Shown: piece after piece, positions 1 to 64,000 of the stretch
Layout of the letters: each line of letters starts with the position of its first letter
Numbering within the stretch: position 1 is the stretch's first letter
Assembly: GCF_009914315.1 (NCBI RefSeq)
Contig: NZ_CP042596.1
Span: 248,001-312,000 of the forward strand
Reading direction: 5' to 3'
Source: Granulicella sp. WH15
GTDB taxonomy: Bacteria; Acidobacteriota; Terriglobia; Terriglobales; Acidobacteriaceae
DNA length: 64,000 nt
The notes under the pieces: generated by a model
Told to the model about the DNA's origin: nothing
Seen by the model: the letters and a program-made list of their open reading frames with translations, nothing else
The model's database searches: none
Translations under genes and position numbers: made by a program

Positions 1-339
1 GGCTACTACGACGCGTACTACCGCAAGGCCCAGCAGGTCCGGACGCTGCTGACCCGCGACTTCCTGACGGCCTTCGAGAGCTGCGACGCCATCGTCGGCC
101 CCATGACGCCGACGCCGCCGTTCAAGATCGGCGAGAAGACCGACGACCCGGTCTCGATGTACCTGGCCGACATCTACTCGGTGGCCGCGTCGCTGGCGGG
201 CATCTGCGGCATGAGCGTGCCCTGCGGAGAGACTGCGGGCAAGCTGCCCATCGGCGTCCAGATCATGGCGCGTCACTTCGACGAAGCCACCATGCTGCGC
301 GTCGGCCTCGCCGTCGAAAAGATGCAGGCGAACTCCTAA
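1..339 (+). CDS. gatA: Asp-tRNA(Asn)/Glu-tRNA(Gln) amidotransferase subunit A, C-terminal part
   Basis: The 5' end lies outside the window; 112 residues are visible. They begin [14 protein letters not shown] and contain [13 protein letters not shown] and the amidase-family C-terminal stretch [18 protein letters not shown], as in GatA. GatA is the amidase subunit of the cytoplasmic GatCAB complex, which converts misacylated Glu-tRNA(Gln) or Asp-tRNA(Asn) to the amide forms. The catalytic Ser-Ser-Lys triad lies upstream of the window and cannot be checked. The last seven codons and the stop are duplicated in tandem just downstream (bases 317-364). Confidence 0.92.
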
Positions 340-364
340 CAAAAGATGCAGGCGAATTTTTAAC
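317..364 (+). repeat. 24-bp tandem duplication at the gatA stop
   Basis: Bases 317-340 and 341-364 are two direct copies of a 24-bp unit starting AAAAGATGCAGGCGAA, with about three mismatches. The unit is eight codons long (KMQANS plus stop). The second copy would read KMQANF and stop in the same frame but lies behind the first stop. Confidence 0.85.
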
Positions 365-394
365 TAATCAGTAGCCAATGAATTTGAGGTCGGA

Positions 395-2296
395 ATGGGT
401 TTTGTAGATCGTATGAACAAGAAGGAAGACGAGAAGACCGAGCAGGAGAACGCCCTGCCGATCGGCGAGCACGAGGCGGGCGAGTCCTTCGAGTCGATGA
501 TTCCGCCGGTCATGGTCGGCCAAAGCGCCGAGCCGGCCCCCGAGCACGAGGCTCAGGCCCCGGCCCAGCCGGACGTCGTCCGCGCCTTCGACCAAGATGG
601 CCGTGAGGTGCTGGTTCCCCGCGCCGAGTGGCGGGAGCAGGTCCTGCCGAACCTAGTCCAGTCCGCGTGGGAGAACCCCGAGCAGCTCTACCTGCTCATC
701 GTCAACTCGCTCAACGAGGGCTTCACCAGCGAGATGGCCGCAGCAGCCCAGCAGCTCTACGCCATCGACACCATCCCCGCGCGCGGAGCCTGCATGTGGG
801 CCGTTATCCTCATCCAGGAGGGGCGTCTGGACGAGGCGGAGGAGATTCTGAACGGCTACCTCGCCAAGCACGGCGACGAAGGTTCGGTCCTGACCAACCT
901 CGCCCAGATCGCCGCCATGCGCGGCAACCAGGAGCAGGCCGAGACGACGCTCTGGAGAGCCATCCAGGCGGAGCCGAACATCGATAACGCGCTGGGCTGG
1001 TACGTCTCGCTGCAACAGCAGAAGGGCGGCGAGGCCGCTGCCAACGCCGCTTTGCAGACCATCGCGACGCTGCCCGGAAGCTGGCGCGCGCAGCTCTGGC
1101 AGGCTCGAGCGGCGATGCTGGCGCAGGATATGCCCACGGCTGTCTCGCTCTACCAGGAGTCGCTCGAGCGCGCTCCCCGGCCGGTTCCGGGCGACCTGCT
1201 GATGCAGATGAGCGGCGACCTCGGCGGCAACGGACGCCTGATCGAGCTGATCGGGCTCACCAGCCCGCACTTCGACCCGGAGGTCCACGGCCTGCCGGTG
1301 GGCAACAACCTCATCAAGGCCAATCTCGACCAGGGCAACGCCGACGCAGCCGAGCAGCTTGTCAAGACGCTGGCGCAGTTCGGACGCCCGGATTGGAAGT
1401 CGGGCCTCGAGTTCTGGGAACAGGAGATCGCGAAACTCCGTGGGGCGCAGGGTACGGCGGCGGCACCCGATCAGATTCAGGTTGGCATGTTGCGGATGGA
1501 AGGGCCGGTCTGGCTGCCTGCCGGGTCGCCGGGGCGCGGTCTCTTCGGGCCGAAGGCTGCGGGCGGGCCGACGGTCACCTTTATCGGCGGAACCGCCGAG
1601 ACCAGCAGCCAGGAGGCCCAGGTACTCGACGGCCCGGGTCGCATGAGCCGGGCGCTGCCGCTGTTTCTGGCCGAGCAGGTGGAGATGCGTACCGCCGCCA
1701 ACGGCCGGTCGATGCTGCCGTGGGCGATGGGCCAGCAGAGCGGCTTCGTCGTCGGCGCGGCGGCGTGGACGCCGGAGATGGCCGTGCAGGGCGTCGCGGC
1801 GGACGGCAGCGGAAGCCAGTACGTCGTCACCGTGCATATCGACGCGGCGGTGGAGCCGTGGACGGCGGAGCTGGTCTTCATCCGCACCAGCGACGGCGTG
1901 ACCATCGGTGAGCTGGACGCGGAGTTCCCCTCGGCCAGCCCGGAGGACGGGCTGCTGGGGTTGGCGAACGAGGTGGTCGAGCTGCTGGGCGGCGATGAGC
2001 CCGCTCGGGGGTATAGCGTTCCGCACTCGTTCAGCGGCTACCTGTCGCGGCTGGAGCAGTTGCTGGCGGCGCGTTGCACGGCGATGGAGGGTGTGCCGCC
2101 GAGCTTCCTGCAAGGCGAGCGGGAGATTCTCGAGGGGAATCTGTACCAGTACATCGAGGAGCCGGAGAATCTGGCTTCGCGGCTGTTGCTGGTGGAGACC
2201 TTTGGGGCGATTGAGCGGGTGCGTCCGGCAGTGGCGGCGGAGTATCGTGAACGGCTCGAAAAGCTGCTGACCGAGCGGCCTTTAGCGACCTCGTAG
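395..2296 (+). CDS. TPR-repeat protein of unknown role
   Basis: A 633-residue soluble protein with no signal peptide. Residues 1-60 are acidic and low in complexity (MNKKEDEKTEQEN, PAPEHEAQAPAQP). Residues about 80-330 contain helix pairs of tetratricopeptide type, for example WAVILIQEGRLDEAEEILNG and AQIAAMRGNQEQAETTLWRA. The C-terminal half (about 360-630) is a different, mixed alpha/beta region that I do not recognise. ATG 395 has GAGG nearby; ATG 413 is an alternative. TPRs suggest a scaffold or adaptor, but no partner is visible. A mosaic repeat follows the stop. Confidence 0.8.
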   Translation: MGFVDRMNKKEDEKTEQENALPIGEHEAGESFESMIPPVMVGQSAEPAPEHEAQAPAQPDVVRAFDQDGREVLVPRAEWREQVLPNLVQSAWENPEQLYLLIVNSLNEGFTSEMAAAAQQLYAIDTIPARGACMWAVILIQEGRLDEAEEILNGYLAKHGDEGSVLTNLAQIAAMRGNQEQAETTLWRAIQAEPNIDNALGWYVSLQQQKGGEAAANAALQTIATLPGSWRAQLWQARAAMLAQDMPTAVSLYQESLERAPRPVPGDLLMQMSGDLGGNGRLIELIGLTSPHFDPEVHGLPVGNNLIKANLDQGNADAAEQLVKTLAQFGRPDWKSGLEFWEQEIAKLRGAQGTAAAPDQIQVGMLRMEGPVWLPAGSPGRGLFGPKAAGGPTVTFIGGTAETSSQEAQVLDGPGRMSRALPLFLAEQVEMRTAANGRSMLPWAMGQQSGFVVGAAAWTPEMAVQGVAADGSGSQYVVTVHIDAAVEPWTAELVFIRTSDGVTIGELDAEFPSASPEDGLLGLANEVVELLGGDEPARGYSVPHSFSGYLSRLEQLLAARCTAMEGVPPSFLQGEREILEGNLYQYIEEPENLASRLLLVETFGAIERVRPAVAAEYRERLEKLLTERPLATS

Positions 2297-2299
2297 TTA

Positions 2300-2490
2300 T
2301 TCCCCGTTGGTCGGCAGCGAACATCTTTTTGCTTCCGGCCAACGGGAGGACCAAGCGAAGCAGTAAAAAGGCGTGTGAACGCCCGCCCCGCGCGCAGCGG
2401 ACCCGTCCGGCAGGACGAACAACAGCAAAAGCGCCCTAGCGACGGGCAGGCGGCACTTCGTGCGGTCCTGGACGCTGCGCGTATGTGGAA
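2300..2490 (+). repeat. Dispersed mosaic repeat, modules A-B-F
   Basis: Hairpin module A lies at about 2303-2345 (arms around CCGTTGG and CCAACGG). Module B runs to about 2424 and ends CCGTCCGGCAGGAC. Module F runs to about 2490 (CACTTCGTGCGGT). It fills most of the gap between the TPR gene and the VOC gene. Confidence 0.85.
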
Positions 2491-2547
2491 TCCTTTCAGG
2501 GGCTCGTGGCGTCCTATAGATGTTGAAACATGCATGAGGCGAGCACG

Positions 2548-3423
2548 ATGAGTTCAAAGGCAATCTTCGACGCGGGAATCCACCCGCCGCAGTACCGGCT
2601 CCCGGCAGCTACCAGGGTCGGCCGGGTGCGTCTGGCCGTCTCGAATCTGGCCCGGTCGGTCGCGTTCTACCGCGACGTCGTCGGGCTGGCCGTGCGGACG
2701 CCGGAGCCGGATGGGATCGCCCGGTTGGGAGCGCACGGGGAGGAGACGGTTCTGCTCGAACTAAAGGCCGTTCCGGGCGTGAAGCCCATCGGCCCGCGGA
2801 CCCGCCTTGGCCTCTACCACACGGCTTTTCTGCTGCCCAGCCGCGCGGCGCTGGCCAGCTTCGTGGATCACCTGCGCGAGTCGGTCGTGTCCTTCGGCTC
2901 GGCCGATCACCTGGTCAGCGAGGCCATCTACCTGACCGATCCCGATGGCTTGCAGGTGGAGGTCTACGCCGACCGACCCCGCTCCGAGTGGCGCTACGAC
3001 GGCCATCAGCTACAGATGGCTACCGATCCTCTGCGTTCCAGCGAACTGGCGGCGCTGGAGCACGGGCGCTGGCAGGGTGCTCCGGTGGGAACCACAATGG
3101 GGCACCTGCACCTCTACGTCGGCGACCTGAAGATGGCAGCGGAGTTCTACCACGGCGGGTTGGGGCTGGACGTGATGGTCTGGCGCTATCCCGGTGCGCT
3201 GTTTACCTCGGCTGGCGGCTATCACCACCACGTTGGGTTGAACGTCTGGGCGGCGGGCTCGCCGGTGGCGTCGCCGGAGGACGCCCGCATGCTGTGGTGG
3301 CAGCTCGTGGTGCCCGAGGCCGAGGGGGCCATTGCAAGCATGAGGGCCGCAGGCTTCGGCGATGGGCCGAGCTTCCGCGATCCGTGGGGGACCGAAGTGG
3401 CCGTAGTGGAAGAGATAAAGTAG
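2548..3423 (+). CDS. VOC-superfamily (glyoxalase/catechol 2,3-dioxygenase-like) protein
   Basis: A 291-residue protein with two vicinal-oxygen-chelate modules. The first begins at VGRVRLAVSNLARSVAFYRD (about residues 20-130). The second begins at GHLHLYVGDLKMAAEFYHGG (about 180-285). Candidate metal ligands are the His in GHLHLYV, a His in YHHHVGLN and the Glu in GTEVAVVEE, all in the second module, as in CatE-type dioxygenases. The first module lacks the equivalent first His. ATG 2548 is preferred because GAGGCGAG precedes it; ATG 2530 is in frame but has no ribosome site. Substrate unknown. Confidence 0.85.
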   Translation: MSSKAIFDAGIHPPQYRLPAATRVGRVRLAVSNLARSVAFYRDVVGLAVRTPEPDGIARLGAHGEETVLLELKAVPGVKPIGPRTRLGLYHTAFLLPSRAALASFVDHLRESVVSFGSADHLVSEAIYLTDPDGLQVEVYADRPRSEWRYDGHQLQMATDPLRSSELAALEHGRWQGAPVGTTMGHLHLYVGDLKMAAEFYHGGLGLDVMVWRYPGALFTSAGGYHHHVGLNVWAAGSPVASPEDARMLWWQLVVPEAEGAIASMRAAGFGDGPSFRDPWGTEVAVVEEIK

Positions 3424-3623
3424 GCCCACGCGGAGGAATCTTTCGTGCGCGCGCGGCGGCTTGTGTAAAGTAGACGAAACAGCATAGAAAACTTCGGTCG
3501 CGGTCCTGCGGCAGAGCTGGCAGCACTAGGCAAGATCGGTTTTTTCCGGGCAAGCGTGAGACAGGGTAAATCTCTCGATCTGCCTGCCGGGGCTGGGTGA
3601 ATCTCGACACAGGTGAACGGTAC

Positions 3624-5084
3624 ATGCGCAACAGGTTGGTGAAGGTTTTGCTGATGTTGTTGGTTGGGGTGGTGGCGGGCGGCCCGCTGGTGATGGCGCA
3701 GGAGGCTGCTCCGGTGGTATCTGCTCCGGCAATGGTTTCGGCGACAGCGGCGGGCGGAACGCAGACGGACCGGATCGCGGTGCTCGAAAAGCAGGTGACG
3801 GACCAGGCGACGGCGATTGCGGCCGCGCAGACGGCGGGCGATAACGCCTGGATGCTGGTCTCGGCGGCGCTGGTGCTGATGATGAGCGGACCTGGACTGG
3901 CGCTCTTCTACGGCGGCCTGGTGCGCAAGAAAAATATTCTGGGTACGATGATGCAGACCTTCGCCATGATGGCCGTCATCACGGTGCTGTGGGCGATCGT
4001 GACCTACTCGCTGGCCTTCGGCGACGGCAACGCATTTATCGGCGGCTTGGGCAACATGTTCCTGCACGGCGTGGGCCTTGCGCCGGACGTGAAGTACGCG
4101 GCTACGATTCCGTTGCAGACGTTCATGGTGTATCAGCTCATGTTCGCGATCATCACCCCCGCGCTGATTACGGGCGCGTTCGCCGAGCGGATGAAGTTCT
4201 CGGCGATGCTGGTCTTCATGGTGCTGTGGGCGTTGATCGTGTATAGCCCGATGGCGCACATGGTCTGGGGCAAGGGCGGTCTGCTGAACGCCGCTCTGGG
4301 CGGCATGTTCCCCTGTCTGGACTTCGCGGGCGGAACGGTGGTCCACGTCACCTCGGGCGTCTCGGCGCTGGTGACGGCGATCTACCTGGGCAAGCGCCTC
4401 GGCTACCCCAAGGTTCCGATGCCGCCGCACTCGGTGGTGCTGAGCTTCATCGGTGCGTGCCTGCTGTGGGTGGGCTGGTTCGGCTTCAACGCGGGCTCGG
4501 CGCTGGGCGCGGGCACGCTGGCCACCTCGGCCTTTGTGGCGACGCACTTCGGCGCGGCGGCTGCGGCCCTGAGCTGGAGCGCGGTGGAGTGGATCCGCAA
4601 CGGCAAGCCCTCGGCCCTGGGAGCGATCTCGGGCGCGGTGGCCGGGCTGGTGGCAATTACGCCGGGAGCCGGTTTCGTGACCCCCATGAGCGCGATCTGG
4701 ATCGGGCTCATCGTCGGCGTGTTCTGCTTCTTCATGGTGGTCAAGGTCAAGGCGATCTTCGGCTATGACGACTCGCTGGATGCCTTCGGCGTCCACGGCG
4801 CGGGCGGCACGCTGGGCGCGCTGCTGACGGGCGTCTTCGCCTCCAGCACCATCAACCCGATCTTCGGCGCGGGCAAGCCGACGGGCCTGCTCGAAGGCAA
4901 CGCGCACCAGATGCTGAACCAGGTGACGGGCGTCGCGATTGCGTGGGGCCTGTCCATCGTGGGGACTCTGGTGATCCTGTTCGTAGTCGATAAGACCATT
5001 GGGCTGCGTGTGAGCGCGGCGGACGAAGAGATGGGTCTCGATCTCTCGCAGCATGGCGAAGAGGGATACGACTGGGCTCACTAA
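3624..5084 (+). CDS. amt: Ammonium transporter
   Basis: A 486-residue Amt/Mep/Rh protein. A signal peptide (about residues 1-25, ending VMAQ) is followed by a helical segment (QTDRIAVLEKQVTDQ) and about 11 membrane helices. Family signatures are GPGLALFYGGLVRKKN and FAGGTVVHVTSG. The twin pore histidines are seen in GTVVHVTSG and FGVHGAGGTLGALL. ATG 3624 follows AGGTGA at good spacing; GTG 3597 is in frame but would spoil the signal peptide. It lies 75 bases upstream of glnK, the usual arrangement in which PII binds and blocks the pore when nitrogen is plentiful. Confidence 0.97.
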   Translation: MRNRLVKVLLMLLVGVVAGGPLVMAQEAAPVVSAPAMVSATAAGGTQTDRIAVLEKQVTDQATAIAAAQTAGDNAWMLVSAALVLMMSGPGLALFYGGLVRKKNILGTMMQTFAMMAVITVLWAIVTYSLAFGDGNAFIGGLGNMFLHGVGLAPDVKYAATIPLQTFMVYQLMFAIITPALITGAFAERMKFSAMLVFMVLWALIVYSPMAHMVWGKGGLLNAALGGMFPCLDFAGGTVVHVTSGVSALVTAIYLGKRLGYPKVPMPPHSVVLSFIGACLLWVGWFGFNAGSALGAGTLATSAFVATHFGAAAAALSWSAVEWIRNGKPSALGAISGAVAGLVAITPGAGFVTPMSAIWIGLIVGVFCFFMVVKVKAIFGYDDSLDAFGVHGAGGTLGALLTGVFASSTINPIFGAGKPTGLLEGNAHQMLNQVTGVAIAWGLSIVGTLVILFVVDKTIGLRVSAADEEMGLDLSQHGEEGYDWAH

Positions 5085-5498
<414 letters not shown>

Positions 5499-5520
5499 CA
5501 ACCAGCTCGCTCCCAATCAC

Positions 5521-5570
5521 AAAACCGGGTGCTCCCGTCTCGTATCTGAGACAAGGGGCACCCGGTTTTT
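5521..5570. terminator. Rho-independent terminator after glnK
   Basis: AAAACCGGGTGC and GCACCCGGTTTTT form the stem, with a smaller GTCTC/GAGAC hairpin in the loop. It lies between convergent glnK and alaC and can serve both strands. Confidence 0.9.
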
Positions 5571-5576
5571 GCGCAG

Positions 5577-6758
5577 CTACTCCTTCGTCTCCGAGAGCAT
5601 GTGGCGGATGCCCCGCAGCCCCTGCCGCGTACGCTCCTCGTTCTCGATCAGCGAGAACCGCACATACTCATCGCCCTGCTCGCCGAACCCGATCCCCGGA
5701 CTCACCGCCACCTTGGCCTCGGCCAGCAGCTTCTTCGAGAACTCCAGCGACTTCATCGCCCGGTACTGCTCCGGAATCTTCGCCCATGCAAACATCGTGG
5801 CCTTCGGCATCGGCGTCTCCCAGCCCATACGGTTCAGCCCCTGCACCAGCACATCGCGGCGGCTCCGATAGGTCTCGACGATATCCGCCACGCACTCCTG
5901 CGGGCCTTCGAGCGCGGCGATGGAGGCCACCTGGATCGGTGTGAACGTGCCGTAGTCGAAGTAGCTCTTGATGCGCCCCAACGCACCCACCAGACGCTCG
6001 TTTCCGACCATGAACCCGACGCGCCAGCCCGGCATGTTGTAGCTCTTCGAGAGCGTGAAGAACTCGACCGCGATATCCTTCGCGCCCGGAACTTGTAACA
6101 CCGAAGGTGGCTTATAGCCGTCGAAGACCAGGTCGGCGTACGCGAAGTCGTGCACCAGGATGACGTTGAACTCCTTGCAGATCGCCACCAGCCGCTCGAA
6201 GAACGGAAGGTCCACGCACTGCGCAGTGGGGTTCGACGGAAAGTTGACGATCAGCACTTTGGGCCGCGGGGTCATGCGCGGAATCGTCTCTTCGACCTGC
6301 GCCAGAAAGTCCTCGGTCGAGTGAACCGGAATCGAAAGAATGTCCGCGCCCGCGATCACAGGCCCGTAGATGTGGATCGGATAGCTGGGGTTCGGCACCA
6401 GCACGGTGTCGCCGCGGTCCAGCACCGCCAGGCAGAAGTGCGCGATGCCTTCCTTCGAGCCGATGGTCACGATGGCCTCGGTGTTCGGGTCGAGGTCGAC
6501 GCCGTAGCGCGTACCATACCAGTTACAAATTGCCTTGCGCAGCCGGGGAATGCCCTTCGAGAGAGAGTAGCGGTGCGTCTGCTGCTTGCGCGCCGCCTCG
6601 ATCATCTTCTCGACGATGTGCGCAGGCGTCGCGCCGTCGGGATTACCCATGCCGAAGTCGATGATGTCTTCGCCGCGCTTGCGTGCAGCGGCCTTCAGCT
6701 CGCCGGTGATGTTAAAAACATACGGCGGCAGACGCGAGATCCGTGAAAACTCTTTCAT
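5577..6758 (-). CDS. alaC: Glutamate-pyruvate aminotransferase (AlaC type)
   Basis: A 393-residue class I/II PLP aminotransferase. It matches E. coli AlaC along its length, for example [51 protein letters not shown] and the PLP-lysine region [20 protein letters not shown]. The family makes alanine from pyruvate and glutamate. LL-diaminopimelate aminotransferases are related and cannot be fully excluded, but the N-terminal signature favours AlaC. ATG 6758 gives the family N-terminus. Confidence 0.93.
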
Positions 6759-6866
6759 GTCCTTATCCTAAGCAAAGCGGTTCGAGCCTAAGGCTATTCG
6801 AGCCATGGAGCGGAAGCGCGGCCTTCGCCGAAGAATTGCCAGGGAGGTGCCTGCGCCGTTACGTGG

Positions 6867-7910
6867 CTACCGGATCTGTACCAGATCAGACGTCCCAGGA
6901 GGTGCAATATGGGACGTCTGCGGCGCTCGCCAATGGTCGATATAGCTCACCTGGTGGACACAGGAGATGGTGCAGTTGGGCGCGCACGACTTCTCAGTCA
7001 GGAACTCGCGCTTCACGTCGGCGCGCTTGTACTCGGCCAGCGGCACGCCCGGATAGCCGCGCTGCTGCGAGCAATAATGCACCAGCCCGAACTCGCAGAT
7101 GTACAGGTAGCGCGCACCCGCGCGGCAACGCCAGTCGTTCGGCTTGCCGTTGGCGATGGCCTCTTGAAAGTGATTGAAGCGGGAGTAGCTGCGCCGCGTC
7201 AGGCTGCGGACCTTCTCCCACACGCCGCGCTCGGCGTCGCCCAGCGGCTTCAACTGCCCGCTGCCGTCGTGGATGATGCCGATGGTAGACGAGAAGCCCA
7301 GCCCCAGCGCACGCTCACTCACGGTCAACGCGTCATTCGGGTTGGCGATGCCGCCGCCCACGACTGAGTTGATGTTCACATGAAAGTCGGCGTGCTCGGC
7401 CAGCATCCTCAGCTTGGCGTCCAGCACCTTCAGGCTCTTCTTCGACACGGCATCCGGCATCACGTTGTCGATGGAGATCTGCATGTGATCCAGCCCGGCC
7501 TTGTTTAGCCGCTCGATCCGGTCCGGCATCAGCAGATAGCCGTTAGTAATCATGCCCGCAATCGCGCCGGTCTTGCGGATACGCGCAATCACGCGGTCGA
7601 GATCGGGGTGCAGCAGCGGCTCTCCGCCCGAGATCGTAATGACCGACGTTCCCAGCCGTCCCAGCTCGTCGATGCGGCGCTCCATCTCCGCGATCGGCAC
7701 CGGGTCCGAGTGGTCGTCGAACTCATTGCAATAGGTACAGGCCAGGTTGCACCGGCGCATCGGCACAATGTGCGCCATGTAGGGGTGCCCGGTCCCGGCC
7801 AGCGCCGAGCCGATGGACCCCAGCTCGCGCAGCTTTCGTGTTACCGCTCGCCAACGCCGCCTTGCCGTACTCTTGCGGCGAACTGGCGCCGTTACCTTCA
7901 CCTCGGACAT
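6867..7910 (-). CDS. Radical SAM protein with C-terminal cysteine cluster
   Basis: A 347-residue enzyme. CNLACTYC (about residues 54-61) is the CxxxCxxC motif for the SAM-binding 4Fe-4S cluster, and TISGGEPLLHPD is the GGE motif that contacts SAM. Cysteines in WRCRAGARYLYICEFGLVHYC and CAPNCTISCVHQ suggest an auxiliary SPASM-like cluster. Such proteins modify peptides, lipids or cofactors; no precursor peptide or partner gene is adjacent, so the substrate is unknown. A basic N-terminus (RRKSTARRRWR) precedes the barrel. Confidence 0.88.
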   Translation of the reverse strand: MSEVKVTAPVRRKSTARRRWRAVTRKLRELGSIGSALAGTGHPYMAHIVPMRRCNLACTYCNEFDDHSDPVPIAEMERRIDELGRLGTSVITISGGEPLLHPDLDRVIARIRKTGAIAGMITNGYLLMPDRIERLNKAGLDHMQISIDNVMPDAVSKKSLKVLDAKLRMLAEHADFHVNINSVVGGGIANPNDALTVSERALGLGFSSTIGIIHDGSGQLKPLGDAERGVWEKVRSLTRRSYSRFNHFQEAIANGKPNDWRCRAGARYLYICEFGLVHYCSQQRGYPGVPLAEYKRADVKREFLTEKSCAPNCTISCVHQVSYIDHWRAPQTSHIAPPGTSDLVQIR

Positions 7911-7973
7911 GATGTTTCCAGTATAAATCCCCGGACTCGCCCAAGCCTAACCGGGCAGTGTTAGCCTGTTCGG

Positions 7974-8552
7974 ATGATTCTCCCCACGCTCGCTCTGGCA
8001 CTCGCACTCCAGACCCCCAACCAGCTTCCTGCCCAGGCCTCTCCCAAAGCCGCGCCCCAGGTTCCGGCTAAGGCTCCAGCTCAGGCGGCTCCAGCCCATC
8101 CCCCCGCTCAGACTTCGGCATCCGACTCTGAGGACACAATCCCCTCCTCCGCTCACCCCATCCAGACCGTCTCCGGCCGGGGTGTTCAGATCTACGCCTG
8201 CACGAAAGGCTCCTGGGTGTTTCAAGCGCCGGAGGCCACGCTCGTCGATACCCAGACCGGCAGCCCGGTAGGGACGCACGGAGCCGGACCCACGTGGACG
8301 TGGAAGGACGGCAGCTCGGTCAAGGGTGAGGTCGCGCAGAAGGTTCCCTCGCCCGATGCCGACAGCATCCCGTGGCTGCTGTTGCGAGCGAAGCCCGCTT
8401 CCCAGCCCGGAGCGTTAGCCTCGGTCGTCTGGGTGCGCCGCTCCGACACTCGCGGCGGCACTGCCCCCACCAGCGGCTGCGACGCCGGCCACGAGGGCAC
8501 CACCACACGCGTCCGTTACACCGCGACTTACACCTTCTATACGGAGCCGTAA
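7974..8552 (+). CDS. DUF3455 family exported protein
   Basis: 192 residues. A short hydrophobic N-terminus (LPTLALALAL) is probably a signal peptide, followed by an Ala/Pro-rich linker to about residue 65. The DUF3455 core includes VQIYACTKGSWVFQAPEATLVD, HGAGPTWTWKDGSSVKGE, IPWLLLRAK and YTATYTFY. The function is unknown; the family is common in secreted proteins. It is divergent from the radical SAM gene with a gap of 63 bases. Confidence 0.85.
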   Translation: MILPTLALALALQTPNQLPAQASPKAAPQVPAKAPAQAAPAHPPAQTSASDSEDTIPSSAHPIQTVSGRGVQIYACTKGSWVFQAPEATLVDTQTGSPVGTHGAGPTWTWKDGSSVKGEVAQKVPSPDADSIPWLLLRAKPASQPGALASVVWVRRSDTRGGTAPTSGCDAGHEGTTTRVRYTATYTFYTEP

Positions 8553-8637
8553 CAGACCGTCTAGCTTTGGAGCCAACAATGACGCTCAGGGGGAAGGAGA
8601 GGCTCGCTCCGCTAACCCCTCATAGCCTGTTTCTTCC

Positions 8638-10906
<2,269 letters not shown>

Positions 10907-10915
10907 GTTTCTCTC

Positions 10916-11104
10916 ATTGGTCGGAAGCAAACATTCCTGTTTCCGACCAACGGGAGGACCAAGCGAAGGCACTTCGTGCCGTTCTCGGGGCGGTATAGGC
11001 AGGATCGTCAGCATGGGGCCTCCCGCTGGTCGGCAGCGCGAAGCAATAAAAAGGCGTGGAAACGCCCGCCCGCCGCGCAGGCGGCCCGTCCGGTAGGGCA
11101 AGCC
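10916..11104. repeat. Dispersed mosaic repeat, modules A-C-A'-B
   Basis: A hairpin of TTGGTCGGAAGC and TTTCCGACCAA (10919-10951) is followed by CACTTCGTGCCGTTCTCGGG, a half A module (GCTGGTCGGCAGC) and a B module. It lies just after pyrG. Confidence 0.8.
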
Positions 11105-11165
11105 TTATCAAAGGGAAATCAGCATCCCCCATCCTCCAACTCATTGAGGAGCATCGAATCCTCTT

Positions 11166-11819
11166 ATGACCACCCAATACAACTCCGGCCGCAGCTCCTC
11201 CGGCAGCCTCCTGCTCTTCCTCTTCGCCCTGCTGCTGGGCGCGGCGTCTCTGGTCGTCTTTCTGCGCAACGCGACCTCCGGCCCCATGGCCCGGATCGCC
11301 AGCCTAGTCATCGGCCGGACGTCGAGCTTCGACACCTCCGTCCCTGCCGTGGTCCAGAAGATCCAGCGGCTGAACCGTCTGGAGACGGTGGTCTACTCGC
11401 TGGATACCGTGGTCGAGGGCAACCGTTCGAGCGCGATCTTCCCCGACCTGCTGGCCGGTGACCGGCTGCTGATGGTGGTGCACGGCCAGTCCATCGCGGG
11501 CATCGACCTGGCCAAGCTGAAGCCGGAGGACGTCCGGATCAGCGGCCCGAACCGCGCATCGATCCACGTAACCCTGCCAGCCTCCGAACTGTTCGTGACG
11601 ACGCTCGACAACCAGCACACGCGGGTCTACGCCCGTTCGACCGGCCTGCTGGTGCCGGTGGACCAGAACCTCGAATCGGACACCCGAGCAAAGGCCCAGC
11701 AGCAGCTACAAGCGGCAGCCCTCTCCGACGGGATTCTGGACGCAGCCCGCAAGAACGCCCGAGCGACGGTAACGACGCTCCTCTACTCGCTCGGCTTCCA
11801 AACCGTAGACGTGAATTAG
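11166..11819 (+). CDS. DUF4230 family membrane-anchored protein
   Basis: 217 residues. One N-terminal membrane helix (about 14-34, LLLFLFALLLGAASLVVFL) precedes an extracytoplasmic domain with the DUF4230 pattern: LETVVYSLDTVVEG, SIAGIDLAKLKPEDVRISG, VTLPASELFVTTLDNQ and ARKNARATVTTLLYSLGF. The function is unknown. A GAGGAG lies about 16 bases before ATG 11166, so the start is reasonable but not proven. Confidence 0.82.
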   Translation: MTTQYNSGRSSSGSLLLFLFALLLGAASLVVFLRNATSGPMARIASLVIGRTSSFDTSVPAVVQKIQRLNRLETVVYSLDTVVEGNRSSAIFPDLLAGDRLLMVVHGQSIAGIDLAKLKPEDVRISGPNRASIHVTLPASELFVTTLDNQHTRVYARSTGLLVPVDQNLESDTRAKAQQQLQAAALSDGILDAARKNARATVTTLLYSLGFQTVDVN

Positions 11820-11827
11820 CGAATCCT

Positions 11828-12060
11828 TGCAACTGCTTTTGCTGTTGTGGCTGCTTTTGTCGTTGCTTGCCCTTTTGCTTTTGCCGTTGTTTGTTCTCTT
11901 GCTTTTGCCGTTGCCTGTTCTTTTGGTTGTCATTCAGGAGCGAAGCGGAGGAATCTGCTTCTGCCGCTGTTCTTGCCGTTGCTTCTGGGGTAGGTCCGGG
12001 CTTTAGCCCGGACATTAAGACTCGCCACCAATGCGGGCTTTAGCCCCCGAGGTATGCTTT
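11828..12060 (-). repeat. Dispersed repeat, module E (inverted)
   Basis: Reads on the minus strand as CTCGGGGGCTAAAGCCC, GTCCGGGCTAAAGCCCGGAC, CGCTTCGCTCCTGAATGACA and then a long purine-rich tract of short units such as AACGGCAA and AAAGCAA. It fills most of the gap between the DUF4230 gene and the next gene. ORFs across it are low-complexity Lys/Gln/Asn products and are not counted as genes. Confidence 0.85.
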
Positions 12061-12246
12061 CTTCCCCTCTCCTCCAACCGCACCGGGCCACTGGAGACGG
12101 TTGAACCCGGATTCAAACCCATCTCCCAAAATCGAAACACACGCCCCGGATCTCCTCCAATCCGTACCTTTACGGGAACGCGGAGGGCAAATCGCCCGCA
12201 ACCCTCCTATTCATCGGATATCAACCTGCGGTATCATCCAACCACC

Positions 12247-12552
12247 ATGAAGTCCCTGTTCAGCAACCGGATGTTCGGCTCCACGGTTGAGGAGGTCACC
12301 CCCCTCGCCGCCTCTGTAAACGCAACTCCCGTAAAGAGTGCTCCCGCCCAGGCGCCGTCCGCGACGCCGGAGGAGACCACGATGTTGAGAACGATTGCCT
12401 GGATCTCTGCCGGACTGGGAGCCGTCGCGCTCGGCCTGGTAGTCGGCCGCGAGCTGCGGCAGCGCTACAAGTTCAACCGGCGCACGCCCTACGACTTCTA
12501 CGCCCACTCCGGCGACGAAATGCAGGACGTGGAGTTCGGCGTCGGTATCTAA
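12247..12552 (+). CDS. Small membrane protein of unknown function
   Basis: 101 residues from ATG 12247. A Ser/Thr/Ala/Pro-rich N-terminus is followed by one membrane helix (about 47-65, IAWISAGLGAVALGLVVG) and a basic then acidic tail ending DFYAHSGDEMQDVEFGVGI. The in-frame ORF extends to 12031 but that part runs through repeat E, so the shorter start is preferred. The family is not recognised. Confidence 0.6.
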   Translation: MKSLFSNRMFGSTVEEVTPLAASVNATPVKSAPAQAPSATPEETTMLRTIAWISAGLGAVALGLVVGRELRQRYKFNRRTPYDFYAHSGDEMQDVEFGVGI

Positions 12553-12559
12553 AGGCAAC

Positions 12560-12716
12560 AACAAAAGCGCCCTCACGCCGGGCGGGCGGCACTTCGTGCG
12601 GTTCTCGACGCTTCGCGTAGTTCTCCATTAGCCGGATCAGGATGCTCGCTGCCGACCAGCGGAAGGCCCCATGCCGCTTATTTACCCATGCAACCCCGAG
12701 AACGGTACGAAGTACT
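12560..12716. repeat. Dispersed mosaic repeat, modules F-A'-C (inverted)
   Basis: GCGCCCTCACGCCGGGCGGG and CACTTCGTGCGGT come first, then GCTGCCGACCAGCGG, then CCCCGAGAACGGTACGAAGT, which is module C inverted. It ends about 20 bases before fabD. Confidence 0.75.
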
Positions 12717-12734
12717 GATTTACCATCAAGCTCG

Positions 12735-13718
12735 ATGAGTACTCTAAAACCAGCCTTCCTCTTCCCCGGCCAGGGCTCCCAGACCGTCGGCATGGGCCGC
12801 GACCTCTACGACAACTTCCCGAGCGCCCGAACGACGTTCGAAGAGGCCGACGAGGCCCTCCAGTTCCCTCTCTCGCGCCTGATCTTCGACGGCCCCGCCG
12901 ACGACCTCCAGCTCACCGAGCACACCCAGCCCGCCATCCTGACCGTCTCCATCGCGGCCTACCGGGTCCTGATCGACGCCCTCAAGCCCCTCGGGATCGC
13001 CCCCGCGATGGCCGCCGGACACTCGCTCGGCGAGTACTCGGCCCACGTCGCTGCCGGGACGCTCTCGTTCGCCGACGCGGTCCGCACCGTCCGCTCCCGT
13101 GGCCAGTTCATGCAGCAGGCCGTCCCTCCCGGCGTCGGCTCGATGGCCGCCATCCTCGGCCTGCCCGCCGCGCAGATCGCCGATCTCTGCAAACAAGCCT
13201 CCACCGGCCCTCAAGAGATCGTCTCCCCGGCCAACCTGAACTCCCCCGACCAGACCGTCATCTCCGGCTCGTTGGCAGCAGTGGAACGCGCCGCCGAGCT
13301 GTGCAAGGCCGCCGGAGCCAAGAAAACGGTGATCCTGAAGGTCTCGGCCCCCTTCCACTGCGCTCTAATGCAGCCCGCCGAGGACGCCCTCGCCACCACG
13401 CTCGAAGGCATCACCTTCAACGACCCGGCCTACCCCGTCGCGGCCAACGTGGACGCGCGCCTGCTCACCCAGGCATCCGAGGTCCGCGACTGCCTGGTCC
13501 GCCAGGTCACCGGATCGGTGCGCTGGGTGGAGTGCATCCAGTTGCTGATAGCCGAAGGCGCGACCCACTTCATCGAAGTCGGCCCTGGCCGCGTGCTGAG
13601 CGGGCTGATGCGCCAGATCGACCGCGCCCAGAAGGCTTTGAATGTGGAAGATTCCGTATCGCTGGACAAGACCCTGACCGCACTGACGGCCAAACCGGAA
13701 GAGGAGACCCAGGCATGA
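12735..13718 (+). CDS. fabD: Malonyl-CoA:ACP transacylase
   Basis: 327 residues. FLFPGQGSQTVGMGRDLYD is the N-terminal signature, GHSLGEYSAHVAAG holds the Ser nucleophile, and the second catalytic His is in APFHCALMQPAE. It loads malonyl groups onto acyl carrier protein for fatty acid synthesis. ATG 12735 gives the family start; the longer ORF from 12642 reads through a repeat. It overlaps the peroxiredoxin gene by four bases (ATGA), so the two are probably co-transcribed. No other fab gene is adjacent. Confidence 0.96.
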   Translation: MSTLKPAFLFPGQGSQTVGMGRDLYDNFPSARTTFEEADEALQFPLSRLIFDGPADDLQLTEHTQPAILTVSIAAYRVLIDALKPLGIAPAMAAGHSLGEYSAHVAAGTLSFADAVRTVRSRGQFMQQAVPPGVGSMAAILGLPAAQIADLCKQASTGPQEIVSPANLNSPDQTVISGSLAAVERAAELCKAAGAKKTVILKVSAPFHCALMQPAEDALATTLEGITFNDPAYPVAANVDARLLTQASEVRDCLVRQVTGSVRWVECIQLLIAEGATHFIEVGPGRVLSGLMRQIDRAQKALNVEDSVSLDKTLTALTAKPEEETQA

Positions 13719-14203
13719 GCGCACCGACACAACCGAACGATATCGTCGAGAACTTCACCACGCAGGATCAGGATGGCAACACGGTTTCGCTCGCGGATCA
13801 CGTGGCTTCGCCCGTGGTTCTGTTCTTCTATCCCCGCGCCGATACCTCCGGCTGCACCATCGAGGCGTGCGGTTTCCGTGACACGTTTACCCAGTTGCGC
13901 AAGGCGGGCGTGGTGGTGCTGGGCATCTCGCGCGACACCGTGAAGGCGCAGAAGAAGTTCGCCGTGAAGTACGACCTGCAGTACCCGTTGCTGGCCGATC
14001 CGGATGAGAAGATCTGCGACTATTTCGGTGTAATTAAGCCGAAAAACATGTACGGCAAGCTGGTGAAGGGGATCGAGCGGACGACCTACCTGATCGCTCC
14101 GGCGGACTCCGAGGGCAAGCAGCGGCTGCTGCACGTCTGGCCCAAAGTGAAGCCCGAAGGCCACGCGGAAGCCGTGCTGAACCATGTAAAAAACGCCGGG
14201 TAG
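13715..14203 (+). CDS. bcp: Thioredoxin-dependent peroxiredoxin, Bcp/PrxQ type
   Basis: 162 residues. FFYPRADTSGCTIEACGFRD contains the peroxidatic Cys and, five residues later, a second Cys at the PrxQ resolving position. VVVLGISRDTVKAQKKFAVKY and YPLLADPDEKICDYFGV are family stretches. It reduces peroxides using thioredoxin. The start overlaps the fabD stop. The proline of the usual PxxxTxxC motif is retained. Confidence 0.93.
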   Translation: MSAPTQPNDIVENFTTQDQDGNTVSLADHVASPVVLFFYPRADTSGCTIEACGFRDTFTQLRKAGVVVLGISRDTVKAQKKFAVKYDLQYPLLADPDEKICDYFGVIKPKNMYGKLVKGIERTTYLIAPADSEGKQRLLHVWPKVKPEGHAEAVLNHVKNAG

Positions 14204-14273
14204 AACACGGTTTTGTGACGGTGAAACGCGGTGGCACGTATGGACGTTTTTCCCGTAGCGGTAAGCTGAAGGG

Positions 14274-14993
14274 ATGAGTGCTCTGATCGTGTCGGGAGTA
14301 GCGGCAGTTGGGTTGGCGGCGGGTGGTTTTGCCTACGCCGCCAACTGGCCGACCTCGCAGATCTTCGGCCGGACGATCGTTGCAGGCGACGACCCCAACG
14401 AGATCGCCCTGACCTATGACGATGGGCCGAATCCGGCGGCGACGCCGGAGCTGCTGGCCGTGCTCGCGAAGCACCGGGTGCGGGCTACCTTTTTTTTGAT
14501 CGGCAGATTTGTGCAGGAGCAGCCCTTGCTGGCACGGCAGATTGCGGCTGAAGGCCACGCCATTGGCTGCCATACGATGACTCATCCCAAGCTGACGTTG
14601 CTGCCCGAGGCTCGGATCAGGGGAGAGATTGGGGATTCTCAGAAGGCGGTCGAGGATGCGATTGGCGCGCCGGTGAGGCTGTTTCGGCCTCCTCATGGGG
14701 CGCGTCGACCGGCTGTGATGCGCGTGGCGCGGGAGCTGGGGATGAGCACCGTGATGTGGAACTGCATCGTGGGGGATTGGAATCCCGTCTCTGCCGAGAC
14801 CCTTCTGGGACGGATTGAGAGCCGGGTGGCCCGGAATCGCGAGGCTGGTCAAGGGAGCAGCGTGGTGCTGCACGATGGGGGGCATCTGGGGTTGGGGGCT
14901 TCTCGGTTGGAGAGCGTCAAGGCCACAGATCTGTTGATTCAGCGGATTTTAGGGACGAAGTGGGTGACCCCGGAGCGGTGGGTTCGAGGGTAG
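14274..14993 (+). CDS. Polysaccharide deacetylase family protein
   Basis: 239 residues with an N-terminal hydrophobic stretch (SGVAAVGLAAGGFAYAA), signal or anchor. NodB-domain motifs are TYDDGPNP (motif 1 with catalytic and metal-binding Asp), HTMTHPK (metal-binding His pair), RPPHGARRP and HDGGH near the C-terminus. It likely removes N-acetyl groups from an envelope polysaccharide or peptidoglycan. The substrate cannot be read from sequence. Confidence 0.9.
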   Translation: MSALIVSGVAAVGLAAGGFAYAANWPTSQIFGRTIVAGDDPNEIALTYDDGPNPAATPELLAVLAKHRVRATFFLIGRFVQEQPLLARQIAAEGHAIGCHTMTHPKLTLLPEARIRGEIGDSQKAVEDAIGAPVRLFRPPHGARRPAVMRVARELGMSTVMWNCIVGDWNPVSAETLLGRIESRVARNREAGQGSSVVLHDGGHLGLGASRLESVKATDLLIQRILGTKWVTPERWVRG

Positions 14994-15010
14994 GGAGGGG
15001 CGGGGGCGGC

Positions 15011-15105
15011 CGATAGATCGGGCCTTCAGCCCTCATCCGTGCATCGGGACGTTCACCTGGGGCTTTGCCCCAGGCTGGTATAGGGCGCGCCGTTGGCGCT
15101 CTTGT
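15011..15105 (+). repeat. Dispersed repeat, module D
   Basis: GGGCCTTCAGCCCT, CTGGGGCTTTGCCCCAG and TGGTATAGGGCGCGCC are present in order. A second, inverted fragment (GCGCTGAAGGCGCG, TATACCAGCCTAGGGC) lies at 15201-15246. The interval 14994-15395 holds these and the next repeat, and I see no gene in it. Confidence 0.8.
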
Positions 15106-15284
15106 CCCGTGCGCGACATGTATTTGGGGCGGGCTTTTATAGCGTACGTTCGGGGCTATTGGGAAAGGGCAATATTTCCATCTCCGTCTAACCCTCAGAA
15201 AGCGCTGAAGGCGCGTTCTATACCAGCCTAGGGCAACGCCCTAGGTCATCAAATGCAAAGGCCCGACCTGTCCCTGCCACAGAC

Positions 15285-15370
15285 CTGTCCTGCCGGACGG
15301 GCCCACTGCGCGTGGGACGGGCGTTTGCACGCCTTTTTAATGCTTCGGGGGGTTCTCCTGTTGGTCGGGA
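15285..15370 (-). repeat. Dispersed repeat, module B with half A (inverted)
   Basis: CCTGTCCTGCCGGACGGGCC and GGGCGTTTGCACGCCTTTTT are module B inverted, then CTGTTGGTCGG is half of module A. It lies 25 bases before the MFS start. Confidence 0.8.
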
Positions 15371-15395
15371 ATGAACGTAAGATGGAGGCATCTCT

Positions 15396-16694
15396 ATGAG
15401 CACTGCTCCGACCGCCTCCGCTACTGGTATGCCCGAACCGCTGTCTATGCGCGAGGTGCTGGCTGTTCCCACCATGCGTCGGCTCTGGTACGCGCAGATC
15501 GTCTCCAACTTCGGCGATTTTCTGGCGCTGTTTGCCGTCATCAGCGTGTTGACCTTCAAGCTCCACGCCACACCCGAACAGGTGACCGGTGTGCAGATCT
15601 CTTACCTGCTGCCCATCGCCGTGCTGGGTGTGCTGGCTGGAGTCTTCGTCGATCGCTGGCCGTTGAAGCCGACGTTGGTTTCAAGCGATATGATCCGCGC
15701 TGGACTGGTGCTGCTGCTGATGGTGGCCCATAGCGCCATGAGCTTTTATCTGGTGCTGGCGGCGATCAGCGTGGTTTCCAGTTTCTTCAGCCCGGCGCAG
15801 GGCGTGGCCATACGGTCGGCGGTGCCGCTGCATGGGCTGAGGTCGGCGAACTCGCTGATGCAGCAGGTGATGTTCGGGATGAGGATCGTCGGGCCTCCGA
15901 CAGCGGCGTTTCTGGTTGCGTCGTTCGGCGAGAAGGTCTGTTTCTGGGTGGATGCGATTAGTTTTGTGGCCTCGGGGAGCTTGATTGCCAGCCTCGCGTT
16001 GAGCCGTCCTTCCGTGGAGAAGAAGGCCGAGGCGCTGATCGGCAAGGACACGCCCCAAACCGGCTCCAAGACCGGGCTGGCGAGCATCTGGCCGGATATG
16101 AAGCAGGGGATCGGCTTTATTGTTCACCATGCGGCGCTGCTGTTCGTGATCCTGGCGCTGGCCTCGGGGATGTTTGTGCTGGGTTGCTTTGGGCCGCTGA
16201 TCGCGGTGTATGTGCGGGATACGCTTCATGCTTCGACGAAGGTGTTTGGCGTGGCCAGCGCGATGATCGGGGTGGGGATGTTCGCGGGCGTGAACGTGCT
16301 GAACACCTTTGGCAAGAAGCTGAAGAATACGACGCTGGTGTATGCCGGGTTGGGCGGGATCGCGGTGGGGTTGGTGGTGCTGACGTCCGTGCCGTTTGTC
16401 TGGGCGACGATTCTGGGCGATCTGATGATTGGGTTTGCGGTGGCGGGGATTGTGATTCCGTCGAATGTGATGATCCAGCAGGAGACCCCGGCGGAGCTGA
16501 TGGGGCGGGTTGGATCGACGGTGATGAGTCTGGTGTTTACGGCTCAGATTGCGGGGTTGGTGTTGAGTGGGCAGTTGGCCGAGAGGATCGGCGTACGGCA
16601 TGTGTTTGCGGTTTGTGCGGGGATGTTGGTGGTGTTGGTGGTGGTGGGGAAGATGTGGATGGAGCCGAAGGACGAGGGCCACGCGAAGCAGTAA
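15396..16694 (+). CDS. MFS transporter
   Basis: 432 residues with about 11-12 membrane helices. It has the MFS loop 2-3 signature in GVFVDRWPLKPTLVSSD and resembles MFS_3/EntS-like exporters (IVSNFGDFLALFAVISVLTF near the start, PAELMGRVGS late). The substrate is unknown; drug or siderophore export is typical of the group. The last residues GHAKQ and the stop are written by a dispersed B-module repeat. No partner gene adjoins it. Confidence 0.88.
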   Translation: MSTAPTASATGMPEPLSMREVLAVPTMRRLWYAQIVSNFGDFLALFAVISVLTFKLHATPEQVTGVQISYLLPIAVLGVLAGVFVDRWPLKPTLVSSDMIRAGLVLLLMVAHSAMSFYLVLAAISVVSSFFSPAQGVAIRSAVPLHGLRSANSLMQQVMFGMRIVGPPTAAFLVASFGEKVCFWVDAISFVASGSLIASLALSRPSVEKKAEALIGKDTPQTGSKTGLASIWPDMKQGIGFIVHHAALLFVILALASGMFVLGCFGPLIAVYVRDTLHASTKVFGVASAMIGVGMFAGVNVLNTFGKKLKNTTLVYAGLGGIAVGLVVLTSVPFVWATILGDLMIGFAVAGIVIPSNVMIQQETPAELMGRVGSTVMSLVFTAQIAGLVLSGQLAERIGVRHVFAVCAGMLVVLVVVGKMWMEPKDEGHAKQ

Positions 16695-16852
16695 AAAGAC
16701 GTGGGAACGCCTGTTCTCCGCGCAGGAGGCCCGTCCGGCAGACAAACCTGTGGCAAAGATAGATCGGGCCTTCAGCCCTCACATCCTTACGCACCCGGTT
16801 ACCTGGGGCTTTGCCCCAGGCTGGTATAGATCGGGCCTTCAGCGCTTTTCGG
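16675..16852 (+). repeat. Dispersed mosaic repeat, modules B-D
   Basis: ACGCGAAGCAGTAAAAAGAC begins module B inside the MFS stop region, and CCGTCCGGCAGAC ends it. Module D follows (GGGCCTTCAGCCCT, CTGGGGCTTTGCCCCAG, TGGTATAG). It separates the convergent MFS and hemL genes. Confidence 0.85.
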
Positions 16853-16869
16853 AGTACCCGGATTGGCGG

Positions 16870-18165
16870 TTAGGTGAGGGATTTGCGGGCGGCTTCGAGG
16901 ATCAGCTCGACCTCGACGTCGCCGTGCTCCGTGCTGACGAAGGCGGCTTCGTACTGGCTGGGGGGGAGCCAGATGCCGTGGTCCATCATGGCGTGGTGGA
17001 AGCGGGCGAAGGAGGCCGCGTCGCTGGTGGCGGCGGAGGTGAAGTCGTGGACCGGCTGGCCGGTGAAGAACCACGTGAACATGGAGCCGATGCGGTTGGT
17101 CGTGAGGGGGATGCCGCGCTCGTGGGCGATGGCCGCTACGCCCTCGGCGATGGCGCGGGTGATGCGCTCGAGGTGCGAGTAGACGGCATGCTCGTGCTCG
17201 ATGAGGTGGGTGAGGGTGGCGATGCCTGCCGCCATCGCGAGCGGGTTGCCGGAGAGGGTGCCCGCTTGATAGACGGGGCCTAGCGGGGCGAGGTGCTCCA
17301 TGACGTCGGCGCGGCCGCCGAAGGCTCCGCAGGGGAGGCCGCCGCCTACAATTTTGCCGAGGGTGGTGAGGTCGGGGGTGACTCCGTAGATTTGTTGCGC
17401 GCCGCCGAGGGAGAGGCGGAAGCCGGTCATTACTTCGTCGATGATGAGGAGCGCGCCGTGCTGATGGGTGAGGGCGCGCAGGCCCGCGAGGTAGCCGGGC
17501 GCGGGCAGGATGGTCCCGGCGTTGCCGACGACCGGCTCGACGATGATGCAGGCGATCTGGCCGTGGTAGGCGGCGAAGGCGGACTCGACGGCGGCGAGGT
17601 CGTTGTAGGGGAGCGCCAGGGTGTGCATGGCGGTCTCCTCCGGTACGCCCGCCGAGCCGGGGATGCCGAGGGTGGCTATGCCGGAGCCGGCCTTGACCAG
17701 CAGCGAGTCGGCGTGGCCGTGGTAGCAGCCCTCGAACTTGATGATGAACTTGCGGCCGGTGAAGCCGCGGGCCAGCCGGATGGCCGACATGCAGGCCTCG
17801 GTGCCGGAGGAGACGAAGCGGAGGCGCTCGACGGAGGGGAAGCAGCGGACGACGAGTTCGGCGAGGTTGGCCTCGTCGGCGTGCGAGGCTCCGAAGCTGG
17901 CGGAGCGGGCGGCGGCGGATTGGATGGCCTCGACGGCGGGGGGGAAGGCGTGGCCGAGGATCATGGGGCCCCAGGAGCCGAACATGTCGAGGTAGCGGTT
18001 GCCGTCGGCGTCGTGGAGGTAGGCGCCGAGGGCGCGGGCGACGAAGGGCGGGTCGCCGCCGACGGCGCGGAAGGCGCGGACGGGGGAGTCGACGCCGCCG
18101 GGCAGGAGGGAGGCGGCGCGCTGCTGGAGGGCGCGGGAGCGGGTCATGGGGCGGCTGGTGGACAT
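16870..18165 (-). CDS. hemL: Glutamate-1-semialdehyde 2,1-aminomutase
   Basis: 431 residues. Signatures are [67 protein letters not shown] and the PLP lysine in [18 protein letters not shown]. It makes 5-aminolevulinate in the C5 tetrapyrrole pathway. ATG 18165 follows GAGGAATCC; the longer ORF to 18342 runs through a repeat. No other hem gene is in the window. Confidence 0.97.
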
Positions 18166-18216
18166 GGATTCCTCGGGCGGTTGGGCCGCGTCTTGTTCAG
18201 TATAGGGAAAGGTTTT

Positions 18217-18385
18217 TACGCGAAGCGTCGAGAACCGCACGAAGTGCCGCCAGTCCGGCGTGTGGACGGCACTTCGTGCGGTTCTCGGGGCGGTATGGGT
18301 GAATGATCTTTTTGGGGCCTTCCGTTGGTCGGCAGCGTGCATTTTTGTTTTCGACCAGCGGGAGGACCACGCGAAGCTTTAAAAA
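18217..18385. repeat. Dispersed mosaic repeat, left part, split by the transposon
   Basis: GCGAAGCGTCGAGAACCGC, two inverted GCACTTCGTGC copies, module C and hairpin A (CCGTTGGTCGGCAGC / CGACCAGCGGGAGG) are present, then the first bases of module B, GCGAAGCTTTAAAAA. Module B resumes at 21607 on the other side of the transposon. Confidence 0.85.
18378..18385. repeat. Target-site duplication, left copy (TTTAAAAA)
   Basis: Identical to 21607-21614 on the other side of the element. Confidence 0.9.
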
Positions 18386-18413
18386 GGGACCTATATACTT
18401 AACACCCTCAACT
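18386..18413 (+). repeat. Left terminal inverted repeat
   Basis: Starts GGGACC, then TATATACTTAACACCCT. Inverted match to 21579-21606 with a few mismatches outside the 17-base core. Confidence 0.9.
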
Positions 18414-18417
18414 GCGC

Positions 18418-18423
18418 TATAAT
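18418..18423 (+). promoter_or_regulatory. Probable -10 box of the transposase gene
   Basis: An exact TATAAT just inside the left end, about 20 bases before ATG 18444. No good -35 hexamer is seen; it would have to lie within the inverted repeat. Confidence 0.55.
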
Positions 18424-18443
18424 CAGTGTAGTTGAGGTTATCC

Positions 18444-19370
18444 ATGAGTCGCAGTACGATCAGCATGTTCGAACTCTTTGCCATGGTCCCCGACGCCGAG
18501 ACGGCTCGGCTTTATCTGGAGGCCCGGCGGTGGCCGAACGGTGTCATTTGTCCTACATGCGGCACGCAGCAGAGCATCACACCGCGCAAGAAGGGTGTCT
18601 ATCGCTGCAACCCTTGCAAGCTCGACTTCACCATTCGCACCGGCAGCATCTTCGAGCGCAGCCACATTCCGCTGCACAAGTGGATGTACGCCATGTACCT
18701 TGTCGTAACTGCACGCAAGGGAATCAGCTCGATGCAGCTTGCCAAGGAGATTGGGATTACGCAGAAGTCCGCGTGGTTTATGCTGCAACGTTTACGCGAG
18801 GCATGTGGAGACGATTCAACGACGCCCACAAAGCTCTTTGGCGTCGTCGAAGTGGACGAGACGTTCGTAGGCGGCAAGGAAAAGAACAAGCACGCAAAGA
18901 AGAAGCTCAATGCCGGACGCGGCACCGTCGGCAAGACGGTCGTAATGGGGTTGCGTCAGCGCGGCGGTCGCACCATCGCGAAGATAATCAAGAACACCAC
19001 CAGGACGGTGCTACAGGGCACCGTGCAGGCTCTTGTAGCGCCCGGTTCTGTTGTGTGCACGGATGAGGCGTACGGTTATGTCGGATTGCGTGGTACGGCC
19101 TACGACCATTTGACTGTGATGCACTCCGCAGGTGAGTTCCATCGTGATGGTATTCATACAAACGGCATCGAGAGTGTCTGGGCATTGTTGAAACGTGGCA
19201 TAGTGGGGGTGTGGCATCAGGTGAGCGCTAAACATCTGGACCGCTACGTAAACGAGGTAACGTTCCGCCTGAACGACGCCAACGTGAAAGATCACACCTT
19301 GATTCGGCTGAATAACTTCATCGCTGCTGCGGACGGAAAACGATTGACATACGCGAGGTTGATCGCATGA
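18444..19370 (+). CDS. IS1595-family transposase
   Basis: 308 residues. An N-terminal zinc ribbon has CPTC (about residues 37-40) and CNPC (about 55-58). A helix-turn-helix-like part is KGISSMQLAKEIGITQKSAW. The ISXO2-like DDE domain has VEVDETFVGGK (first Asp), VVCTDEAYGY (second Asp) and HTNGIESVWALLKRG (third position region). Length is normal and no frameshift is seen, so it may be active. GAGG lies six bases before ATG 18444. Its stop overlaps the next gene (ATGA). Confidence 0.95.
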   Translation: MSRSTISMFELFAMVPDAETARLYLEARRWPNGVICPTCGTQQSITPRKKGVYRCNPCKLDFTIRTGSIFERSHIPLHKWMYAMYLVVTARKGISSMQLAKEIGITQKSAWFMLQRLREACGDDSTTPTKLFGVVEVDETFVGGKEKNKHAKKKLNAGRGTVGKTVVMGLRQRGGRTIAKIIKNTTRTVLQGTVQALVAPGSVVCTDEAYGYVGLRGTAYDHLTVMHSAGEFHRDGIHTNGIESVWALLKRGIVGVWHQVSAKHLDRYVNEVTFRLNDANVKDHTLIRLNNFIAAADGKRLTYARLIA

Positions 19371-19510
19371 AGAAGCTTCCACCTGATCTGGTGCGAATGA
19401 TCGACAAGGTCCTCGCGTACAAGCCCCAGCCGAAGTCCAAGGCGGCGGTGAAGCGTGCTGAGGAGGAGAAGCTCGTTGATCCGTACAAACACAAGAAAGC
19501 CGCCGATTAG
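19367..19510 (+). CDS. Small basic protein coupled to the transposase
   Basis: 47 residues beginning MKKLPPDLVRMIDKVLAYKP and ending PYKHKKAAD, lysine-rich and probably helical. Its ATG overlaps the transposase TGA by four bases, implying translational coupling, and a terminator hairpin begins at its stop. That makes it part of the transposition operon. The function is unknown; a DNA-binding accessory role is a guess from charge only. Confidence 0.65.
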   Translation: MKKLPPDLVRMIDKVLAYKPQPKSKAAVKRAEEEKLVDPYKHKKAAD

Positions 19511-19522
19511 GGCGGCCTTCTT
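19496..19522 (+). terminator. Terminator of the transposase operon
   Basis: AAGCCGCC, loop GATTAG, GGCGGCCTT, then CTTGTT. It overlaps the stop of the 47-residue gene. Confidence 0.7.
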
Positions 19523-19536
19523 GTTCGACAATAGAT

Positions 19537-19809
19537 TCAATTAATAGGAGGTTCTGGTGACGCCGGAACAGATTTTTCAATTATTGTCTGAAGTGTCTGC
19601 GCGGCAGTTTGAAATTCTTTTATCCGTTCAACAAGCTTACCGCGCTCAATCTGAAAGTGGTGCTCAAATAGAGTTGCCGCATCTGGGCCACCCAGAGCCA
19701 GTAACGTAGCCTTCAACGCCAGCACATTGGCTTGGCACTCCAATGCTGTTATGTCTGAATTGAGTAGGTCCTTTCTAAATTCCACAATAGCTTTTGTCAC
19801 GGTATCCAT
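19537..19809 (-). CDS. Cargo protein of unknown function
   Basis: 90 residues, mostly helical, with no signal peptide or membrane helix (MDTVTKAIVEFRKDLLNSD at the start). AGGAGAT precedes ATG 19809 at good spacing. It begins 15 bases downstream of the TonB-domain gene and is probably in the same operon. No family is recognised. A plus-strand ORF with an excellent ribosome site overlaps its 3' half. Confidence 0.55.
   Translation of the reverse strand: MDTVTKAIVEFRKDLLNSDITALECQANVLALKATLLALGGPDAATLFEHHFQIERGKLVERIKEFQTAAQTLQTIIEKSVPASPEPPIN
19557..19709 (+). CDS. Possible 50-residue ORF with strong ribosome site
   Basis: GTG 19557 is preceded at five bases by a perfect AGGAGG (19546-19551). 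The product starts MTPEQIFQLLSEVSARQFE and ends EPVT; it looks helical and protein-like. It lies antisense to the 3' part of the minus-strand gene 19537-19809, so only one of the two may be real. I cannot decide from sequence alone. Confidence 0.4.
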   Translation: MTPEQIFQLLSEVSARQFEILLSVQQAYRAQSESGAQIELPHLGHPEPVT

Positions 19810-19824
19810 AGCAATCTCCTGACT

Positions 19825-20979
<1,155 letters not shown>

Positions 20980-21040
20980 GACGTGACACCTTTCCTAGCT
21001 AGTGCGCAGTTCACGACTACTCGACACAACACTGACTCGT

Positions 21041-21056
21041 GTGAAGCATACTTCAC
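21041..21056. promoter_or_regulatory. Candidate XRE operator
   Basis: GTGAAG and CTTCAC half-sites separated by CATA form a near-perfect 16-bp palindrome in the 110-base gap between the divergent TonB-domain gene and the XRE gene. Confidence 0.5.
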
Positions 21057-21075
21057 GCCCACCCCCAATCCTACG

Positions 21076-21094
21076 GCCATCCTTGAAGGATGGC
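21076..21094. promoter_or_regulatory. Inverted repeat over the XRE start codon
   Basis: GCCATCCTT and AAGGATGGC are perfect 9-base arms around a single G. ATG 21090 lies in the right arm. It could be an operator or an mRNA hairpin that hides the start. Confidence 0.5.
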
Positions 21095-21308
21095 AACTGC
21101 GGACTGCAAGGCGCTTGGACGAAGGATACGTGTTTTGCGTGTCGAGCGTCGTTGGACGCAGCAGATCCTGGCGGACCATGCGACATTATCGCGGGAGTCT
21201 ATCTCGGCCATAGAGAACGGCCGTTTTGACCCAACGTATAGCACACTAAGGCGTATTGCAAAGGCGCTTGAGATTAAATTGGCGCGAGTTTTTGAGGGGT
21301 TAGATTGA
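21090..21308 (+). CDS. XRE-family transcriptional regulator
   Basis: 72 residues, almost all one HTH domain: LGRRIRVLRVERRWTQQILA, then SRESISAIENGRFDPTYSTL and RRIAKALEI. It is divergent from the TonB-domain gene, and two inverted repeats lie in or beside its start. It most likely represses its own promoter and the divergent one. The ATG sits inside one inverted repeat. The next gene starts in a four-base overlap with its stop. Confidence 0.85.
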   Translation: MATADCKALGRRIRVLRVERRWTQQILADHATLSRESISAIENGRFDPTYSTLRRIAKALEIKLARVFEGLD

Positions 21309-21554
21309 TAACTTTCGATTCACAGAAAGCTTACGACGAAGCAATTGGTCGTGCTGTTCACGCATTAGACCCAACTCAGAACGAGTACTGGCAATTTCAG
21401 CGGCAATATCTTGATGCGAAGTGGGGACGCACATACGAGTTGTGGCTTGCTTCTCTAGGCAATCCAACAATTCAAGATGTTGCAGCCGGTTTGTTAGCAA
21501 CTCGTATCGAAGTTCGACAAGATTCCACCAAATCTGATCCGGTGTCAGTTCCAT
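21300..21554 (-). CDS. Alternative antisense ORF at the right end
   Basis: 84 residues, starting MELTPDQIWWNLVELRYELL and ending RRKLSVNRKLSI, charged and helical. No ribosome site is seen, but TAAAAT lies where a -10 box would give a leaderless transcript starting at the ATG. Its TPxQI start recalls the 50-residue ORF at 19557. It fully overlaps the coupled plus-strand gene, so it is listed only as an alternative. Confidence 0.3.
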   Translation of the reverse strand: MELTPDQIWWNLVELRYELLTNRLQHLELLDCLEKQATTRMCVPTSHQDIAAEIASTRSELGLMREQHDQLLRRKLSVNRKLSI

Positions 21555-21556
21555 AG
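21305..21556 (+). CDS. Small protein downstream of the XRE regulator
   Basis: 83 residues from TTG 21305, overlapping the XRE stop (TTGA), with GAGGGG five bases upstream. The product (MITFDSQKAYDEAIGRAVHA...) has no recognised domain. Coupling to the regulator supports it. An antisense ORF (21300-21554) also looks protein-like. Confidence 0.5.
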   Translation: MITFDSQKAYDEAIGRAVHALDPTQNEYWQFQRQYLDAKWGRTYELWLASLGNPTIQDVAAGLLATRIEVRQDSTKSDPVSVP

Positions 21557-21578
21557 ACGCATTTTACTGTGGTTTTGA

Positions 21579-21606
21579 AGCTAAGGGTGTTAAGTATATA
21601 AACCCC
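21579..21606 (-). repeat. Right terminal inverted repeat
   Basis: Reads inward on the minus strand as GGGGTT then TATATACTTAACACCCT. It is followed by target duplication TTTAAAAA at 21607-21614. Confidence 0.9.
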
Positions 21607-21662
21607 TTTAAAAAGGCGTGCGAACGTCCGCCCCGCGCGTAGCGGGCCTGTCCGGCAGGAGA
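21607..21662 (+). repeat. Dispersed repeat, right part of the split B module
   Basis: TTTAAAAAGGCGTGCGAACG and CTGTCCGGCAGGA complete the B module whose left part ends at 18385. The first eight bases are the target duplication. Confidence 0.85.
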
Positions 21663-21675
21663 TTTTTTCATCTTT

Positions 21676-21772
21676 TACAAGAGAGTTCTTGCGCGGCTAA
21701 AGCCGCGTTCCGGGCATATGAGGGATGGCACGGTTGAAACCGTGTCATTAAGAAGGGGTAGTTTCGATTCCG
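21676..21772 (+). repeat. Small stem-loop repeats before purM
   Basis: GCGCGGCTAAAGCCGCG (21691-21707) and GGCACGGTTGAAACCGTGTC (21727-21746) are short hairpins. The second recurs near 24055 as GGCGCGGTTGAAACTGTGTC. Confidence 0.6.
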
Positions 21773-21821
21773 TGGAAAAAAGCCCTGATAAACTAGGGGT
21801 TCCATTCACGGAGTTTGCACC

Positions 21822-22997
21822 TTGCCAGAAAAAACTAAGCTAAAAACTGATTCCTTGCAGATCGACAATCCGTTGGATCAGGTGCAGGAATTTGCGCCGA
21901 ACTATGAGCTGCCGCTGCCCGACGCGGAGAGCGAGACAAAACCGGCTGCCAAGAAAAACAGCGGCGGGGCCACGGTCTCGTACGCCGATGCCGGTGTCGA
22001 TATCACCGCCGGTGACCGGGCCAAGCAGCGCATCAAGATGCTGGCGCGCAAGACATTCAACAAGCAGGTGCTGAGCGAGATCGGCGGCTTCGGCGGGCTG
22101 TTTGCGCTGGACCTCGCCAAGTATCCCGAGCCGGTGCTGGTCTCGAGCGCGGACGGCGTGGGCACCAAGCTGAAGGTGGCCTTCGAGCTGGGGATTCACC
22201 ATACGGTCGGGGCGGACCTGGTGAACCATTGCGTGAACGACATCGCCGTGCAGGGTGCGACTCCGCTGTTCTTCCTTGATTATCTGGCGACAGGGCGGCT
22301 CGAGAACTCGGTCGTCGAGACGGTCGTGCGCGGCATCTCGGAGGCCTGCCGGGCCAATGGCTGCGCGCTGATCGGCGGGGAGACGGCGCAGATGCCGGGG
22401 TTCTACGCGGACGGCGAGTATGACCTGGCGGGAACGATCATCGGCGCGGTGAACCGGCCGAATATCATCACCGGCGCGGGCATCGTGAACGGCGATGTGT
22501 TGCTGGGGCTGCCCTCGAACGGGCTGCACACGAACGGCTACTCGCTGGCGCGGAAGCTGCTCTTCGAGGTGGCGAAGTACGGGCCGGAGCAGTACGTGAA
22601 CGAGCTGAAGGACAAGACCGGCGCGGCGCTGATGCGGACGCACCGGAGCTACCTGGGCGTCATCAAGAAGCTGACGGGGCCGGGGCTGGTCTCGGGCATG
22701 GCGCATATCACCGGCGGCGGTATTACCGAGAACCTGCCGCGGATTCTGCCCAAGGGACTGGATGCGGTGATCGACCGGGCGAGCTGGCCGGTGCCGCCGC
22801 TGTTTGAGCATTTGCAGCAGCTCGGCAATGTGGACGAGGACGAGATGTTCCGGACCTTCAACATGGGCATCGGGCTGATCGCGGTGATTCCGGCGGAGCA
22901 GGTGAAGAAGGTGAAGGCGATTCTGAACCGGGCCAATGAACGGCACTTCCTGATCGGGCGGATTACGCGGGGGACGCGTAAGGTCGTTTACAACTAA
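21822..22997 (+). CDS. purM: Phosphoribosylformylglycinamidine cyclo-ligase (AIR synthetase)
   Basis: 391 residues from TTG 21822 (GGAG upstream). The family core starts about residue 53 (YADAGVDITAGDRAKQRIK). It continues through SSADGVGTKLKVAFELG, HCVNDIAVQGATPLFFLDYLA, GGETAQMPGFY, GLPSNGLHTNGYSLAR and HITGGGITENLPR. The enzyme closes the imidazole ring in purine synthesis. The first 50 residues, Lys/Glu-rich, are an extension not usual in PurM. Its stop overlaps purN (TAATG). Confidence 0.95.
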   Translation: MPEKTKLKTDSLQIDNPLDQVQEFAPNYELPLPDAESETKPAAKKNSGGATVSYADAGVDITAGDRAKQRIKMLARKTFNKQVLSEIGGFGGLFALDLAKYPEPVLVSSADGVGTKLKVAFELGIHHTVGADLVNHCVNDIAVQGATPLFFLDYLATGRLENSVVETVVRGISEACRANGCALIGGETAQMPGFYADGEYDLAGTIIGAVNRPNIITGAGIVNGDVLLGLPSNGLHTNGYSLARKLLFEVAKYGPEQYVNELKDKTGAALMRTHRSYLGVIKKLTGPGLVSGMAHITGGGITENLPRILPKGLDAVIDRASWPVPPLFEHLQQLGNVDEDEMFRTFNMGIGLIAVIPAEQVKKVKAILNRANERHFLIGRITRGTRKVVYN

Positions 22998-23620
22998 TGG
23001 TCAAGTTGGGGATTCTGCTGTCGGGGCGGGGGTCGAATTTTCTGGCGATCGCGGAGGCGATCCGCGAGGGTGGGCTGCCGGGGGTGGAGATCGCTGTCGT
23101 GCTCTCGAACCGGGCGGCCGCGCCGGGGCTGGAGGCCGCGCGGGCGTTGGGGATTCCCAGCTTTGCGATCCCTGCCGCCGGGCTGACCCCGGAGGAGCGG
23201 GATCAGCTCTTTATCGCTCGACTGCGGGAGTTTGGGGTGGACTTGGTTTGCCTCGCTGGGTATATGCGGCTGGTCTCGCCGGGGTTTGTGGCGGCGTTTC
23301 CGGATCGGATTCTGAATGTGCATCCTTCGTTGCTGCCTGCGTTTCCGGGGTTGAATGCGCAGGGGCAGGCGCTGGAGTTCGGGGTCAAGGTGACCGGGTG
23401 TACGGTGCATTTTGTGGATGAGCACCTGGATCATGGGGTGATCGTGTTGCAACGGACCGTTCCTGTAGAAGATGGAGATACCGAGGAGACGCTCTCGGCG
23501 CGAGTGCTGGTGCAGGAGCATCAGGCTTATGCGGAGGCGATTGGGCGGGTGGTCTCGGGGGAGTATCAGGCAGTGGGGCGGCGGTATTTGAAAGTTTCCG
23601 ACCGGCACGCGAAGCAGTAA
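22997..23620 (+). CDS. purN: Phosphoribosylglycinamide formyltransferase
   Basis: 207 residues. LGILLSGRGSNFLAIAEAI is the N-terminal signature, and NVHPSLLPAFPG and HFVDEHLDHG supply the catalytic Asn-His and Asp. It transfers formyl from 10-formyl-THF to GAR. The ATG overlaps the purM stop by one base, so they form an operon. The final residues (DRHAKQ) and stop come from a B-module repeat. Confidence 0.96.
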   Translation: MVKLGILLSGRGSNFLAIAEAIREGGLPGVEIAVVLSNRAAAPGLEAARALGIPSFAIPAAGLTPEERDQLFIARLREFGVDLVCLAGYMRLVSPGFVAAFPDRILNVHPSLLPAFPGLNAQGQALEFGVKVTGCTVHFVDEHLDHGVIVLQRTVPVEDGDTEETLSARVLVQEHQAYAEAIGRVVSGEYQAVGRRYLKVSDRHAKQ

Positions 23621-23783
23621 AAGGCGTGTGAACGCCCGCCCTCCGCGTAGGAGGCCCGTCCGGCAGGACAGGTTTGTGGTGGGGATAGGTCGGGCCTTCA
23701 GCCCTTGTCTTGCCGCGATGTTCGGTTACCTAGGGCTTCGCCCTAGGCTGGTATAGGGCGCGCCTTCAGCGCTATAGGGCGGT
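23605..23783 (+). repeat. Dispersed mosaic repeat, modules B-D
   Basis: GCACGCGAAGCAGTAAAAGG begins inside the purN 3' end, and CCGTCCGGCAGGACAG ends module B. Module D follows with a CTAGGGCTTCGCCCTAG hairpin. Confidence 0.85.
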
Positions 23784-23805
23784 TGTGGCTCGTTGGAGCT
23801 CCACC

Positions 23806-24072
23806 ACAGATGCGAGCATGTGGCACCCGCTTCTGTGGCTGGGGAAAGAAAGCATACCTCGGGGGCTAAAACCCTATGTGCGTCCGAGGTAAAATCCGGA
23901 CCTATCCCAGAAGCAAAAGCAACGGCAACAGCAGAAGCAGAAGCAGATTCTTCCGCTTCGCTCCTGAATGACAACCAAGAAAACAGGCAACGGCAAGAAC
24001 AACAGCAACGACAACAATGCCTTCGCCTTCGCCTTCTCACCAGCTTGCGGGGATGGCGCGGTTGAAACTGTG
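23806..24072 (+). repeat. Dispersed repeat, module E
   Basis: CTCGGGGGCTAAAACCC, a purine-rich tract of GCAACGG/CAGAAG units, CGCTTCGCTCCTGAATGACA and a final GGCGCGGTTGAAACTGTGTC. The gap 23621-24074 holds only repeats. Confidence 0.8.
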
Positions 24073-24074
24073 TC

Positions 24075-24680
24075 TTAGAAGGCTTCGCGGAGCTGGTTGC
24101 GCAGGCGGTGGAAGGCTTTGCGCAGCAGGTGGAAGCTCAGGAGCATCATGATGACTCCGGCGATGCTGAGCGCCAGGACCGTGCTGGCTGCGATCCACGG
24201 ATGATGCAGGGCGACCCAGACTACGCCCATCGAGAGGCCGTCCTCCGCCGTGCTGAGAGCGACGTTCGAGACCGGCTCGGGGCTGGGGGTGACGGCTACG
24301 CGGAGAGCCGTCTTGGAGCTGTGGGCGATGGTGGCGAAGGCCGCGCCGATACAGGTGATGAGGAGTTGCAGCTCCGGCGAGAGGTGCGAGCTGGCCGCGT
24401 AGGCCAGAAGCGCCGCCACGGGGATGCGGATGAAGGTGTGGAGGGCGTTCCAGAAGAGGTCGAAGCCGGGGATCTTGTCGGCGACGAACTCGCCCGCGAA
24501 GAGAAGGGCGCTGGAGCCAATGATCCAGGGGTTCTGGAGGGACTCTAGGCCGGGAGGAAGGGCCACCCAGTGCAGGCGCGCCATCAGGCCGAGAGACATG
24601 ACCGTGGCGTAGACATTCAGGCCCGCCGCGAAGCTGAGCGCGATGACGATGGCCGCGATGCTGGAGGGCGTGACGTGCAT
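24075..24680 (-). CDS. DUF4126 family membrane protein
   Basis: 201 residues from ATG 24680, with about five membrane helices. It begins MHVTPSSIAAIVIALSFAAGLNVYA and has the family stretch LQNPWIIGSSALLFAGEFVADKIPGFD. A TTG at 24707 would add nine residues; neither start has a clear ribosome site. Function unknown. It is flanked on both sides by repeats. Confidence 0.82.
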   Translation of the reverse strand: MHVTPSSIAAIVIALSFAAGLNVYATVMSLGLMARLHWVALPPGLESLQNPWIIGSSALLFAGEFVADKIPGFDLFWNALHTFIRIPVAALLAYAASSHLSPELQLLITCIGAAFATIAHSSKTALRVAVTPSPEPVSNVALSTAEDGLSMGVVWVALHHPWIAASTVLALSIAGVIMMLLSFHLLRKAFHRLRNQLREAF

Positions 24681-24705
24681 GATTGTCAAACTAGCACTTT
24701 GTGCC

Positions 24706-24910
24706 AAGTGAAGCAGTAAAAAGATGCTTGCATTCCCGCCCTGGGCGCAATGGGGGCTTTGAAGAAAGCATACCTCGGGGGCTAAAGCCCGGACCTACCC
24801 CAGGAGCAACGGCAAGAGCAAAGGCAACGACAGAAGCAGATTCCTCCGCTTCGCTCCTGAATGACAACCAAGAAAACAAACAACAACTAAACCAAGAAAC
24901 AAGAAACAAC
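24706..24910 (+). repeat. Dispersed repeat, B fragment then module E
   Basis: AGTGAAGCAGTAAAAAGATG is a degraded B start. CTCGGGGGCTAAAGCCC, the purine tract and CGCTTCGCTCCTGAATGACA (about 24765-24905) are module E. Confidence 0.75.
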
Positions 24911-24952
24911 AAAGGCAAGGGCAGATTCTTCCCTTTGGCTGCCGTGGTGAGG

Positions 24953-25966
24953 TTAGAAGCGGCGGCCGGTGTCGGGGAAGACGTAGATGACGACGCCGAG
25001 AAGGAAGAGCAGCAGTACGTAGCGGATCATGGTGGGGGTGCTGGGTTTTTCCTGTTCGGGGCCGGTGAAGGTGCGCCAGCCCATGCCCAGAGCGATGAAG
25101 AGGAAGACCCACTCGTGTGAGATCGCGAGGAAGATGAGGCTCGTGACCAGGATCAGGCCGCGTTGCAGGCGGTTGAGGGCGTAGGTGGCCTGTGCGCCGT
25201 CCAGCCCGAGGACCGGGATGAGGTTGAGCAGGTTGAGCCACGCGCCGGTGTGGGCCAGCGCGGCGAAGAGGGCCGAGTGCGTCGCGATGGCGATGACGCC
25301 GCAGGCCAACGCCGCGATGAAGCCGTAAGTCGGTCCCGCGAGGGCGATGGCTGCGAGGGTCTCGAGCGTGGTGCCCTGGGCGTACCAGCGGACGTAGGCT
25401 CCGAGGCCGGGGAGGAAGACGGGCAGGTCGGTCTTGAGGCCGCGGCGGCGGGCGGCGACGTAGTGGCCCATCTCGTGGATGAGGATGGATAGCGTGAAGC
25501 CGAGGCCGAACTTCCAGCCGAAGAGCGCCCAGTACAGGCCGAAGAAGACGACAAAGCTCAGGAGGAACTTGAGCTTGAAGACGAGGAAGAGGAGCGACTT
25601 GGCCTTGAGGAGGAAGAAGGCCGCCGGGGCCAGGGGGCCGAGCCGCTTAGTCCAGCGGGCCTTCCGGTCTTCGCCGGATTGGATGCGGGCGGTGAGCTGC
25701 TGGACCTTGGCGTGGACGCTGTCGGTCTGGGTGCCGGGAGGGAGCCAGGGGAGGGCCGTCTGCCAAAGCTCGCGGGCGGCGGCCCACTGCTGGCTGCGCT
25801 CCTGCTCGTTGGCCGCGAGGGCGATGCGGCGGAGGTGGTCGGAGTAGATGATGTGCTGACAGTCGGGGCAGGCGATTGTGCCGGCGGGAAGCCAGTGGCT
25901 GCATTGGGGGCAGTTGAAGACGGGTTCGGGAGCTTCGATCTGCGGTGTGGCGACGGACGGGTTCAC
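24953..25966 (-). CDS. Site-2-protease-like (M50) membrane protease with zinc ribbon
   Basis: About 337 residues. CPQC and CPDC (about residues 18-37) form an N-terminal zinc ribbon, followed by a helical soluble part. Six or so membrane helices come next. SILIHEMGHYVAARRRG holds the HExxH zinc site and NLIPVLGLDGAQ holds the Asp third ligand in an NxxPxxxLDG form. S2P proteases cut membrane-embedded substrates such as anti-sigma factors. GTG 25966 is chosen; TTG 26005 would add 13 residues. Confidence 0.87.
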   Translation of the reverse strand: MNPSVATPQIEAPEPVFNCPQCSHWLPAGTIACPDCQHIIYSDHLRRIALAANEQERSQQWAAARELWQTALPWLPPGTQTDSVHAKVQQLTARIQSGEDRKARWTKRLGPLAPAAFFLLKAKSLLFLVFKLKFLLSFVVFFGLYWALFGWKFGLGFTLSILIHEMGHYVAARRRGLKTDLPVFLPGLGAYVRWYAQGTTLETLAAIALAGPTYGFIAALACGVIAIATHSALFAALAHTGAWLNLLNLIPVLGLDGAQATYALNRLQRGLILVTSLIFLAISHEWVFLFIALGMGWRTFTGPEQEKPSTPTMIRYVLLLFLLGVVIYVFPDTGRRF

Positions 25967-26008
25967 AAGCCCTATTAGATACCGAAGGACGTAAGGAATG
26001 TGCAAAGA

Positions 26009-26185
26009 CGTGTCCTGCCGGACGGGCCTCCTGCGCGGAGGGCGGGCGTTTGCACGCCTTTTTACTGCTTCGCGTGGTCCTCCCGCTGGTCGGAATCAAT
26101 GTTCGCTGCCGACCGGCGGGAGGGCCACGCGAAGCCGAGCACCGCACGAAGTGCCGCCCGCCCGGCGTTAGGGCGCTTTTAAGCC
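26009..26185 (-). repeat. Dispersed mosaic repeat, modules B-A-F (inverted)
   Basis: GTCCTGCCGGACGGGCC and GGGCGTTTGCACGCCTTTTT, hairpin A (CCGCTGGTCGG / CCGACCGGCGG), then GCACGAAGTGCCGCCCG and CGTTAGGGCGCTTTT. It reaches the 3' end of htrA. Confidence 0.85.
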
Positions 26186-27375
26186 TGTTCGCCTGCTGAT
26201 GCCTTGGCGTCTGACAGCACTACCTTGATGTTGAGCTGGCGGCGGCCACGGAAGATCGTCAGTTCTACGGTGTCTCCGGCGCGGTGCGAGTTGAGCGCGG
26301 CGCTTAGGTCTTGCGGGTTGGTGATCTCCTGGCCGTCGATGCCGACGATGAGGTCGCCGCCCAGCATGACCGGCGTATTGCCCTGGTAGACGCGCTGCGT
26401 GCCGCCGTGCAGGCCCGCTTTTTCAGCGGCTCCGCCGGGTAGGACGCGCTCGATCAGGATGCCGTAGTCGGCGGCGAGGCCGATCTGGTCGGCGACGTCG
26501 GGGCCGATGGGGAAGGTGACGATGTCGAGCGAGGGGCGGCGGACGCGGCCATATTTGGCGAAGTCGTCCAGCACCGCCTTGGCCGTGTTGATGGGGATGG
26601 CGAAGCCGATGCCCGCGGACTGGTTGGCTCCGCCAGAGGCGATGAGGGTGGTGATGCCGATGACCTCGCCGCGCGAGTTGAGCAGCGGCCCGCCTGAGTT
26701 GCCGGGGTTGACGGCGGCGTCGGTCTGGATGGCGTCTTCGATGGGATTGCCCCCTTCGCCGCGGATGGAGCGGATGGCCGAGATGATGCCGCGCGTCATC
26801 GTTCCAGACAGGCCGAAGGGGTTGCCGATGGCATAGACGCGCTGGCCGACGACGAGGCCGTTCGACTGCGCGAGCGTGGCCGGGGTGAGGTTGGGCGCGT
26901 TGACGAGGAGGAGCGCGAGGTCGTGGCCGGGGTCGATGCCGACGACCTGGGCCTTGTACTGGTGCTTGTCGGCGAGGGTGACCTCGACGTGCTGGGCGTT
27001 GTTGATGACGTGGTTGTTGGTGAGGATGTGGCCCTGCTTGTCGAGGATGAAGCCGGAGCCCTGGCCCTGCTGGGGGACGGGACGGTTGAAGAAGTCGAAC
27101 TCGACGGCGGTGGAGGTGATGTTGACGACCGAGGGCAGCGCCTTTTTGTAGACGGCGATGTTCTCCTGCTCCTCGGCGTCGTAGGCCGGGGCGGCGGCGG
27201 CTTCGGTGAGCTGGAAGGTGCCGAGCGGGCCGCTGGTGGAGTCGATGTGGGCGATGCCGTCGGTGGCCGGGGGGGCGGCCCAGCGGAGCCAGGGGTGGTG
27301 CGCCGCGCCGCGCGTGGTCAGGTAATAGAAGCCTGAGAGAAGGACGAGTACGAGGAGGACCGGGCGTAGCTTCAT
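26179..27375 (-). CDS. HtrA/DegP-type trypsin-like serine protease with PDZ domain
   Basis: 398 residues. The N-terminal signal anchor is about residues 4-20 (RPVLLVLVLLSGFYYLTT). The catalytic triad is His in ILTNNHVINNA, Asp in DPGHDLALLLV and Ser in VNPGNSGGPLL. A PDZ domain covers about 290-385 (GILIERVLPGGAAEKAGLHG, GGDLIVGIDGQEI). Only one PDZ is present, as in DegS, so this is a periplasmic quality-control or signalling protease. An M50 protease lies next to it on the same strand, a suggestive pair for regulated proteolysis. Confidence 0.94.
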   Translation of the reverse strand: MKLRPVLLVLVLLSGFYYLTTRGAAHHPWLRWAAPPATDGIAHIDSTSGPLGTFQLTEAAAAPAYDAEEQENIAVYKKALPSVVNITSTAVEFDFFNRPVPQQGQGSGFILDKQGHILTNNHVINNAQHVEVTLADKHQYKAQVVGIDPGHDLALLLVNAPNLTPATLAQSNGLVVGQRVYAIGNPFGLSGTMTRGIISAIRSIRGEGGNPIEDAIQTDAAVNPGNSGGPLLNSRGEVIGITTLIASGGANQSAGIGFAIPINTAKAVLDDFAKYGRVRRPSLDIVTFPIGPDVADQIGLAADYGILIERVLPGGAAEKAGLHGGTQRVYQGNTPVMLGGDLIVGIDGQEITNPQDLSAALNSHRAGDTVELTIFRGRRQLNIKVVLSDAKASAGEQA

Positions 27376-27411
27376 TGTGGTGGAGAACCTTTGGACGCTC
27401 AGCTTATTTTA

Positions 27412-27700
27412 TCGTTCCGGCTAGTGGGAGGGGCACGCGGAGCAGGAAAAAGGCGTGGGAGCGCCCGCCCTCCGCGTAGGAGGGCCGTCCGGCAGGACGT
27501 CTTTGCAACTTTTGAAGAAAGCATACCTCGGGGGCTAAAGCCCGCATCTGTGGCGGGTTTTAATGTCCGGGCTAAAGCCCGGACCTACCCCAGAGGCAAA
27601 AGCAAGAACAACGGCAGAAGCAGATTCCTCCGCTTCGCTCCTGAATGACAACCAAGAAAACAGGCAACGGCAACAACAGGACGGGCAACGGCAACAACGA
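27412..27700 (+). repeat. Dispersed mosaic repeat, modules A'-B-E
   Basis: Degenerate half A, then B (GGCGTGGGAGCGCCCG, CCGTCCGGCAGGACG). E runs from about 27515: CTCGGGGGCTAAAGCCC, GTCCGGGCTAAAGCCCGGAC, purine tract, CGCTTCGCTCCTGAATGACA. Fills 27376-27741; no gene seen. Confidence 0.85.
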
Positions 27701-27741
27701 CTATGAGCCGGGGCGGAGGTGGTGCGGCTGGAGGTGTGTCC

Positions 27742-28389
27742 TTAGTGGGTGGGCTGGCGGGAGGCTGCGAGGAGTTTTGGCCAGAGGTCGTCGACCTGGC
27801 GTTGGAGGTCTTCGAGGGTGCCGTCGTTGTGGACGATGAAGTCGCAGGCGGGGGCCTTTTCGGCGTCGGTGATCTGGGAGGCGAGGCGGCGGCGGGCCTC
27901 GGCGGCCAGGGATTCGGGGTCGCCGGGGCCGCTGCGGGCTATGAAACGGGCGATCTTTAATGGCTCGGGGGCGGTGACCAGGATTAGCTTGTCGAAGCGG
28001 TGCCGCCAGCCGTTGGGGCCGCCGTATTTGGTCTCGAAGATGAGGGCCGACTCGACTACGACGATGGCGGCGGGGTCGCGGGTGAAGATGGCCTCGGCCA
28101 GCTCGGTCTGCTGGGCGATGGCGGCGGGGTGGACGATGGCGTTCAGCTCTTCGACGCGGCCGTCGGTGAAGGCGAGGCGGGCCAGGATGGCGCGGTTAAG
28201 GGTGCCGTCGGCGGCAAGGACCTCGGGGCCGAAGTGGGAGACGATCTCGCCGAAGACCCGCTGGCCGGGCTGCATGAGCTGGCGGCCCAGCTCGTCGGCC
28301 TGGAGGATGTGGGCGCCGTGCGCGCCGAGCATCGCGGCGACCGTGGACTTGCCGGAGCCGAGGCCGCCGGTGAGGCCTACGCGGAGCAT
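27742..28389 (-). CDS. coaE: Dephospho-CoA kinase
   Basis: 215 residues. The P-loop is at the N-terminus (LRVGLTGGLGSGKSTVAAML). AHILQADELGRQLMQPGQ, AIVHPAAIAQQ and VVESALIFETKYG are family motifs. It phosphorylates dephospho-CoA, the last step of CoA synthesis. ATG 28389 places the P-loop at the usual position; GTG 28410 is an alternative. Confidence 0.94.
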   Translation of the reverse strand: MLRVGLTGGLGSGKSTVAAMLGAHGAHILQADELGRQLMQPGQRVFGEIVSHFGPEVLAADGTLNRAILARLAFTDGRVEELNAIVHPAAIAQQTELAEAIFTRDPAAIVVVESALIFETKYGGPNGWRHRFDKLILVTAPEPLKIARFIARSGPGDPESLAAEARRRLASQITDAEKAPACDFIVHNDGTLEDLQRQVDDLWPKLLAASRQPTH

Positions 28390-28470
28390 CGGGATCTCGT
28401 GGGTGAACACATGTGTCTGTGGGCTAGGATAACGGCTTTGTTCGATAAACTAAGGGTGGAGTTTTGAACG

Positions 28471-28677
28471 ATGCCTTTTCCTATCAAAGTGTGTGTGGTG
28501 TGCGAAGAAGAGTTTGAACTGAAGCCGGATAAGCCGGGCTTCGCGAATCGCTGTCCGGAGTGTAGCCTGCCGGAGTTGGAAGCGGAGGACTCGGCTGCCG
28601 AGGAGCGTGGGGATGCCGGGCTGAATGAGGCGCGGCGGTCGGCTATGAAGAATCTGCTTTATCGGAAAGATAGCTGA
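28471..28677 (+). CDS. Small zinc-ribbon-like protein
   Basis: 68 residues. CVVC (residues 8-11) and CPEC (28-31) form a likely zinc-binding four-Cys site, followed by an acidic helical tail. GGAG precedes ATG 28471. It is divergent from coaE. Family not recognised. Confidence 0.72.
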   Translation: MPFPIKVCVVCEEEFELKPDKPGFANRCPECSLPELEAEDSAAEERGDAGLNEARRSAMKNLLYRKDS

Positions 28678-28679
28678 AG

Positions 28680-28862
28680 GACTGTCCTGCCGGACGGGCC
28701 TCCTGCGCGCGGGGCGGTCACTTCGTGACTTTCATACTTGTCTGGGGGATTTAAAGAGCATTGGTCCTCCCGTTGGTCGGAAATAAGCGGTGCTCGCTTC
28801 CGACCAACGGGAGGACCTCAGAAGATAATCCACCCATACCGCCCCGAGAACGGTACGAAGTA
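28680..28862. repeat. Dispersed mosaic repeat, modules B'-A-C (inverted)
   Basis: CTGTCCTGCCGGACGGGCC, hairpin A with arms CTCCCGTTGGTCGG and CCGACCAACGGGAG (about 28766-28814), then CCCCGAGAACGGTACGAAGT. Confidence 0.85.
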
Positions 28863-29780
28863 CTAAGCGCGGCGCAGGGCTGCGGCTTTGACTGTGTTGC
28901 TCATCAGCATGGCAATCGTCAGCGCGCCGACGCCGCCCGGGACCGGCGTGTAGGCCGACGACAATGCAAAGGCCGCGGGGTCGATATCGCCGATCACCAC
29001 CGAGCCGCGACGCAGGAAGAGTGCCTCGCGGTCAGGGTTGTTGGGGAAGAAACGCGCTACGTCATTGGCGTCCGTCAGGCGGTTGATGCCCACGTCGATC
29101 AGGACCGCGCCGGGCTTGACCATCGTGGAGTTGACGAAGCCGGGACGGCCAATCGCGGCGACCAGGATGTCGGCGTTGCGGGTGACGGCGGGCAGGTCGA
29201 AGGTGCGGCTGTGGCAGATGGTGACCGTGGCCGAGGCGTTCAGGAGCAGCATCGACATGGGCTTGCCCACGATGTCCGAGCGACCGATGACGACCGCGTT
29301 CTTGCCGGTGACGTCGATGTTGCGGCGGCGCAGCATCTCCATGACGCCGGCCGGGGTGCAGGGTTGCAGGCCGGGCTGGCCGCTCTGCAAGCGGCCTACG
29401 TTGACCGGGTGGAAGCCGTCGACGTCCTTGTCGGGCGAGATGGCTTCGAGCAGGAGCTTGGTGTTGACGTGAGCCGGTAGGGGGAGCTGGATCAGGATGC
29501 CGTCGATGTCCTCGCGGGCGTTGAGGGACTGGACCATCACCAGCAGCTCTTCGGTGGTGACGGTCTCGGGCGGGGTGAGCATCTCGGAGAAGATGCCCAG
29601 CTCGGCGCAGGTCTTGACCTTGCTGCGGACGTAGATCTCCGACGCGGCGACGTTGCCGACGAGGATGACGGCGAGGCCGGGGTTGACGCCGCGAGCCTTG
29701 AGGCCCTGGACCTCAAGGGCGACTTCAGCTTTGATCTCGGAGGCGATGGCGATGCCGTCTAGGACGGTGGGTTCTGGCAT
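28863..29780 (-). CDS. folD: Methylenetetrahydrofolate dehydrogenase/cyclohydrolase
   Basis: 305 residues. Motifs are VGNVAASEIYVRSKVKTCAE (with the catalytic Lys and Tyr), GILIQLPLPAHVN, SPDKDVDGFHPVNVG, VIGRSDIVGKPMSMLL and TPVPGGVGALTIAMLM. It interconverts methylene-, methenyl- and formyl-THF. ATG 29780 gives the family start; the ORF extends upstream without further support. Confidence 0.97.
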   Translation of the reverse strand: MPEPTVLDGIAIASEIKAEVALEVQGLKARGVNPGLAVILVGNVAASEIYVRSKVKTCAELGIFSEMLTPPETVTTEELLVMVQSLNAREDIDGILIQLPLPAHVNTKLLLEAISPDKDVDGFHPVNVGRLQSGQPGLQPCTPAGVMEMLRRRNIDVTGKNAVVIGRSDIVGKPMSMLLLNASATVTICHSRTFDLPAVTRNADILVAAIGRPGFVNSTMVKPGAVLIDVGINRLTDANDVARFFPNNPDREALFLRRGSVVIGDIDPAAFALSSAYTPVPGGVGALTIAMLMSNTVKAAALRRA

Positions 29781-29837
29781 GGATAGGCTCGATTCTCTGG
29801 TGTTGAAAAACTGTGGAAAGAATGCTGGGGGAATGAC

Positions 29838-29864
29838 AAAGGCGGGACCGAAGTCCCGCCTTTT
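29838..29864 (-). terminator. Terminator after the DsbA-like gene
   Basis: GGCGGGA, loop CCGAAG, TCCCGCC, with A/T runs on both sides. It lies 13 bases beyond the stop at 29877 and before folD. Confidence 0.85.
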
Positions 29865-29876
29865 CAATAAGAAATG

Positions 29877-30572
29877 TTACTTCTGCGAGGTCGCTGGCTT
29901 GCGGACGCCGGTGTGGACAACCGGCTTGTTTTTCGCCTGCGCGAGCGCCTGGTCGATGGTGCTGTAGAGCTGGGTTACGTCCACGACCTGAATCCAGCCG
30001 GTCTGGGTGATTACGAAGATGGTGGGGGTGTGGCTGAGGCCGACGCGTTCGCCAAGGGTGTAGTCAGCCTGCACTTCGGCGGCGAAGCGGCCCGCCGGGT
30101 CCATGACGAAGGGCATCTGCTGGCCGTGGGTGCCGAACCACTTGCGGGTGAAGTTGCCGAGATCGTCCTTGCTGGCGATGCTGCTCTGGTTGGCGAAGAC
30201 GTCGCGGCGGTACTGCTCGGCGATGGAGGGCGAGACCTTGTCTTGCAGGTAGCGGGCGGTGATGGCCGCGTCGCGGCTCCAGAGGTGCATCTGGAGGGGG
30301 AAGTCGTGGCGAATGTAGGGGATCTGGTACTTCTCGACCGCCGCGTGGACGATGGGGAAGGCGTGCGAGCAGGCCGGGCACTCGAGGTCTTCGAACTCGA
30401 GGATGGCGACGCCCTTGGTGGCGTCGGCGGGCAGCTTGAGGATGGAGGTGTCGCGGAAGGTATCCCCCTGGCCGGGAGGCACGGCGGCCTGGGCGTGGGC
30501 GGAGCGGGCAGCGGGAAGCGCGAGCAGCAGGGCGGCGGCGAACAGGGCCAGGAAGCGGCGAGGAGTATTCAT
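29877..30572 (-). CDS. DsbA/DsbG-like thiol-disulfide protein
   Basis: 231 residues with a signal peptide (MNTPRRFLALFAAALLLALP...AHA). AILEFEDLECPACSHAFPIV holds the CPAC active site in a thioredoxin-4 fold, and GLSHTPTIFVI holds the cis-Pro. It probably catalyses disulfide exchange in the periplasm. ATGs at 30590, 30575 and 30572 are all in frame; the last gives the most typical signal peptide. No ribosome site decides. Confidence 0.88.
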   Translation of the reverse strand: MNTPRRFLALFAAALLLALPAARSAHAQAAVPPGQGDTFRDTSILKLPADATKGVAILEFEDLECPACSHAFPIVHAAVEKYQIPYIRHDFPLQMHLWSRDAAITARYLQDKVSPSIAEQYRRDVFANQSSIASKDDLGNFTRKWFGTHGQQMPFVMDPAGRFAAEVQADYTLGERVGLSHTPTIFVITQTGWIQVVDVTQLYSTIDQALAQAKNKPVVHTGVRKPATSQK

Positions 30573-30647
30573 CATAGGAATAAGACGCATAGGGGACTCG
30601 TTCGTATTTTAGCTGAGCGCGATGGGGGCTTTAGCCGCTGAGAAAAG

Positions 30648-30820
30648 ATTCTGTCCTGCCGGACGGGCCCGCTGTGCGCGGAGCGGGCGTTTGCACGCCT
30701 TTTTACTGCTTCGCGTGCTCCTCCCGTTGGCCGGAAATAAAGATCTTCGCTGCCGACCGGCGGGAGGCCCACAGAGGCTGATTTCCCTATATAGCCCCGA
30801 GGGCGGCACGAAGTGCTTTA
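30648..30820. repeat. Dispersed mosaic repeat, modules B-A-C (inverted)
   Basis: CTGTCCTGCCGGACGGGCC, GGGCGTTTGCACGCCTTTTT, hairpin A (CCCGTTGGCCGG / CCGACCGGCGGG), then CCCCGAGGGCGGCACGAAGT. Fills the gap between the DsbA-like and TolC-like genes. Confidence 0.85.
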
Positions 30821-30874
30821 ATCAGGCAACAATTTCGCAACCGCAGGCTTGCCGTGGCACTCTAAAGAAGACAA

Positions 30875-32413
30875 ATGGTTTCCACGTCCACCAAAGGTAT
30901 GTATCAGGGTCCAGCGGTCAAGCCGCTACTGCGAGCAGCGGCAATGGGCTGCGTTCTGACCTCAGGTTTGGCATTCGGGCAGAACCTGGCAGAGAACCAC
31001 GTTCCGGCCGACCTGCCCGCTGCACCGAGTGCGGTTGCGCGGCTGGAGGTACAGGCCGGATCGTCCTCCAGCTCCGGCGCTACGCCCGTTGCCTTCCCGA
31101 CCCGCGACCATGCGACTCCCGATGCGCTGCCCCTGTCGCTGGACGACGCGATCAAACTGGGCGAGCTGAACAACACGCAGCTCGCAGTGCAGAAGCAGCA
31201 GGAGCGGTATGTCGCCGGACAGATTCTGACCGTGGGCAATGCGCTGCTGCCCGATATTCAGGCCTCGGCGTATAGCCGCGCTCAGGAGATCGACCTGGTG
31301 GCGCTGGGGTTCAAGCCGAGCGCGCTTGCGGGTATTGATATCCCCGGCTTCACCAACATCGTGATCCCCGAGATCGTGAAGGTCAATACGACCAACGCGC
31401 AGGTCTCGCTCTCGCAGACGTTCTTCAATGTGCCTGCATATTTTCTTTATCGTGCGGCGCGGAAGGCCGGAGATGCGGCGGCGTGGGACACCAAGAACCA
31501 GTTGGGGAACGTGGTGCTGAACGTGGGCACGGTGTACCTGGAGGCGCTGGCGGATCAGGCGCAGATCGACAATGCGCGCGCGCTGGTGAAGCAGGATGAG
31601 CTGGTGCTGGAACATGCGCGGGCCTCGCAGGCGGCAGGCGTGGGCGTGCATATCGACGTGCTGCGGGCGCAGGTGCAGTTGCAGCAGGAGCAGCAGACCC
31701 TGATCGCCGACGAGAATGCCTTTGCGAAGGATAAGATTGCGCTGAATCGGGCGATGGGGATTGCGGCAGACCAGCAACTGATTCTGACCGATAAGGTTCC
31801 GTTTGCCTCGTTTGAGGCGCTGTCGATCGACGATGCGCGTGCGCTGGCCTATACGCGGCGCAAGGACCTGCTCTCGCTGACCGCGCAGTTGGGGGTGGCG
31901 GACGAGACCCGCAAGGCGGTGCGCTACCAGTACCTGCCGACGGTGGGGGTGAGTGGATATTACGGCGTGCTGGGCGTGACCGGCGGCTCGTATCACGGGG
32001 ACTTTACCGCTATTGGGAGCTTGAAGTTTCCTATTTTTCAGGAAGGCCAGTTGCGCGGCGAACGTGAAGTGGCGTCGGCGCAGTTGACCGCGCTGCGGCA
32101 GCAGATTGCCGGTCTGAAGACGCAGATTGAGGCGGAGATTCGCACCTCGATGCTGGATGTGCAGTCGTCGGCCGAGCTGGTGAATGTGGCGCGGAGCAAT
32201 GTGGCGCTCTCGCAGCAGGAACTGGATGATGCGACGCTGCGGTTTACTGCCGGGGTGGATGACAATCTGGCGGTGGTGCGGGCGCAGGCGTCGCTGGCCG
32301 GGGCCCAGGCGCGGGTGGTGCAGTCGGAGTTTCAGTACAACCAGGCGAAGCTGGAGCTGGCGCGGCGGACCGGCGTGGTGGAGACGCAGTATAAGCAGTA
32401 TTTAGGGCATTGA
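30875..32413 (+). CDS. TolC-family outer-membrane protein
   Basis: 512 residues. A hydrophobic N-terminal stretch (LLRAAAMGCVLTSGLAFGQ) is a probable signal peptide. Two OEP repeats follow: LSLDDAIKLGELNNTQLAVQ to about residue 290, then DARALAYTRRKDLLSLTAQL to the end, with long coiled segments. TolC proteins form the outer-membrane channel of efflux or type I secretion systems. No fusion protein or pump of that kind adjoins it; the next gene is an MFS exporter 430 bases downstream. Confidence 0.88.
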   Translation: MVSTSTKGMYQGPAVKPLLRAAAMGCVLTSGLAFGQNLAENHVPADLPAAPSAVARLEVQAGSSSSSGATPVAFPTRDHATPDALPLSLDDAIKLGELNNTQLAVQKQQERYVAGQILTVGNALLPDIQASAYSRAQEIDLVALGFKPSALAGIDIPGFTNIVIPEIVKVNTTNAQVSLSQTFFNVPAYFLYRAARKAGDAAAWDTKNQLGNVVLNVGTVYLEALADQAQIDNARALVKQDELVLEHARASQAAGVGVHIDVLRAQVQLQQEQQTLIADENAFAKDKIALNRAMGIAADQQLILTDKVPFASFEALSIDDARALAYTRRKDLLSLTAQLGVADETRKAVRYQYLPTVGVSGYYGVLGVTGGSYHGDFTAIGSLKFPIFQEGQLRGEREVASAQLTALRQQIAGLKTQIEAEIRTSMLDVQSSAELVNVARSNVALSQQELDDATLRFTAGVDDNLAVVRAQASLAGAQARVVQSEFQYNQAKLELARRTGVVETQYKQYLGH

Positions 32414-32427
32414 TCTTTTCCTACCAG

Positions 32428-32575
32428 CACGCGAAGCAGGAAAAAGGCGTGTGAACGCCCGCCCTCCGCGTAGGAGGCCCGTCCGGCAGGACAGTGTTCG
32501 TGGCGGGGATAGGTCGGGCCTTCAGCTCTCTTCTTCTTTTGTTCCCGGTTACCTGGGGCGAACCTTCAGTGCTTT
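32428..32575 (+). repeat. Dispersed mosaic repeat, modules B-D
   Basis: CACGCGAAGCAGGAAAAAGG, CCGTCCGGCAGGACAG, then GGGCCTTCAG and a shortened D. Confidence 0.8.
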
Positions 32576-32607
32576 TAGAGCACCCAGGGTATGGGTTGGG
32601 CTTCTGC

Positions 32608-32772
32608 GGTGAGTTTTGATGTCCGGGCTAAAACCCGGACCTACCCCGAGAACAAGAACAACAGCAAGAACAAAGACAGAAGCAGATTCCTCCGCTTCGC
32701 TCCTGAATGACAACCAAGAAAACAAGCAACAACCTGACAACCAAGAAAACAGGCAACGGCGATGCCGGGCGA
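32608..32772 (+). repeat. Dispersed repeat, module E
   Basis: GTCCGGGCTAAAACCCGGAC, AAGAACAA/AGCAAG purine units, CGCTTCGCTCCTGAATGACA and two copies of GACAACCAAGAAAACA. No gene in 32414-32843. Confidence 0.85.
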
Positions 32773-32843
32773 CGGGAAGGGTTGCTGAATTGATGTGCTC
32801 TGTAGAGGCCAACTCTAACCTTTCTGTGAAACCATAGGGACCG

Positions 32844-34187
32844 ATGCCAGCCGCACTCGAACCCGCTCGATCCCGCTACCGTGGCGCTTTTCGCTCGAAG
32901 AACTTTCGCCTGTACCAGTCAGCCCGCCTGATGGTCATCCTCGGAGCCGAGGCCCAGTCGGTCGCGGTGGCCTGGCAGGTCTATCAGATTACCCACTCGG
33001 CGCTCTCGCTCGGCTACACCGGGCTGGCGTTGTTTCTGCCGGGCATCTTCTGCGTGCTGCCCGCCGGACACGTGGCCGACCGGTATGACCGGCGATGGAT
33101 TATCTTGGCCTGTTATGGGCTGCAGGCCGTGTGCACGGGCGTGCTGCTGTGGATGGCGCGGACCGGCACGTGGCTGCACGGCGGCGGCTGGCTGGGCACG
33201 GGCGTGTGGCCTATCTACGCGGTGCTGGTGGGGATCGGGCTGGGGCGCGCATTCAGCGGTCCGGCGGCGAGCGCGTTGCTGCCCTCGCTGGTAGAGAAGG
33301 AAGACTTCGTGAACGCGGTGACCTGGGGCGCGACCGTCTTTCAGGTGGCCAATATGTCCGGGCCAGCCGTGGGCGGGCTGCTGTTTACGCTGCAACTGAC
33401 CGGCAGGCTGCGGCCCTGGACCGGCGCGCCGATCGTTTACCTGTTCACCCTGATGATGCTGGTTGGGTTCCTGGTGCTGGTGGGGCTGATACGGCCGCGG
33501 CGAGAGGCGCGGGAGAAGAAGGCTTTCAGTCTGAAGACGGTGCTGGCCGGGTTGCAGTATGTGTTGCAGACGCGGCTGCTACTGGGGTCCATCTCGCTGG
33601 ATCTGTTTGCCGTGCTGCTAGGCGGCGCGGTGGCGCTGCTGCCGATCTTTGCCACCGATATTCTGTACGCGGGGCCGCGCGGGCTGGGGCTGCTGCGGGC
33701 GATGCCCTCGGTGGGGGCGCTGGTGGTGAGTTTGGTGCTGACGCTGCGGCCGATCAGGAGCCGGGCGGGGTGGTGGATGCTGAGCTGTGTCGGCGTCTTC
33801 GGCGCGGCGACGGTGGTCTTTGGGCTGTCGAAGAGCCTGTGGGTGAGCCTGGCGGCGCTGGCGGCGATTGGGGCCAGCGATATGGTTTCTGTCGTGATTC
33901 GGTCGAGCATCTTACAACTGGCGACGCCGCCGGAGATGCGGGGGCGGGTCTCGGCGGTGAACTGGCTGTTTATCGGGGCTTCGAATGAGTTTGGGGAGTT
34001 TGAGTCGGGGCTGACGGCGCATTGGTTCGGGGCGGTGCGGGCGGTGGTGCTGGGAGGGATTGGGTCGATGCTGGTGACCGGATCGACGGCGATCTTCTTC
34101 CCCGCACTGCGCAAGGCGGATGCCTTGACGGCAGAGAGTTTGATGGCAGCGGAGCAAGCGTTGAGCGCAGCCGAGCCGGTCGATTAG
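32844..34187 (+). CDS. MFS transporter, EntS-like
   Basis: 447 residues, about 12 helices, starting RSKNFRLYQSARLMVILGAEAQSVAVAWQVYQIT as in MFS_3 exporters of the EntS type. The loop 2-3 signature is GHVADRYDRRWI. PPEMRGRVSAVNWLFIGASNEFGEFESG near helix 11 is characteristic. The group exports siderophores or drugs; no siderophore genes are here. Confidence 0.88.
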   Translation: MPAALEPARSRYRGAFRSKNFRLYQSARLMVILGAEAQSVAVAWQVYQITHSALSLGYTGLALFLPGIFCVLPAGHVADRYDRRWIILACYGLQAVCTGVLLWMARTGTWLHGGGWLGTGVWPIYAVLVGIGLGRAFSGPAASALLPSLVEKEDFVNAVTWGATVFQVANMSGPAVGGLLFTLQLTGRLRPWTGAPIVYLFTLMMLVGFLVLVGLIRPRREAREKKAFSLKTVLAGLQYVLQTRLLLGSISLDLFAVLLGGAVALLPIFATDILYAGPRGLGLLRAMPSVGALVVSLVLTLRPIRSRAGWWMLSCVGVFGAATVVFGLSKSLWVSLAALAAIGASDMVSVVIRSSILQLATPPEMRGRVSAVNWLFIGASNEFGEFESGLTAHWFGAVRAVVLGGIGSMLVTGSTAIFFPALRKADALTAESLMAAEQALSAAEPVD

Positions 34188-34197
34188 TTGTAAGAAA

Positions 34198-34254
34198 CAC
34201 GCGAAGCGTCCAAGACCGCACGAAGTGCCGCCCGCCCGGCGTTAGGGCGTTTTT
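34198..34254 (-). repeat. Dispersed repeat, module F (inverted)
   Basis: ACGCGAAGCGTCCAAGACCG, CACGAAGTGCCGCCCGCCCG and CGTTAGGGCG, directly after the MFS gene. Confidence 0.85.
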
Positions 34255-34294
34255 GCTTTTGCATTGATACACTCTGGGTTCTGAGGAGGCTTGC

Positions 34295-35014
34295 ATGGAG
34301 ACGGGAAAGAAGCTGGCGCTGGGTGGAGTGGTGGTGTTACTGCTGGCCGGGGTGGTCGAAGTGCTGTGGCTGCACCATGAGCGCAACGCCGATGTCGCGC
34401 CGGTGAAGGCTGTGGCCTACAAGATCGATCCGGATGACAATGTCTTTTTGAAGAAGGAGCACCCCGACACCCTGAAGGACGCGAAGGACCTGAAGGGGCG
34501 GAAGCTGTGGGTCTCGGCGGGCGGCCAGATGGATTACTTCCCCTTCAACGGCAAGGCGGACTATGCGAAGAGCCAGGGCGTGCTGCTGGGGGCCGAGCCG
34601 ATTGTGGTCGTGGACGCGATGGAGCAGGTGGCTCCTAAGTCGGCTACGTTCCGGATTCCGGGTGGGGAGAAGCAGGTGCTGCTGGTGTTCACCAAGGGCG
34701 ACCAGCCAACGAAGTATGCGGTGCCGGTGGGGTATCGGGAGAAGGGGCTGTACACCTACTTTACGGATGAGATCTTCTTCTACGACGACCCGCATGAGCT
34801 GTACAAGCACTGGGGGCCGGAGGTGTGGAAGGCCGTGGATGAGCACCGGGCGATCCTGGGGATGAACGAGCGTCAGGTGCAGATGGCGCTGGGGCAGGTG
34901 TCGAAGAGCGGGCAGGATACGATTGGCGACCGCACCGTGGAGTATGACGCACAGGGGCATCCGCAGCGGGTGACGTTCGTACACAACAAGGCTACGGCGA
35001 TTACACCGGAGTAG
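34295..35014 (+). CDS. Membrane-anchored protein with BamE/SmpA-like C-terminus
   Basis: 239 residues. One N-terminal helix (LALGGVVVLLLAGVVEVLWL, about 7-26) then an extracytoplasmic region. Residues about 190-235 (LGMNERQVQMALGQVSK... VEYDAQGHPQRVTFVHNKAT) resemble the SmpA/BamE fold found in lipoproteins, by pattern only. GAGGAGG lies about ten bases before ATG 34295. No function can be assigned. Confidence 0.72.
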   Translation: METGKKLALGGVVVLLLAGVVEVLWLHHERNADVAPVKAVAYKIDPDDNVFLKKEHPDTLKDAKDLKGRKLWVSAGGQMDYFPFNGKADYAKSQGVLLGAEPIVVVDAMEQVAPKSATFRIPGGEKQVLLVFTKGDQPTKYAVPVGYREKGLYTYFTDEIFFYDDPHELYKHWGPEVWKAVDEHRAILGMNERQVQMALGQVSKSGQDTIGDRTVEYDAQGHPQRVTFVHNKATAITPE

Positions 35015-35190
35015 GTACTTCGTACCGTTCTCGGGGCGGTATGGGTAAGTGGTCTGTTGAGGGCCTTCCGTTGGTCGGCAGCGAGGATTTTGTCTCCGAC
35101 CAGCGGGAGGACCCATGCTGACGATCTCCCCATACAGCCCCCAATACCGCACGAAGTGCCGCCTGCCCGGCGTTAGGGCGCTTTTAGTTT
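35013..35190. repeat. Dispersed mosaic repeat, modules C-A-C'-F
   Basis: TACTTCGTACCGTTCTCGGG, hairpin A (CCGTTGGTCGGCAGC / CCGACCAGCGG), then inverted C and F ending GTTAGGGCGCTTTT. Confidence 0.85.
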
Positions 35191-35240
35191 TTTCCCATTT
35201 AGTTAACCTCTTTTCGTCTGTGGCGTAGTACATTCTTCTA

Positions 35241-35654
35241 ATGGGACAGAAGACCCGAATCCCGTCCGAAGGGCAATTTCAGCTTGGCAAGCTGATGATC
35301 CTGCTCGTCGGTCTGCTCTCTGTCTGCCATCCGGGCCATCTGAAACATGCCCAGGTGCCACATCGGGCACCTGTCTCCTCCACCCGGCCGCATAACCGTT
35401 TGCGCATGGGCAGCCGCACCTCGGCTGATGCCCACGCGGAGCCGGAGATCGCCGGTGCGGATGGCGTGTTGCAACATGACACGGTCCAGAACCAGGTAGC
35501 AGGCCACTCCACTGCCGCGATCGTTTCGCCGGATCGCGGGCTGCTTGAGGCTCTCCACGTTTGCGGCTCCAGCCCCAGGGCGGAAGACGCCTCGCCGATC
35601 GCATCGGCTGCACCGCTGCCCCGACTGGGGCGCGCTCCTCCTGTTGTTGCCTGA
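35241..35654 (+). CDS. Hypothetical protein, uncertain
   Basis: 137 residues with a possible N-terminal helix (LGKLMILLVGLLSVC) and a His/Pro/Ser/Ala-rich remainder without a domain. Codon third positions are GC-rich as in neighbouring genes, but there is no ribosome site. Minus-strand ORFs over the same bases (35238-35558) are about as plausible. It precedes the carbonic anhydrase gene. Confidence 0.35.
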   Translation: MGQKTRIPSEGQFQLGKLMILLVGLLSVCHPGHLKHAQVPHRAPVSSTRPHNRLRMGSRTSADAHAEPEIAGADGVLQHDTVQNQVAGHSTAAIVSPDRGLLEALHVCGSSPRAEDASPIASAAPLPRLGRAPPVVA

Positions 35655-35812
35655 TCTTCCCGCTTCCTCTTTTTAGATTTGCCCTCTGATCGCGAGGGGA
35701 GCAGTGTGCGCCATCGGGCCGTTGCCGACGTGTCTCTGATTACAGAGCAGCCGGTGCGTGGGAGCCCCTTGGCCTGAAGCAGCAACAACCAGGACAACAC
35801 ATGAGGTACACC

Positions 35813-36502
35813 ATGAAGCGACTCCTCGAGGGGTATGCGCGTTTCAGCGCAGAGGTATTCCCAAAACAGGCCCGTTTGTTCCAGGATCTGGCGCACAGCC
35901 AGCGGCCATCGACGCTGTTCATCACCTGCTCGGACTCGCGGGTGGTTCCGGATATGATCCTTCAGAGCAATCCGGGCGACCTGTTCATCTGCCGCAACGC
36001 GGGCAATATCGTGCCGTCGTACGGCGAGATTCATGGCGGCGTCTCGGCCACGATTGAGTATGCCGTGATGGCCGTGGGAGTGGAGAACATCATCGTCTGC
36101 GGGCACTCGGACTGCGGCGCGATGAAGGCCGTGCTGAGCGGCAAGAAGCATGAGCATATGCCGACGGTGGACTCGTGGCTGCAGAACGCGCACTCGGCCC
36201 GGCAGGTGCTGGAGAGCCAGTCGGGCATCCACGTGGAGGGCAACGCGCCCAAGACCCACGCGGAGATGTTGCGGGCGCTGACGCGGGCCAATGTCGTGGG
36301 CCAGTTGCAGCATCTGCGGACGCACCCTTCGGTGGCCGCCGGGCTGAGCCGGGGCAAGCTGAATCTCTACGGCTGGGTCTACGAGATTCACACCGGCAAG
36401 ATCCAGAACTTCAACAGCCATCAGGGGCGGTTCTTCGACCTGACGGGGCACTCTGTCCCGTCGCCCGTGGCGCAGCCGCAACTGCATCTGATGGCTTCCT
36501 AA
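35813..36502 (+). CDS. Beta-class carbonic anhydrase (CynT-like)
   Basis: 229 residues. Zinc ligands are in LFITCSDSRVVPDMI (Cys, with the Asp-Arg dyad) and VCGHSDCGAMKAV (His, Cys). GDLFICRNAGNIVPSYG, THPSVAAGLSRGKLNLYGWVYEI match E. coli CynT. It interconverts CO2 and bicarbonate. ATG 35813 with GAGG at six bases gives the CynT-like start (MKRLLEGYARF); ATG 35801 is also possible. The SulP gene begins eight bases after its stop. Confidence 0.95.
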   Translation: MKRLLEGYARFSAEVFPKQARLFQDLAHSQRPSTLFITCSDSRVVPDMILQSNPGDLFICRNAGNIVPSYGEIHGGVSATIEYAVMAVGVENIIVCGHSDCGAMKAVLSGKKHEHMPTVDSWLQNAHSARQVLESQSGIHVEGNAPKTHAEMLRALTRANVVGQLQHLRTHPSVAAGLSRGKLNLYGWVYEIHTGKIQNFNSHQGRFFDLTGHSVPSPVAQPQLHLMAS

Positions 36503-36510
36503 GGAGAGTA

Positions 36511-38010
36511 ATGATGACGATTGACCCGAAGTATACGAAGGATTTTTCGGCCTCGCTGGTGGTGTTTTTAGTAGCGCTGCCGCTGTGCATGGGCATTGCG
36601 ATGGCGTCCGGGGCGCCTCCGGCGGCGGGCCTTTTGACGGGGATCATCGGCGGCGTGGTGGTTGGCTCGCTGGCCGGTTCGCCCTTGCAGGTGAGCGGAC
36701 CGGCGGCGGGCCTCGCCGTAATAGTCTTCGAGATCATCCGCGATCATGGGTTTTCGGCGCTGGGGCCGATCCTGATCTTAGCCGGGCTGATGCAGTTGAT
36801 TGCGGGAGCCTTGAAGGCCGGGGGATGGTTTCGCGCCATCTCCCCGGCGGTGATCCACGGCATGTTGGCTGGGATTGGGCTGCTGATCGTGCTGCAACAG
36901 TTCCACGTGATGCTGGACGGCAAGCCCAAGGGGACCGGGCTGGCCAACCTGAAGGCGGTCTGGCCCGCGGTTACACAGGGGATCTTTCCGCTGGACGGCA
37001 GCATCGAGGAGAGGGCTGTCTTGCTGGCGCTGCTGGTCATTGCGATTATGGCGGCGTGGCAGCGGTTCCGGCCGGAACGGCTGAAGCTGGTGCCGGGGGC
37101 GCTGCTGGGGATTGCGGCCGCAACCCTGATCGCGCAGGCGCTGCACCTGAAGCTGAGCTATGTTCAGGTGCCGTCCAACTTGCTGGATGTGGTTCATCTG
37201 CCGGGGCTGGCGAGCTGGAAGGGGCTTGATGGCTCGGTATTTGGCTCGGCGGCGGCGATTGCGTTTATCGCCAGTGCGGAGACGCTGCTCTCCGCTGCGG
37301 CGGTGGACAAGATGCAGAACCGGGTGAAGACGAACTATGACAAGGAGCTGATGGCGCAGGGCGTGGGCAACATGCTGTGCGGGCTGGTCGGGGCGGTGCC
37401 CATGACGGGCGTGATCGTGCGCAGCTCGGCCAACGTGCAGGCAGGGGCTACCAGTCGGCTCTCGGCGATCCTGCATGGGGTGTGGATTCTGGCGGTGATT
37501 GTGCTGTTTCCGGGCGTGCTGCGGATGGTTCCGGTGTGCAGCCTGGCCGGGGTGCTGGTCTTTACCGGGTTCAACCTCATCAAGGTGAAGGACGTGCGGC
37601 ACCTGGCGGGATATGGCCGGGTTCCGGTGCTCATCTATCTGGCTACGCTGGTCACCATCGTCTCGACCGACCTGCTGACGGGGGTGCTGGTGGGGGTGAC
37701 GCTCTCGGTGTTGCAGTTGCTGCATGGGGCGACGCAGTTGAAGGTCTATACCGAGTCGCATCCTGAGCTGGAAGGGCATGTCGATCTGCATCTGCAAGGG
37801 GCGGCTACATTCTTTCGGATTCCGATGCTGACGGCGGTGCTGGACCGGATTCCCGATGGGGCTACGGTTCATCTGCGGACGGATCGGCTGCACTCGATTG
37901 ATCACTCTTGCCTGGATCTGATGCGGGAGTGGGTGAAGGGGACCGGGGAGCGCAAACAACAGCTTGTGTCGTCCTCGGGGGTGCTTCATAGCGTGCTTGA
38001 GGAGGGATAG
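36511..38010 (+). CDS. SulP-family anion transporter, probable bicarbonate carrier
   Basis: 499 residues with about 10-12 membrane helices. It starts YTKDFSASLVVFLVALPLCMGIAMASGAPP, the SulP motif, and has LVGAVPMTGVIVRSSANVQAGATSRLS. A short C-terminal STAS-like domain (about 415-490) follows. AGGAGAG lies before ATG 36511 and 36514. Pairing with a carbonic anhydrase in one operon indicates bicarbonate rather than sulfate transport; this is inferred from context. The longer upstream frame overlaps the anhydrase gene and is rejected. Confidence 0.93.
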   Translation: MMTIDPKYTKDFSASLVVFLVALPLCMGIAMASGAPPAAGLLTGIIGGVVVGSLAGSPLQVSGPAAGLAVIVFEIIRDHGFSALGPILILAGLMQLIAGALKAGGWFRAISPAVIHGMLAGIGLLIVLQQFHVMLDGKPKGTGLANLKAVWPAVTQGIFPLDGSIEERAVLLALLVIAIMAAWQRFRPERLKLVPGALLGIAAATLIAQALHLKLSYVQVPSNLLDVVHLPGLASWKGLDGSVFGSAAAIAFIASAETLLSAAAVDKMQNRVKTNYDKELMAQGVGNMLCGLVGAVPMTGVIVRSSANVQAGATSRLSAILHGVWILAVIVLFPGVLRMVPVCSLAGVLVFTGFNLIKVKDVRHLAGYGRVPVLIYLATLVTIVSTDLLTGVLVGVTLSVLQLLHGATQLKVYTESHPELEGHVDLHLQGAATFFRIPMLTAVLDRIPDGATVHLRTDRLHSIDHSCLDLMREWVKGTGERKQQLVSSSGVLHSVLEEG

Positions 38011-38017
38011 AGAGAAA

Positions 38018-38108
38018 GGTTTCCCGTTGGTCGGAAGCGAGAATCTTTGTTTCCGACCAACGGGAGGAGTACGCGAAGCAGTAAAAGGGAATGTGAACGC
38101 CCGCCTTC
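38018..38108 (+). repeat. Dispersed repeat, modules A-B'
   Basis: Hairpin arms CCCGTTGGTCGGAAGC and TTTCCGACCAACGGG (38023-38066), then ACGCGAAGCAGTAAAAGGGA, a truncated B. Confidence 0.85.
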
Positions 38109-38122
38109 AGCGCTTCCGCGGG

Positions 38123-38923
38123 CTAAAAAATCTGGAAGCTAACATCGACGTTCAGCTCGACTTCGACTGGGATACCATCGCGCATGGCGGGAGCAAAGAC
38201 ATACTTTTGCACGGCCTCGAGCGCCTGCTCGTCGAGACCCAGACCAACCGGGCGCTGGATTCTCAGCTCTGTTGGCTTACCTTCCTTGTCAACACGCAGA
38301 TAGATAAGGCTATTTCCAGCGACCAGTTGAGCACGAGCGTATTTGCTGTACTGAGGTTCGCTTGATTTGAGGACTTTGGGCGGAGTGACGCCGCCACCGA
38401 TCTTGTAGACGCCTAGCGGGGGCGACGGCACGGGAACAGCGGCGTCGCCGGGATGTAGCAGATGAGTTGTGGCATAGGACTGCCAGTAAGAAGGCAGGGT
38501 CGGGACCAGATCAGCAAGCTCCGGGGCGAAGATGGCATCGAGTGCCGGGCCATAGTCGCCCGAGGGCGGTGCGGAGATATGAATCACGATCTCTATCGGG
38601 TCTTTCTTCCTGGGAGCGCGGACGAGCTGCACCCGCTTGTATCCCGAAGGCGAGAACTCCAGGCCGAAGCGGCGTCCCTGCAACTGAAGATGGCCGGGCT
38701 GGAGCAGGAGATGGTCGATCTCGATACCGGCCAGGGTGAAGCTGCCGGGCTCGGGCTTGTTCGTAGGGGTGCCAGCCGCATCGAAGTGCAGCTTGTCGCT
38801 GAGCCAGAGGCCGCGCAGATAGAGTGGCTTATTGAGAAGGCGGGCCGCGAGAGCCTCTTCCGTGGTCTGGGCATGGAGCAGCGACGATGCTGCAAGTAGC
38901 AGAAGAAGCAGGAGCCTACGCAT
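38123..38923 (-). CDS. Secreted protein with TonB C-terminal-like domain
   Basis: 266 residues with a clear signal peptide (MRRLLLLLLLAASSLLHAQ). The middle region is unrecognised. Residues about 175-266 (GVTPPKVLKSSEPQYSKYAR, GNSLIYLRVDKEGKPTELRI, GLDEQALEAVQKYVFAPAM) form a TonB-like domain. There is no membrane anchor beyond the signal peptide, so it may not act as a classical TonB. Such proteins are frequent in acidobacteria. Confidence 0.82.
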   Translation of the reverse strand: MRRLLLLLLLAASSLLHAQTTEEALAARLLNKPLYLRGLWLSDKLHFDAAGTPTNKPEPGSFTLAGIEIDHLLLQPGHLQLQGRRFGLEFSPSGYKRVQLVRAPRKKDPIEIVIHISAPPSGDYGPALDAIFAPELADLVPTLPSYWQSYATTHLLHPGDAAVPVPSPPLGVYKIGGGVTPPKVLKSSEPQYSKYARAQLVAGNSLIYLRVDKEGKPTELRIQRPVGLGLDEQALEAVQKYVFAPAMRDGIPVEVELNVDVSFQIF

Positions 38924-38969
38924 AGGTTCAGAGTAGAGGAAGCTCCTGCTTCTGGCGATAAAGAAAGTG

Positions 38970-41783
<2,814 letters not shown>

Positions 41784-41804
41784 CAAATCGATTATGGCGC
41801 ACTT

Positions 41805-42062
41805 CGGTACTTCGTACGGTTCTCGGGGCGGTATGGGAGGGATTATCTTCTTAGGGCCTTCCGTTGGTCGGCAGCAGAAATTTGTTTCTCGCCAGCACGC
41901 GAAGCAGTAAAAAGGCGTGTGAACGCCTGCCCTCCGCGTAGGAGGTCCGTCCGGTAGGACAGGTTTGTGGTGGGGATAGGTCGGGCCTTCAGCCCTCTTC
42001 TTCCTTTGTCCCCGGTTCACTAGGGCTTCGCCCTAGGCTGGTATAGGGCGCGCCGTTGGCGC
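41805..42062 (+). repeat. Dispersed mosaic repeat, modules C-A'-B-D
   Basis: TACTTCGTACGGTTCTCGGG, CCGTTGGTCGGCAGC, ACGCGAAGCAGTAAAAAGGC, CCGTCCGGTAGGACAG, GGGCCTTCAGCCCT, CTAGGGCTTCGCCCTAG and TGGTATAGGGCGCGCC in order. One of the longest mosaics. Confidence 0.88.
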
Positions 42063-42094
42063 TTTTCGGGGGCCAATGGGTGGTCGTGGCTGGG

Positions 42095-42280
42095 AAGGAA
42101 AGCATGCCTCGGGGCTAAAGCCTGGACATCAAACCCCAGAGGCAAAGGCAAGAACAAAGGCAGAAGCAGATTCCTCCGCTTCGCTCCTGAATGACAACCA
42201 AGAAAACAGGCAACGGCAAAGGCAACTGCGCCCTTGCGCCGGGCGGGCGGCACTTCGTGCGGTGCTCGACGCTTCGCGTG
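42095..42280 (+). repeat. Dispersed mosaic repeat, modules E-F
   Basis: GGGGCTAAAGCCTGGACATC, purine units, CGCTTCGCTCCTGAATGACA, then GCGCCCTTGCGCCGGGCGGG, CACTTCGTGCGGT and GACGCTTCGCGT. With the preceding mosaic and the terminator it accounts for the whole gap 41784-42347. Confidence 0.85.
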
Positions 42281-42322
42281 AAAAGCACGGATCTTTAGGT
42301 TTCCCTTTGATCCGTGCCTTTT
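42281..42322. terminator. Terminator after the Hsp70 gene
   Basis: GCACGGATC (42285-42293) and GATCCGTGC (42309-42317) with AAAA before and TTTT after. It is 26 bases beyond the stop of the minus-strand gene. Confidence 0.8.
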
Positions 42323-42347
42323 CTCTTTTTATTGGTGAAGCTGTTCT

Positions 42348-44288
42348 TTACTGCTTTTCTGTTTCGCTGAACTGGGCCGGGGCAAACGGGTGCGGGGCCG
42401 ATGGTCCCTCGCCCATGCTGTCGCTGGCCGACTGCATCGTTTGGCCCGTCATCGCGCCCGCGACGGCCGAGTCCATCATCAGCTCGGCGAAGCGGCGCGT
42501 GGCCTTGTCGAGGCGCTCGATCGCGGCGCGGATGACCTTGTAGTCGCCGCCCTTGCCTGCGGCCTTCAGCTCATCGACGCAGGCCGCGATGGCGCTCGTC
42601 TCGTCGTAGCTGAGCTGCTGCCACGCGGGGTTCGACTTGCCCTTCTCGACCGCCGTCAGGATCGTCTCGGCCTCGTTGCGGGCCTCGATGACCTGGCGCT
42701 CGGTAATGTCCTGCTCGGCGTTGTCGAAGGAGTCGAGGATCATGGTCTCGACCTGCTCGTCGGTGAGCCCGTAGGTGGGCTTCACCTCGATCTCGGCCTG
42801 CTGGCCGCTGCGCTGCTCGCGCGCGCTGACGTGCAGGATGCCGTTGGCGTCGATGAGGAACTTGACCTCGATGCGGGGCAGCCCGGCCACCATCGGGGGG
42901 ATGTTTTTGAGGTCGAAGCGGGCCAGCGAACGGCAGTCCTTGGCCAGCTCGCGCTCGCCCTGTACTACGTGGATGGCGACGTTGGTCTGGCCGTCGACGC
43001 CGGTGGTGAAGTGCTCGGTGGCGCTGGCCGGGATGGTCGAGTTGCGCTGGATGATCTTGGCGACCACGCCGCCGAGAGCCTCGATGCCGAGCGAGAGCGG
43101 GGTTACGTCGAGCAGCAGCAGGTCTTCGAGCGCCGAGCCGCCCGCGTTGCCGGAGAGGATCTGCGCCTGAACGGCCGCGCCGAGGGCGACGACCTCGTCG
43201 GGGTTCAGCTCGGTGTGGAGCTTTTTGCCGCGGGCTTCGAGGTCGAAGAGGCCGGTGACCAGCGAGCGCACCGCGGGGATGCGCGTGCTGCCGCCGACCA
43301 TGACCACCTCGTCGATCTTGTCCGGCTCGAGCGCGGCGTCGCGCAGGGCCTGCCGGACGGGCGCAGCGGTGCGGGCGATGATCTCCGCGATGAGCTGCTC
43401 GAACTGGGCGCGGGTGATCTCGCGGGTGTAGCGACGGCCTTCGGGCAGGGCTACGTCGAGCGCGGCTGCATCCGCCGTCGAGAGCAGGATCTTGGCCTCG
43501 ATGACGGCCTTGCGGATGGCCTGGACCGCCTCGGGGTTGTCGCGCACGTCCACCTTCAGGTCGCCCGCGATGTCGTCGAGCGCGATGGCGATGAGGAGGT
43601 TGTCGATGTCGTCGCCGCCCAGGTGGGTGTCGCCGCCGGTCGCGATGACCTCGAAGATGCCCTCGTGCAGCTTGAGGATGGAGATGTCGAAGGTGCCGCC
43701 GCCGAAGTCGTAGACGGCGATGATGCCGTCCTTGTTCTTGTCGAGGCCATAGGCGAGGGCGGCGGCGGTCGGCTCGTTGACCAGGCGGAGCACGTCCAGC
43801 CCGGCGATGCGTCCGGCGTCTTTGGTGGCCTGACGCTGGGCGTCGTTGAAGTAGGCGGGTACGGTGATGACGGCCTTGGTGACGGGCGCGCCGAAGAACC
43901 GCTCGGCGTTGCGCTTGAGCTGCTGGAGCACGTAGGCGGAGACCTCGGGCGGCGTCATGGTGAGGCCGCCGACGTTGAGGCGGAGGACCTCGCCTGCCTT
44001 GGCTCCTTCGGCGAGCTTGAAAGGGAAGAGCTTCAGCTCCTCCTGAATGTCGTCGAGGTCGCGGCCCATCAGGCGTTTGGCCGAGTAGACGGCGCTGGCC
44101 GAGTCGGCCATGAGGGTGAAGCGGGCGGCGTTGCCCACGGCTACGCCCGCGTCGGTCCAGGCCACGACCGAGGGGACGAGGCGCTCGCCGTCCTCGCCGG
44201 GGATGACGACGGGCTTGTCGCCCTCCATGTATGCGACGAGCGAGTTGGTGGTCCCGAGGTCGATGCCGACTACGCGTTGCTCTGCCAT
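42348..44288 (-). CDS. hscA: Hsp70 chaperone, HscA-like
   Basis: 646 residues. The ATPase domain has [65 protein letters not shown] and [11 protein letters not shown]. The substrate domain has [32 protein letters not shown] and an ending [20 protein letters not shown], all closer to HscA (Fe-S cluster assembly) than to DnaK. The C-terminus lacks a DnaK EEVD-like end. No hscB, iscU or ferredoxin gene is near, so the assignment rests on sequence alone. ATG 44288 gives the family start. Confidence 0.82.
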
Positions 44289-44344
44289 TGTGCGAATGTC
44301 CTTAATTTCTTGCGGCACGTATTGGATGCTGCCGCTGCTTCCAT

Positions 44345-44512
44345 TGTCCTACAAGCACTTCGTGCCGTCTTGGGGGTGGTATGGGGAAATGATCTTCTGA
44401 GGGCTTTCCGTTGGGTACTTCGTACCGCTCTCGGGGCGGTATGGGAAACTGAAAAAGGCGTGTGAACGCCCGCACAGCGCCTAGCTGACCCGTCCGGAAG
44501 GACAAGCCTTCT
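44345..44512 (+). repeat. Dispersed mosaic repeat, C-C-B fragments
   Basis: GCACTTCGTGCCGTCTTGGG, GGCTTTCCGTTGG, a second TACTTCGTACCGCTCTCGGG, then AAAAAGGCGTGTGAACGCCC. Module A seems deleted between two C copies. Confidence 0.75.
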
Positions 44513-44993
44513 ACTGAGCTTCTTCCTTCCCCGCAGTTCCTACCGGATGGTCCCAGTGCCAAAGTCCATTCCAGGACTCAGCCACCACAATGCTATTGGC
44601 CGGATTGTAGGGGTCGTACCGGACCTGCACCGGCAGGTCCACGCGCAGCTCGCCCAGATACTGCCGTAGCTGCGAGACGTCCTGCCCGCACTCATACGTG
44701 ACGCCGCCGATGCGGTACTCGTACAGAATCGTCTCGGGATCGCGTTCGGCGGGTAGAGCGTCGGTCACGGTGCCATCGATGATGCGCCCAACCGCGGCAA
44801 GCCGCAGCCGCCGGGCCCGCTCGCGCTCCTCGGGCGAAGGCCCCCGCCGCGCCAGCCAGTAGGCCGCTGCCCCGACGGACGCAACAGCGGCGACGGTACA
44901 GCCGATTCCCGTCGCTGAGCCGAGCGCCGTGGAACCAAGGTGGAGGAGATGACGCAAGATCCGGATTGCCGAGGGCAGGAGCGGGAGAACCAT
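44511..44993 (-). CDS. DUF3592-like membrane protein
   Basis: 160 residues from ATG 44993. One or two helices (about 12-45, including GIGCTVAAVASVGAAAYWLA), then a domain with VGRIIDGTVTDAL, ILYEYRIGGVTYECG and VQVRYDPYNPANSIVVAES. The pattern YDPxNPxxS resembles DUF3592. AGG lies seven bases before the ATG; the ORF extends to 45113 without support. It is divergent from hslV. Confidence 0.68.
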   Translation of the reverse strand: MVLPLLPSAIRILRHLLHLGSTALGSATGIGCTVAAVASVGAAAYWLARRGPSPEERERARRLRLAAVGRIIDGTVTDALPAERDPETILYEYRIGGVTYECGQDVSQLRQYLGELRVDLPVQVRYDPYNPANSIVVAESWNGLWHWDHPVGTAGKEEAQ

Positions 44994-45121
44994 GCGATGC
45001 CTGCCACGAGCATAGCTCAGCCGAGGGCGAAATAGAGTGTATCCGGAGAGGGAAGTGTACCGTCGTGACCACATGGGCAAGTGGGTCAGTTCCGAAAGAG
45101 AACTCGAAGACAAGCCAAATG

Positions 45122-45137
45122 CTTCGGCCTACCGAAG
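45122..45137. promoter_or_regulatory. Inverted repeat upstream of hslV
   Basis: CTTCGG CCTA CCGAAG is a perfect 6-base-arm palindrome just 5' of the -10-like box. Possible operator. Confidence 0.4.
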
Positions 45138-45140
45138 CGA

Positions 45141-45146
45141 TATACT
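45141..45146 (+). promoter_or_regulatory. Possible -10 box immediately before hslV
   Basis: TATACT ends five bases before GTG 45152. A transcript from it would start at or next to the GTG, giving a leaderless mRNA. No clear -35 is visible. Confidence 0.4.
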
Positions 45147-45151
45147 GAGGA

Positions 45152-45787
45152 GTGCCGCAAATACGCCAAACCCGCAAGAGATCGCTCTCCGCGAGCCGGA
45201 TTGCACCGGCTCATCTTGAAGCCCATCCGCTCGACCTCGCGGAGGGCCGCCGCATCCGTTCCACCACCGTCATCTGCGTCCGGCGCGGCAACTCGGTCAT
45301 CATGGCCGCCGACGGGCAGGTCTCGATGGGCGGCACGGTCATGAAGAGCTCGGCCAAAAAAATCCGCCGCCTCTATCAGGACAAGGTGCTGGCCGGTTTT
45401 GCCGGGTCCACCGCCGATGCCTTCTCGCTCTTCTCGCGCTTCGAGTCCAAGCTGGAGCAGTACGCGGGTAACCTGGGCCGGGCCGCCGTGGAGCTGGCCA
45501 AGGACTGGCGCACCGACAAGATGCTGCGCCAACTGGAGGCGCTGCTCATCGTCGCCGACCCCGGCCAGACGCTCATTCTCTCCGGCACCGGCGACGTCAT
45601 CGACCCGGATGAGGGCATCGCGACCATCGGCTCCGGCGGCAGCTACGCGCTGGCAGCGGCCCGCGCCCTCATGGAGAACACCGACATGACCGCCCGCGAG
45701 ATCGTCGAGCGCTCCATGAAGATCGCCGGCGACATCTGCATCTACACCAACGATCACATCATGATCGAAGAGCTGACGGGGGAGTAG
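45152..45787 (+). CDS. hslV: ATP-dependent protease subunit HslV
   Basis: 211 residues from GTG 45152, the only start after the in-frame stop. The proteolytic core begins at [20 protein letters not shown] (catalytic Thr about residue 38) and runs through [39 protein letters not shown] and [11 protein letters not shown]. The usual HslV has only Met before the active Thr; here a 37-residue basic extension must be removed. HslV forms the double-hexamer chamber capped by HslU. hslU lies 798 bases downstream, beyond another gene. Confidence 0.93.
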
Positions 45788-46561
45788 ATGTTTTCAGCAA
45801 TATTCCTTTGGTCCAATATCGTGATCTTTGGCTACTTGTCCATATCAAGTTGGCGAACTTCTGGGGGACAAGAAAAAATATGGTCGTTAGGCCAAGGCTT
45901 CCAGCATCCTTCAACATGGCAGGCAATTACATCTTTAGTTGTGCTTCTTACTCATGTAAGCCCATGGAACTTGGTTTGGACTTTTGTCCTTTTCAGCATC
46001 ATTGGTTATGTAAGGGAAAAGCGTAAAATTCCTCCCGCACTAATTGCTTTATCTCGGGAATTGCCTCCTGAAGATCAAAAGGATTTTATTGAGTTCGGTT
46101 TGTCTCATCCAGCATTACGGCAGGCATTTACACGTGAATTTGTTGAAGTTCTTAGATCTCCAAGTGGGGAATACCGTAAACTCCAAACCTCATTGGCCTT
46201 AAATTGGCAGAGCGAAAATTTCAAAGATGTTGGAAATCTATTTGAGACATTGCAATGTTTGAGATGGGCACTCAAATTTGAGCCGCTCAACCGGAATACT
46301 TGGTATGCCTTATCTGAAGCTCACTTCACCCTTTCAGATCGTTGTGCCGCGAGATGGGCAAAGAAATATCTAACGTGGAGCCCGGATAGTTCCACGCCAC
46401 AACTTATGAAAAATCTTTATTCTCCGGGTAGCGAGATAATGCATGGCGAGCACTTCGAAGTCGTGACAAAGAGACTTACGGAAATCATTGATATTTGTGA
46501 ACAGAATGATCATTGGTCTGATTCGGCCGAATTACGAATGCCTTTTGGCTTACTAGATTAA
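45788..46561 (+). CDS. AT-rich membrane protein inserted between hslV and hslU
   Basis: 257 residues starting directly after the hslV stop. Two membrane helices (about 2-20 and 45-75), then a soluble helical region. LFETLQCLRWALKFEPLNRNTWYALSEAHFTLSDRCAARWAKKYL has a TPR-like pattern. Base composition is clearly AT-richer than all neighbours, with many TTT, AAA and ATT codons, suggesting recent acquisition. No family is recognised. The contact with hslV implies co-transcription. Confidence 0.75.
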   Translation: MFSAIFLWSNIVIFGYLSISSWRTSGGQEKIWSLGQGFQHPSTWQAITSLVVLLTHVSPWNLVWTFVLFSIIGYVREKRKIPPALIALSRELPPEDQKDFIEFGLSHPALRQAFTREFVEVLRSPSGEYRKLQTSLALNWQSENFKDVGNLFETLQCLRWALKFEPLNRNTWYALSEAHFTLSDRCAARWAKKYLTWSPDSSTPQLMKNLYSPGSEIMHGEHFEVVTKRLTEIIDICEQNDHWSDSAELRMPFGLLD

Positions 46562-46585
46562 GAAGAAGGGTAAATAAGAATCTCG

Positions 46586-48199
<1,614 letters not shown>

Positions 48200-48217
48200 G
48201 GTATTTCGGCCAGACAC

Positions 48218-48263
48218 AAAAGGCCCGGGGGCTGAGTCGATCGACTCAGCCCCCGGGCCTTTT
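48218..48263. terminator. Bidirectional terminator after hslU
   Basis: A perfect 46-bp palindrome. The left half begins AAAAGGCCCGGGGGCTGAG, the centre is TCGATCGA and the right half ends GGGCCTTTT. It separates convergent hslU and the OmpA-like gene. Confidence 0.92.
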
Positions 48264-48273
48264 CTACTGCTGC

Positions 48274-49938
48274 TTACTGTTGGTGGTGCTTGCGGTGGCG
48301 ATGAGCAACCGGCGCACCCGGCCGCCCATACGGCTGTCCGTGCTGGTGGATGGCCGAGGTATCGACCATCGTCGTCCCGGCATCGGCGAAGGTCGCCCCA
48401 GCCGGTACGAGCACGTTATCGACGCTCCGGTCGGAGACTGCTCCCTGCCGCACGTCGATCCGGGCCGGATCGATGCCCTTCTCCTGCGTCAGGTACAGCC
48501 GCACGTTGGCGCTGCGCTCAGCCGCCGCAATCCCCTTCTCATCGGGCGAGTTCTTGCCGATGATGACCAGCTTGGCGTCCGCCTGGCGCTGCAGGGTCAG
48601 GGCGATGTCGTCCAGGCAGGCCTTGCCCTCGTTATCCACCCGCACCGGCCGCTTGCGGTCGCGCGTGAAGGATACGCTGCACAGGTTGCTGGTCGTCGGA
48701 GCCGGAGCCGCGGGCACCGTCACTGTCACCGTGGTCGTCGCCGTGGCGGTCTTGCCCAGGTCGTCGACGACGTTACACGTAACCGTAATCGGCCCGCCCG
48801 GAACGCTGGCAGTCGAGAGCGATACGTGTGCGCCGCTGCCGGTGATCTGGCCTCCGGTGCTGGTGTAGGAGTAGGTCAGGCTGCGGTTCTGGGGGCTCAT
48901 ACCGGCAGCCGTGATCGCAACCGGCGTACCGGCCAGAACGGTGCTGGGATCGGCCGAGCAGGAGATCGTCGGCGGATCGTATGGCTTGACGGTGAAGTTG
49001 CCCGAGCAACTGGCCTGCTCCCAGGGCTTGTTGCCCTGCACCACCTTGCCGCTGATGGTGTAGGTGCCGGGCGCAAGTCCCACGGTCGAGATGTTCGCGG
49101 TCACATCGCTGCCGGTGATCTGGCCGCCCGTCGTGGTCCAGCTATAGACGACCTTCTTCTTCGGATTCAGGTTGCTGGGCGCGCCGGTCACGACGATCGG
49201 CTCGCCCGGATACACCGACATGGGCGACGCGTTGCAATCCTCCATCACTGCCGGTGGCGGCTGCATATCGCCGAAGCGCAGCACCAGGCCGCCCGAGAGC
49301 TTGACGTTGGTGATGTCGTTCGTGCCGTAGTAGTTCAGCTGGCTGACGACCGGGGCCACGCCATGATCCACGTGCTCATACTGCACATCGGCCTGGATCG
49401 GGCGGACCGCGAGCATGTTATGGAACCAGGGCAGGATGTAGTCCACGCCGCCGCCGCCGGTCAGGCCGTAGCCCCAGTGCAGCGGTTGCAGGTAGGGGCC
49501 GCGCACCTTGGCTCCGCCCGCCAGTACGTGGACGAAGGGGACGAAGCGCCCATGAGGAAAGCGGAAGATGGGTCCGGCCTCGGCGGTGTAGAGGGTCTGG
49601 TCGCGGTCCGAGCAGGCTCCGTTGACGCACTGGCCGTACGATCCGCGCAGGCTGCTGGCGGAGAAGTAGCCGCCTTCGATCTGCAGGCCGAAGCGGCGGG
49701 TGAAGTAATCGGTGACGCTGACGGTGGCGTTGGGGTTATAGATGGAGTCGAACTGCTGGTTGTTGATGTAGCTGCTGATCGGCAGGAAAGCGCCATAACC
49801 GCCGTAGACATCTACCTTCGAAAGAGGCGTGGGATAGGTCACCGCCGGGGTCTTTACCTGGGAAGAGGCTGCCGCAACGCACAGAAACATACCGGCGCAG
49901 ATCGCAGCGATCTTCAGATTTCGCAGATTGAATTTCAT
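48274..49938 (-). CDS. OmpA-like outer-membrane protein with two Ig-like repeats
   Basis: 554 residues with a signal peptide (NLKIAAICAGMFLCVAAASS). A beta-barrel-like domain covers about 30-215 (KVDVYGGYGAFLPIS, FGLQIEGGYFSAS, LSGGLVLRFGD). Two Ig/PKD-like repeats follow, each with a TTGGQITGS-type motif. The C-terminal OmpA-like domain (about 425-520) has LVIIGKNSPDEKGIAAAERSANVRLYL, missing some classical peptidoglycan-binding residues. The tail is His-rich. AGGAGA lies six bases before ATG 49938. Confidence 0.85.
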   Translation of the reverse strand: MKFNLRNLKIAAICAGMFLCVAAASSQVKTPAVTYPTPLSKVDVYGGYGAFLPISSYINNQQFDSIYNPNATVSVTDYFTRRFGLQIEGGYFSASSLRGSYGQCVNGACSDRDQTLYTAEAGPIFRFPHGRFVPFVHVLAGGAKVRGPYLQPLHWGYGLTGGGGVDYILPWFHNMLAVRPIQADVQYEHVDHGVAPVVSQLNYYGTNDITNVKLSGGLVLRFGDMQPPPAVMEDCNASPMSVYPGEPIVVTGAPSNLNPKKKVVYSWTTTGGQITGSDVTANISTVGLAPGTYTISGKVVQGNKPWEQASCSGNFTVKPYDPPTISCSADPSTVLAGTPVAITAAGMSPQNRSLTYSYTSTGGQITGSGAHVSLSTASVPGGPITVTCNVVDDLGKTATATTTVTVTVPAAPAPTTSNLCSVSFTRDRKRPVRVDNEGKACLDDIALTLQRQADAKLVIIGKNSPDEKGIAAAERSANVRLYLTQEKGIDPARIDVRQGAVSDRSVDNVLVPAGATFADAGTTMVDTSAIHQHGQPYGRPGAPVAHRHRKHHQQ

Positions 49939-50428
49939 AAAGGGTCTCCTGAAAAAAGAGCAGTTGCAGGGGGAATCGAAAGGGTAAAAGGGGAGTTTAC
50001 GGCGCCTGTACTCGGCACAGTGCAGGGCACAGTGCGACAACCGGGGCCGGGGGAGTTGATTTTCCTCATGCAGGGCTTGGATGCCAAAGATAGCGAAAGT
50101 GTTTTGGCGAACCAACATCAATATCGAGGCAGAAAGGTAATCAGCCGGATGCCCGGCAAGTGGTTTTCAGAAGGGAGCAATCGCAATGGCCATGTAGAGA
50201 CGATCAGGACACAAAGCCAGCCACTCTGTTACGGATGACGTGTGATGATGAGGCTGGTGCAAGTACTGCGCTGGGGGAGGCAGCGACTTCAGTGCGACAG
50301 GCACGGCAATCTGGCGACTTCCAATGTCTTACGCAACGAGCGGCAAGCAGCTCTTCGAACAATCAGGCAAACAAAGTGTGGCCCGTTATACCTGCAAAGA
50401 AGCAGAGAGGCAGAACGCCCACTCTCGC
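49939..50428. other. 490-base intergenic region without a recognised gene
   Basis: Upstream of the OmpA-like gene and downstream of the 58-residue gene. Several short plus-strand ORFs cross it but none has domain content or a ribosome site. No member of the dispersed repeat families is seen. It probably holds the promoter of the OmpA-like gene. Confidence 0.5.
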
Positions 50429-50605
50429 TTAACTCTGTCCATCTTCTTTCTTTTCAAAGTGATCCGCGATGGCTCCCGCGCCCTCAAAGCCCGCGACTGC
50501 CGCCGCGCCTTCGGTGAGTATGGATGCGTTCGGGTCAACTTTTTCGAGGGCTTCCACAGCAGCGACGGCTCCGGCAATCTTTTCCGCTTCTTCCAGGAAT
50601 CCCAT
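50429..50605 (-). CDS. 58-residue acidic protein
   Basis: Starts MGFLEEAEKIAGAVAAVEAL and ends DHFEKKEDGQS; rich in Ala, Glu and Gly, predicted helical, no Cys. GGAG lies seven bases before ATG 50605, a good ribosome site. Codons are GC-biased as in host genes. The family is not recognised with certainty. It lies 67 bases downstream of the tRNA on the same strand. Confidence 0.68.
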   Translation of the reverse strand: MGFLEEAEKIAGAVAAVEALEKVDPNASILTEGAAAVAGFEGAGAIADHFEKKEDGQS

Positions 50606-50672
50606 ACGTCTTCTCCGTGCAATAGTGTTTGTGCAGTAGTGCGTGAAGTAACGTGCTGTTTGAAGAAAAAAT

Positions 50673-50749
50673 TGGTCGGGACGACTAGATTCGAACTAGC
50701 GACCTCACCCACCCCAAGGGTGCGCTCTACCAGGCTGAGCCACGTCCCG
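50673..50749 (-). tRNA. tRNA-Pro (anticodon GGG)
   Basis: 77 bases with encoded CCA. The acceptor stem is CGGGACG/CGTCCCG, the D-arm contains GGCTCAGCCTGGTAGAGC, the anticodon loop is TTGGGGT giving GGG, and the T-arm has GTTCGAATC. It reads proline codon CCC (and CCT by wobble). Confidence 0.96.
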
Positions 50750-50974
50750 ACTGTTTTGCCACATTGAAAGACTGTATTCCGGGGGAGTCCTTCAGGTCCA
50801 AGTGTACACCAGCGCCGCCGGATCCAGAGCGGTTTGTTCCCCGCAGATGGAGGAATCGCCGGAAATCTTGGCCTTTATTGTTGTTTTTCGGACACATTTG
50901 TCCGGCACGTCTGTTAAGGAGCAGGCTTCATCCGTGCCGTCTTCCCGCCGCTGAGGGACTCTCTTTATAAAGGA

Positions 50975-51068
50975 GGAAAGACGTCCAGCCGGACGGGCCG
51001 CGCTACGCGCGGGGCGGGCGTTTGCACGCTTTTTTACTGCTTCGCGTGGCCCTCCCGTTGGTTGGGAG
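50975..51068 (-). repeat. Dispersed repeat, module B with half A (inverted)
   Basis: ACGTCCAGCCGGACGGGCCG, GGGCGTTTGCACGCTTTTTT, CTGCTTCGCGTGGCCCTCCC and GTTGG. The remaining bases 50750-50974 hold nothing I recognise. Confidence 0.8.
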
Positions 51069-51073
51069 AAAGA

Positions 51074-51757
51074 TCATCCCACGCCCATGTAGAAGAGGCT
51101 CAATCGCGGCAGCCCCCTGGCCTCCAGCAGACGCTTCTGCAAAAACTGCTGCTGCACCTGCTTGATCTGAACCGCCTGCATCTTGCCCCGGTACGGAGCC
51201 AGCTCCCGGGCCGCCTGCTCCCGCAGCCTCACCATCTCGTCCTCGGGAGTGGCCGTCAACACCGCGGCAAACAGCCTCTCCTCAAGCACGGTCAGGGTGC
51301 GGTCCAACTCCTCCAGATTCATCTCAGACTTGGCCGCCGCCAGCTCGCGGAGCCGCGATACGGTCTCCGGGCTTACCCCCGTCTTCTCGATTGCCACGGC
51401 GTTGCGCTCCAGATAAACCGCCACCCGCTGCTCCTCGAAGCCGGTCTCGGCCTCCGTCTTCTCGGGCTGGGCCATGCCGATGGCTGCCTCCTGCGCCAGT
51501 TCCACGGTCTCCATTACGCTCTGCGAGACCCACGCCAGCCCGTTGATCTTGCGCGCTCGTCCCTTCGCCTTCACCGCCTTGGCGTCGTACTTATCGAACG
51601 CCGAGTCGATCCCGCGCAGCACCGCCTCAAGCGGTATCCCGGCCTCGCGCCAGGTCTCAATCAGTGCCCAGTCCAGAGTCGAAAGCATCAGGATCGACCG
51701 GCGCCGCTGCTGAAAACGCTGCTCGATCTCCGTAAAGTAGTTGAAGTAGTTCCGCAT
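51074..51757 (-). CDS. Conserved-looking protein of unknown function in the cofactor operon
   Basis: 227 residues from ATG 51757 (TTG 51769 is an alternative). No signal or membrane helix; mostly helical with long charged stretches. It begins RNYFNYFTEIEQRFQQRRRS and continues STLDWALIETWREAGIPLEAVLRGID. It follows coaX directly, so it is the last gene of the nadC-birA-coaX operon. No domain recognised. Some helices are heptad-like. Confidence 0.78.
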   Translation of the reverse strand: MRNYFNYFTEIEQRFQQRRRSILMLSTLDWALIETWREAGIPLEAVLRGIDSAFDKYDAKAVKAKGRARKINGLAWVSQSVMETVELAQEAAIGMAQPEKTEAETGFEEQRVAVYLERNAVAIEKTGVSPETVSRLRELAAAKSEMNLEELDRTLTVLEERLFAAVLTATPEDEMVRLREQAARELAPYRGKMQAVQIKQVQQQFLQKRLLEARGLPRLSLFYMGVG

Positions 51758-51769
51758 CCCAGTTGCCAA

Positions 51770-52579
51770 CTATCCGCGCCGCTTCATCCGCTCGACGTGC
51801 CGCTCGTAGACGATCCGCAACCCGTTCAGCGTCAGCATCTCGTCCACCTCGCGTATGTACTTCGAGCCTCCCGCGATCAGCCGCATCAGCCCGCCGGTTC
51901 CGACCACCTTCGTCTCCGGCGGCATCTCCGCCAGCATCTGCTTCAGAATCCCGTCCACCAGTCCGATGTACCCGTAGTACAACCCGATCTGGATGTTATC
52001 CACGGTGTTGGTGCCGATCACCTTCGCGGGCTTCTTCACCTCGATCCGGGGCAGCCGCGCCGCGCGGGAGAACAGCGCGTCGGCCGAGATACCGAGCCCC
52101 GGCGCAATCGCCCCGCCCAGAAACTCGCCCTTGGCTGAGACCACGTCGAAGTTGGTCGCCGTACCCATATCGACGACGATGCACGGGCCTTTGAAGCGTT
52201 CATACGCGGCGATGCTGTTCATGATCCGGTCCGCGCCGACCTCGGTCGGGTTGTCGGTCAGGACCGGTAGCCCGGTCTTGACGCCAGGCTCGATGAAGAG
52301 CGGTTTCATCTTGAAATAAACATCGCAAAAATTGCGTAGGAGCGAGTCCAGCGGAGGCACCACCGACGAGATGGCGATGCCGGTGACCTCGCTCAGGCTC
52401 AGTCCGCGCCGCTCGAAGAGGCTCCGCATTTGCAGGCCGAACTCGTCGGCGGTGCTGTTCTCGGGCGTGGTCACGCGCAGCGTCGTCACCAGCCCCGGCT
52501 GCTCGCCCGCGGAGCCTTCCACCAGCCGGTATAGCCCGAAGACCGTGTTTGAGTTTCCTACCTCGATTGCCAGCAGCAT
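51770..52579 (-). CDS. coaX: Type III pantothenate kinase
   Basis: 269 residues of the ASKHA fold. MLLAIEVGNSNTVFGLY is the phosphate-binding loop, with Glu where many have Asp. TDNPTEVGADRIMNSIAAY, CIVVDMGTATNFDVVSAKGEFLGGAIAPGLG and VVGTGGLMRLIA are family motifs. It phosphorylates pantothenate in CoA synthesis; coaE elsewhere in the window does the last step. Three bases separate it from birA. Confidence 0.95.
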   Translation of the reverse strand: MLLAIEVGNSNTVFGLYRLVEGSAGEQPGLVTTLRVTTPENSTADEFGLQMRSLFERRGLSLSEVTGIAISSVVPPLDSLLRNFCDVYFKMKPLFIEPGVKTGLPVLTDNPTEVGADRIMNSIAAYERFKGPCIVVDMGTATNFDVVSAKGEFLGGAIAPGLGISADALFSRAARLPRIEVKKPAKVIGTNTVDNIQIGLYYGYIGLVDGILKQMLAEMPPETKVVGTGGLMRLIAGGSKYIREVDEMLTLNGLRIVYERHVERMKRRG

Positions 52580-52582
52580 CCC

Positions 52583-53419
52583 TTACTCCATTCGTCTCGT
52601 AACATCGGGCCGCACGCCGCCCGAGATGACCGTGTGCAGACGACCATCGTCGCCCTGCACCTGCAAGAATCCACGCGCGTCGAGCCCTGCGGTGACGCCA
52701 GTATAGCCGCCGTCCGGCTCGCGCTCGCTATCGTAACCGACCTGAACGCGCTTGCCCCGCACCCAACTGGAGGCGGCGGCAAAGCGTTCGAGCAGGCTGG
52801 TACGTCCCTCGAGGGTGTCCAGCGCCGTCAGCTCCCGATCCAGCCCGCGCAACAGCGCTGCCAACAGTTCTTCGCGCCGCATCTCTTTCCCGGCAGCGAT
52901 TCGCAGCGAGGTCGCCAGCGCCTCTAGTTCCTCCGGAAAAGCAGCATGGTTCACGTTGATGCCGATCCCGATCACCGCATAGCGCAGCATAGGCTCCGCA
53001 CCCCCGGCTGCGTCCGAGGCCGACTCGACCAATATCCCCCCGCACTTCTTCTCGCCCAGCAGCAGGTCGTTCGGCCAGCGGATATCCGCCGCCAGCCCGG
53101 TCGCCTCGGTGATCGCAGCTTGTACGGCCAGCCCTGTTGCCAGCGGAACCTTTAGTCCCTCGCTCAGCGGCAGCCGGGGCGTCACCAGCGTACTCACGTA
53201 CAGCCCGTCGCCCGCCACGGAGTGCCAGCGATGCCCCCCACGCCCACGCCCCGCCGTCTGCTCGTCCGCAACCCACACGCCGCCGGTCGCCCCGGTCTGC
53301 GCGGCCTCGAGCGCCAGCGTGCTGGTCGAGTTGACCACGGGAAGATGCGTAACCAATCCCGCAAACCGCGTCCCAAACAACCCAGCCTCGACGGCTTCTA
53401 CATCGAAGTTAGCTGGCAT
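52583..53419 (-). CDS. birA: Biotin--[acetyl-CoA-carboxylase] ligase
   Basis: 278 residues. QTAGRGRGGHRWHSVAGDGLYVS is the biotinyl-AMP loop, DIRWPNDLLLGEKKCGGILVES the biotin-binding part, and VIGIGINVNH follows. There is no N-terminal helix-turn-helix, so this is a group I enzyme that cannot repress a bio operon. Its start overlaps the nadC stop by 11 bases. Confidence 0.95.
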   Translation of the reverse strand: MPANFDVEAVEAGLFGTRFAGLVTHLPVVNSTSTLALEAAQTGATGGVWVADEQTAGRGRGGHRWHSVAGDGLYVSTLVTPRLPLSEGLKVPLATGLAVQAAITEATGLAADIRWPNDLLLGEKKCGGILVESASDAAGGAEPMLRYAVIGIGINVNHAAFPEELEALATSLRIAAGKEMRREELLAALLRGLDRELTALDTLEGRTSLLERFAAASSWVRGKRVQVGYDSEREPDGGYTGVTAGLDARGFLQVQGDDGRLHTVISGGVRPDVTRRME

Positions 53420-54305
53420 CCGTCGTGATTCTCATGCTCAGGTCTACTGCCGTCGCCGAGTGGGTCAGCGCGCCGACCGAGATAAAGTCCACGCCGGTCT
53501 TGGCATACTTGCCCACGGTCTCGAGGTTCATATTGCCCGAGGCCTCAACCGGCACACCCGGCAGCGCGGCGCGTATCTGCTTCACGGCCTTCTTCACCTG
53601 CGCGGGCGTCATGTTGTCGAGCAGGATCGACTCCGCCCCACCCGCAATCGCCTCATCCAGCTCTGTCTGCGAGCGCACTTCGACCTGCACCAACTGCTTG
53701 CCCTTGCGTCCGGCGATCGCCTTCTTCAGCACCGTGGGCAGGCCACCGCCCAACGAGATGTGGTTGTTCTTGATGAGGATGCCGTCCTGCAAATCCAGCC
53801 GGTGGTTCACGCCGCCGCCCGCTGCCACCGCGTACTTATCCAGCATCCTGAGGCCCGGAATCGTCTTACGCGTGTCCAGCACTTTGGCGTTGGTCCCGGC
53901 CACGGCCTTCACGAACTCGTTGGTTAGCGTGGCGATGCCGCTCATACGCTGCATCAGGTTCAGGATGACGCGCTCGGTGCTCAGCAGCGCGGCGGCGTTG
54001 TAGCGGATGACCGCGATAGTCGCGCCCTTCTTCACCTTGACGCCGTCGAAGATCTCCGGGTGGCTGATGACCTGGAACCGCCCGAAGCTGGGCCTGCCCG
54101 CCTTCTCGGCCTGTGCGGCGAAGAGCTCCAGAAAGACCGGGATCGCGCCCAGACCGGCCACGATGCAGGGCTGCTTGGCGATGATGGTTCCGGTCGCCCG
54201 CAGCTTCGGGTCGATGGTCAACGCTGTGGTCACATCCTGCGCGGCTTTGTCTTCCAGCAGCGCACCTTCGAGAATCGCCCGCACCCGCCTGCTCTTCCAG
54301 TCCAT
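53409..54305 (-). CDS. nadC: Quinolinate phosphoribosyltransferase
   Basis: 298 residues. Motifs are LLEDKAAQDVTTALTIDP, LNLMQRMSGIATLTNEF, LDTRKTIPGLRMLDKYAVAAGG, NHRLDLQDGILIKNNHI and EASGNMNLETVGKYAKTGVDFISVGALTHS. It makes nicotinate mononucleotide from quinolinate and PRPP. First gene of the operon nadC-birA-coaX-unknown. Confidence 0.96.
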   Translation of the reverse strand: MDWKSRRVRAILEGALLEDKAAQDVTTALTIDPKLRATGTIIAKQPCIVAGLGAIPVFLELFAAQAEKAGRPSFGRFQVISHPEIFDGVKVKKGATIAVIRYNAAALLSTERVILNLMQRMSGIATLTNEFVKAVAGTNAKVLDTRKTIPGLRMLDKYAVAAGGGVNHRLDLQDGILIKNNHISLGGGLPTVLKKAIAGRKGKQLVQVEVRSQTELDEAIAGGAESILLDNMTPAQVKKAVKQIRAALPGVPVEASGNMNLETVGKYAKTGVDFISVGALTHSATAVDLSMRITTDAS

Positions 54306-54348
54306 CCCCTCATCCTAAACCCGTGGGCGGCCTGCGGCCATCAACGAG

Positions 54349-54412
54349 CAAGAAACACGCGAAGCGTCCAAGACCGCACGAAGTGCCGCCCGCCCGGCGT
54401 TAGGGCGCACTT
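54349..54412 (-). repeat. Dispersed repeat, module F (inverted)
   Basis: ACGCGAAGCGTCCAAGACCG, CACGAAGTGCCGCCCGCCCG and CGTTAGGGCGC, nearly identical to 34198-34254. Confidence 0.88.
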
Positions 54413-54422
54413 GTTGTTGTCT

Positions 54423-55559
54423 TTACAGCTTGTAATAGTGATCCGCACCAAGAACCAGCACCAGCGTGATCGCCGCAATCGCAATCTCGCCGACAGCCCC
54501 AACCACGAACGGCTTCACGCCCTGCTTCAGTAGATCCTTCAGGTTTGTCCGCAGACCTACTCCGGCAAACGTCAGCAGAAACGCCCATCGACTCAGGTTG
54601 CCGAGCGCCGCGATCTGCGGCCGCGTAAACCCGAACGGAATCAGCGAAGCATGAACCTTCGGATCGAGCGTCCCCAGCGTAGCCAGCAGCGAGATGAACA
54701 GGAAGCCCAGCACGAACTTGGGAAACTTCTTCCAAAGAAACGCGCCCTTGTTGGTGATCTCGGCGGCCTGGCCCTTGCTGGCCCAGTAGAACGCGTAGCC
54801 CAGCACCACGAAGCCGATGGTGGCGTTCCGGCAGGTCTTGGCCAGCACGGCGAATTTGCCCGCGGCGTCGGAGTACAGCGCGCCCGCAGCCGTGGCCTCG
54901 GCGGTGTTATCGACCGCAAGCCCGGTCCACAGGCCGTAGGCGTGGTCGCTCATGTGCAGCGCGTGGCCTACCAGCGGGAAGAAGACCAGAGAGATGGCCC
55001 CCAGCGCCAGAATTGCGGCGATGGCGACGGAGGAGTCTTCCTCGTCGGCCTCGATGGCTCCCTGCGTCGCAATGATCGCCGAGACGCCGCAGACGCTCGA
55101 CCCCACGGCCAGCAGCGAGACGAGCTTCGGAGCCAGCTTGAACCCGCGTCCGAGGTACGTCATAAACGTCAACGCCAGCGCCAGCTCGATGATGATGAGG
55201 ACAAATGAGATGCCGCTCAGGTGCAGGATATCGCCGAGGATGAATCGCGCCCCCAGCAGGATAATCCCGGCCTTAAGCCAGAACTCGTATGTGGCTACCC
55301 CTGCGCGAAAGATGCGCGGCAGGCCCACGGTGTTGGCGATCACGACGCCGATCAGGATGGCCCACAGGACGTACTCGATGTTGGGCAGCACCTGGTGGTG
55401 CGCCTTGCCGTAGCGGGTAATGGACTGCTCGATGAACTTGCCCGCGTAGCCGACGACGGCCAGCAGGGCGATGCCGGGAATCAGGCCGAGCACGCCGTTG
55501 CGGTTGGCGTCGTCGCGATCCTTCACGAGCGGAAGAGGAAGGGTTGAGCTTGTAGCCAT
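54423..55559 (-). CDS. YeiH-family putative sulfate exporter (UPF0324)
   Basis: 378 residues with about 9-11 membrane helices. Family stretches are LWAILIGVVIANTVGLP, FWLKAGIILLGARF, GSSVCGVSAIIATQGAIEADEEDSSVAIA and FAGVGLRTNLKDLLKQG. The family is annotated as sulfate exporters; direct evidence is limited. AGGAGATCCATC leads ATG 55559. The 37-residue membrane peptide gene lies 12 bases upstream and a Cys-rich mini-ORF further upstream, hinting at sulfur control. Confidence 0.9.
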   Translation of the reverse strand: MATSSTLPLPLVKDRDDANRNGVLGLIPGIALLAVVGYAGKFIEQSITRYGKAHHQVLPNIEYVLWAILIGVVIANTVGLPRIFRAGVATYEFWLKAGIILLGARFILGDILHLSGISFVLIIIELALALTFMTYLGRGFKLAPKLVSLLAVGSSVCGVSAIIATQGAIEADEEDSSVAIAAILALGAISLVFFPLVGHALHMSDHAYGLWTGLAVDNTAEATAAGALYSDAAGKFAVLAKTCRNATIGFVVLGYAFYWASKGQAAEITNKGAFLWKKFPKFVLGFLFISLLATLGTLDPKVHASLIPFGFTRPQIAALGNLSRWAFLLTFAGVGLRTNLKDLLKQGVKPFVVGAVGEIAIAAITLVLVLGADHYYKL

Positions 55560-55571
55560 GATGGATCTCCT

Positions 55572-55685
55572 TTACCAGCCCACGGTTTTGATGACGCCGG
55601 TGCGGACCAGCAGCGCGAGCGCCAACGACAGCACTACGGCCCAGAGATCGAGCGAGAGAGAGAACTTACGAGCGGGGATAGACAT
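55572..55685 (-). CDS. 37-residue single-helix membrane peptide
   Basis: Starts MSIPARKFSLSLDLWAVVLS and ends RTGVIKTVGW. One membrane helix (about 12-30) with positive residues on the N-terminal side. TAGGAG lies seven bases before ATG 55685. Its stop is 12 bases before the YeiH start, so the two are one operon. It could be a small subunit or stabiliser of the transporter, as KdpF is for Kdp; that is inference. Confidence 0.72.
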   Translation of the reverse strand: MSIPARKFSLSLDLWAVVLSLALALLVRTGVIKTVGW

Positions 55686-55784
55686 AGAGGACTCCTAAGA
55701 CGGAATGGTGGCCACGCAGATCCACGTAGGGAGCAGGGCGACAGATCAGATTTTGAAAATGGCGGCGTTACTTAGAAGAGGGAA

Positions 55785-55856
55785 CTAGCAACAACAACGG
55801 TCGCAGGCGCAACCGGACATGCGGCAGGAGGAGACGAGTTGGAGGCTGCTCTGCAT
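55785..55856 (-). CDS. Cys-rich mini-ORF, candidate leader peptide
   Basis: 23 codons. Residues 11-23 are CRMSGCACDRCCC, giving six Cys, three in a row next to the stop codon. It lies 99 bases upstream of the membrane-peptide/YeiH operon on the same strand. ATG 55856 follows TATAGT by about 15 bases; an inner ATG at 55820 would give an 11-residue peptide. Neither has a strong ribosome site. Cys-rich uORFs that sense cysteine supply precede sulfur genes in mycobacteria, so an attenuator role is plausible here. Confidence 0.5.
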   Translation of the reverse strand: MQSSLQLVSSCRMSGCACDRCCC

Positions 55857-55860
55857 ATCT

Positions 55861-55876
55861 GTTGCCAGCAACTATA
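55861..55876 (-). promoter_or_regulatory. Possible promoter -10 and palindrome before the Cys-rich mini-ORF
   Basis: On the minus strand TATAGT (55876-55871) is a -10-like box. GTTGC and GCAAC (55861-55872) form a 12-bp palindrome around the expected transcription start. No good -35 is seen. Confidence 0.35.
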
Positions 55877-55904
55877 TCACTTTGAAAGGTTGCCTGCATA
55901 AAAG

Positions 55905-55998
55905 ATTCTGTCCTGCCGGACGGGCCTCCTGCGCGGAGGGCGGGCGTTTGCACGCCTTTTTACTGCTTCGCATGGTCCTCCCGCTGGTCGGAGGGAAG
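55905..55998 (-). repeat. Dispersed repeat, module B with half A (inverted)
   Basis: CTGTCCTGCCGGACGGGCC, GGGCGTTTGCACGCCTTTTT, CTGCTTCGCATGGTCCTCCC and GCTGGTCGG. It lies between the YeiH leader region and polA. Confidence 0.85.
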
Positions 55999-56028
55999 AA
56001 ATCGTCGCCGAAGTACTACCATCAGGTA

Positions 56029-58923
56029 ATGTCTGAAACTACCTCCAAGCCGCCGATCTACCTGCTCGACTCGATGGCCTTCATCTTCCGCGCTTACCAC
56101 GCGATGCAGCGGCAGCGCCCCATGTCCACGCGCACCGGCATCCCCACCGCGGCCACGTACGTCTTCGTCAACATGATCAACAAGCTGCGCAAGGACTTCC
56201 AGCCCCAGTACCTCGCGGCTATCTACGACGTCGGCGCCCCCCTGCACCGCAACGAGCTGGCCGGACAGCTCAAGGACGTGCAGAAGTTCAACATCAAGAC
56301 CCAGGCCTTCGAGGCCGTCGAGTACGGCGGCTACAAGGCCAACCGTGCCGAGACCCCGCCCGATCTCATCCAGCAGCAGCCCTACATCCGCCGCGCGCTC
56401 GAGGCCTTCCGCATCCCCATCCTCTACTACGAGGGCTTCGAGGCCGACGACGTCCTCGGCACGCTCTCCTGCCAGCTCTCGGCGCTCGGCCACCACGTCT
56501 ACGTGGTCTCGCCCGACAAAGACATGATGCAGCTCGTCAACGCGGGCGTCTCCATCCTGAACCCCACCAAGGAGAACCTCGTCCTCGACCCCGCCAAGGT
56601 GGAGGAAGTGCTGGGCGTGCCGCCCGAGCGCGTGGTGGACGTGATGGCCCTGCGCGGCGACTCGATCGACAACATCCCCGGTGCGCCCGGCATCGGCGAC
56701 AAGGGCTCGGTCGAACTCATCCAGACCTTCGGCACCGTCGAGGCCGCGCTCGACCGCGCCGCCGAGGTGAAGAAGAAAACGTATCGGGAATCGTTACAAA
56801 ATAACCGCGAGAACATCCTCCTCTCGAAGGAGCTGGTAACGATCCACACCACGGTTCCCATCGTCTACTCGCTCGACGAGATGCGCACCCAGCCGGTCGA
56901 TAACGCCGCCTGCCGCGACCTCTTCACCGAGCTGGAGTTCACGACGCTGCTCAAGGAACTGGCCCCGTCGGTCGACAACACGGTCCTCACCTACAGCCTC
57001 AAGCCCAGCCCCGCCGAGATCGCCACTCTCCTCGCCGAAGCCCGCACCACCGGCCTCGCCCTGGCGGTCTTCGAAGACGCCCGCGCCCTCTCCGAGGAGG
57101 TTGCAGCCGACTCCAGCGACACCGAATCCGAGCCGCCTCCAGCCGAAAACATGTCCCTCTTCGGCATCACGCCCGAGCCGGAGGCCCCCGCGCCGACGCC
57201 GCAAGACCTCACCCTCCGCCTGGGCCTCGCCACCTCCCCCACCGCCGCCATCGAAGTCCCCCTCGACGCCCCCGGCATCCGCGCCGCCCTCACCGACCCC
57301 GCTCTCCCCAAGCAGGTCCACGACCTCAAAGCCGTCCTCCGCGCCCTGTCCCCGCACGGCGTCGAGCTGGCCGGCCCCATCACCGACGTGATGCTCCTGA
57401 GCTACCTCGTCAACCCCACCCACGGCTCGCATACCCTGCCCGACATCGCCGCCCGCGCCACCAGCCGCGCCCTCATCCACCAGCCGACGAAGGACAACCC
57501 CGCCGATCCCAACCGCCTGCCCGAGGCCGCCGCGGCCATCGTCCGCCTCGCCGAAGCCCTCGCCACCCAGGTAGCCGAGGCCGCGCCGGTCCAGCACCAG
57601 ATCCCCGAGGATAAGCCCGAACTGGGAGGAGCCGTCACCACGGAGATGCTCTTCCCGGAGAAGGCTGAGGCTCCTCAAAAAGCCTCCGAAGACCACTCCC
57701 TCCTCAACGTCTACACCACCATCGACCTCCCCTTGGTCCCGGTCCTGCTACGCATGGAGCAGACCGGCGTTCGCATCGACCCGGTCTTCCTGAGCGATAT
57801 GTCCTCCCGCCTCGCAGTCGAGGTCGACAACCTCGCCGAGCGCATCTACACCGACTCCGGCCACCGCTTCAACATCAACTCCCCCAAGCAGCTCGGCGAG
57901 ATCCTCTTCAACCAGATGGGCCTGCCCAAGCCGATGAAGTACGGCAAGGGCAAGGTCGTCTCCACCGCGCAGGACGTGCTCGAAGAGCTGGCCGAAAACC
58001 ATCCCATCGCGGCGCTGGTCATCGAGCACCGCCAGCTCCAGAAGCTCAAGGGCACCTACCTCGACGCGCTCCCGCAGCTAGCCGATTCCGAAGGCCGCAT
58101 CCACACCACCTTCAACCAGGTCGGCACCGCCACGGGCCGTTTGTCTTCGATCAACCCGAACCTGCAAAACATTCCTACGCGCACCCCCCTCGGCCGTGAG
58201 ATCCGCGCCGCCTTCATCGCGGCTCCCGGCAACCTGCTGATGAGCGCCGACTACTCGCAGATCGAGCTGCGCCTGATGGCCCACTTCAGCCAGGACCCGC
58301 TGCTGCTCAACGCCTACCGCACCGGCCAGGATATTCATACCTTGACCGCCGCCGAGGTCTTCGGCGTCGACGCGGCCACCATGGACAAGGAGACCCGCGC
58401 CCGCGCCAAGGCCGTCAACTTCGGCATCGTCTACGGCATCAGCCCCTTCGGTCTGGCGGCGCAGCTCGGCATCGACCAGAAGGTCGCCCGCACCTACATC
58501 GAGACCTACTTCGAGCGTTACCAGGGCGTCCGCCGCTTCATAGACGAGCTGCTCGAAACGGTCCGCCGCGAGCAAGCCGTGCGCACGCACTTCGGCCGCA
58601 TCCGCCCCATCCCGGACATTGGCTCGCGCAACCCCAACATGCGCGGCTTCGCCGAGCGCACGGCGGTCAACACGCCGCTGCAAGGCACCGCCGCCGACCT
58701 CATCAAGCTGGCGATGATCACCCTCGACCGCAAGCTCACCGAGCGCAAGCTGAAGTCGAAGATGACCCTCCAGGTCCACGACGAGCTGCTCTTCGACGTA
58801 GTCCCCGAAGAGGCCGAGGAGCTACAGGCCCTGGTCAAGCACGAGATGGAGCACGTAGCCGAGTTCTCCATTCCCATCGTCGCCGAGGTGGGCCTCGGCC
58901 AGAACTGGCGCGACATCAAATAA
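56029..58923 (+). CDS. polA: DNA polymerase I
   Basis: 964 residues. The 5' nuclease domain (1-300) has YLLDSMAFIFRAYHAM, YEGFEADDVLGTL, SPDKDMMQLV and LRGDSIDNIPGAPGIGDKG. A central exonuclease-like domain (about 320-610) lacks the catalytic DxE (the stretch reads GLALAVFEDARAL), so proofreading is probably lost. The polymerase domain (620-964) has GRLSSINPNLQNIPTRTPLG, SADYSQIELRLMAH, RAKAVNFGIVYGISPFGLA and LQVHDELLFDV. ATG 56029 fits; the ORF extends upstream into a repeat. Confidence 0.97.
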   Translation: MSETTSKPPIYLLDSMAFIFRAYHAMQRQRPMSTRTGIPTAATYVFVNMINKLRKDFQPQYLAAIYDVGAPLHRNELAGQLKDVQKFNIKTQAFEAVEYGGYKANRAETPPDLIQQQPYIRRALEAFRIPILYYEGFEADDVLGTLSCQLSALGHHVYVVSPDKDMMQLVNAGVSILNPTKENLVLDPAKVEEVLGVPPERVVDVMALRGDSIDNIPGAPGIGDKGSVELIQTFGTVEAALDRAAEVKKKTYRESLQNNRENILLSKELVTIHTTVPIVYSLDEMRTQPVDNAACRDLFTELEFTTLLKELAPSVDNTVLTYSLKPSPAEIATLLAEARTTGLALAVFEDARALSEEVAADSSDTESEPPPAENMSLFGITPEPEAPAPTPQDLTLRLGLATSPTAAIEVPLDAPGIRAALTDPALPKQVHDLKAVLRALSPHGVELAGPITDVMLLSYLVNPTHGSHTLPDIAARATSRALIHQPTKDNPADPNRLPEAAAAIVRLAEALATQVAEAAPVQHQIPEDKPELGGAVTTEMLFPEKAEAPQKASEDHSLLNVYTTIDLPLVPVLLRMEQTGVRIDPVFLSDMSSRLAVEVDNLAERIYTDSGHRFNINSPKQLGEILFNQMGLPKPMKYGKGKVVSTAQDVLEELAENHPIAALVIEHRQLQKLKGTYLDALPQLADSEGRIHTTFNQVGTATGRLSSINPNLQNIPTRTPLGREIRAAFIAAPGNLLMSADYSQIELRLMAHFSQDPLLLNAYRTGQDIHTLTAAEVFGVDAATMDKETRARAKAVNFGIVYGISPFGLAAQLGIDQKVARTYIETYFERYQGVRRFIDELLETVRREQAVRTHFGRIRPIPDIGSRNPNMRGFAERTAVNTPLQGTAADLIKLAMITLDRKLTERKLKSKMTLQVHDELLFDVVPEEAEELQALVKHEMEHVAEFSIPIVAEVGLGQNWRDIK

Positions 58924-59094
58924 GCACTTCGTGCGGTTCTCGGGGCTGCATTGGAAAGATAAACAGCATGGGGCCTCCCGCTGGTCGGCAGCGAGCATTT
59001 TTCTTCCCGACCAACGGGAGGACCAGGCGAAGCCTTTAAAAGGCGTGCAAACGCCCGCCCGCCGCGCAGGCGGCCCGTCCGGCAGGACAAGCTT
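58924..59094 (+). repeat. Dispersed mosaic repeat, modules C-A-B
   Basis: GCACTTCGTGCGGTTCTCGG directly after the polA stop, hairpin A (CCGCTGGTCGGCAGC / CCGACCAACGGGAGG), then GGCGTGCAAACGCCCG and CCGTCCGGCAGGACAAG. One of the most complete copies. Confidence 0.9.
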
Positions 59095-59096
59095 TT

Positions 59097-59597
59097 TCAG
59101 TTGTAGAGATCTTCTTCACTAACAACAGCTTCAGCCCCCTCCGACTTCACCCGCCTCGCCGCCCCAAACATCGCCCCGCGCGCCGCCACCACCGGAGCAA
59201 ACCTCATAAACCCAATCGGCTCAGGCACATCGTCATAGATCGCCTCCATCCCGCCGCGCATGAGGTATGTCTCATGCCAGAACCCCGTCCCACCCGAGTC
59301 CCTCAGAAACCCCCTCCACCACTCCCGATGCGGCTCCGACCGCGTCCACCCCAGCAGCGAGTCCATATCCCGCCAGTACTGGCGCATCCCCACGTGCATC
59401 GGAAAGAGGGAAAAAACGAAGTTCTCGTGCAGCAATAATCCCTCGGGCCGCGCAGCGACAGAATCGGCAATCCTCGGCCCAAACCCCAGCAGCGTCTTCA
59501 CCCCGGTTAGCCGATTCACCCGCATCCCCAGGTAAACCACAACGAGATCCGGATACTGCGAGAGGTCTACAGTCTGGCGATTCACCTTGGCGGCCAT
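59097..59597 (-). CDS. DUF4188 family protein
   Basis: 166 residues from ATG 59597, with GGAG nine bases upstream. Family-like stretches are LVVVYLGMRVNRLTGVKTLLGFGPRI, QYWRDMDSLLGWTRSEPHREWWRGFLRDSGGTGFWHETYLMRGGMEAIYDD. Some members are annotated as monooxygenase- or aldoxime-dehydratase-related; the function is unsettled. GTG 59612 would add five residues. Confidence 0.8.
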   Translation of the reverse strand: MAAKVNRQTVDLSQYPDLVVVYLGMRVNRLTGVKTLLGFGPRIADSVAARPEGLLLHENFVFSLFPMHVGMRQYWRDMDSLLGWTRSEPHREWWRGFLRDSGGTGFWHETYLMRGGMEAIYDDVPEPIGFMRFAPVVAARGAMFGAARRVKSEGAEAVVSEEDLYN

Positions 59598-59670
59598 CGA
59601 AAAGCCCTCCACGCAGCCGTTCTACCACATCCGCAGCCTGCGCGCCTGATAGACTAAAGTGTCGCAATAA

Positions 59671-60446
59671 ATGAGACCGCAAGCACTCGAAGGAACCCCA
59701 AACACCGTGGATCACCAGACCAAAGTCGAACTGAAGCAAGACAACTTCGTCACCACCACCGGCAACGGCCTCGAGTGGGCCTCCGAGAACCGCCGTTCGG
59801 TCATCGTCTCCGGCGCGCTTCTGCTGGGCGTCATCGTCCTGCTCATCCTCGGCGCGGTCGTCTACAACAAGCGGGTCGAGTCGGCTTCCGAGGCCTTCGG
59901 CCGCGCCATGTCGGCCTACCAGACCCCATCGCGAACCCCGCGCAGCCTGCGCCTCCGGGAGTCAAGACCTTCCCGAGCGCGGTCGAGCGCGCCAAGGCGG
60001 CTAACGCTGCGTTCCTCTCTGTGGCTGACCAGTACGGCATGTTGAAGGTGGGCCGTAACGCCCTCTACTTCGCAGGTCTCACCTACATGGACGCGGGCCA
60101 GAACCAGTCCGCGGAGGACACCTTCAAGAAAGTTGCTGACGGCCATGACAGTGAACTGGGTGCGCTGGGCAAGCTCTCGCTGGCGCAGCTCTATCGCCAG
60201 ACGGGCCGCGACCCCCAGGCTATCGACCTGCTTCAGGCCCTGACGAACAAGCCCACCACGACGGTCCCCGCCGGACTCGCTCAGTTGCAGCTTGCCGAGC
60301 TGTACACCGCCGAGGGCAAGACCGACCAGGCCCGCAAGATCTACGCGCAGCTCAAGGACAAGGACGCCAAGGGACCGGCAGGCATGATCGCTGCCCAGAA
60401 GCTGAACCCGGCTCCGGCAGGCGGGTTGGGCGGTCCTCAGCAGTAA
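59671..60446 (+). pseudogene. YfgM-like TPR membrane protein, frameshifted
   Basis: The frame from 59671 (or GTG 59707) gives a cytoplasmic N-terminus and one membrane helix (VIVSGALLLGVIVLLILGAVVY), then AFGRAMSAYQTP. Past that the natural continuation (IANPAQPAPPGVKTFPSAVE, TPR units to the end) lies in another frame. The break is at the C-run 59924-59927: four C, five needed. With one extra C the product would be about 258 residues, like YfgM, a SecYEG/periplasmic-chaperone partner. It may be a real mutation or a sequencing error. Confidence 0.8.
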
Positions 60447-60460
60447 GCCTCAATACAGGA

Positions 60461-60498
60461 ACGCAAAACGGGAGCCCATTTGGGCTCCCGTTTTGCGT
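60461..60498. terminator. Terminator after the TPR gene
   Basis: Perfect 18-base arms: AAAACGGGAGCCCA and TGGGCTCCCGTTTT around TT, extended by ACGC/GCGT. Confidence 0.92.
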
Positions 60499-60504
60499 TT
60501 GGAA

Positions 60505-60680
60505 AGACTTGTCCTGCCGGACGGGCCTCCTGCGCGGAGGGCGGCGGCACTTCGTGCTGTACTCGGCTTCGCGCGGCCCTCCCGTTGGTCGGAAAGAAAA
60601 TTCTCGCTGCCGACCAGGGGGAGGCCCTCAGAGGATCATTCCCCCATGCCGCAACGAGAACGGCACGAAGTGCTTTATCG
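60505..60680. repeat. Dispersed mosaic repeat, modules B'-C-A-C (inverted)
   Basis: TTGTCCTGCCGGACGGGCC, CACTTCGTGCTGTACTCGGC, CCCGTTGGTCGG and CCGACCAGGGGGAG, then CAACGAGAACGGCACGAAGT. Ends beside the next gene's start. Confidence 0.82.
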
Positions 60681-60687
60681 TGGACGC

Positions 60688-61197
60688 ATGAACGTCGAGA
60701 CCACCCGCGCCTTCCTGCTCTCGCTGCCGCACGTCGTCGAAACCCGTCAGTGGGGCGGCGCACTCGTCTACTGGGTGGGCGACAAGGCCATCGGCGGCAA
60801 GATGTGTGCGATTCTGAACCCAGATGCCATCAGCGGAGGCGAGGAATCGGTCTTCCGTCTTGTCACTTATCCCACCACGCCCGAGCACTTCGCCGAGCTG
60901 GTCGAGATCGAGGGCATCCGCCCGGCCAAGTATCTGGCCCGAGTCTCCTGGGTATCGGTCCACCGCTGGGACGTCTTCCGTACCTCCGAGTGGCAGCAGG
61001 AGCTGCGCGCCGCCCATGCGCTGAAGCTGGCGAAGTTGCCGCCCAAGACCCAGAAGGTACTGGCTCTGCCCAAAGCCGATCAGAAACGCATCATCGCCGA
61101 GCAGCGCAAGCTGCTAGCCGCCAGAGAAGCCCAAAAGGCCGCCGCCAAAGGCGCTAGTGAATCTCGGGCGCGGCGTCGAACAGGCCCCGGAAGCTGA
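60688..61197 (+). CDS. MmcQ/YjbR-family DNA-binding-like protein
   Basis: 169 residues from ATG 60688. It begins TTRAFLLSLPHVVETRQWGG and contains the fold's KMCAILNPD, FRLVTYPTTPEHFAELVEIEGIRPAKYLARVSWVSVHRWD. The C-terminus is Lys/Ala/Arg-rich. Its last 44 bases overlap the convergent DoxX-like gene. The longer ORF upstream reads through a repeat and is rejected. Confidence 0.82.
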   Translation: MNVETTRAFLLSLPHVVETRQWGGALVYWVGDKAIGGKMCAILNPDAISGGEESVFRLVTYPTTPEHFAELVEIEGIRPAKYLARVSWVSVHRWDVFRTSEWQQELRAAHALKLAKLPPKTQKVLALPKADQKRIIAEQRKLLAAREAQKAAAKGASESRARRRTGPGS

Positions 61198-61540
61198 GCC
61201 GGTAGACGAAGATCAGGTATAGCTCCAGCACGGTCGCAAGGAGGCCCGCCGCAGCGCCGCCGTGCGCGATCAGAAAGTGGAAGAGCAGGATATTGACCAG
61301 GATCGGCCCCAGGATTACCAGCGCCAGCGGCACAAAGCGCCCCACCAGCAGCAGTACCCCGGCGATCACCTGCAGCAGCGCCACAAAGGTCATGTACTTG
61401 GTCGCGATCAGCAGCCCCGCGAAGGTGCCCGCATCGCCGGTGGGCGCAGGCATGTGGAGGAAGAACAGGATATTGTTCAGCCCAAAGAACAGAAAGACAG
61501 CTCCGAGCAGAACCCGCGCGATGAGTGTGGCAATCTTCAT
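61154..61540 (-). CDS. DoxX-like membrane protein
   Basis: 128 residues with four membrane helices (IARVLLGAVFLFFGLNNILFF; GLLIATKYMTFVALLQVIAGVLLL; PLALVILGPILVNILLFHFL; LATVLELYLIFVYRLSF). The layout matches DoxX-type proteins. Function unknown. The 3' end overlaps the MmcQ-like gene tail-to-tail. Confidence 0.82.
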   Translation of the reverse strand: MKIATLIARVLLGAVFLFFGLNNILFFLHMPAPTGDAGTFAGLLIATKYMTFVALLQVIAGVLLLVGRFVPLALVILGPILVNILLFHFLIAHGGAAAGLLATVLELYLIFVYRLSFRGLFDAAPEIH

Positions 61541-61650
61541 GGAAAGGTCTCCGTAACGAGATTGGATGCAGCTCCGCGATGCGTGAAAGATTACATTTCG
61601 GCCATCTTACTCCAGCGGGATAGGATGACCTGTAGAGAGAACACTTCCAC

Positions 61651-62430
61651 ATGAGCATCGCACTTTCGTTAGCAGGCAAGGTTGCCCTCATCACCGGCGG
61701 CTCGCGCGGCATCGGAGCCGCCACCGTCCGGCTCTTCCACCAGGCTGGGGCCAGGGTCGTCTTCAGCTACCAGAGCGCCGCCGACCGCGCCGCGGCCCTG
61801 GTCGCCGAGTGCGGCGGCCCGGAGCATACCTGCGCCGTCCAGCAGGATCTGGCTACCCCGGAAGACGGACGTGCCCTTATTCAGGCCGCCGTCGACGCCT
61901 TCGGCACGCTGGACTGCCTCATCGTCAACCACGGCGTCTGGCCAGCGCATGACCAGCCCATCGCCACCATGCTCGACACCCAGTGGCGGTCTACGCTGTC
62001 CATCAATCTCGACAGCGTCTTCGGACTTGTGCAGGCGGGCGTCGTCGCCATGCTGGCCAACGATCGGCAGGTGAAGGGCCACATCGTCCTCATCGCCTCC
62101 ACCGCCGCCCAGCGCGGCGAGGCCTTTCACGCCGACTACGCCGCCAGCAAGGGCGCGCTCCTCTCCCTGACCAAGAGCCTCTCCAGCGAGCTGGCCGCGC
62201 AGGGCATCTACGCCAACTGCGTCGCCCCCGGCTGGGTCGCGACGGAGATGTCCGCCGCAGCCCTCAGCGATCCGGTCGCGTCTAAGAAAGCGACGTCGCT
62301 CATCCCGCTGGGCCGCGTCGGCTCGGTCGAGGAGATCGCCGGTCCGGTGCTCTTCCTCTGCACCCCGCTGGCGGGCTTCATCTCGGGTGAGATCTTCAAC
62401 GTCAACGGCGGAGCGGTTTTAGTCGGATAA
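61651..62430 (+). CDS. Short-chain dehydrogenase/reductase
   Basis: 259 residues. Rossmann motif ALITGGSRGIGAATVRLF, LIVNHGVW in place of NNAG, catalytic Ser in LIASTAAQRG, YxxxK in HADYAASKGALLSLTKSL, and APGWVATEM. FabG-like classical SDR; substrate unknown. The following gene starts 21 bases later in the same direction. Confidence 0.92.
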   Translation: MSIALSLAGKVALITGGSRGIGAATVRLFHQAGARVVFSYQSAADRAAALVAECGGPEHTCAVQQDLATPEDGRALIQAAVDAFGTLDCLIVNHGVWPAHDQPIATMLDTQWRSTLSINLDSVFGLVQAGVVAMLANDRQVKGHIVLIASTAAQRGEAFHADYAASKGALLSLTKSLSSELAAQGIYANCVAPGWVATEMSAAALSDPVASKKATSLIPLGRVGSVEEIAGPVLFLCTPLAGFISGEIFNVNGGAVLVG

Positions 62431-62451
62431 ATTTCTTCAGAAGGGAACGCA

Positions 62452-63297
62452 ATGCGCAGCCGCCTGACGGTCCTCCTCCTCTTCGCCATGCTGACCGCTC
62501 CTCTCCTCGGGCAGGCCAGCGCCATCCCGAGCGCGGCCCCGGCCCCGCGCTCGGGCGAGACCGAGGAGCAGCATGGCCGTCGCCTCCTCGATGAGATGGT
62601 CAAGGCGCTCGGCGGTCAGGCGTGGCTCAACCGCGGCAGCATCACCGAGGAGGGCAAGACGGCGGCCTTCTTTCGCAACCAGCCCAACGGCAGTCTGGTC
62701 CAGTTCGTCGAGTACGTCCGCCCCGTCAACTCGCCGCTTGGGCCCGCCGAGCGCTTCGAGTACCTGACCGTGCGCGGCATGATTATGCCCGGTATGAAGA
62801 AGGACGTCGTCCACCTGTGGACCAAGGACCAGGGCTACGAGCTGACCTTCAAGGGGCGTACCGAGCTGCCTAAGCCGCAGGTCACCGACTACCTGCGCCG
62901 CCGCGCCCACTCCATCGACGAGGTGATGCACTCCTGGGTCAACGCGCCCGGCGTCATGGTACTCGCCGAGGGCACCGGGATGCGCGACCGCCATCTCGTC
63001 GACAAGGTCTCCATCCTCGCGCCTGATAACGACACGGTCGAGATCGAGCTGGACGCCACCACGCACCTGCCCGTCCAGCGTACCTTCGAGTGGCGCAACG
63101 ACCAGTTCAAGGACCACGACGTCGACGAGGAGACCTACACCGGCTACCAGCCTTACGACGGTATCCAGACTCCGCTGAACATCACCCGCTATCGCAACGG
63201 AGATATGGTCAGCCAGATCTTTATTCTCAAGGTGAAGTACGGCCCACCCCTTGGCCCTGACCTCTTCGACCCCGACAAGCTCCCCGTCAAGAAGTAG
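62452..63297 (+). CDS. Secreted protein of unknown function
   Basis: 281 residues with a signal peptide (RLTVLLLFAMLTAPLLGQASA). The remainder is rich in beta strands: VVHLWTKDQGYELTFKG, VSILAPDNDTVEIELDATTHLPVQRTFEW, VKYGPPLGPDLFDPDKLP. The pattern recalls LolA-like lipoprotein-binding folds but no definite motif is seen. AGAAGG precedes ATG 62452, and it is probably co-transcribed with the SDR gene. Confidence 0.78.
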   Translation: MRSRLTVLLLFAMLTAPLLGQASAIPSAAPAPRSGETEEQHGRRLLDEMVKALGGQAWLNRGSITEEGKTAAFFRNQPNGSLVQFVEYVRPVNSPLGPAERFEYLTVRGMIMPGMKKDVVHLWTKDQGYELTFKGRTELPKPQVTDYLRRRAHSIDEVMHSWVNAPGVMVLAEGTGMRDRHLVDKVSILAPDNDTVEIELDATTHLPVQRTFEWRNDQFKDHDVDEETYTGYQPYDGIQTPLNITRYRNGDMVSQIFILKVKYGPPLGPDLFDPDKLPVKK

Positions 63298-63299
63298 AG

Positions 63300-63488
63300 A
63301 TTCTGTCCTGCCGGACGGGCCTCCTGCGCGGAGGGCGACACTTCGTGCTGTACTCGGCTTCGCGTGGTCCTCCCGCTGGTCGGAAATAAATATTCTCGCT
63401 GCCGACCAGCGGGAGGCCCTCGGAAGATCACTCACCCATACCGCCCCGAGAACCGTACGAAGTGCCGCCCGCCCGGCATTAGGGCGCT
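63300..63488. repeat. Dispersed mosaic repeat, modules B'-C-A-C-F (inverted)
   Basis: CTGTCCTGCCGGACGGGCC, CACTTCGTGCTGTACTCGGC, CCGCTGGTCGG and CCGACCAGCGGGAGG, CCCCGAGAACCGTACGAAGT, then GCCCGGCATTAGGGCGC. It abuts the stop at 63490. Confidence 0.85.
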
Positions 63489-63489
63489 T

Positions 63490-64000
63490 TTAGGTGCGTT
63501 TGCTCAGGCGGTTGGGCTTTGCGCTGCTGTCGCTTGTCGCGTCCTTCCGCACTGCCAGGATGCGAAAGTCCTTGATCTGCGCCTTGAAGACGTATATCTG
63601 CACATTGTTCGAGTCCGGATCGATCGCTTCCAGAAAGAACCCGGCATTGACCAGGAGATTGCGGGTATTCTCGACCATCCCCTCCATGATCTCGTTGTCC
63701 AGAAAGGTGAGGCGCACGTAAAGCCGTCCCGGAGGCCCCACTTCATCATGGAAGTGCAGCTCGTGGTGCGAGGCCCGGCCTGCAAAGGATTTGACGAAGA
63801 AGATCGCCTTGGCTCCTACCAGCGAGATCTTCTCCGAAGCCCCAGTGGGGGCATCGCGCACCTCGAGGGAGGCAAGCGTCTCCTCCTTCCACAGCGTGTC
63901 CGAGTGGTGCACCACGGCGAAGCACTTCAACAGCCGGTCGGGGTAGCGGATTACGACTGGATGGAAGATGGGCCGGGCGCGGTCGGTATCCTTTGCGACT
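63490..64000 (-). CDS. DUF6982-like protein, 5' end outside the window
   Basis: About 170 C-terminal residues are visible. They include ARPIFHPVVIRYPDRLLKC, LVGAKAIFFVKSFAG, GRLYVRLTFLDNEIMEGMVEN and GFFLEAIDPDSNNVQIYVFK, a pattern of two small beta-rich PilZ-like repeats seen in DUF6982 proteins. The end (SSAKPNRLSKRT) is basic. A TTG at 63930 is not the start because the frame continues to the window edge. Function unknown. Confidence 0.75.
   Translation of the reverse strand, partial: VAKDTDRARPIFHPVVIRYPDRLLKCFAVVHHSDTLWKEETLASLEVRDAPTGASEKISLVGAKAIFFVKSFAGRASHHELHFHDEVGPPGRLYVRLTFLDNEIMEGMVENTRNLLVNAGFFLEAIDPDSNNVQIYVFKAQIKDFRILAVRKDATSDSSAKPNRLSKRT

Follow-up and report, generated by a model that had tools for sequence, protein, structure and literature searches.

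The question raised by this locus is whether a very short, cysteine-rich reading frame located upstream of a transporter gene in Granulicella sp. WH15 serves as a regulatory leader and, if so, what it would sense and how it would act. The locus is on the minus strand of the window, by which we mean the whole stretch of 64,000 nucleotides that was analysed. The leader ORF (55785..55856, minus) reads from 55856 to 55785 as an ATG, 22 further codons and a TAG, and encodes MQSSLQLVSSCRMSGCACDRCCC, a peptide of 23 codons with six Cys. The last residues are CCC and the stop codon follows immediately; no Shine-Dalgarno sequence precedes the ORF, and both its place and the Cys run recur in relatives. 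Use of an alternative in-frame TTG would give a peptide of 28 amino acids, but this codon begins at 55871, on the final nucleotide of the predicted -10 element described below. The leader stop is separated by 99 nt (55784-55686, minus) from the ATG of a 37-aa ORF (55572..55685, minus) that has the Shine-Dalgarno sequence AGGAG at 55692..55696 (minus) and encodes a single-helix membrane microprotein without a Pfam family. At 55559, 12 nt past the stop of this ORF, starts a gene for a 378-aa transporter of family PF03601 (Cons_hypoth698 / YeiH-like; 54423..55559, minus). The first-pass annotation of this DNA had described a 23-codon ORF with six Cys, CCC before the stop and 99 bases between it and the operon, and this description was confirmed. 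Within the window the leader exceeds chance: among 5000 dinucleotide shuffles of positions 55686-56035 (350 nt), none gave a short ORF (at most 30 aa) with six Cys and 10 gave one with at least five. In the window as a whole, at least five Cys occur in 9 of the 404 short ORFs of 10-35 aa, the leader itself among them, and because of these eight other Cys-rich ORFs the comparison across loci had to decide.

The transporter matches PF03601 with an E-value of 1.4e-74 and 251.2 bits, well above the gathering cut-off of 24.5, whereas it scores 101.7 bits with the NCBI YeiH model TIGR00698, for which the cut-off is 232.6. On these scores the protein is a relative of YeiH rather than a certified YeiH. 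According to the available text of PMC12880088, Salmonella YeiH protects from sulfite, with its transport activity being unproven, and is under the control of YeiE, a sulfite sensor. The two are membrane proteins of the same broad family tied to sulfur anions, but the window protein does not reach the cut-off of TIGR00698 and is accompanied by a microprotein. This microprotein has the consensus LSLDxWAVxLALxLALLVRxGxxKxVP, with W most often next, and an ORF related to it (alignment score of at least 50) occurs in 91 of the 98 loci compared below, with or without a leader; it is a candidate subunit of the transporter.

For the comparison, the transporter was searched in 120 genomes of the family, which gave a match in 74; in 24 of these, the Granulicella genome itself included, the relative is close and nearly complete (58-100 % identical). 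A scan of genome contigs added 80 loci, the best 80 of 143. The initial set of 111 loci was reduced to 98 by removal of 7 YeiH matches that were distant or partial, 3 loci with less than 420 nt upstream and 3 duplicates, and omission of 7 loci without a microprotein anchor and 1 that was too short left 90. Among the 7 unanchored loci are L032 and L033, two very close relatives that both show poly-Cys ORFs. Between -520 and -100 of the transporter match, a poly-Cys ORF is present in 49 of the 98 loci, as compared to 7 on the reverse strand and 5.2 in shuffles. An anchored rule, requiring an ORF of 10-70 codons with at least three Cys in six codons in the 380 nt upstream of the microprotein ORF, gave 48 of 90 loci; the reverse strand gave 5 of 90, and the mean of the shuffles was 3.8. 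With at least four Cys in six codons the corresponding numbers for the 90 loci are 14, 0 and 0.13. When the same count was made for each amino acid in 89 loci, Cys was found in 48 as compared to 3.8 in shuffles, a 12.6-fold enrichment. The ratios for A, G, L, P, R, S, T and V were 0.89-1.29; the other amino acids are represented by few counts, Met (4 of 89 vs 0.3) being the only other one with a large ratio. Elsewhere within the same loci, 28 of 924 windows of sequence passed the Cys rule. Loss of the Cys codons or of their frame in relatives, on which the first-pass annotation proposed to abandon the leader, is thus not what was found. The idea that the ORF arose by chance or from a repeat, TGT microsatellites merely happening to read as Cys, can draw on the low complexity of TGT runs and on the Cys-rich short ORFs elsewhere in the window, but it accounts neither for the excess over reverse strand and shuffles nor for the specificity for Cys and for this position, and we consider it extremely improbable.

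The leader is not universal. The poly-Cys rule is failed by 42 of the 90 loci, and no credible leader was seen in L042, L062, L060 and L054 (Terriglobus roseus), some of which are close relatives; weaker versions of the leader are present in further close relatives. A YeiH tree with 90 rows shows leaders on deep as well as shallow branches, with 9 changes as compared to 29 in shuffles. The leader set used for this tree consisted of 44 of the 48 rule-positive loci and 8 weaker ones recognised by eye, L011, L019, L054 and L091 having been removed as implausible. Four loci (L032, L069, L099 and L104) are on contigs labelled Rhodanobacteraceae, Verrucomicrobia, Betaproteobacteria and Rhodospirillales; their yeiH regions resemble those of Acidobacteriota, and these metagenome-assembled genomes are perhaps mis-binned or mislabelled.

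In 12 loci of the Edaphobacter/Granulicella type the leader forms an island of conservation, with a mean identity of 0.79 as compared to 0.25 (-80..-30) and 0.39 (-30..-1) in front of it and 0.33 past its stop. Beyond this group the Cys run is the sole leader feature that is kept. The exact motif CxCxxCCC, whose conservation the earlier annotation had proposed to check, does not hold across relatives and was rejected as a conserved element. For closer inspection a set of 41 leaders was curated by hand (36 of the 48 rule-positive loci and 5 weak ones), taking as start the ATG that gives about 21 codons, with six starts chosen by eye. Their Cys codons are 131 TGT and 27 TGC; the yeiH-like genes behind them have 3 TGT and 77 TGC, and TGT is also the rarer codon (36, as compared to 126 TGC) in the 35 long ORFs of the window. 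Unlike its TGT-rich relatives, the leader of the window itself has 2 TGT and 4 TGC. The Cys run ends at most three codons from the stop in 31 of the 41 leaders; in the remaining 10 it lies further in or is interrupted.

Such peptides could in principle be sensors themselves, in that the nascent Cys-rich chain would bind a metal or react with sulfite or oxidants and thereby arrest the ribosome. Compatible with this proposal is the place of a Cys-rich peptide ahead of a gene with a relative in Salmonella that confers protection from sulfite (PMC12880088, available text). However, the number of Cys varies from 2 to 9, their spacing is variable without a common motif, and what recurs are TGT runs beside the stop; furthermore, like leaders precede some cysK and moeZ genes (see below), to which cysteine supply is the better fit. 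A sensing peptide is therefore improbable.

How would translation of the leader begin? In 34 of the 41 curated leaders a -10-like box, defined as a hexamer with at least four matches to TATAAT, is located 5-12 nt ahead of the ATG; for six windows of the same width further upstream the corresponding counts are 1-12 of 41. An SD-like motif precedes the ATG in 3 of 41. Because of this the leader ORF is probably leaderless or nearly so: transcription would start at its ATG or a few nucleotides before. Such a start would explain the absence of a ribosome site, which the first-pass annotation had recorded as a weakness; the absence itself was observed, and it is probably a feature. In the window, the predicted extended -10 element TGA-TATAGT (55871..55879, minus) is 14 nt before the leader ATG, the 5' UTR predicted from it is about 7 nt long, and the locus is one of the 7 of 41 outside the 5-12 nt range. 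For three genomes of Acidobacteria, an average of 13 % leaderless genes was predicted, as stated in the available text of PMC3160421.

The composition of the spacer differs with the position of the Cys run. In the 31 leaders with a near-stop run, the pyrimidine fraction is 0.78 at +1..+12 past the stop (C 0.45, G 0.14) vs 0.62 at +13..+60; in the other 10 it is 0.54 and the tract is absent. Two layouts can thus be distinguished, with the Cys run beside the stop and a pyrimidine tract (31 loci) or with the run further in and no tract (10 loci). All 41 spacers taken together are C-rich and G-poor (C 0.35, G 0.16); the sequence ahead of the leaders has C 0.30 and G 0.25. In the window the tract is TTCCCTCTTCTA (55773..55784, minus), which adjoins the leader stop and is a candidate Rho-loading or ribosome-shielded element; a C-rich, G-poor stretch that begins at the leader stop, as in Rho-dependent regulation of the tnaC type, is thus present. 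In tnaC of E. coli, free tryptophan is sensed via the nascent chain, and the stalled ribosome covers a tract beside the leader stop and keeps Rho off. Here too a stalled ribosome would cover the tract beside the stop and block Rho, but the runs of Cys codons suggest sensing of tRNA.

RNA structure was considered as the basis of control as well. A small hairpin, CUACG-8nt-CGUGG (55712..55729, minus), lies ahead of the ribosome site of the microprotein ORF; it is weak in the window, with a probability of 0.01-0.57 that varies with ribosome position, and stronger in several relatives. The folding z-score of the spacer is +0.32 in the window and on average -1.42 over the 41 loci, which is somewhat better than shuffles. 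In transcription attenuation of the trp type, an intrinsic terminator would be located between leader and operon, and a stalled ribosome would favour an antiterminator in its place. As in trp/ilv-type attenuators, the leader is rich in the amino acid that would be regulated, and a hairpin with U-run follows the leader in five loci, namely in L016, L017 and L018 by rule (3 of 41 vs 0.58 in shuffles) and in L023 and L024 by eye, where the hairpin probability is 0.99-1.00. All five belong to the 10 leaders without a near-stop run, and the rule detected no intrinsic terminator at the window locus or in the 31 near-stop leaders. In none of the five did any stall position abolish the hairpin, its lowest probability being 0.64 (L018). 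An antiterminator switch was rejected after imposed stalling in 15 loci, in which no stall position consistently dissolved hairpins; unlike in the trp/ilv systems, no mutually exclusive antiterminator was found. The trp scheme is fairly unlikely.

Control could alternatively act on translation, with a spacer that hides the Shine-Dalgarno sequence of the microprotein ORF unless the leader ribosome stalls, in the style of mycobacterial uORFs. The pyrimidine tract past the leader stop could pair with GGAG, and translational attenuation is the term used for the cysteine genes of M. smegmatis in the available part of PMC13236596. The downstream pairing that the first-pass annotation had proposed to check was looked for in 40 of the 41 curated leaders and did not appear, the unpaired fraction of the ribosome site being 0.19 as compared to 0.18 in shuffles (thermodynamic folding only; Wilcoxon p 0.16). 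A simulated stalled ribosome exposed the site by more than 0.2 in 1 of the 40 loci, with p 0.055 for the gain relative to shuffles. Sequestration of the ribosome site was rejected on these grounds, and translational attenuation is unlikely. A riboswitch was also rejected, as the Rfam search of the locus gave no family above its gathering score; the single match, to a Tetrahymena snoRNA with an E-value of 4.1, is far below it.

The interpretation that we favour, and to which we assign a probability of roughly 0.8 on sequence comparison, is that the leader is a cysteine-responsive attenuator of the microprotein and transporter genes. Attenuation by a Cys-rich leader had been proposed in the first-pass annotation, and the recurrence across loci and the specific enrichment of Cys support it. 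A ribosome would translate the short leader, of which the end is a run of Cys codons. With plentiful Cys-tRNA it would complete the leader and depart, and the free C-rich, G-poor spacer would lead to an early stop of transcription or a silent operon. With Cys-tRNA being scarce the ribosome would stall on the Cys run and its footprint would shield the tract past the stop; the genes for the microprotein and the transporter would then be expressed. In the Granulicella genome neither an intrinsic terminator nor a masked ribosome site would be the effector, but Rho; by analogy with tnaC, a Rho-type mechanism in which the stalled ribosome shields the tract fits best. We infer translation of the leader, stalling, the sign of the response and Rho as effector from these comparisons. 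Against an attenuator count that no switch was found, that the hairpin of the window is weak and lacks a visible terminator, and that the -10 box of the window is outside the common range. A gene annotated as exporter is also an odd target under cysteine starvation.

Poly-Cys leaders also precede other genes. In the Granulicella genome (C1:3255740-3255829), MTLHYPTRCRCCCLGSCPGRRSCCCCRCL followed by a stop is encoded ahead of an apparent cysO-moeZ operon, consisting of a small sulfur-carrier-like gene (cysO/MoaD by reading) and a moeZ-type gene, and the ATG of this leader has TAGAAT 9 nt in front of it; the moeZ-type protein is 72 % identical to that of L191. Another leader, MNRIVNIPCSRFANDLGCCCR with its stop, is located 109 nt upstream of an ABC operon that includes an SsuA-like binding protein (TIGR01728 E 4e-21, below cut-off); judged by eye, the promoter of this leader does not resemble the leaderless type. 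Of the 120 family genomes, only this one gave a match to the SsuA-like protein (E 1e-40). The SsuA-like operon is part of a cluster (L154) in which one poly-Cys leader (5162-5097, minus) precedes this operon and another (2300-2235, minus) a TonB-type receptor. Weaker cases in the Granulicella genome are leaders before outer-membrane receptors (Pfam assignment for three) and an M14 peptidase. The 15-mer TGTTGTTGTCGCTRR occurs 24 times in the 120 genomes, as compared to 10 times for the backwards control. In 4 of the 24 matches TGG replaces the stop, and 11 are the end of an ORF that begins with ATG and has no more than 50 aa. The targets of these 11 are six genes of the ThiF/MoeB type (that of L191 assigned by HMM, the other five by protein start), two yeiH genes, one cysK, the M14 peptidase mentioned above and one gene for a protein without Pfam family. 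In L183 the leader ORF overlaps the preceding sulfur-carrier-like gene.

In relatives, a poly-Cys ORF precedes moeZ in 9 of 29 loci and cysK in 6 of 22, with none on the reverse strand in either case; 1 of 30 moeZ loci and 9 of 31 cysK loci were omitted from these counts, the gene start having been missed by the motif, and 3 of the 9 and 1 of the 6 were first met via the leader pattern. Of the six cysK leaders we judged four convincing (L199, L272, L276 and L288). Most moeZ (20 of 29) and cysK loci (16 of 22) have no leader. The Granulicella genome has no close relative of the leader-bearing CysK, and no leader was seen before its PALP genes (8 of 9 matches examined). The targets thus include genes of sulfur and cysteine metabolism (moeZ, cysK, the SsuA-like operon and the yeiH-like genes), and also receptors, the M14 peptidase and the protein without Pfam family. 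A Cys ORF before the NIR_SIR gene of the Granulicella genome (MHWTRSIKGMDSRFALAYCTHCCRGFMRYRNASIF) was not counted, as it has no Cys run beside its stop. The broad pattern TGYTGYTGYNNNTRR gave 136 matches in this genome, about 100 places being among the matches listed, as compared to 37 for the backwards control; it is too unspecific to be evidence of a leader by itself and served as a pointer only. Strings resembling TGCTGTTGCTTCTGG recur across the same genome and are perhaps a dispersed repeat.

The gene neighbourhood of the microprotein-transporter pair was compared between loci with and without a leader. In at least 18 of the 38 loci without a leader (a motif count, which misses some), the pair is found behind a gene for uroporphyrinogen-III methyltransferase, an enzyme that takes part in making siroheme, and where it has a leader, in 0 of 52; on independent branches this contrast is too rare for a test to carry weight, with a median p of 0.5 in a sign test. 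Among the loci without a leader, HMM searches confirmed the methyltransferase upstream of the pair in L083, L084, L089, L098 and L101; three of these (L084, L089 and L101) also have siroheme synthase domains, and a NIR_SIR reductase was detected in L089, L093 and L098. The reductase is NirA-like by NCBIfam, below cut-off, and could act on sulfite or nitrite. In the Granulicella genome, NIR_SIR and methyltransferase genes adjoin each other elsewhere, with no yeiH in the 8 kb examined around them. This genome (G000) gave no match to PF01507 (CysH/CysD) or PF01747 (ATP sulfurylase), and the usual route of sulfate assimilation seems to be absent; sulfite from organosulfur compounds is therefore a plausible intermediate. 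At the yeiH locus of L063, the upstream protein end resembles the cysteine desulfurase SufS and a downstream gene an Rrf2 regulator, both judged by eye.

Cysteine leaders of this kind are known from Actinobacteria. The available text of PMC1262725 describes their prediction in 2005 for the cys operons of Mycobacterium and Propionibacterium acnes and for cbs of Bifidobacterium longum, with Rho being suggested from poly-pyrimidine motifs in the spacer and no conserved terminator. The leaders described here share with these the Cys runs near the stop, the lack of a conserved terminator and the pyrimidine-rich spacer; the motifs were not conserved there, as far as that text goes, whereas here a tract past the stop recurs in the near-stop leaders. 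Cysteine leaders were visible in mycobacterial ribosome profiles in 2015 (PMC4633059, available text), and Canestrari et al. 2020, as cited in the accessible parts of PMC9031893, PMC9094748 and PMC13236596, tested the poly-cysteine leaderless short ORFs of mycobacteria. These are likewise short, leaderless-looking ORFs with contiguous Cys codons upstream of sulfur or cysteine genes. They differ in belonging to another phylum, the codons being TGT-biased here and the leaders of the two phyla having been compared without alignment, and in their targets, which are here yeiH-like genes with a microprotein, moeZ, cysK and an SsuA-like operon. For Acidobacteria, PMC4833913 gives counts of leader genes of all kinds, the word cysteine being absent from its available text, and no report of cysteine-codon attenuation in Acidobacteriota was found in the open-licence literature (compare the accessible part of PMC2965389, 2010). 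Cysteine-codon attenuation in Actinobacteria is thus known, and the phylum, the targets and the layout are new.

A broader hypothesis, which we put forward tentatively as somewhat short of even odds, is that Acidobacteriota possess a cysteine-attenuation regulon of leaderless poly-Cys micro-ORFs that evolved apart from the actinobacterial one. The PF03601 branch, with the microprotein as a subunit, would then serve sulfur acquisition or sulfite handling under cysteine shortage and not sulfate export, and two engines, a Rho-like tract beside the stop and an intrinsic terminator further down, would have been swapped under one sensor. As such leaders can be spotted by eye, they offer a means of linking genes to sulfur supply in a phylum that is widespread in soil, among them genes for outer-membrane receptors and for uncharacterised transporters. 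They also make the direction of transport by the YeiH relative testable, since an exporter would be expected to be off, not on, once cysteine is exhausted. For the organisms themselves, the leader is probably a built-in gauge which matches a sulfur-linked transporter, and in some of them cysteine-making genes, to the supply of cysteine.
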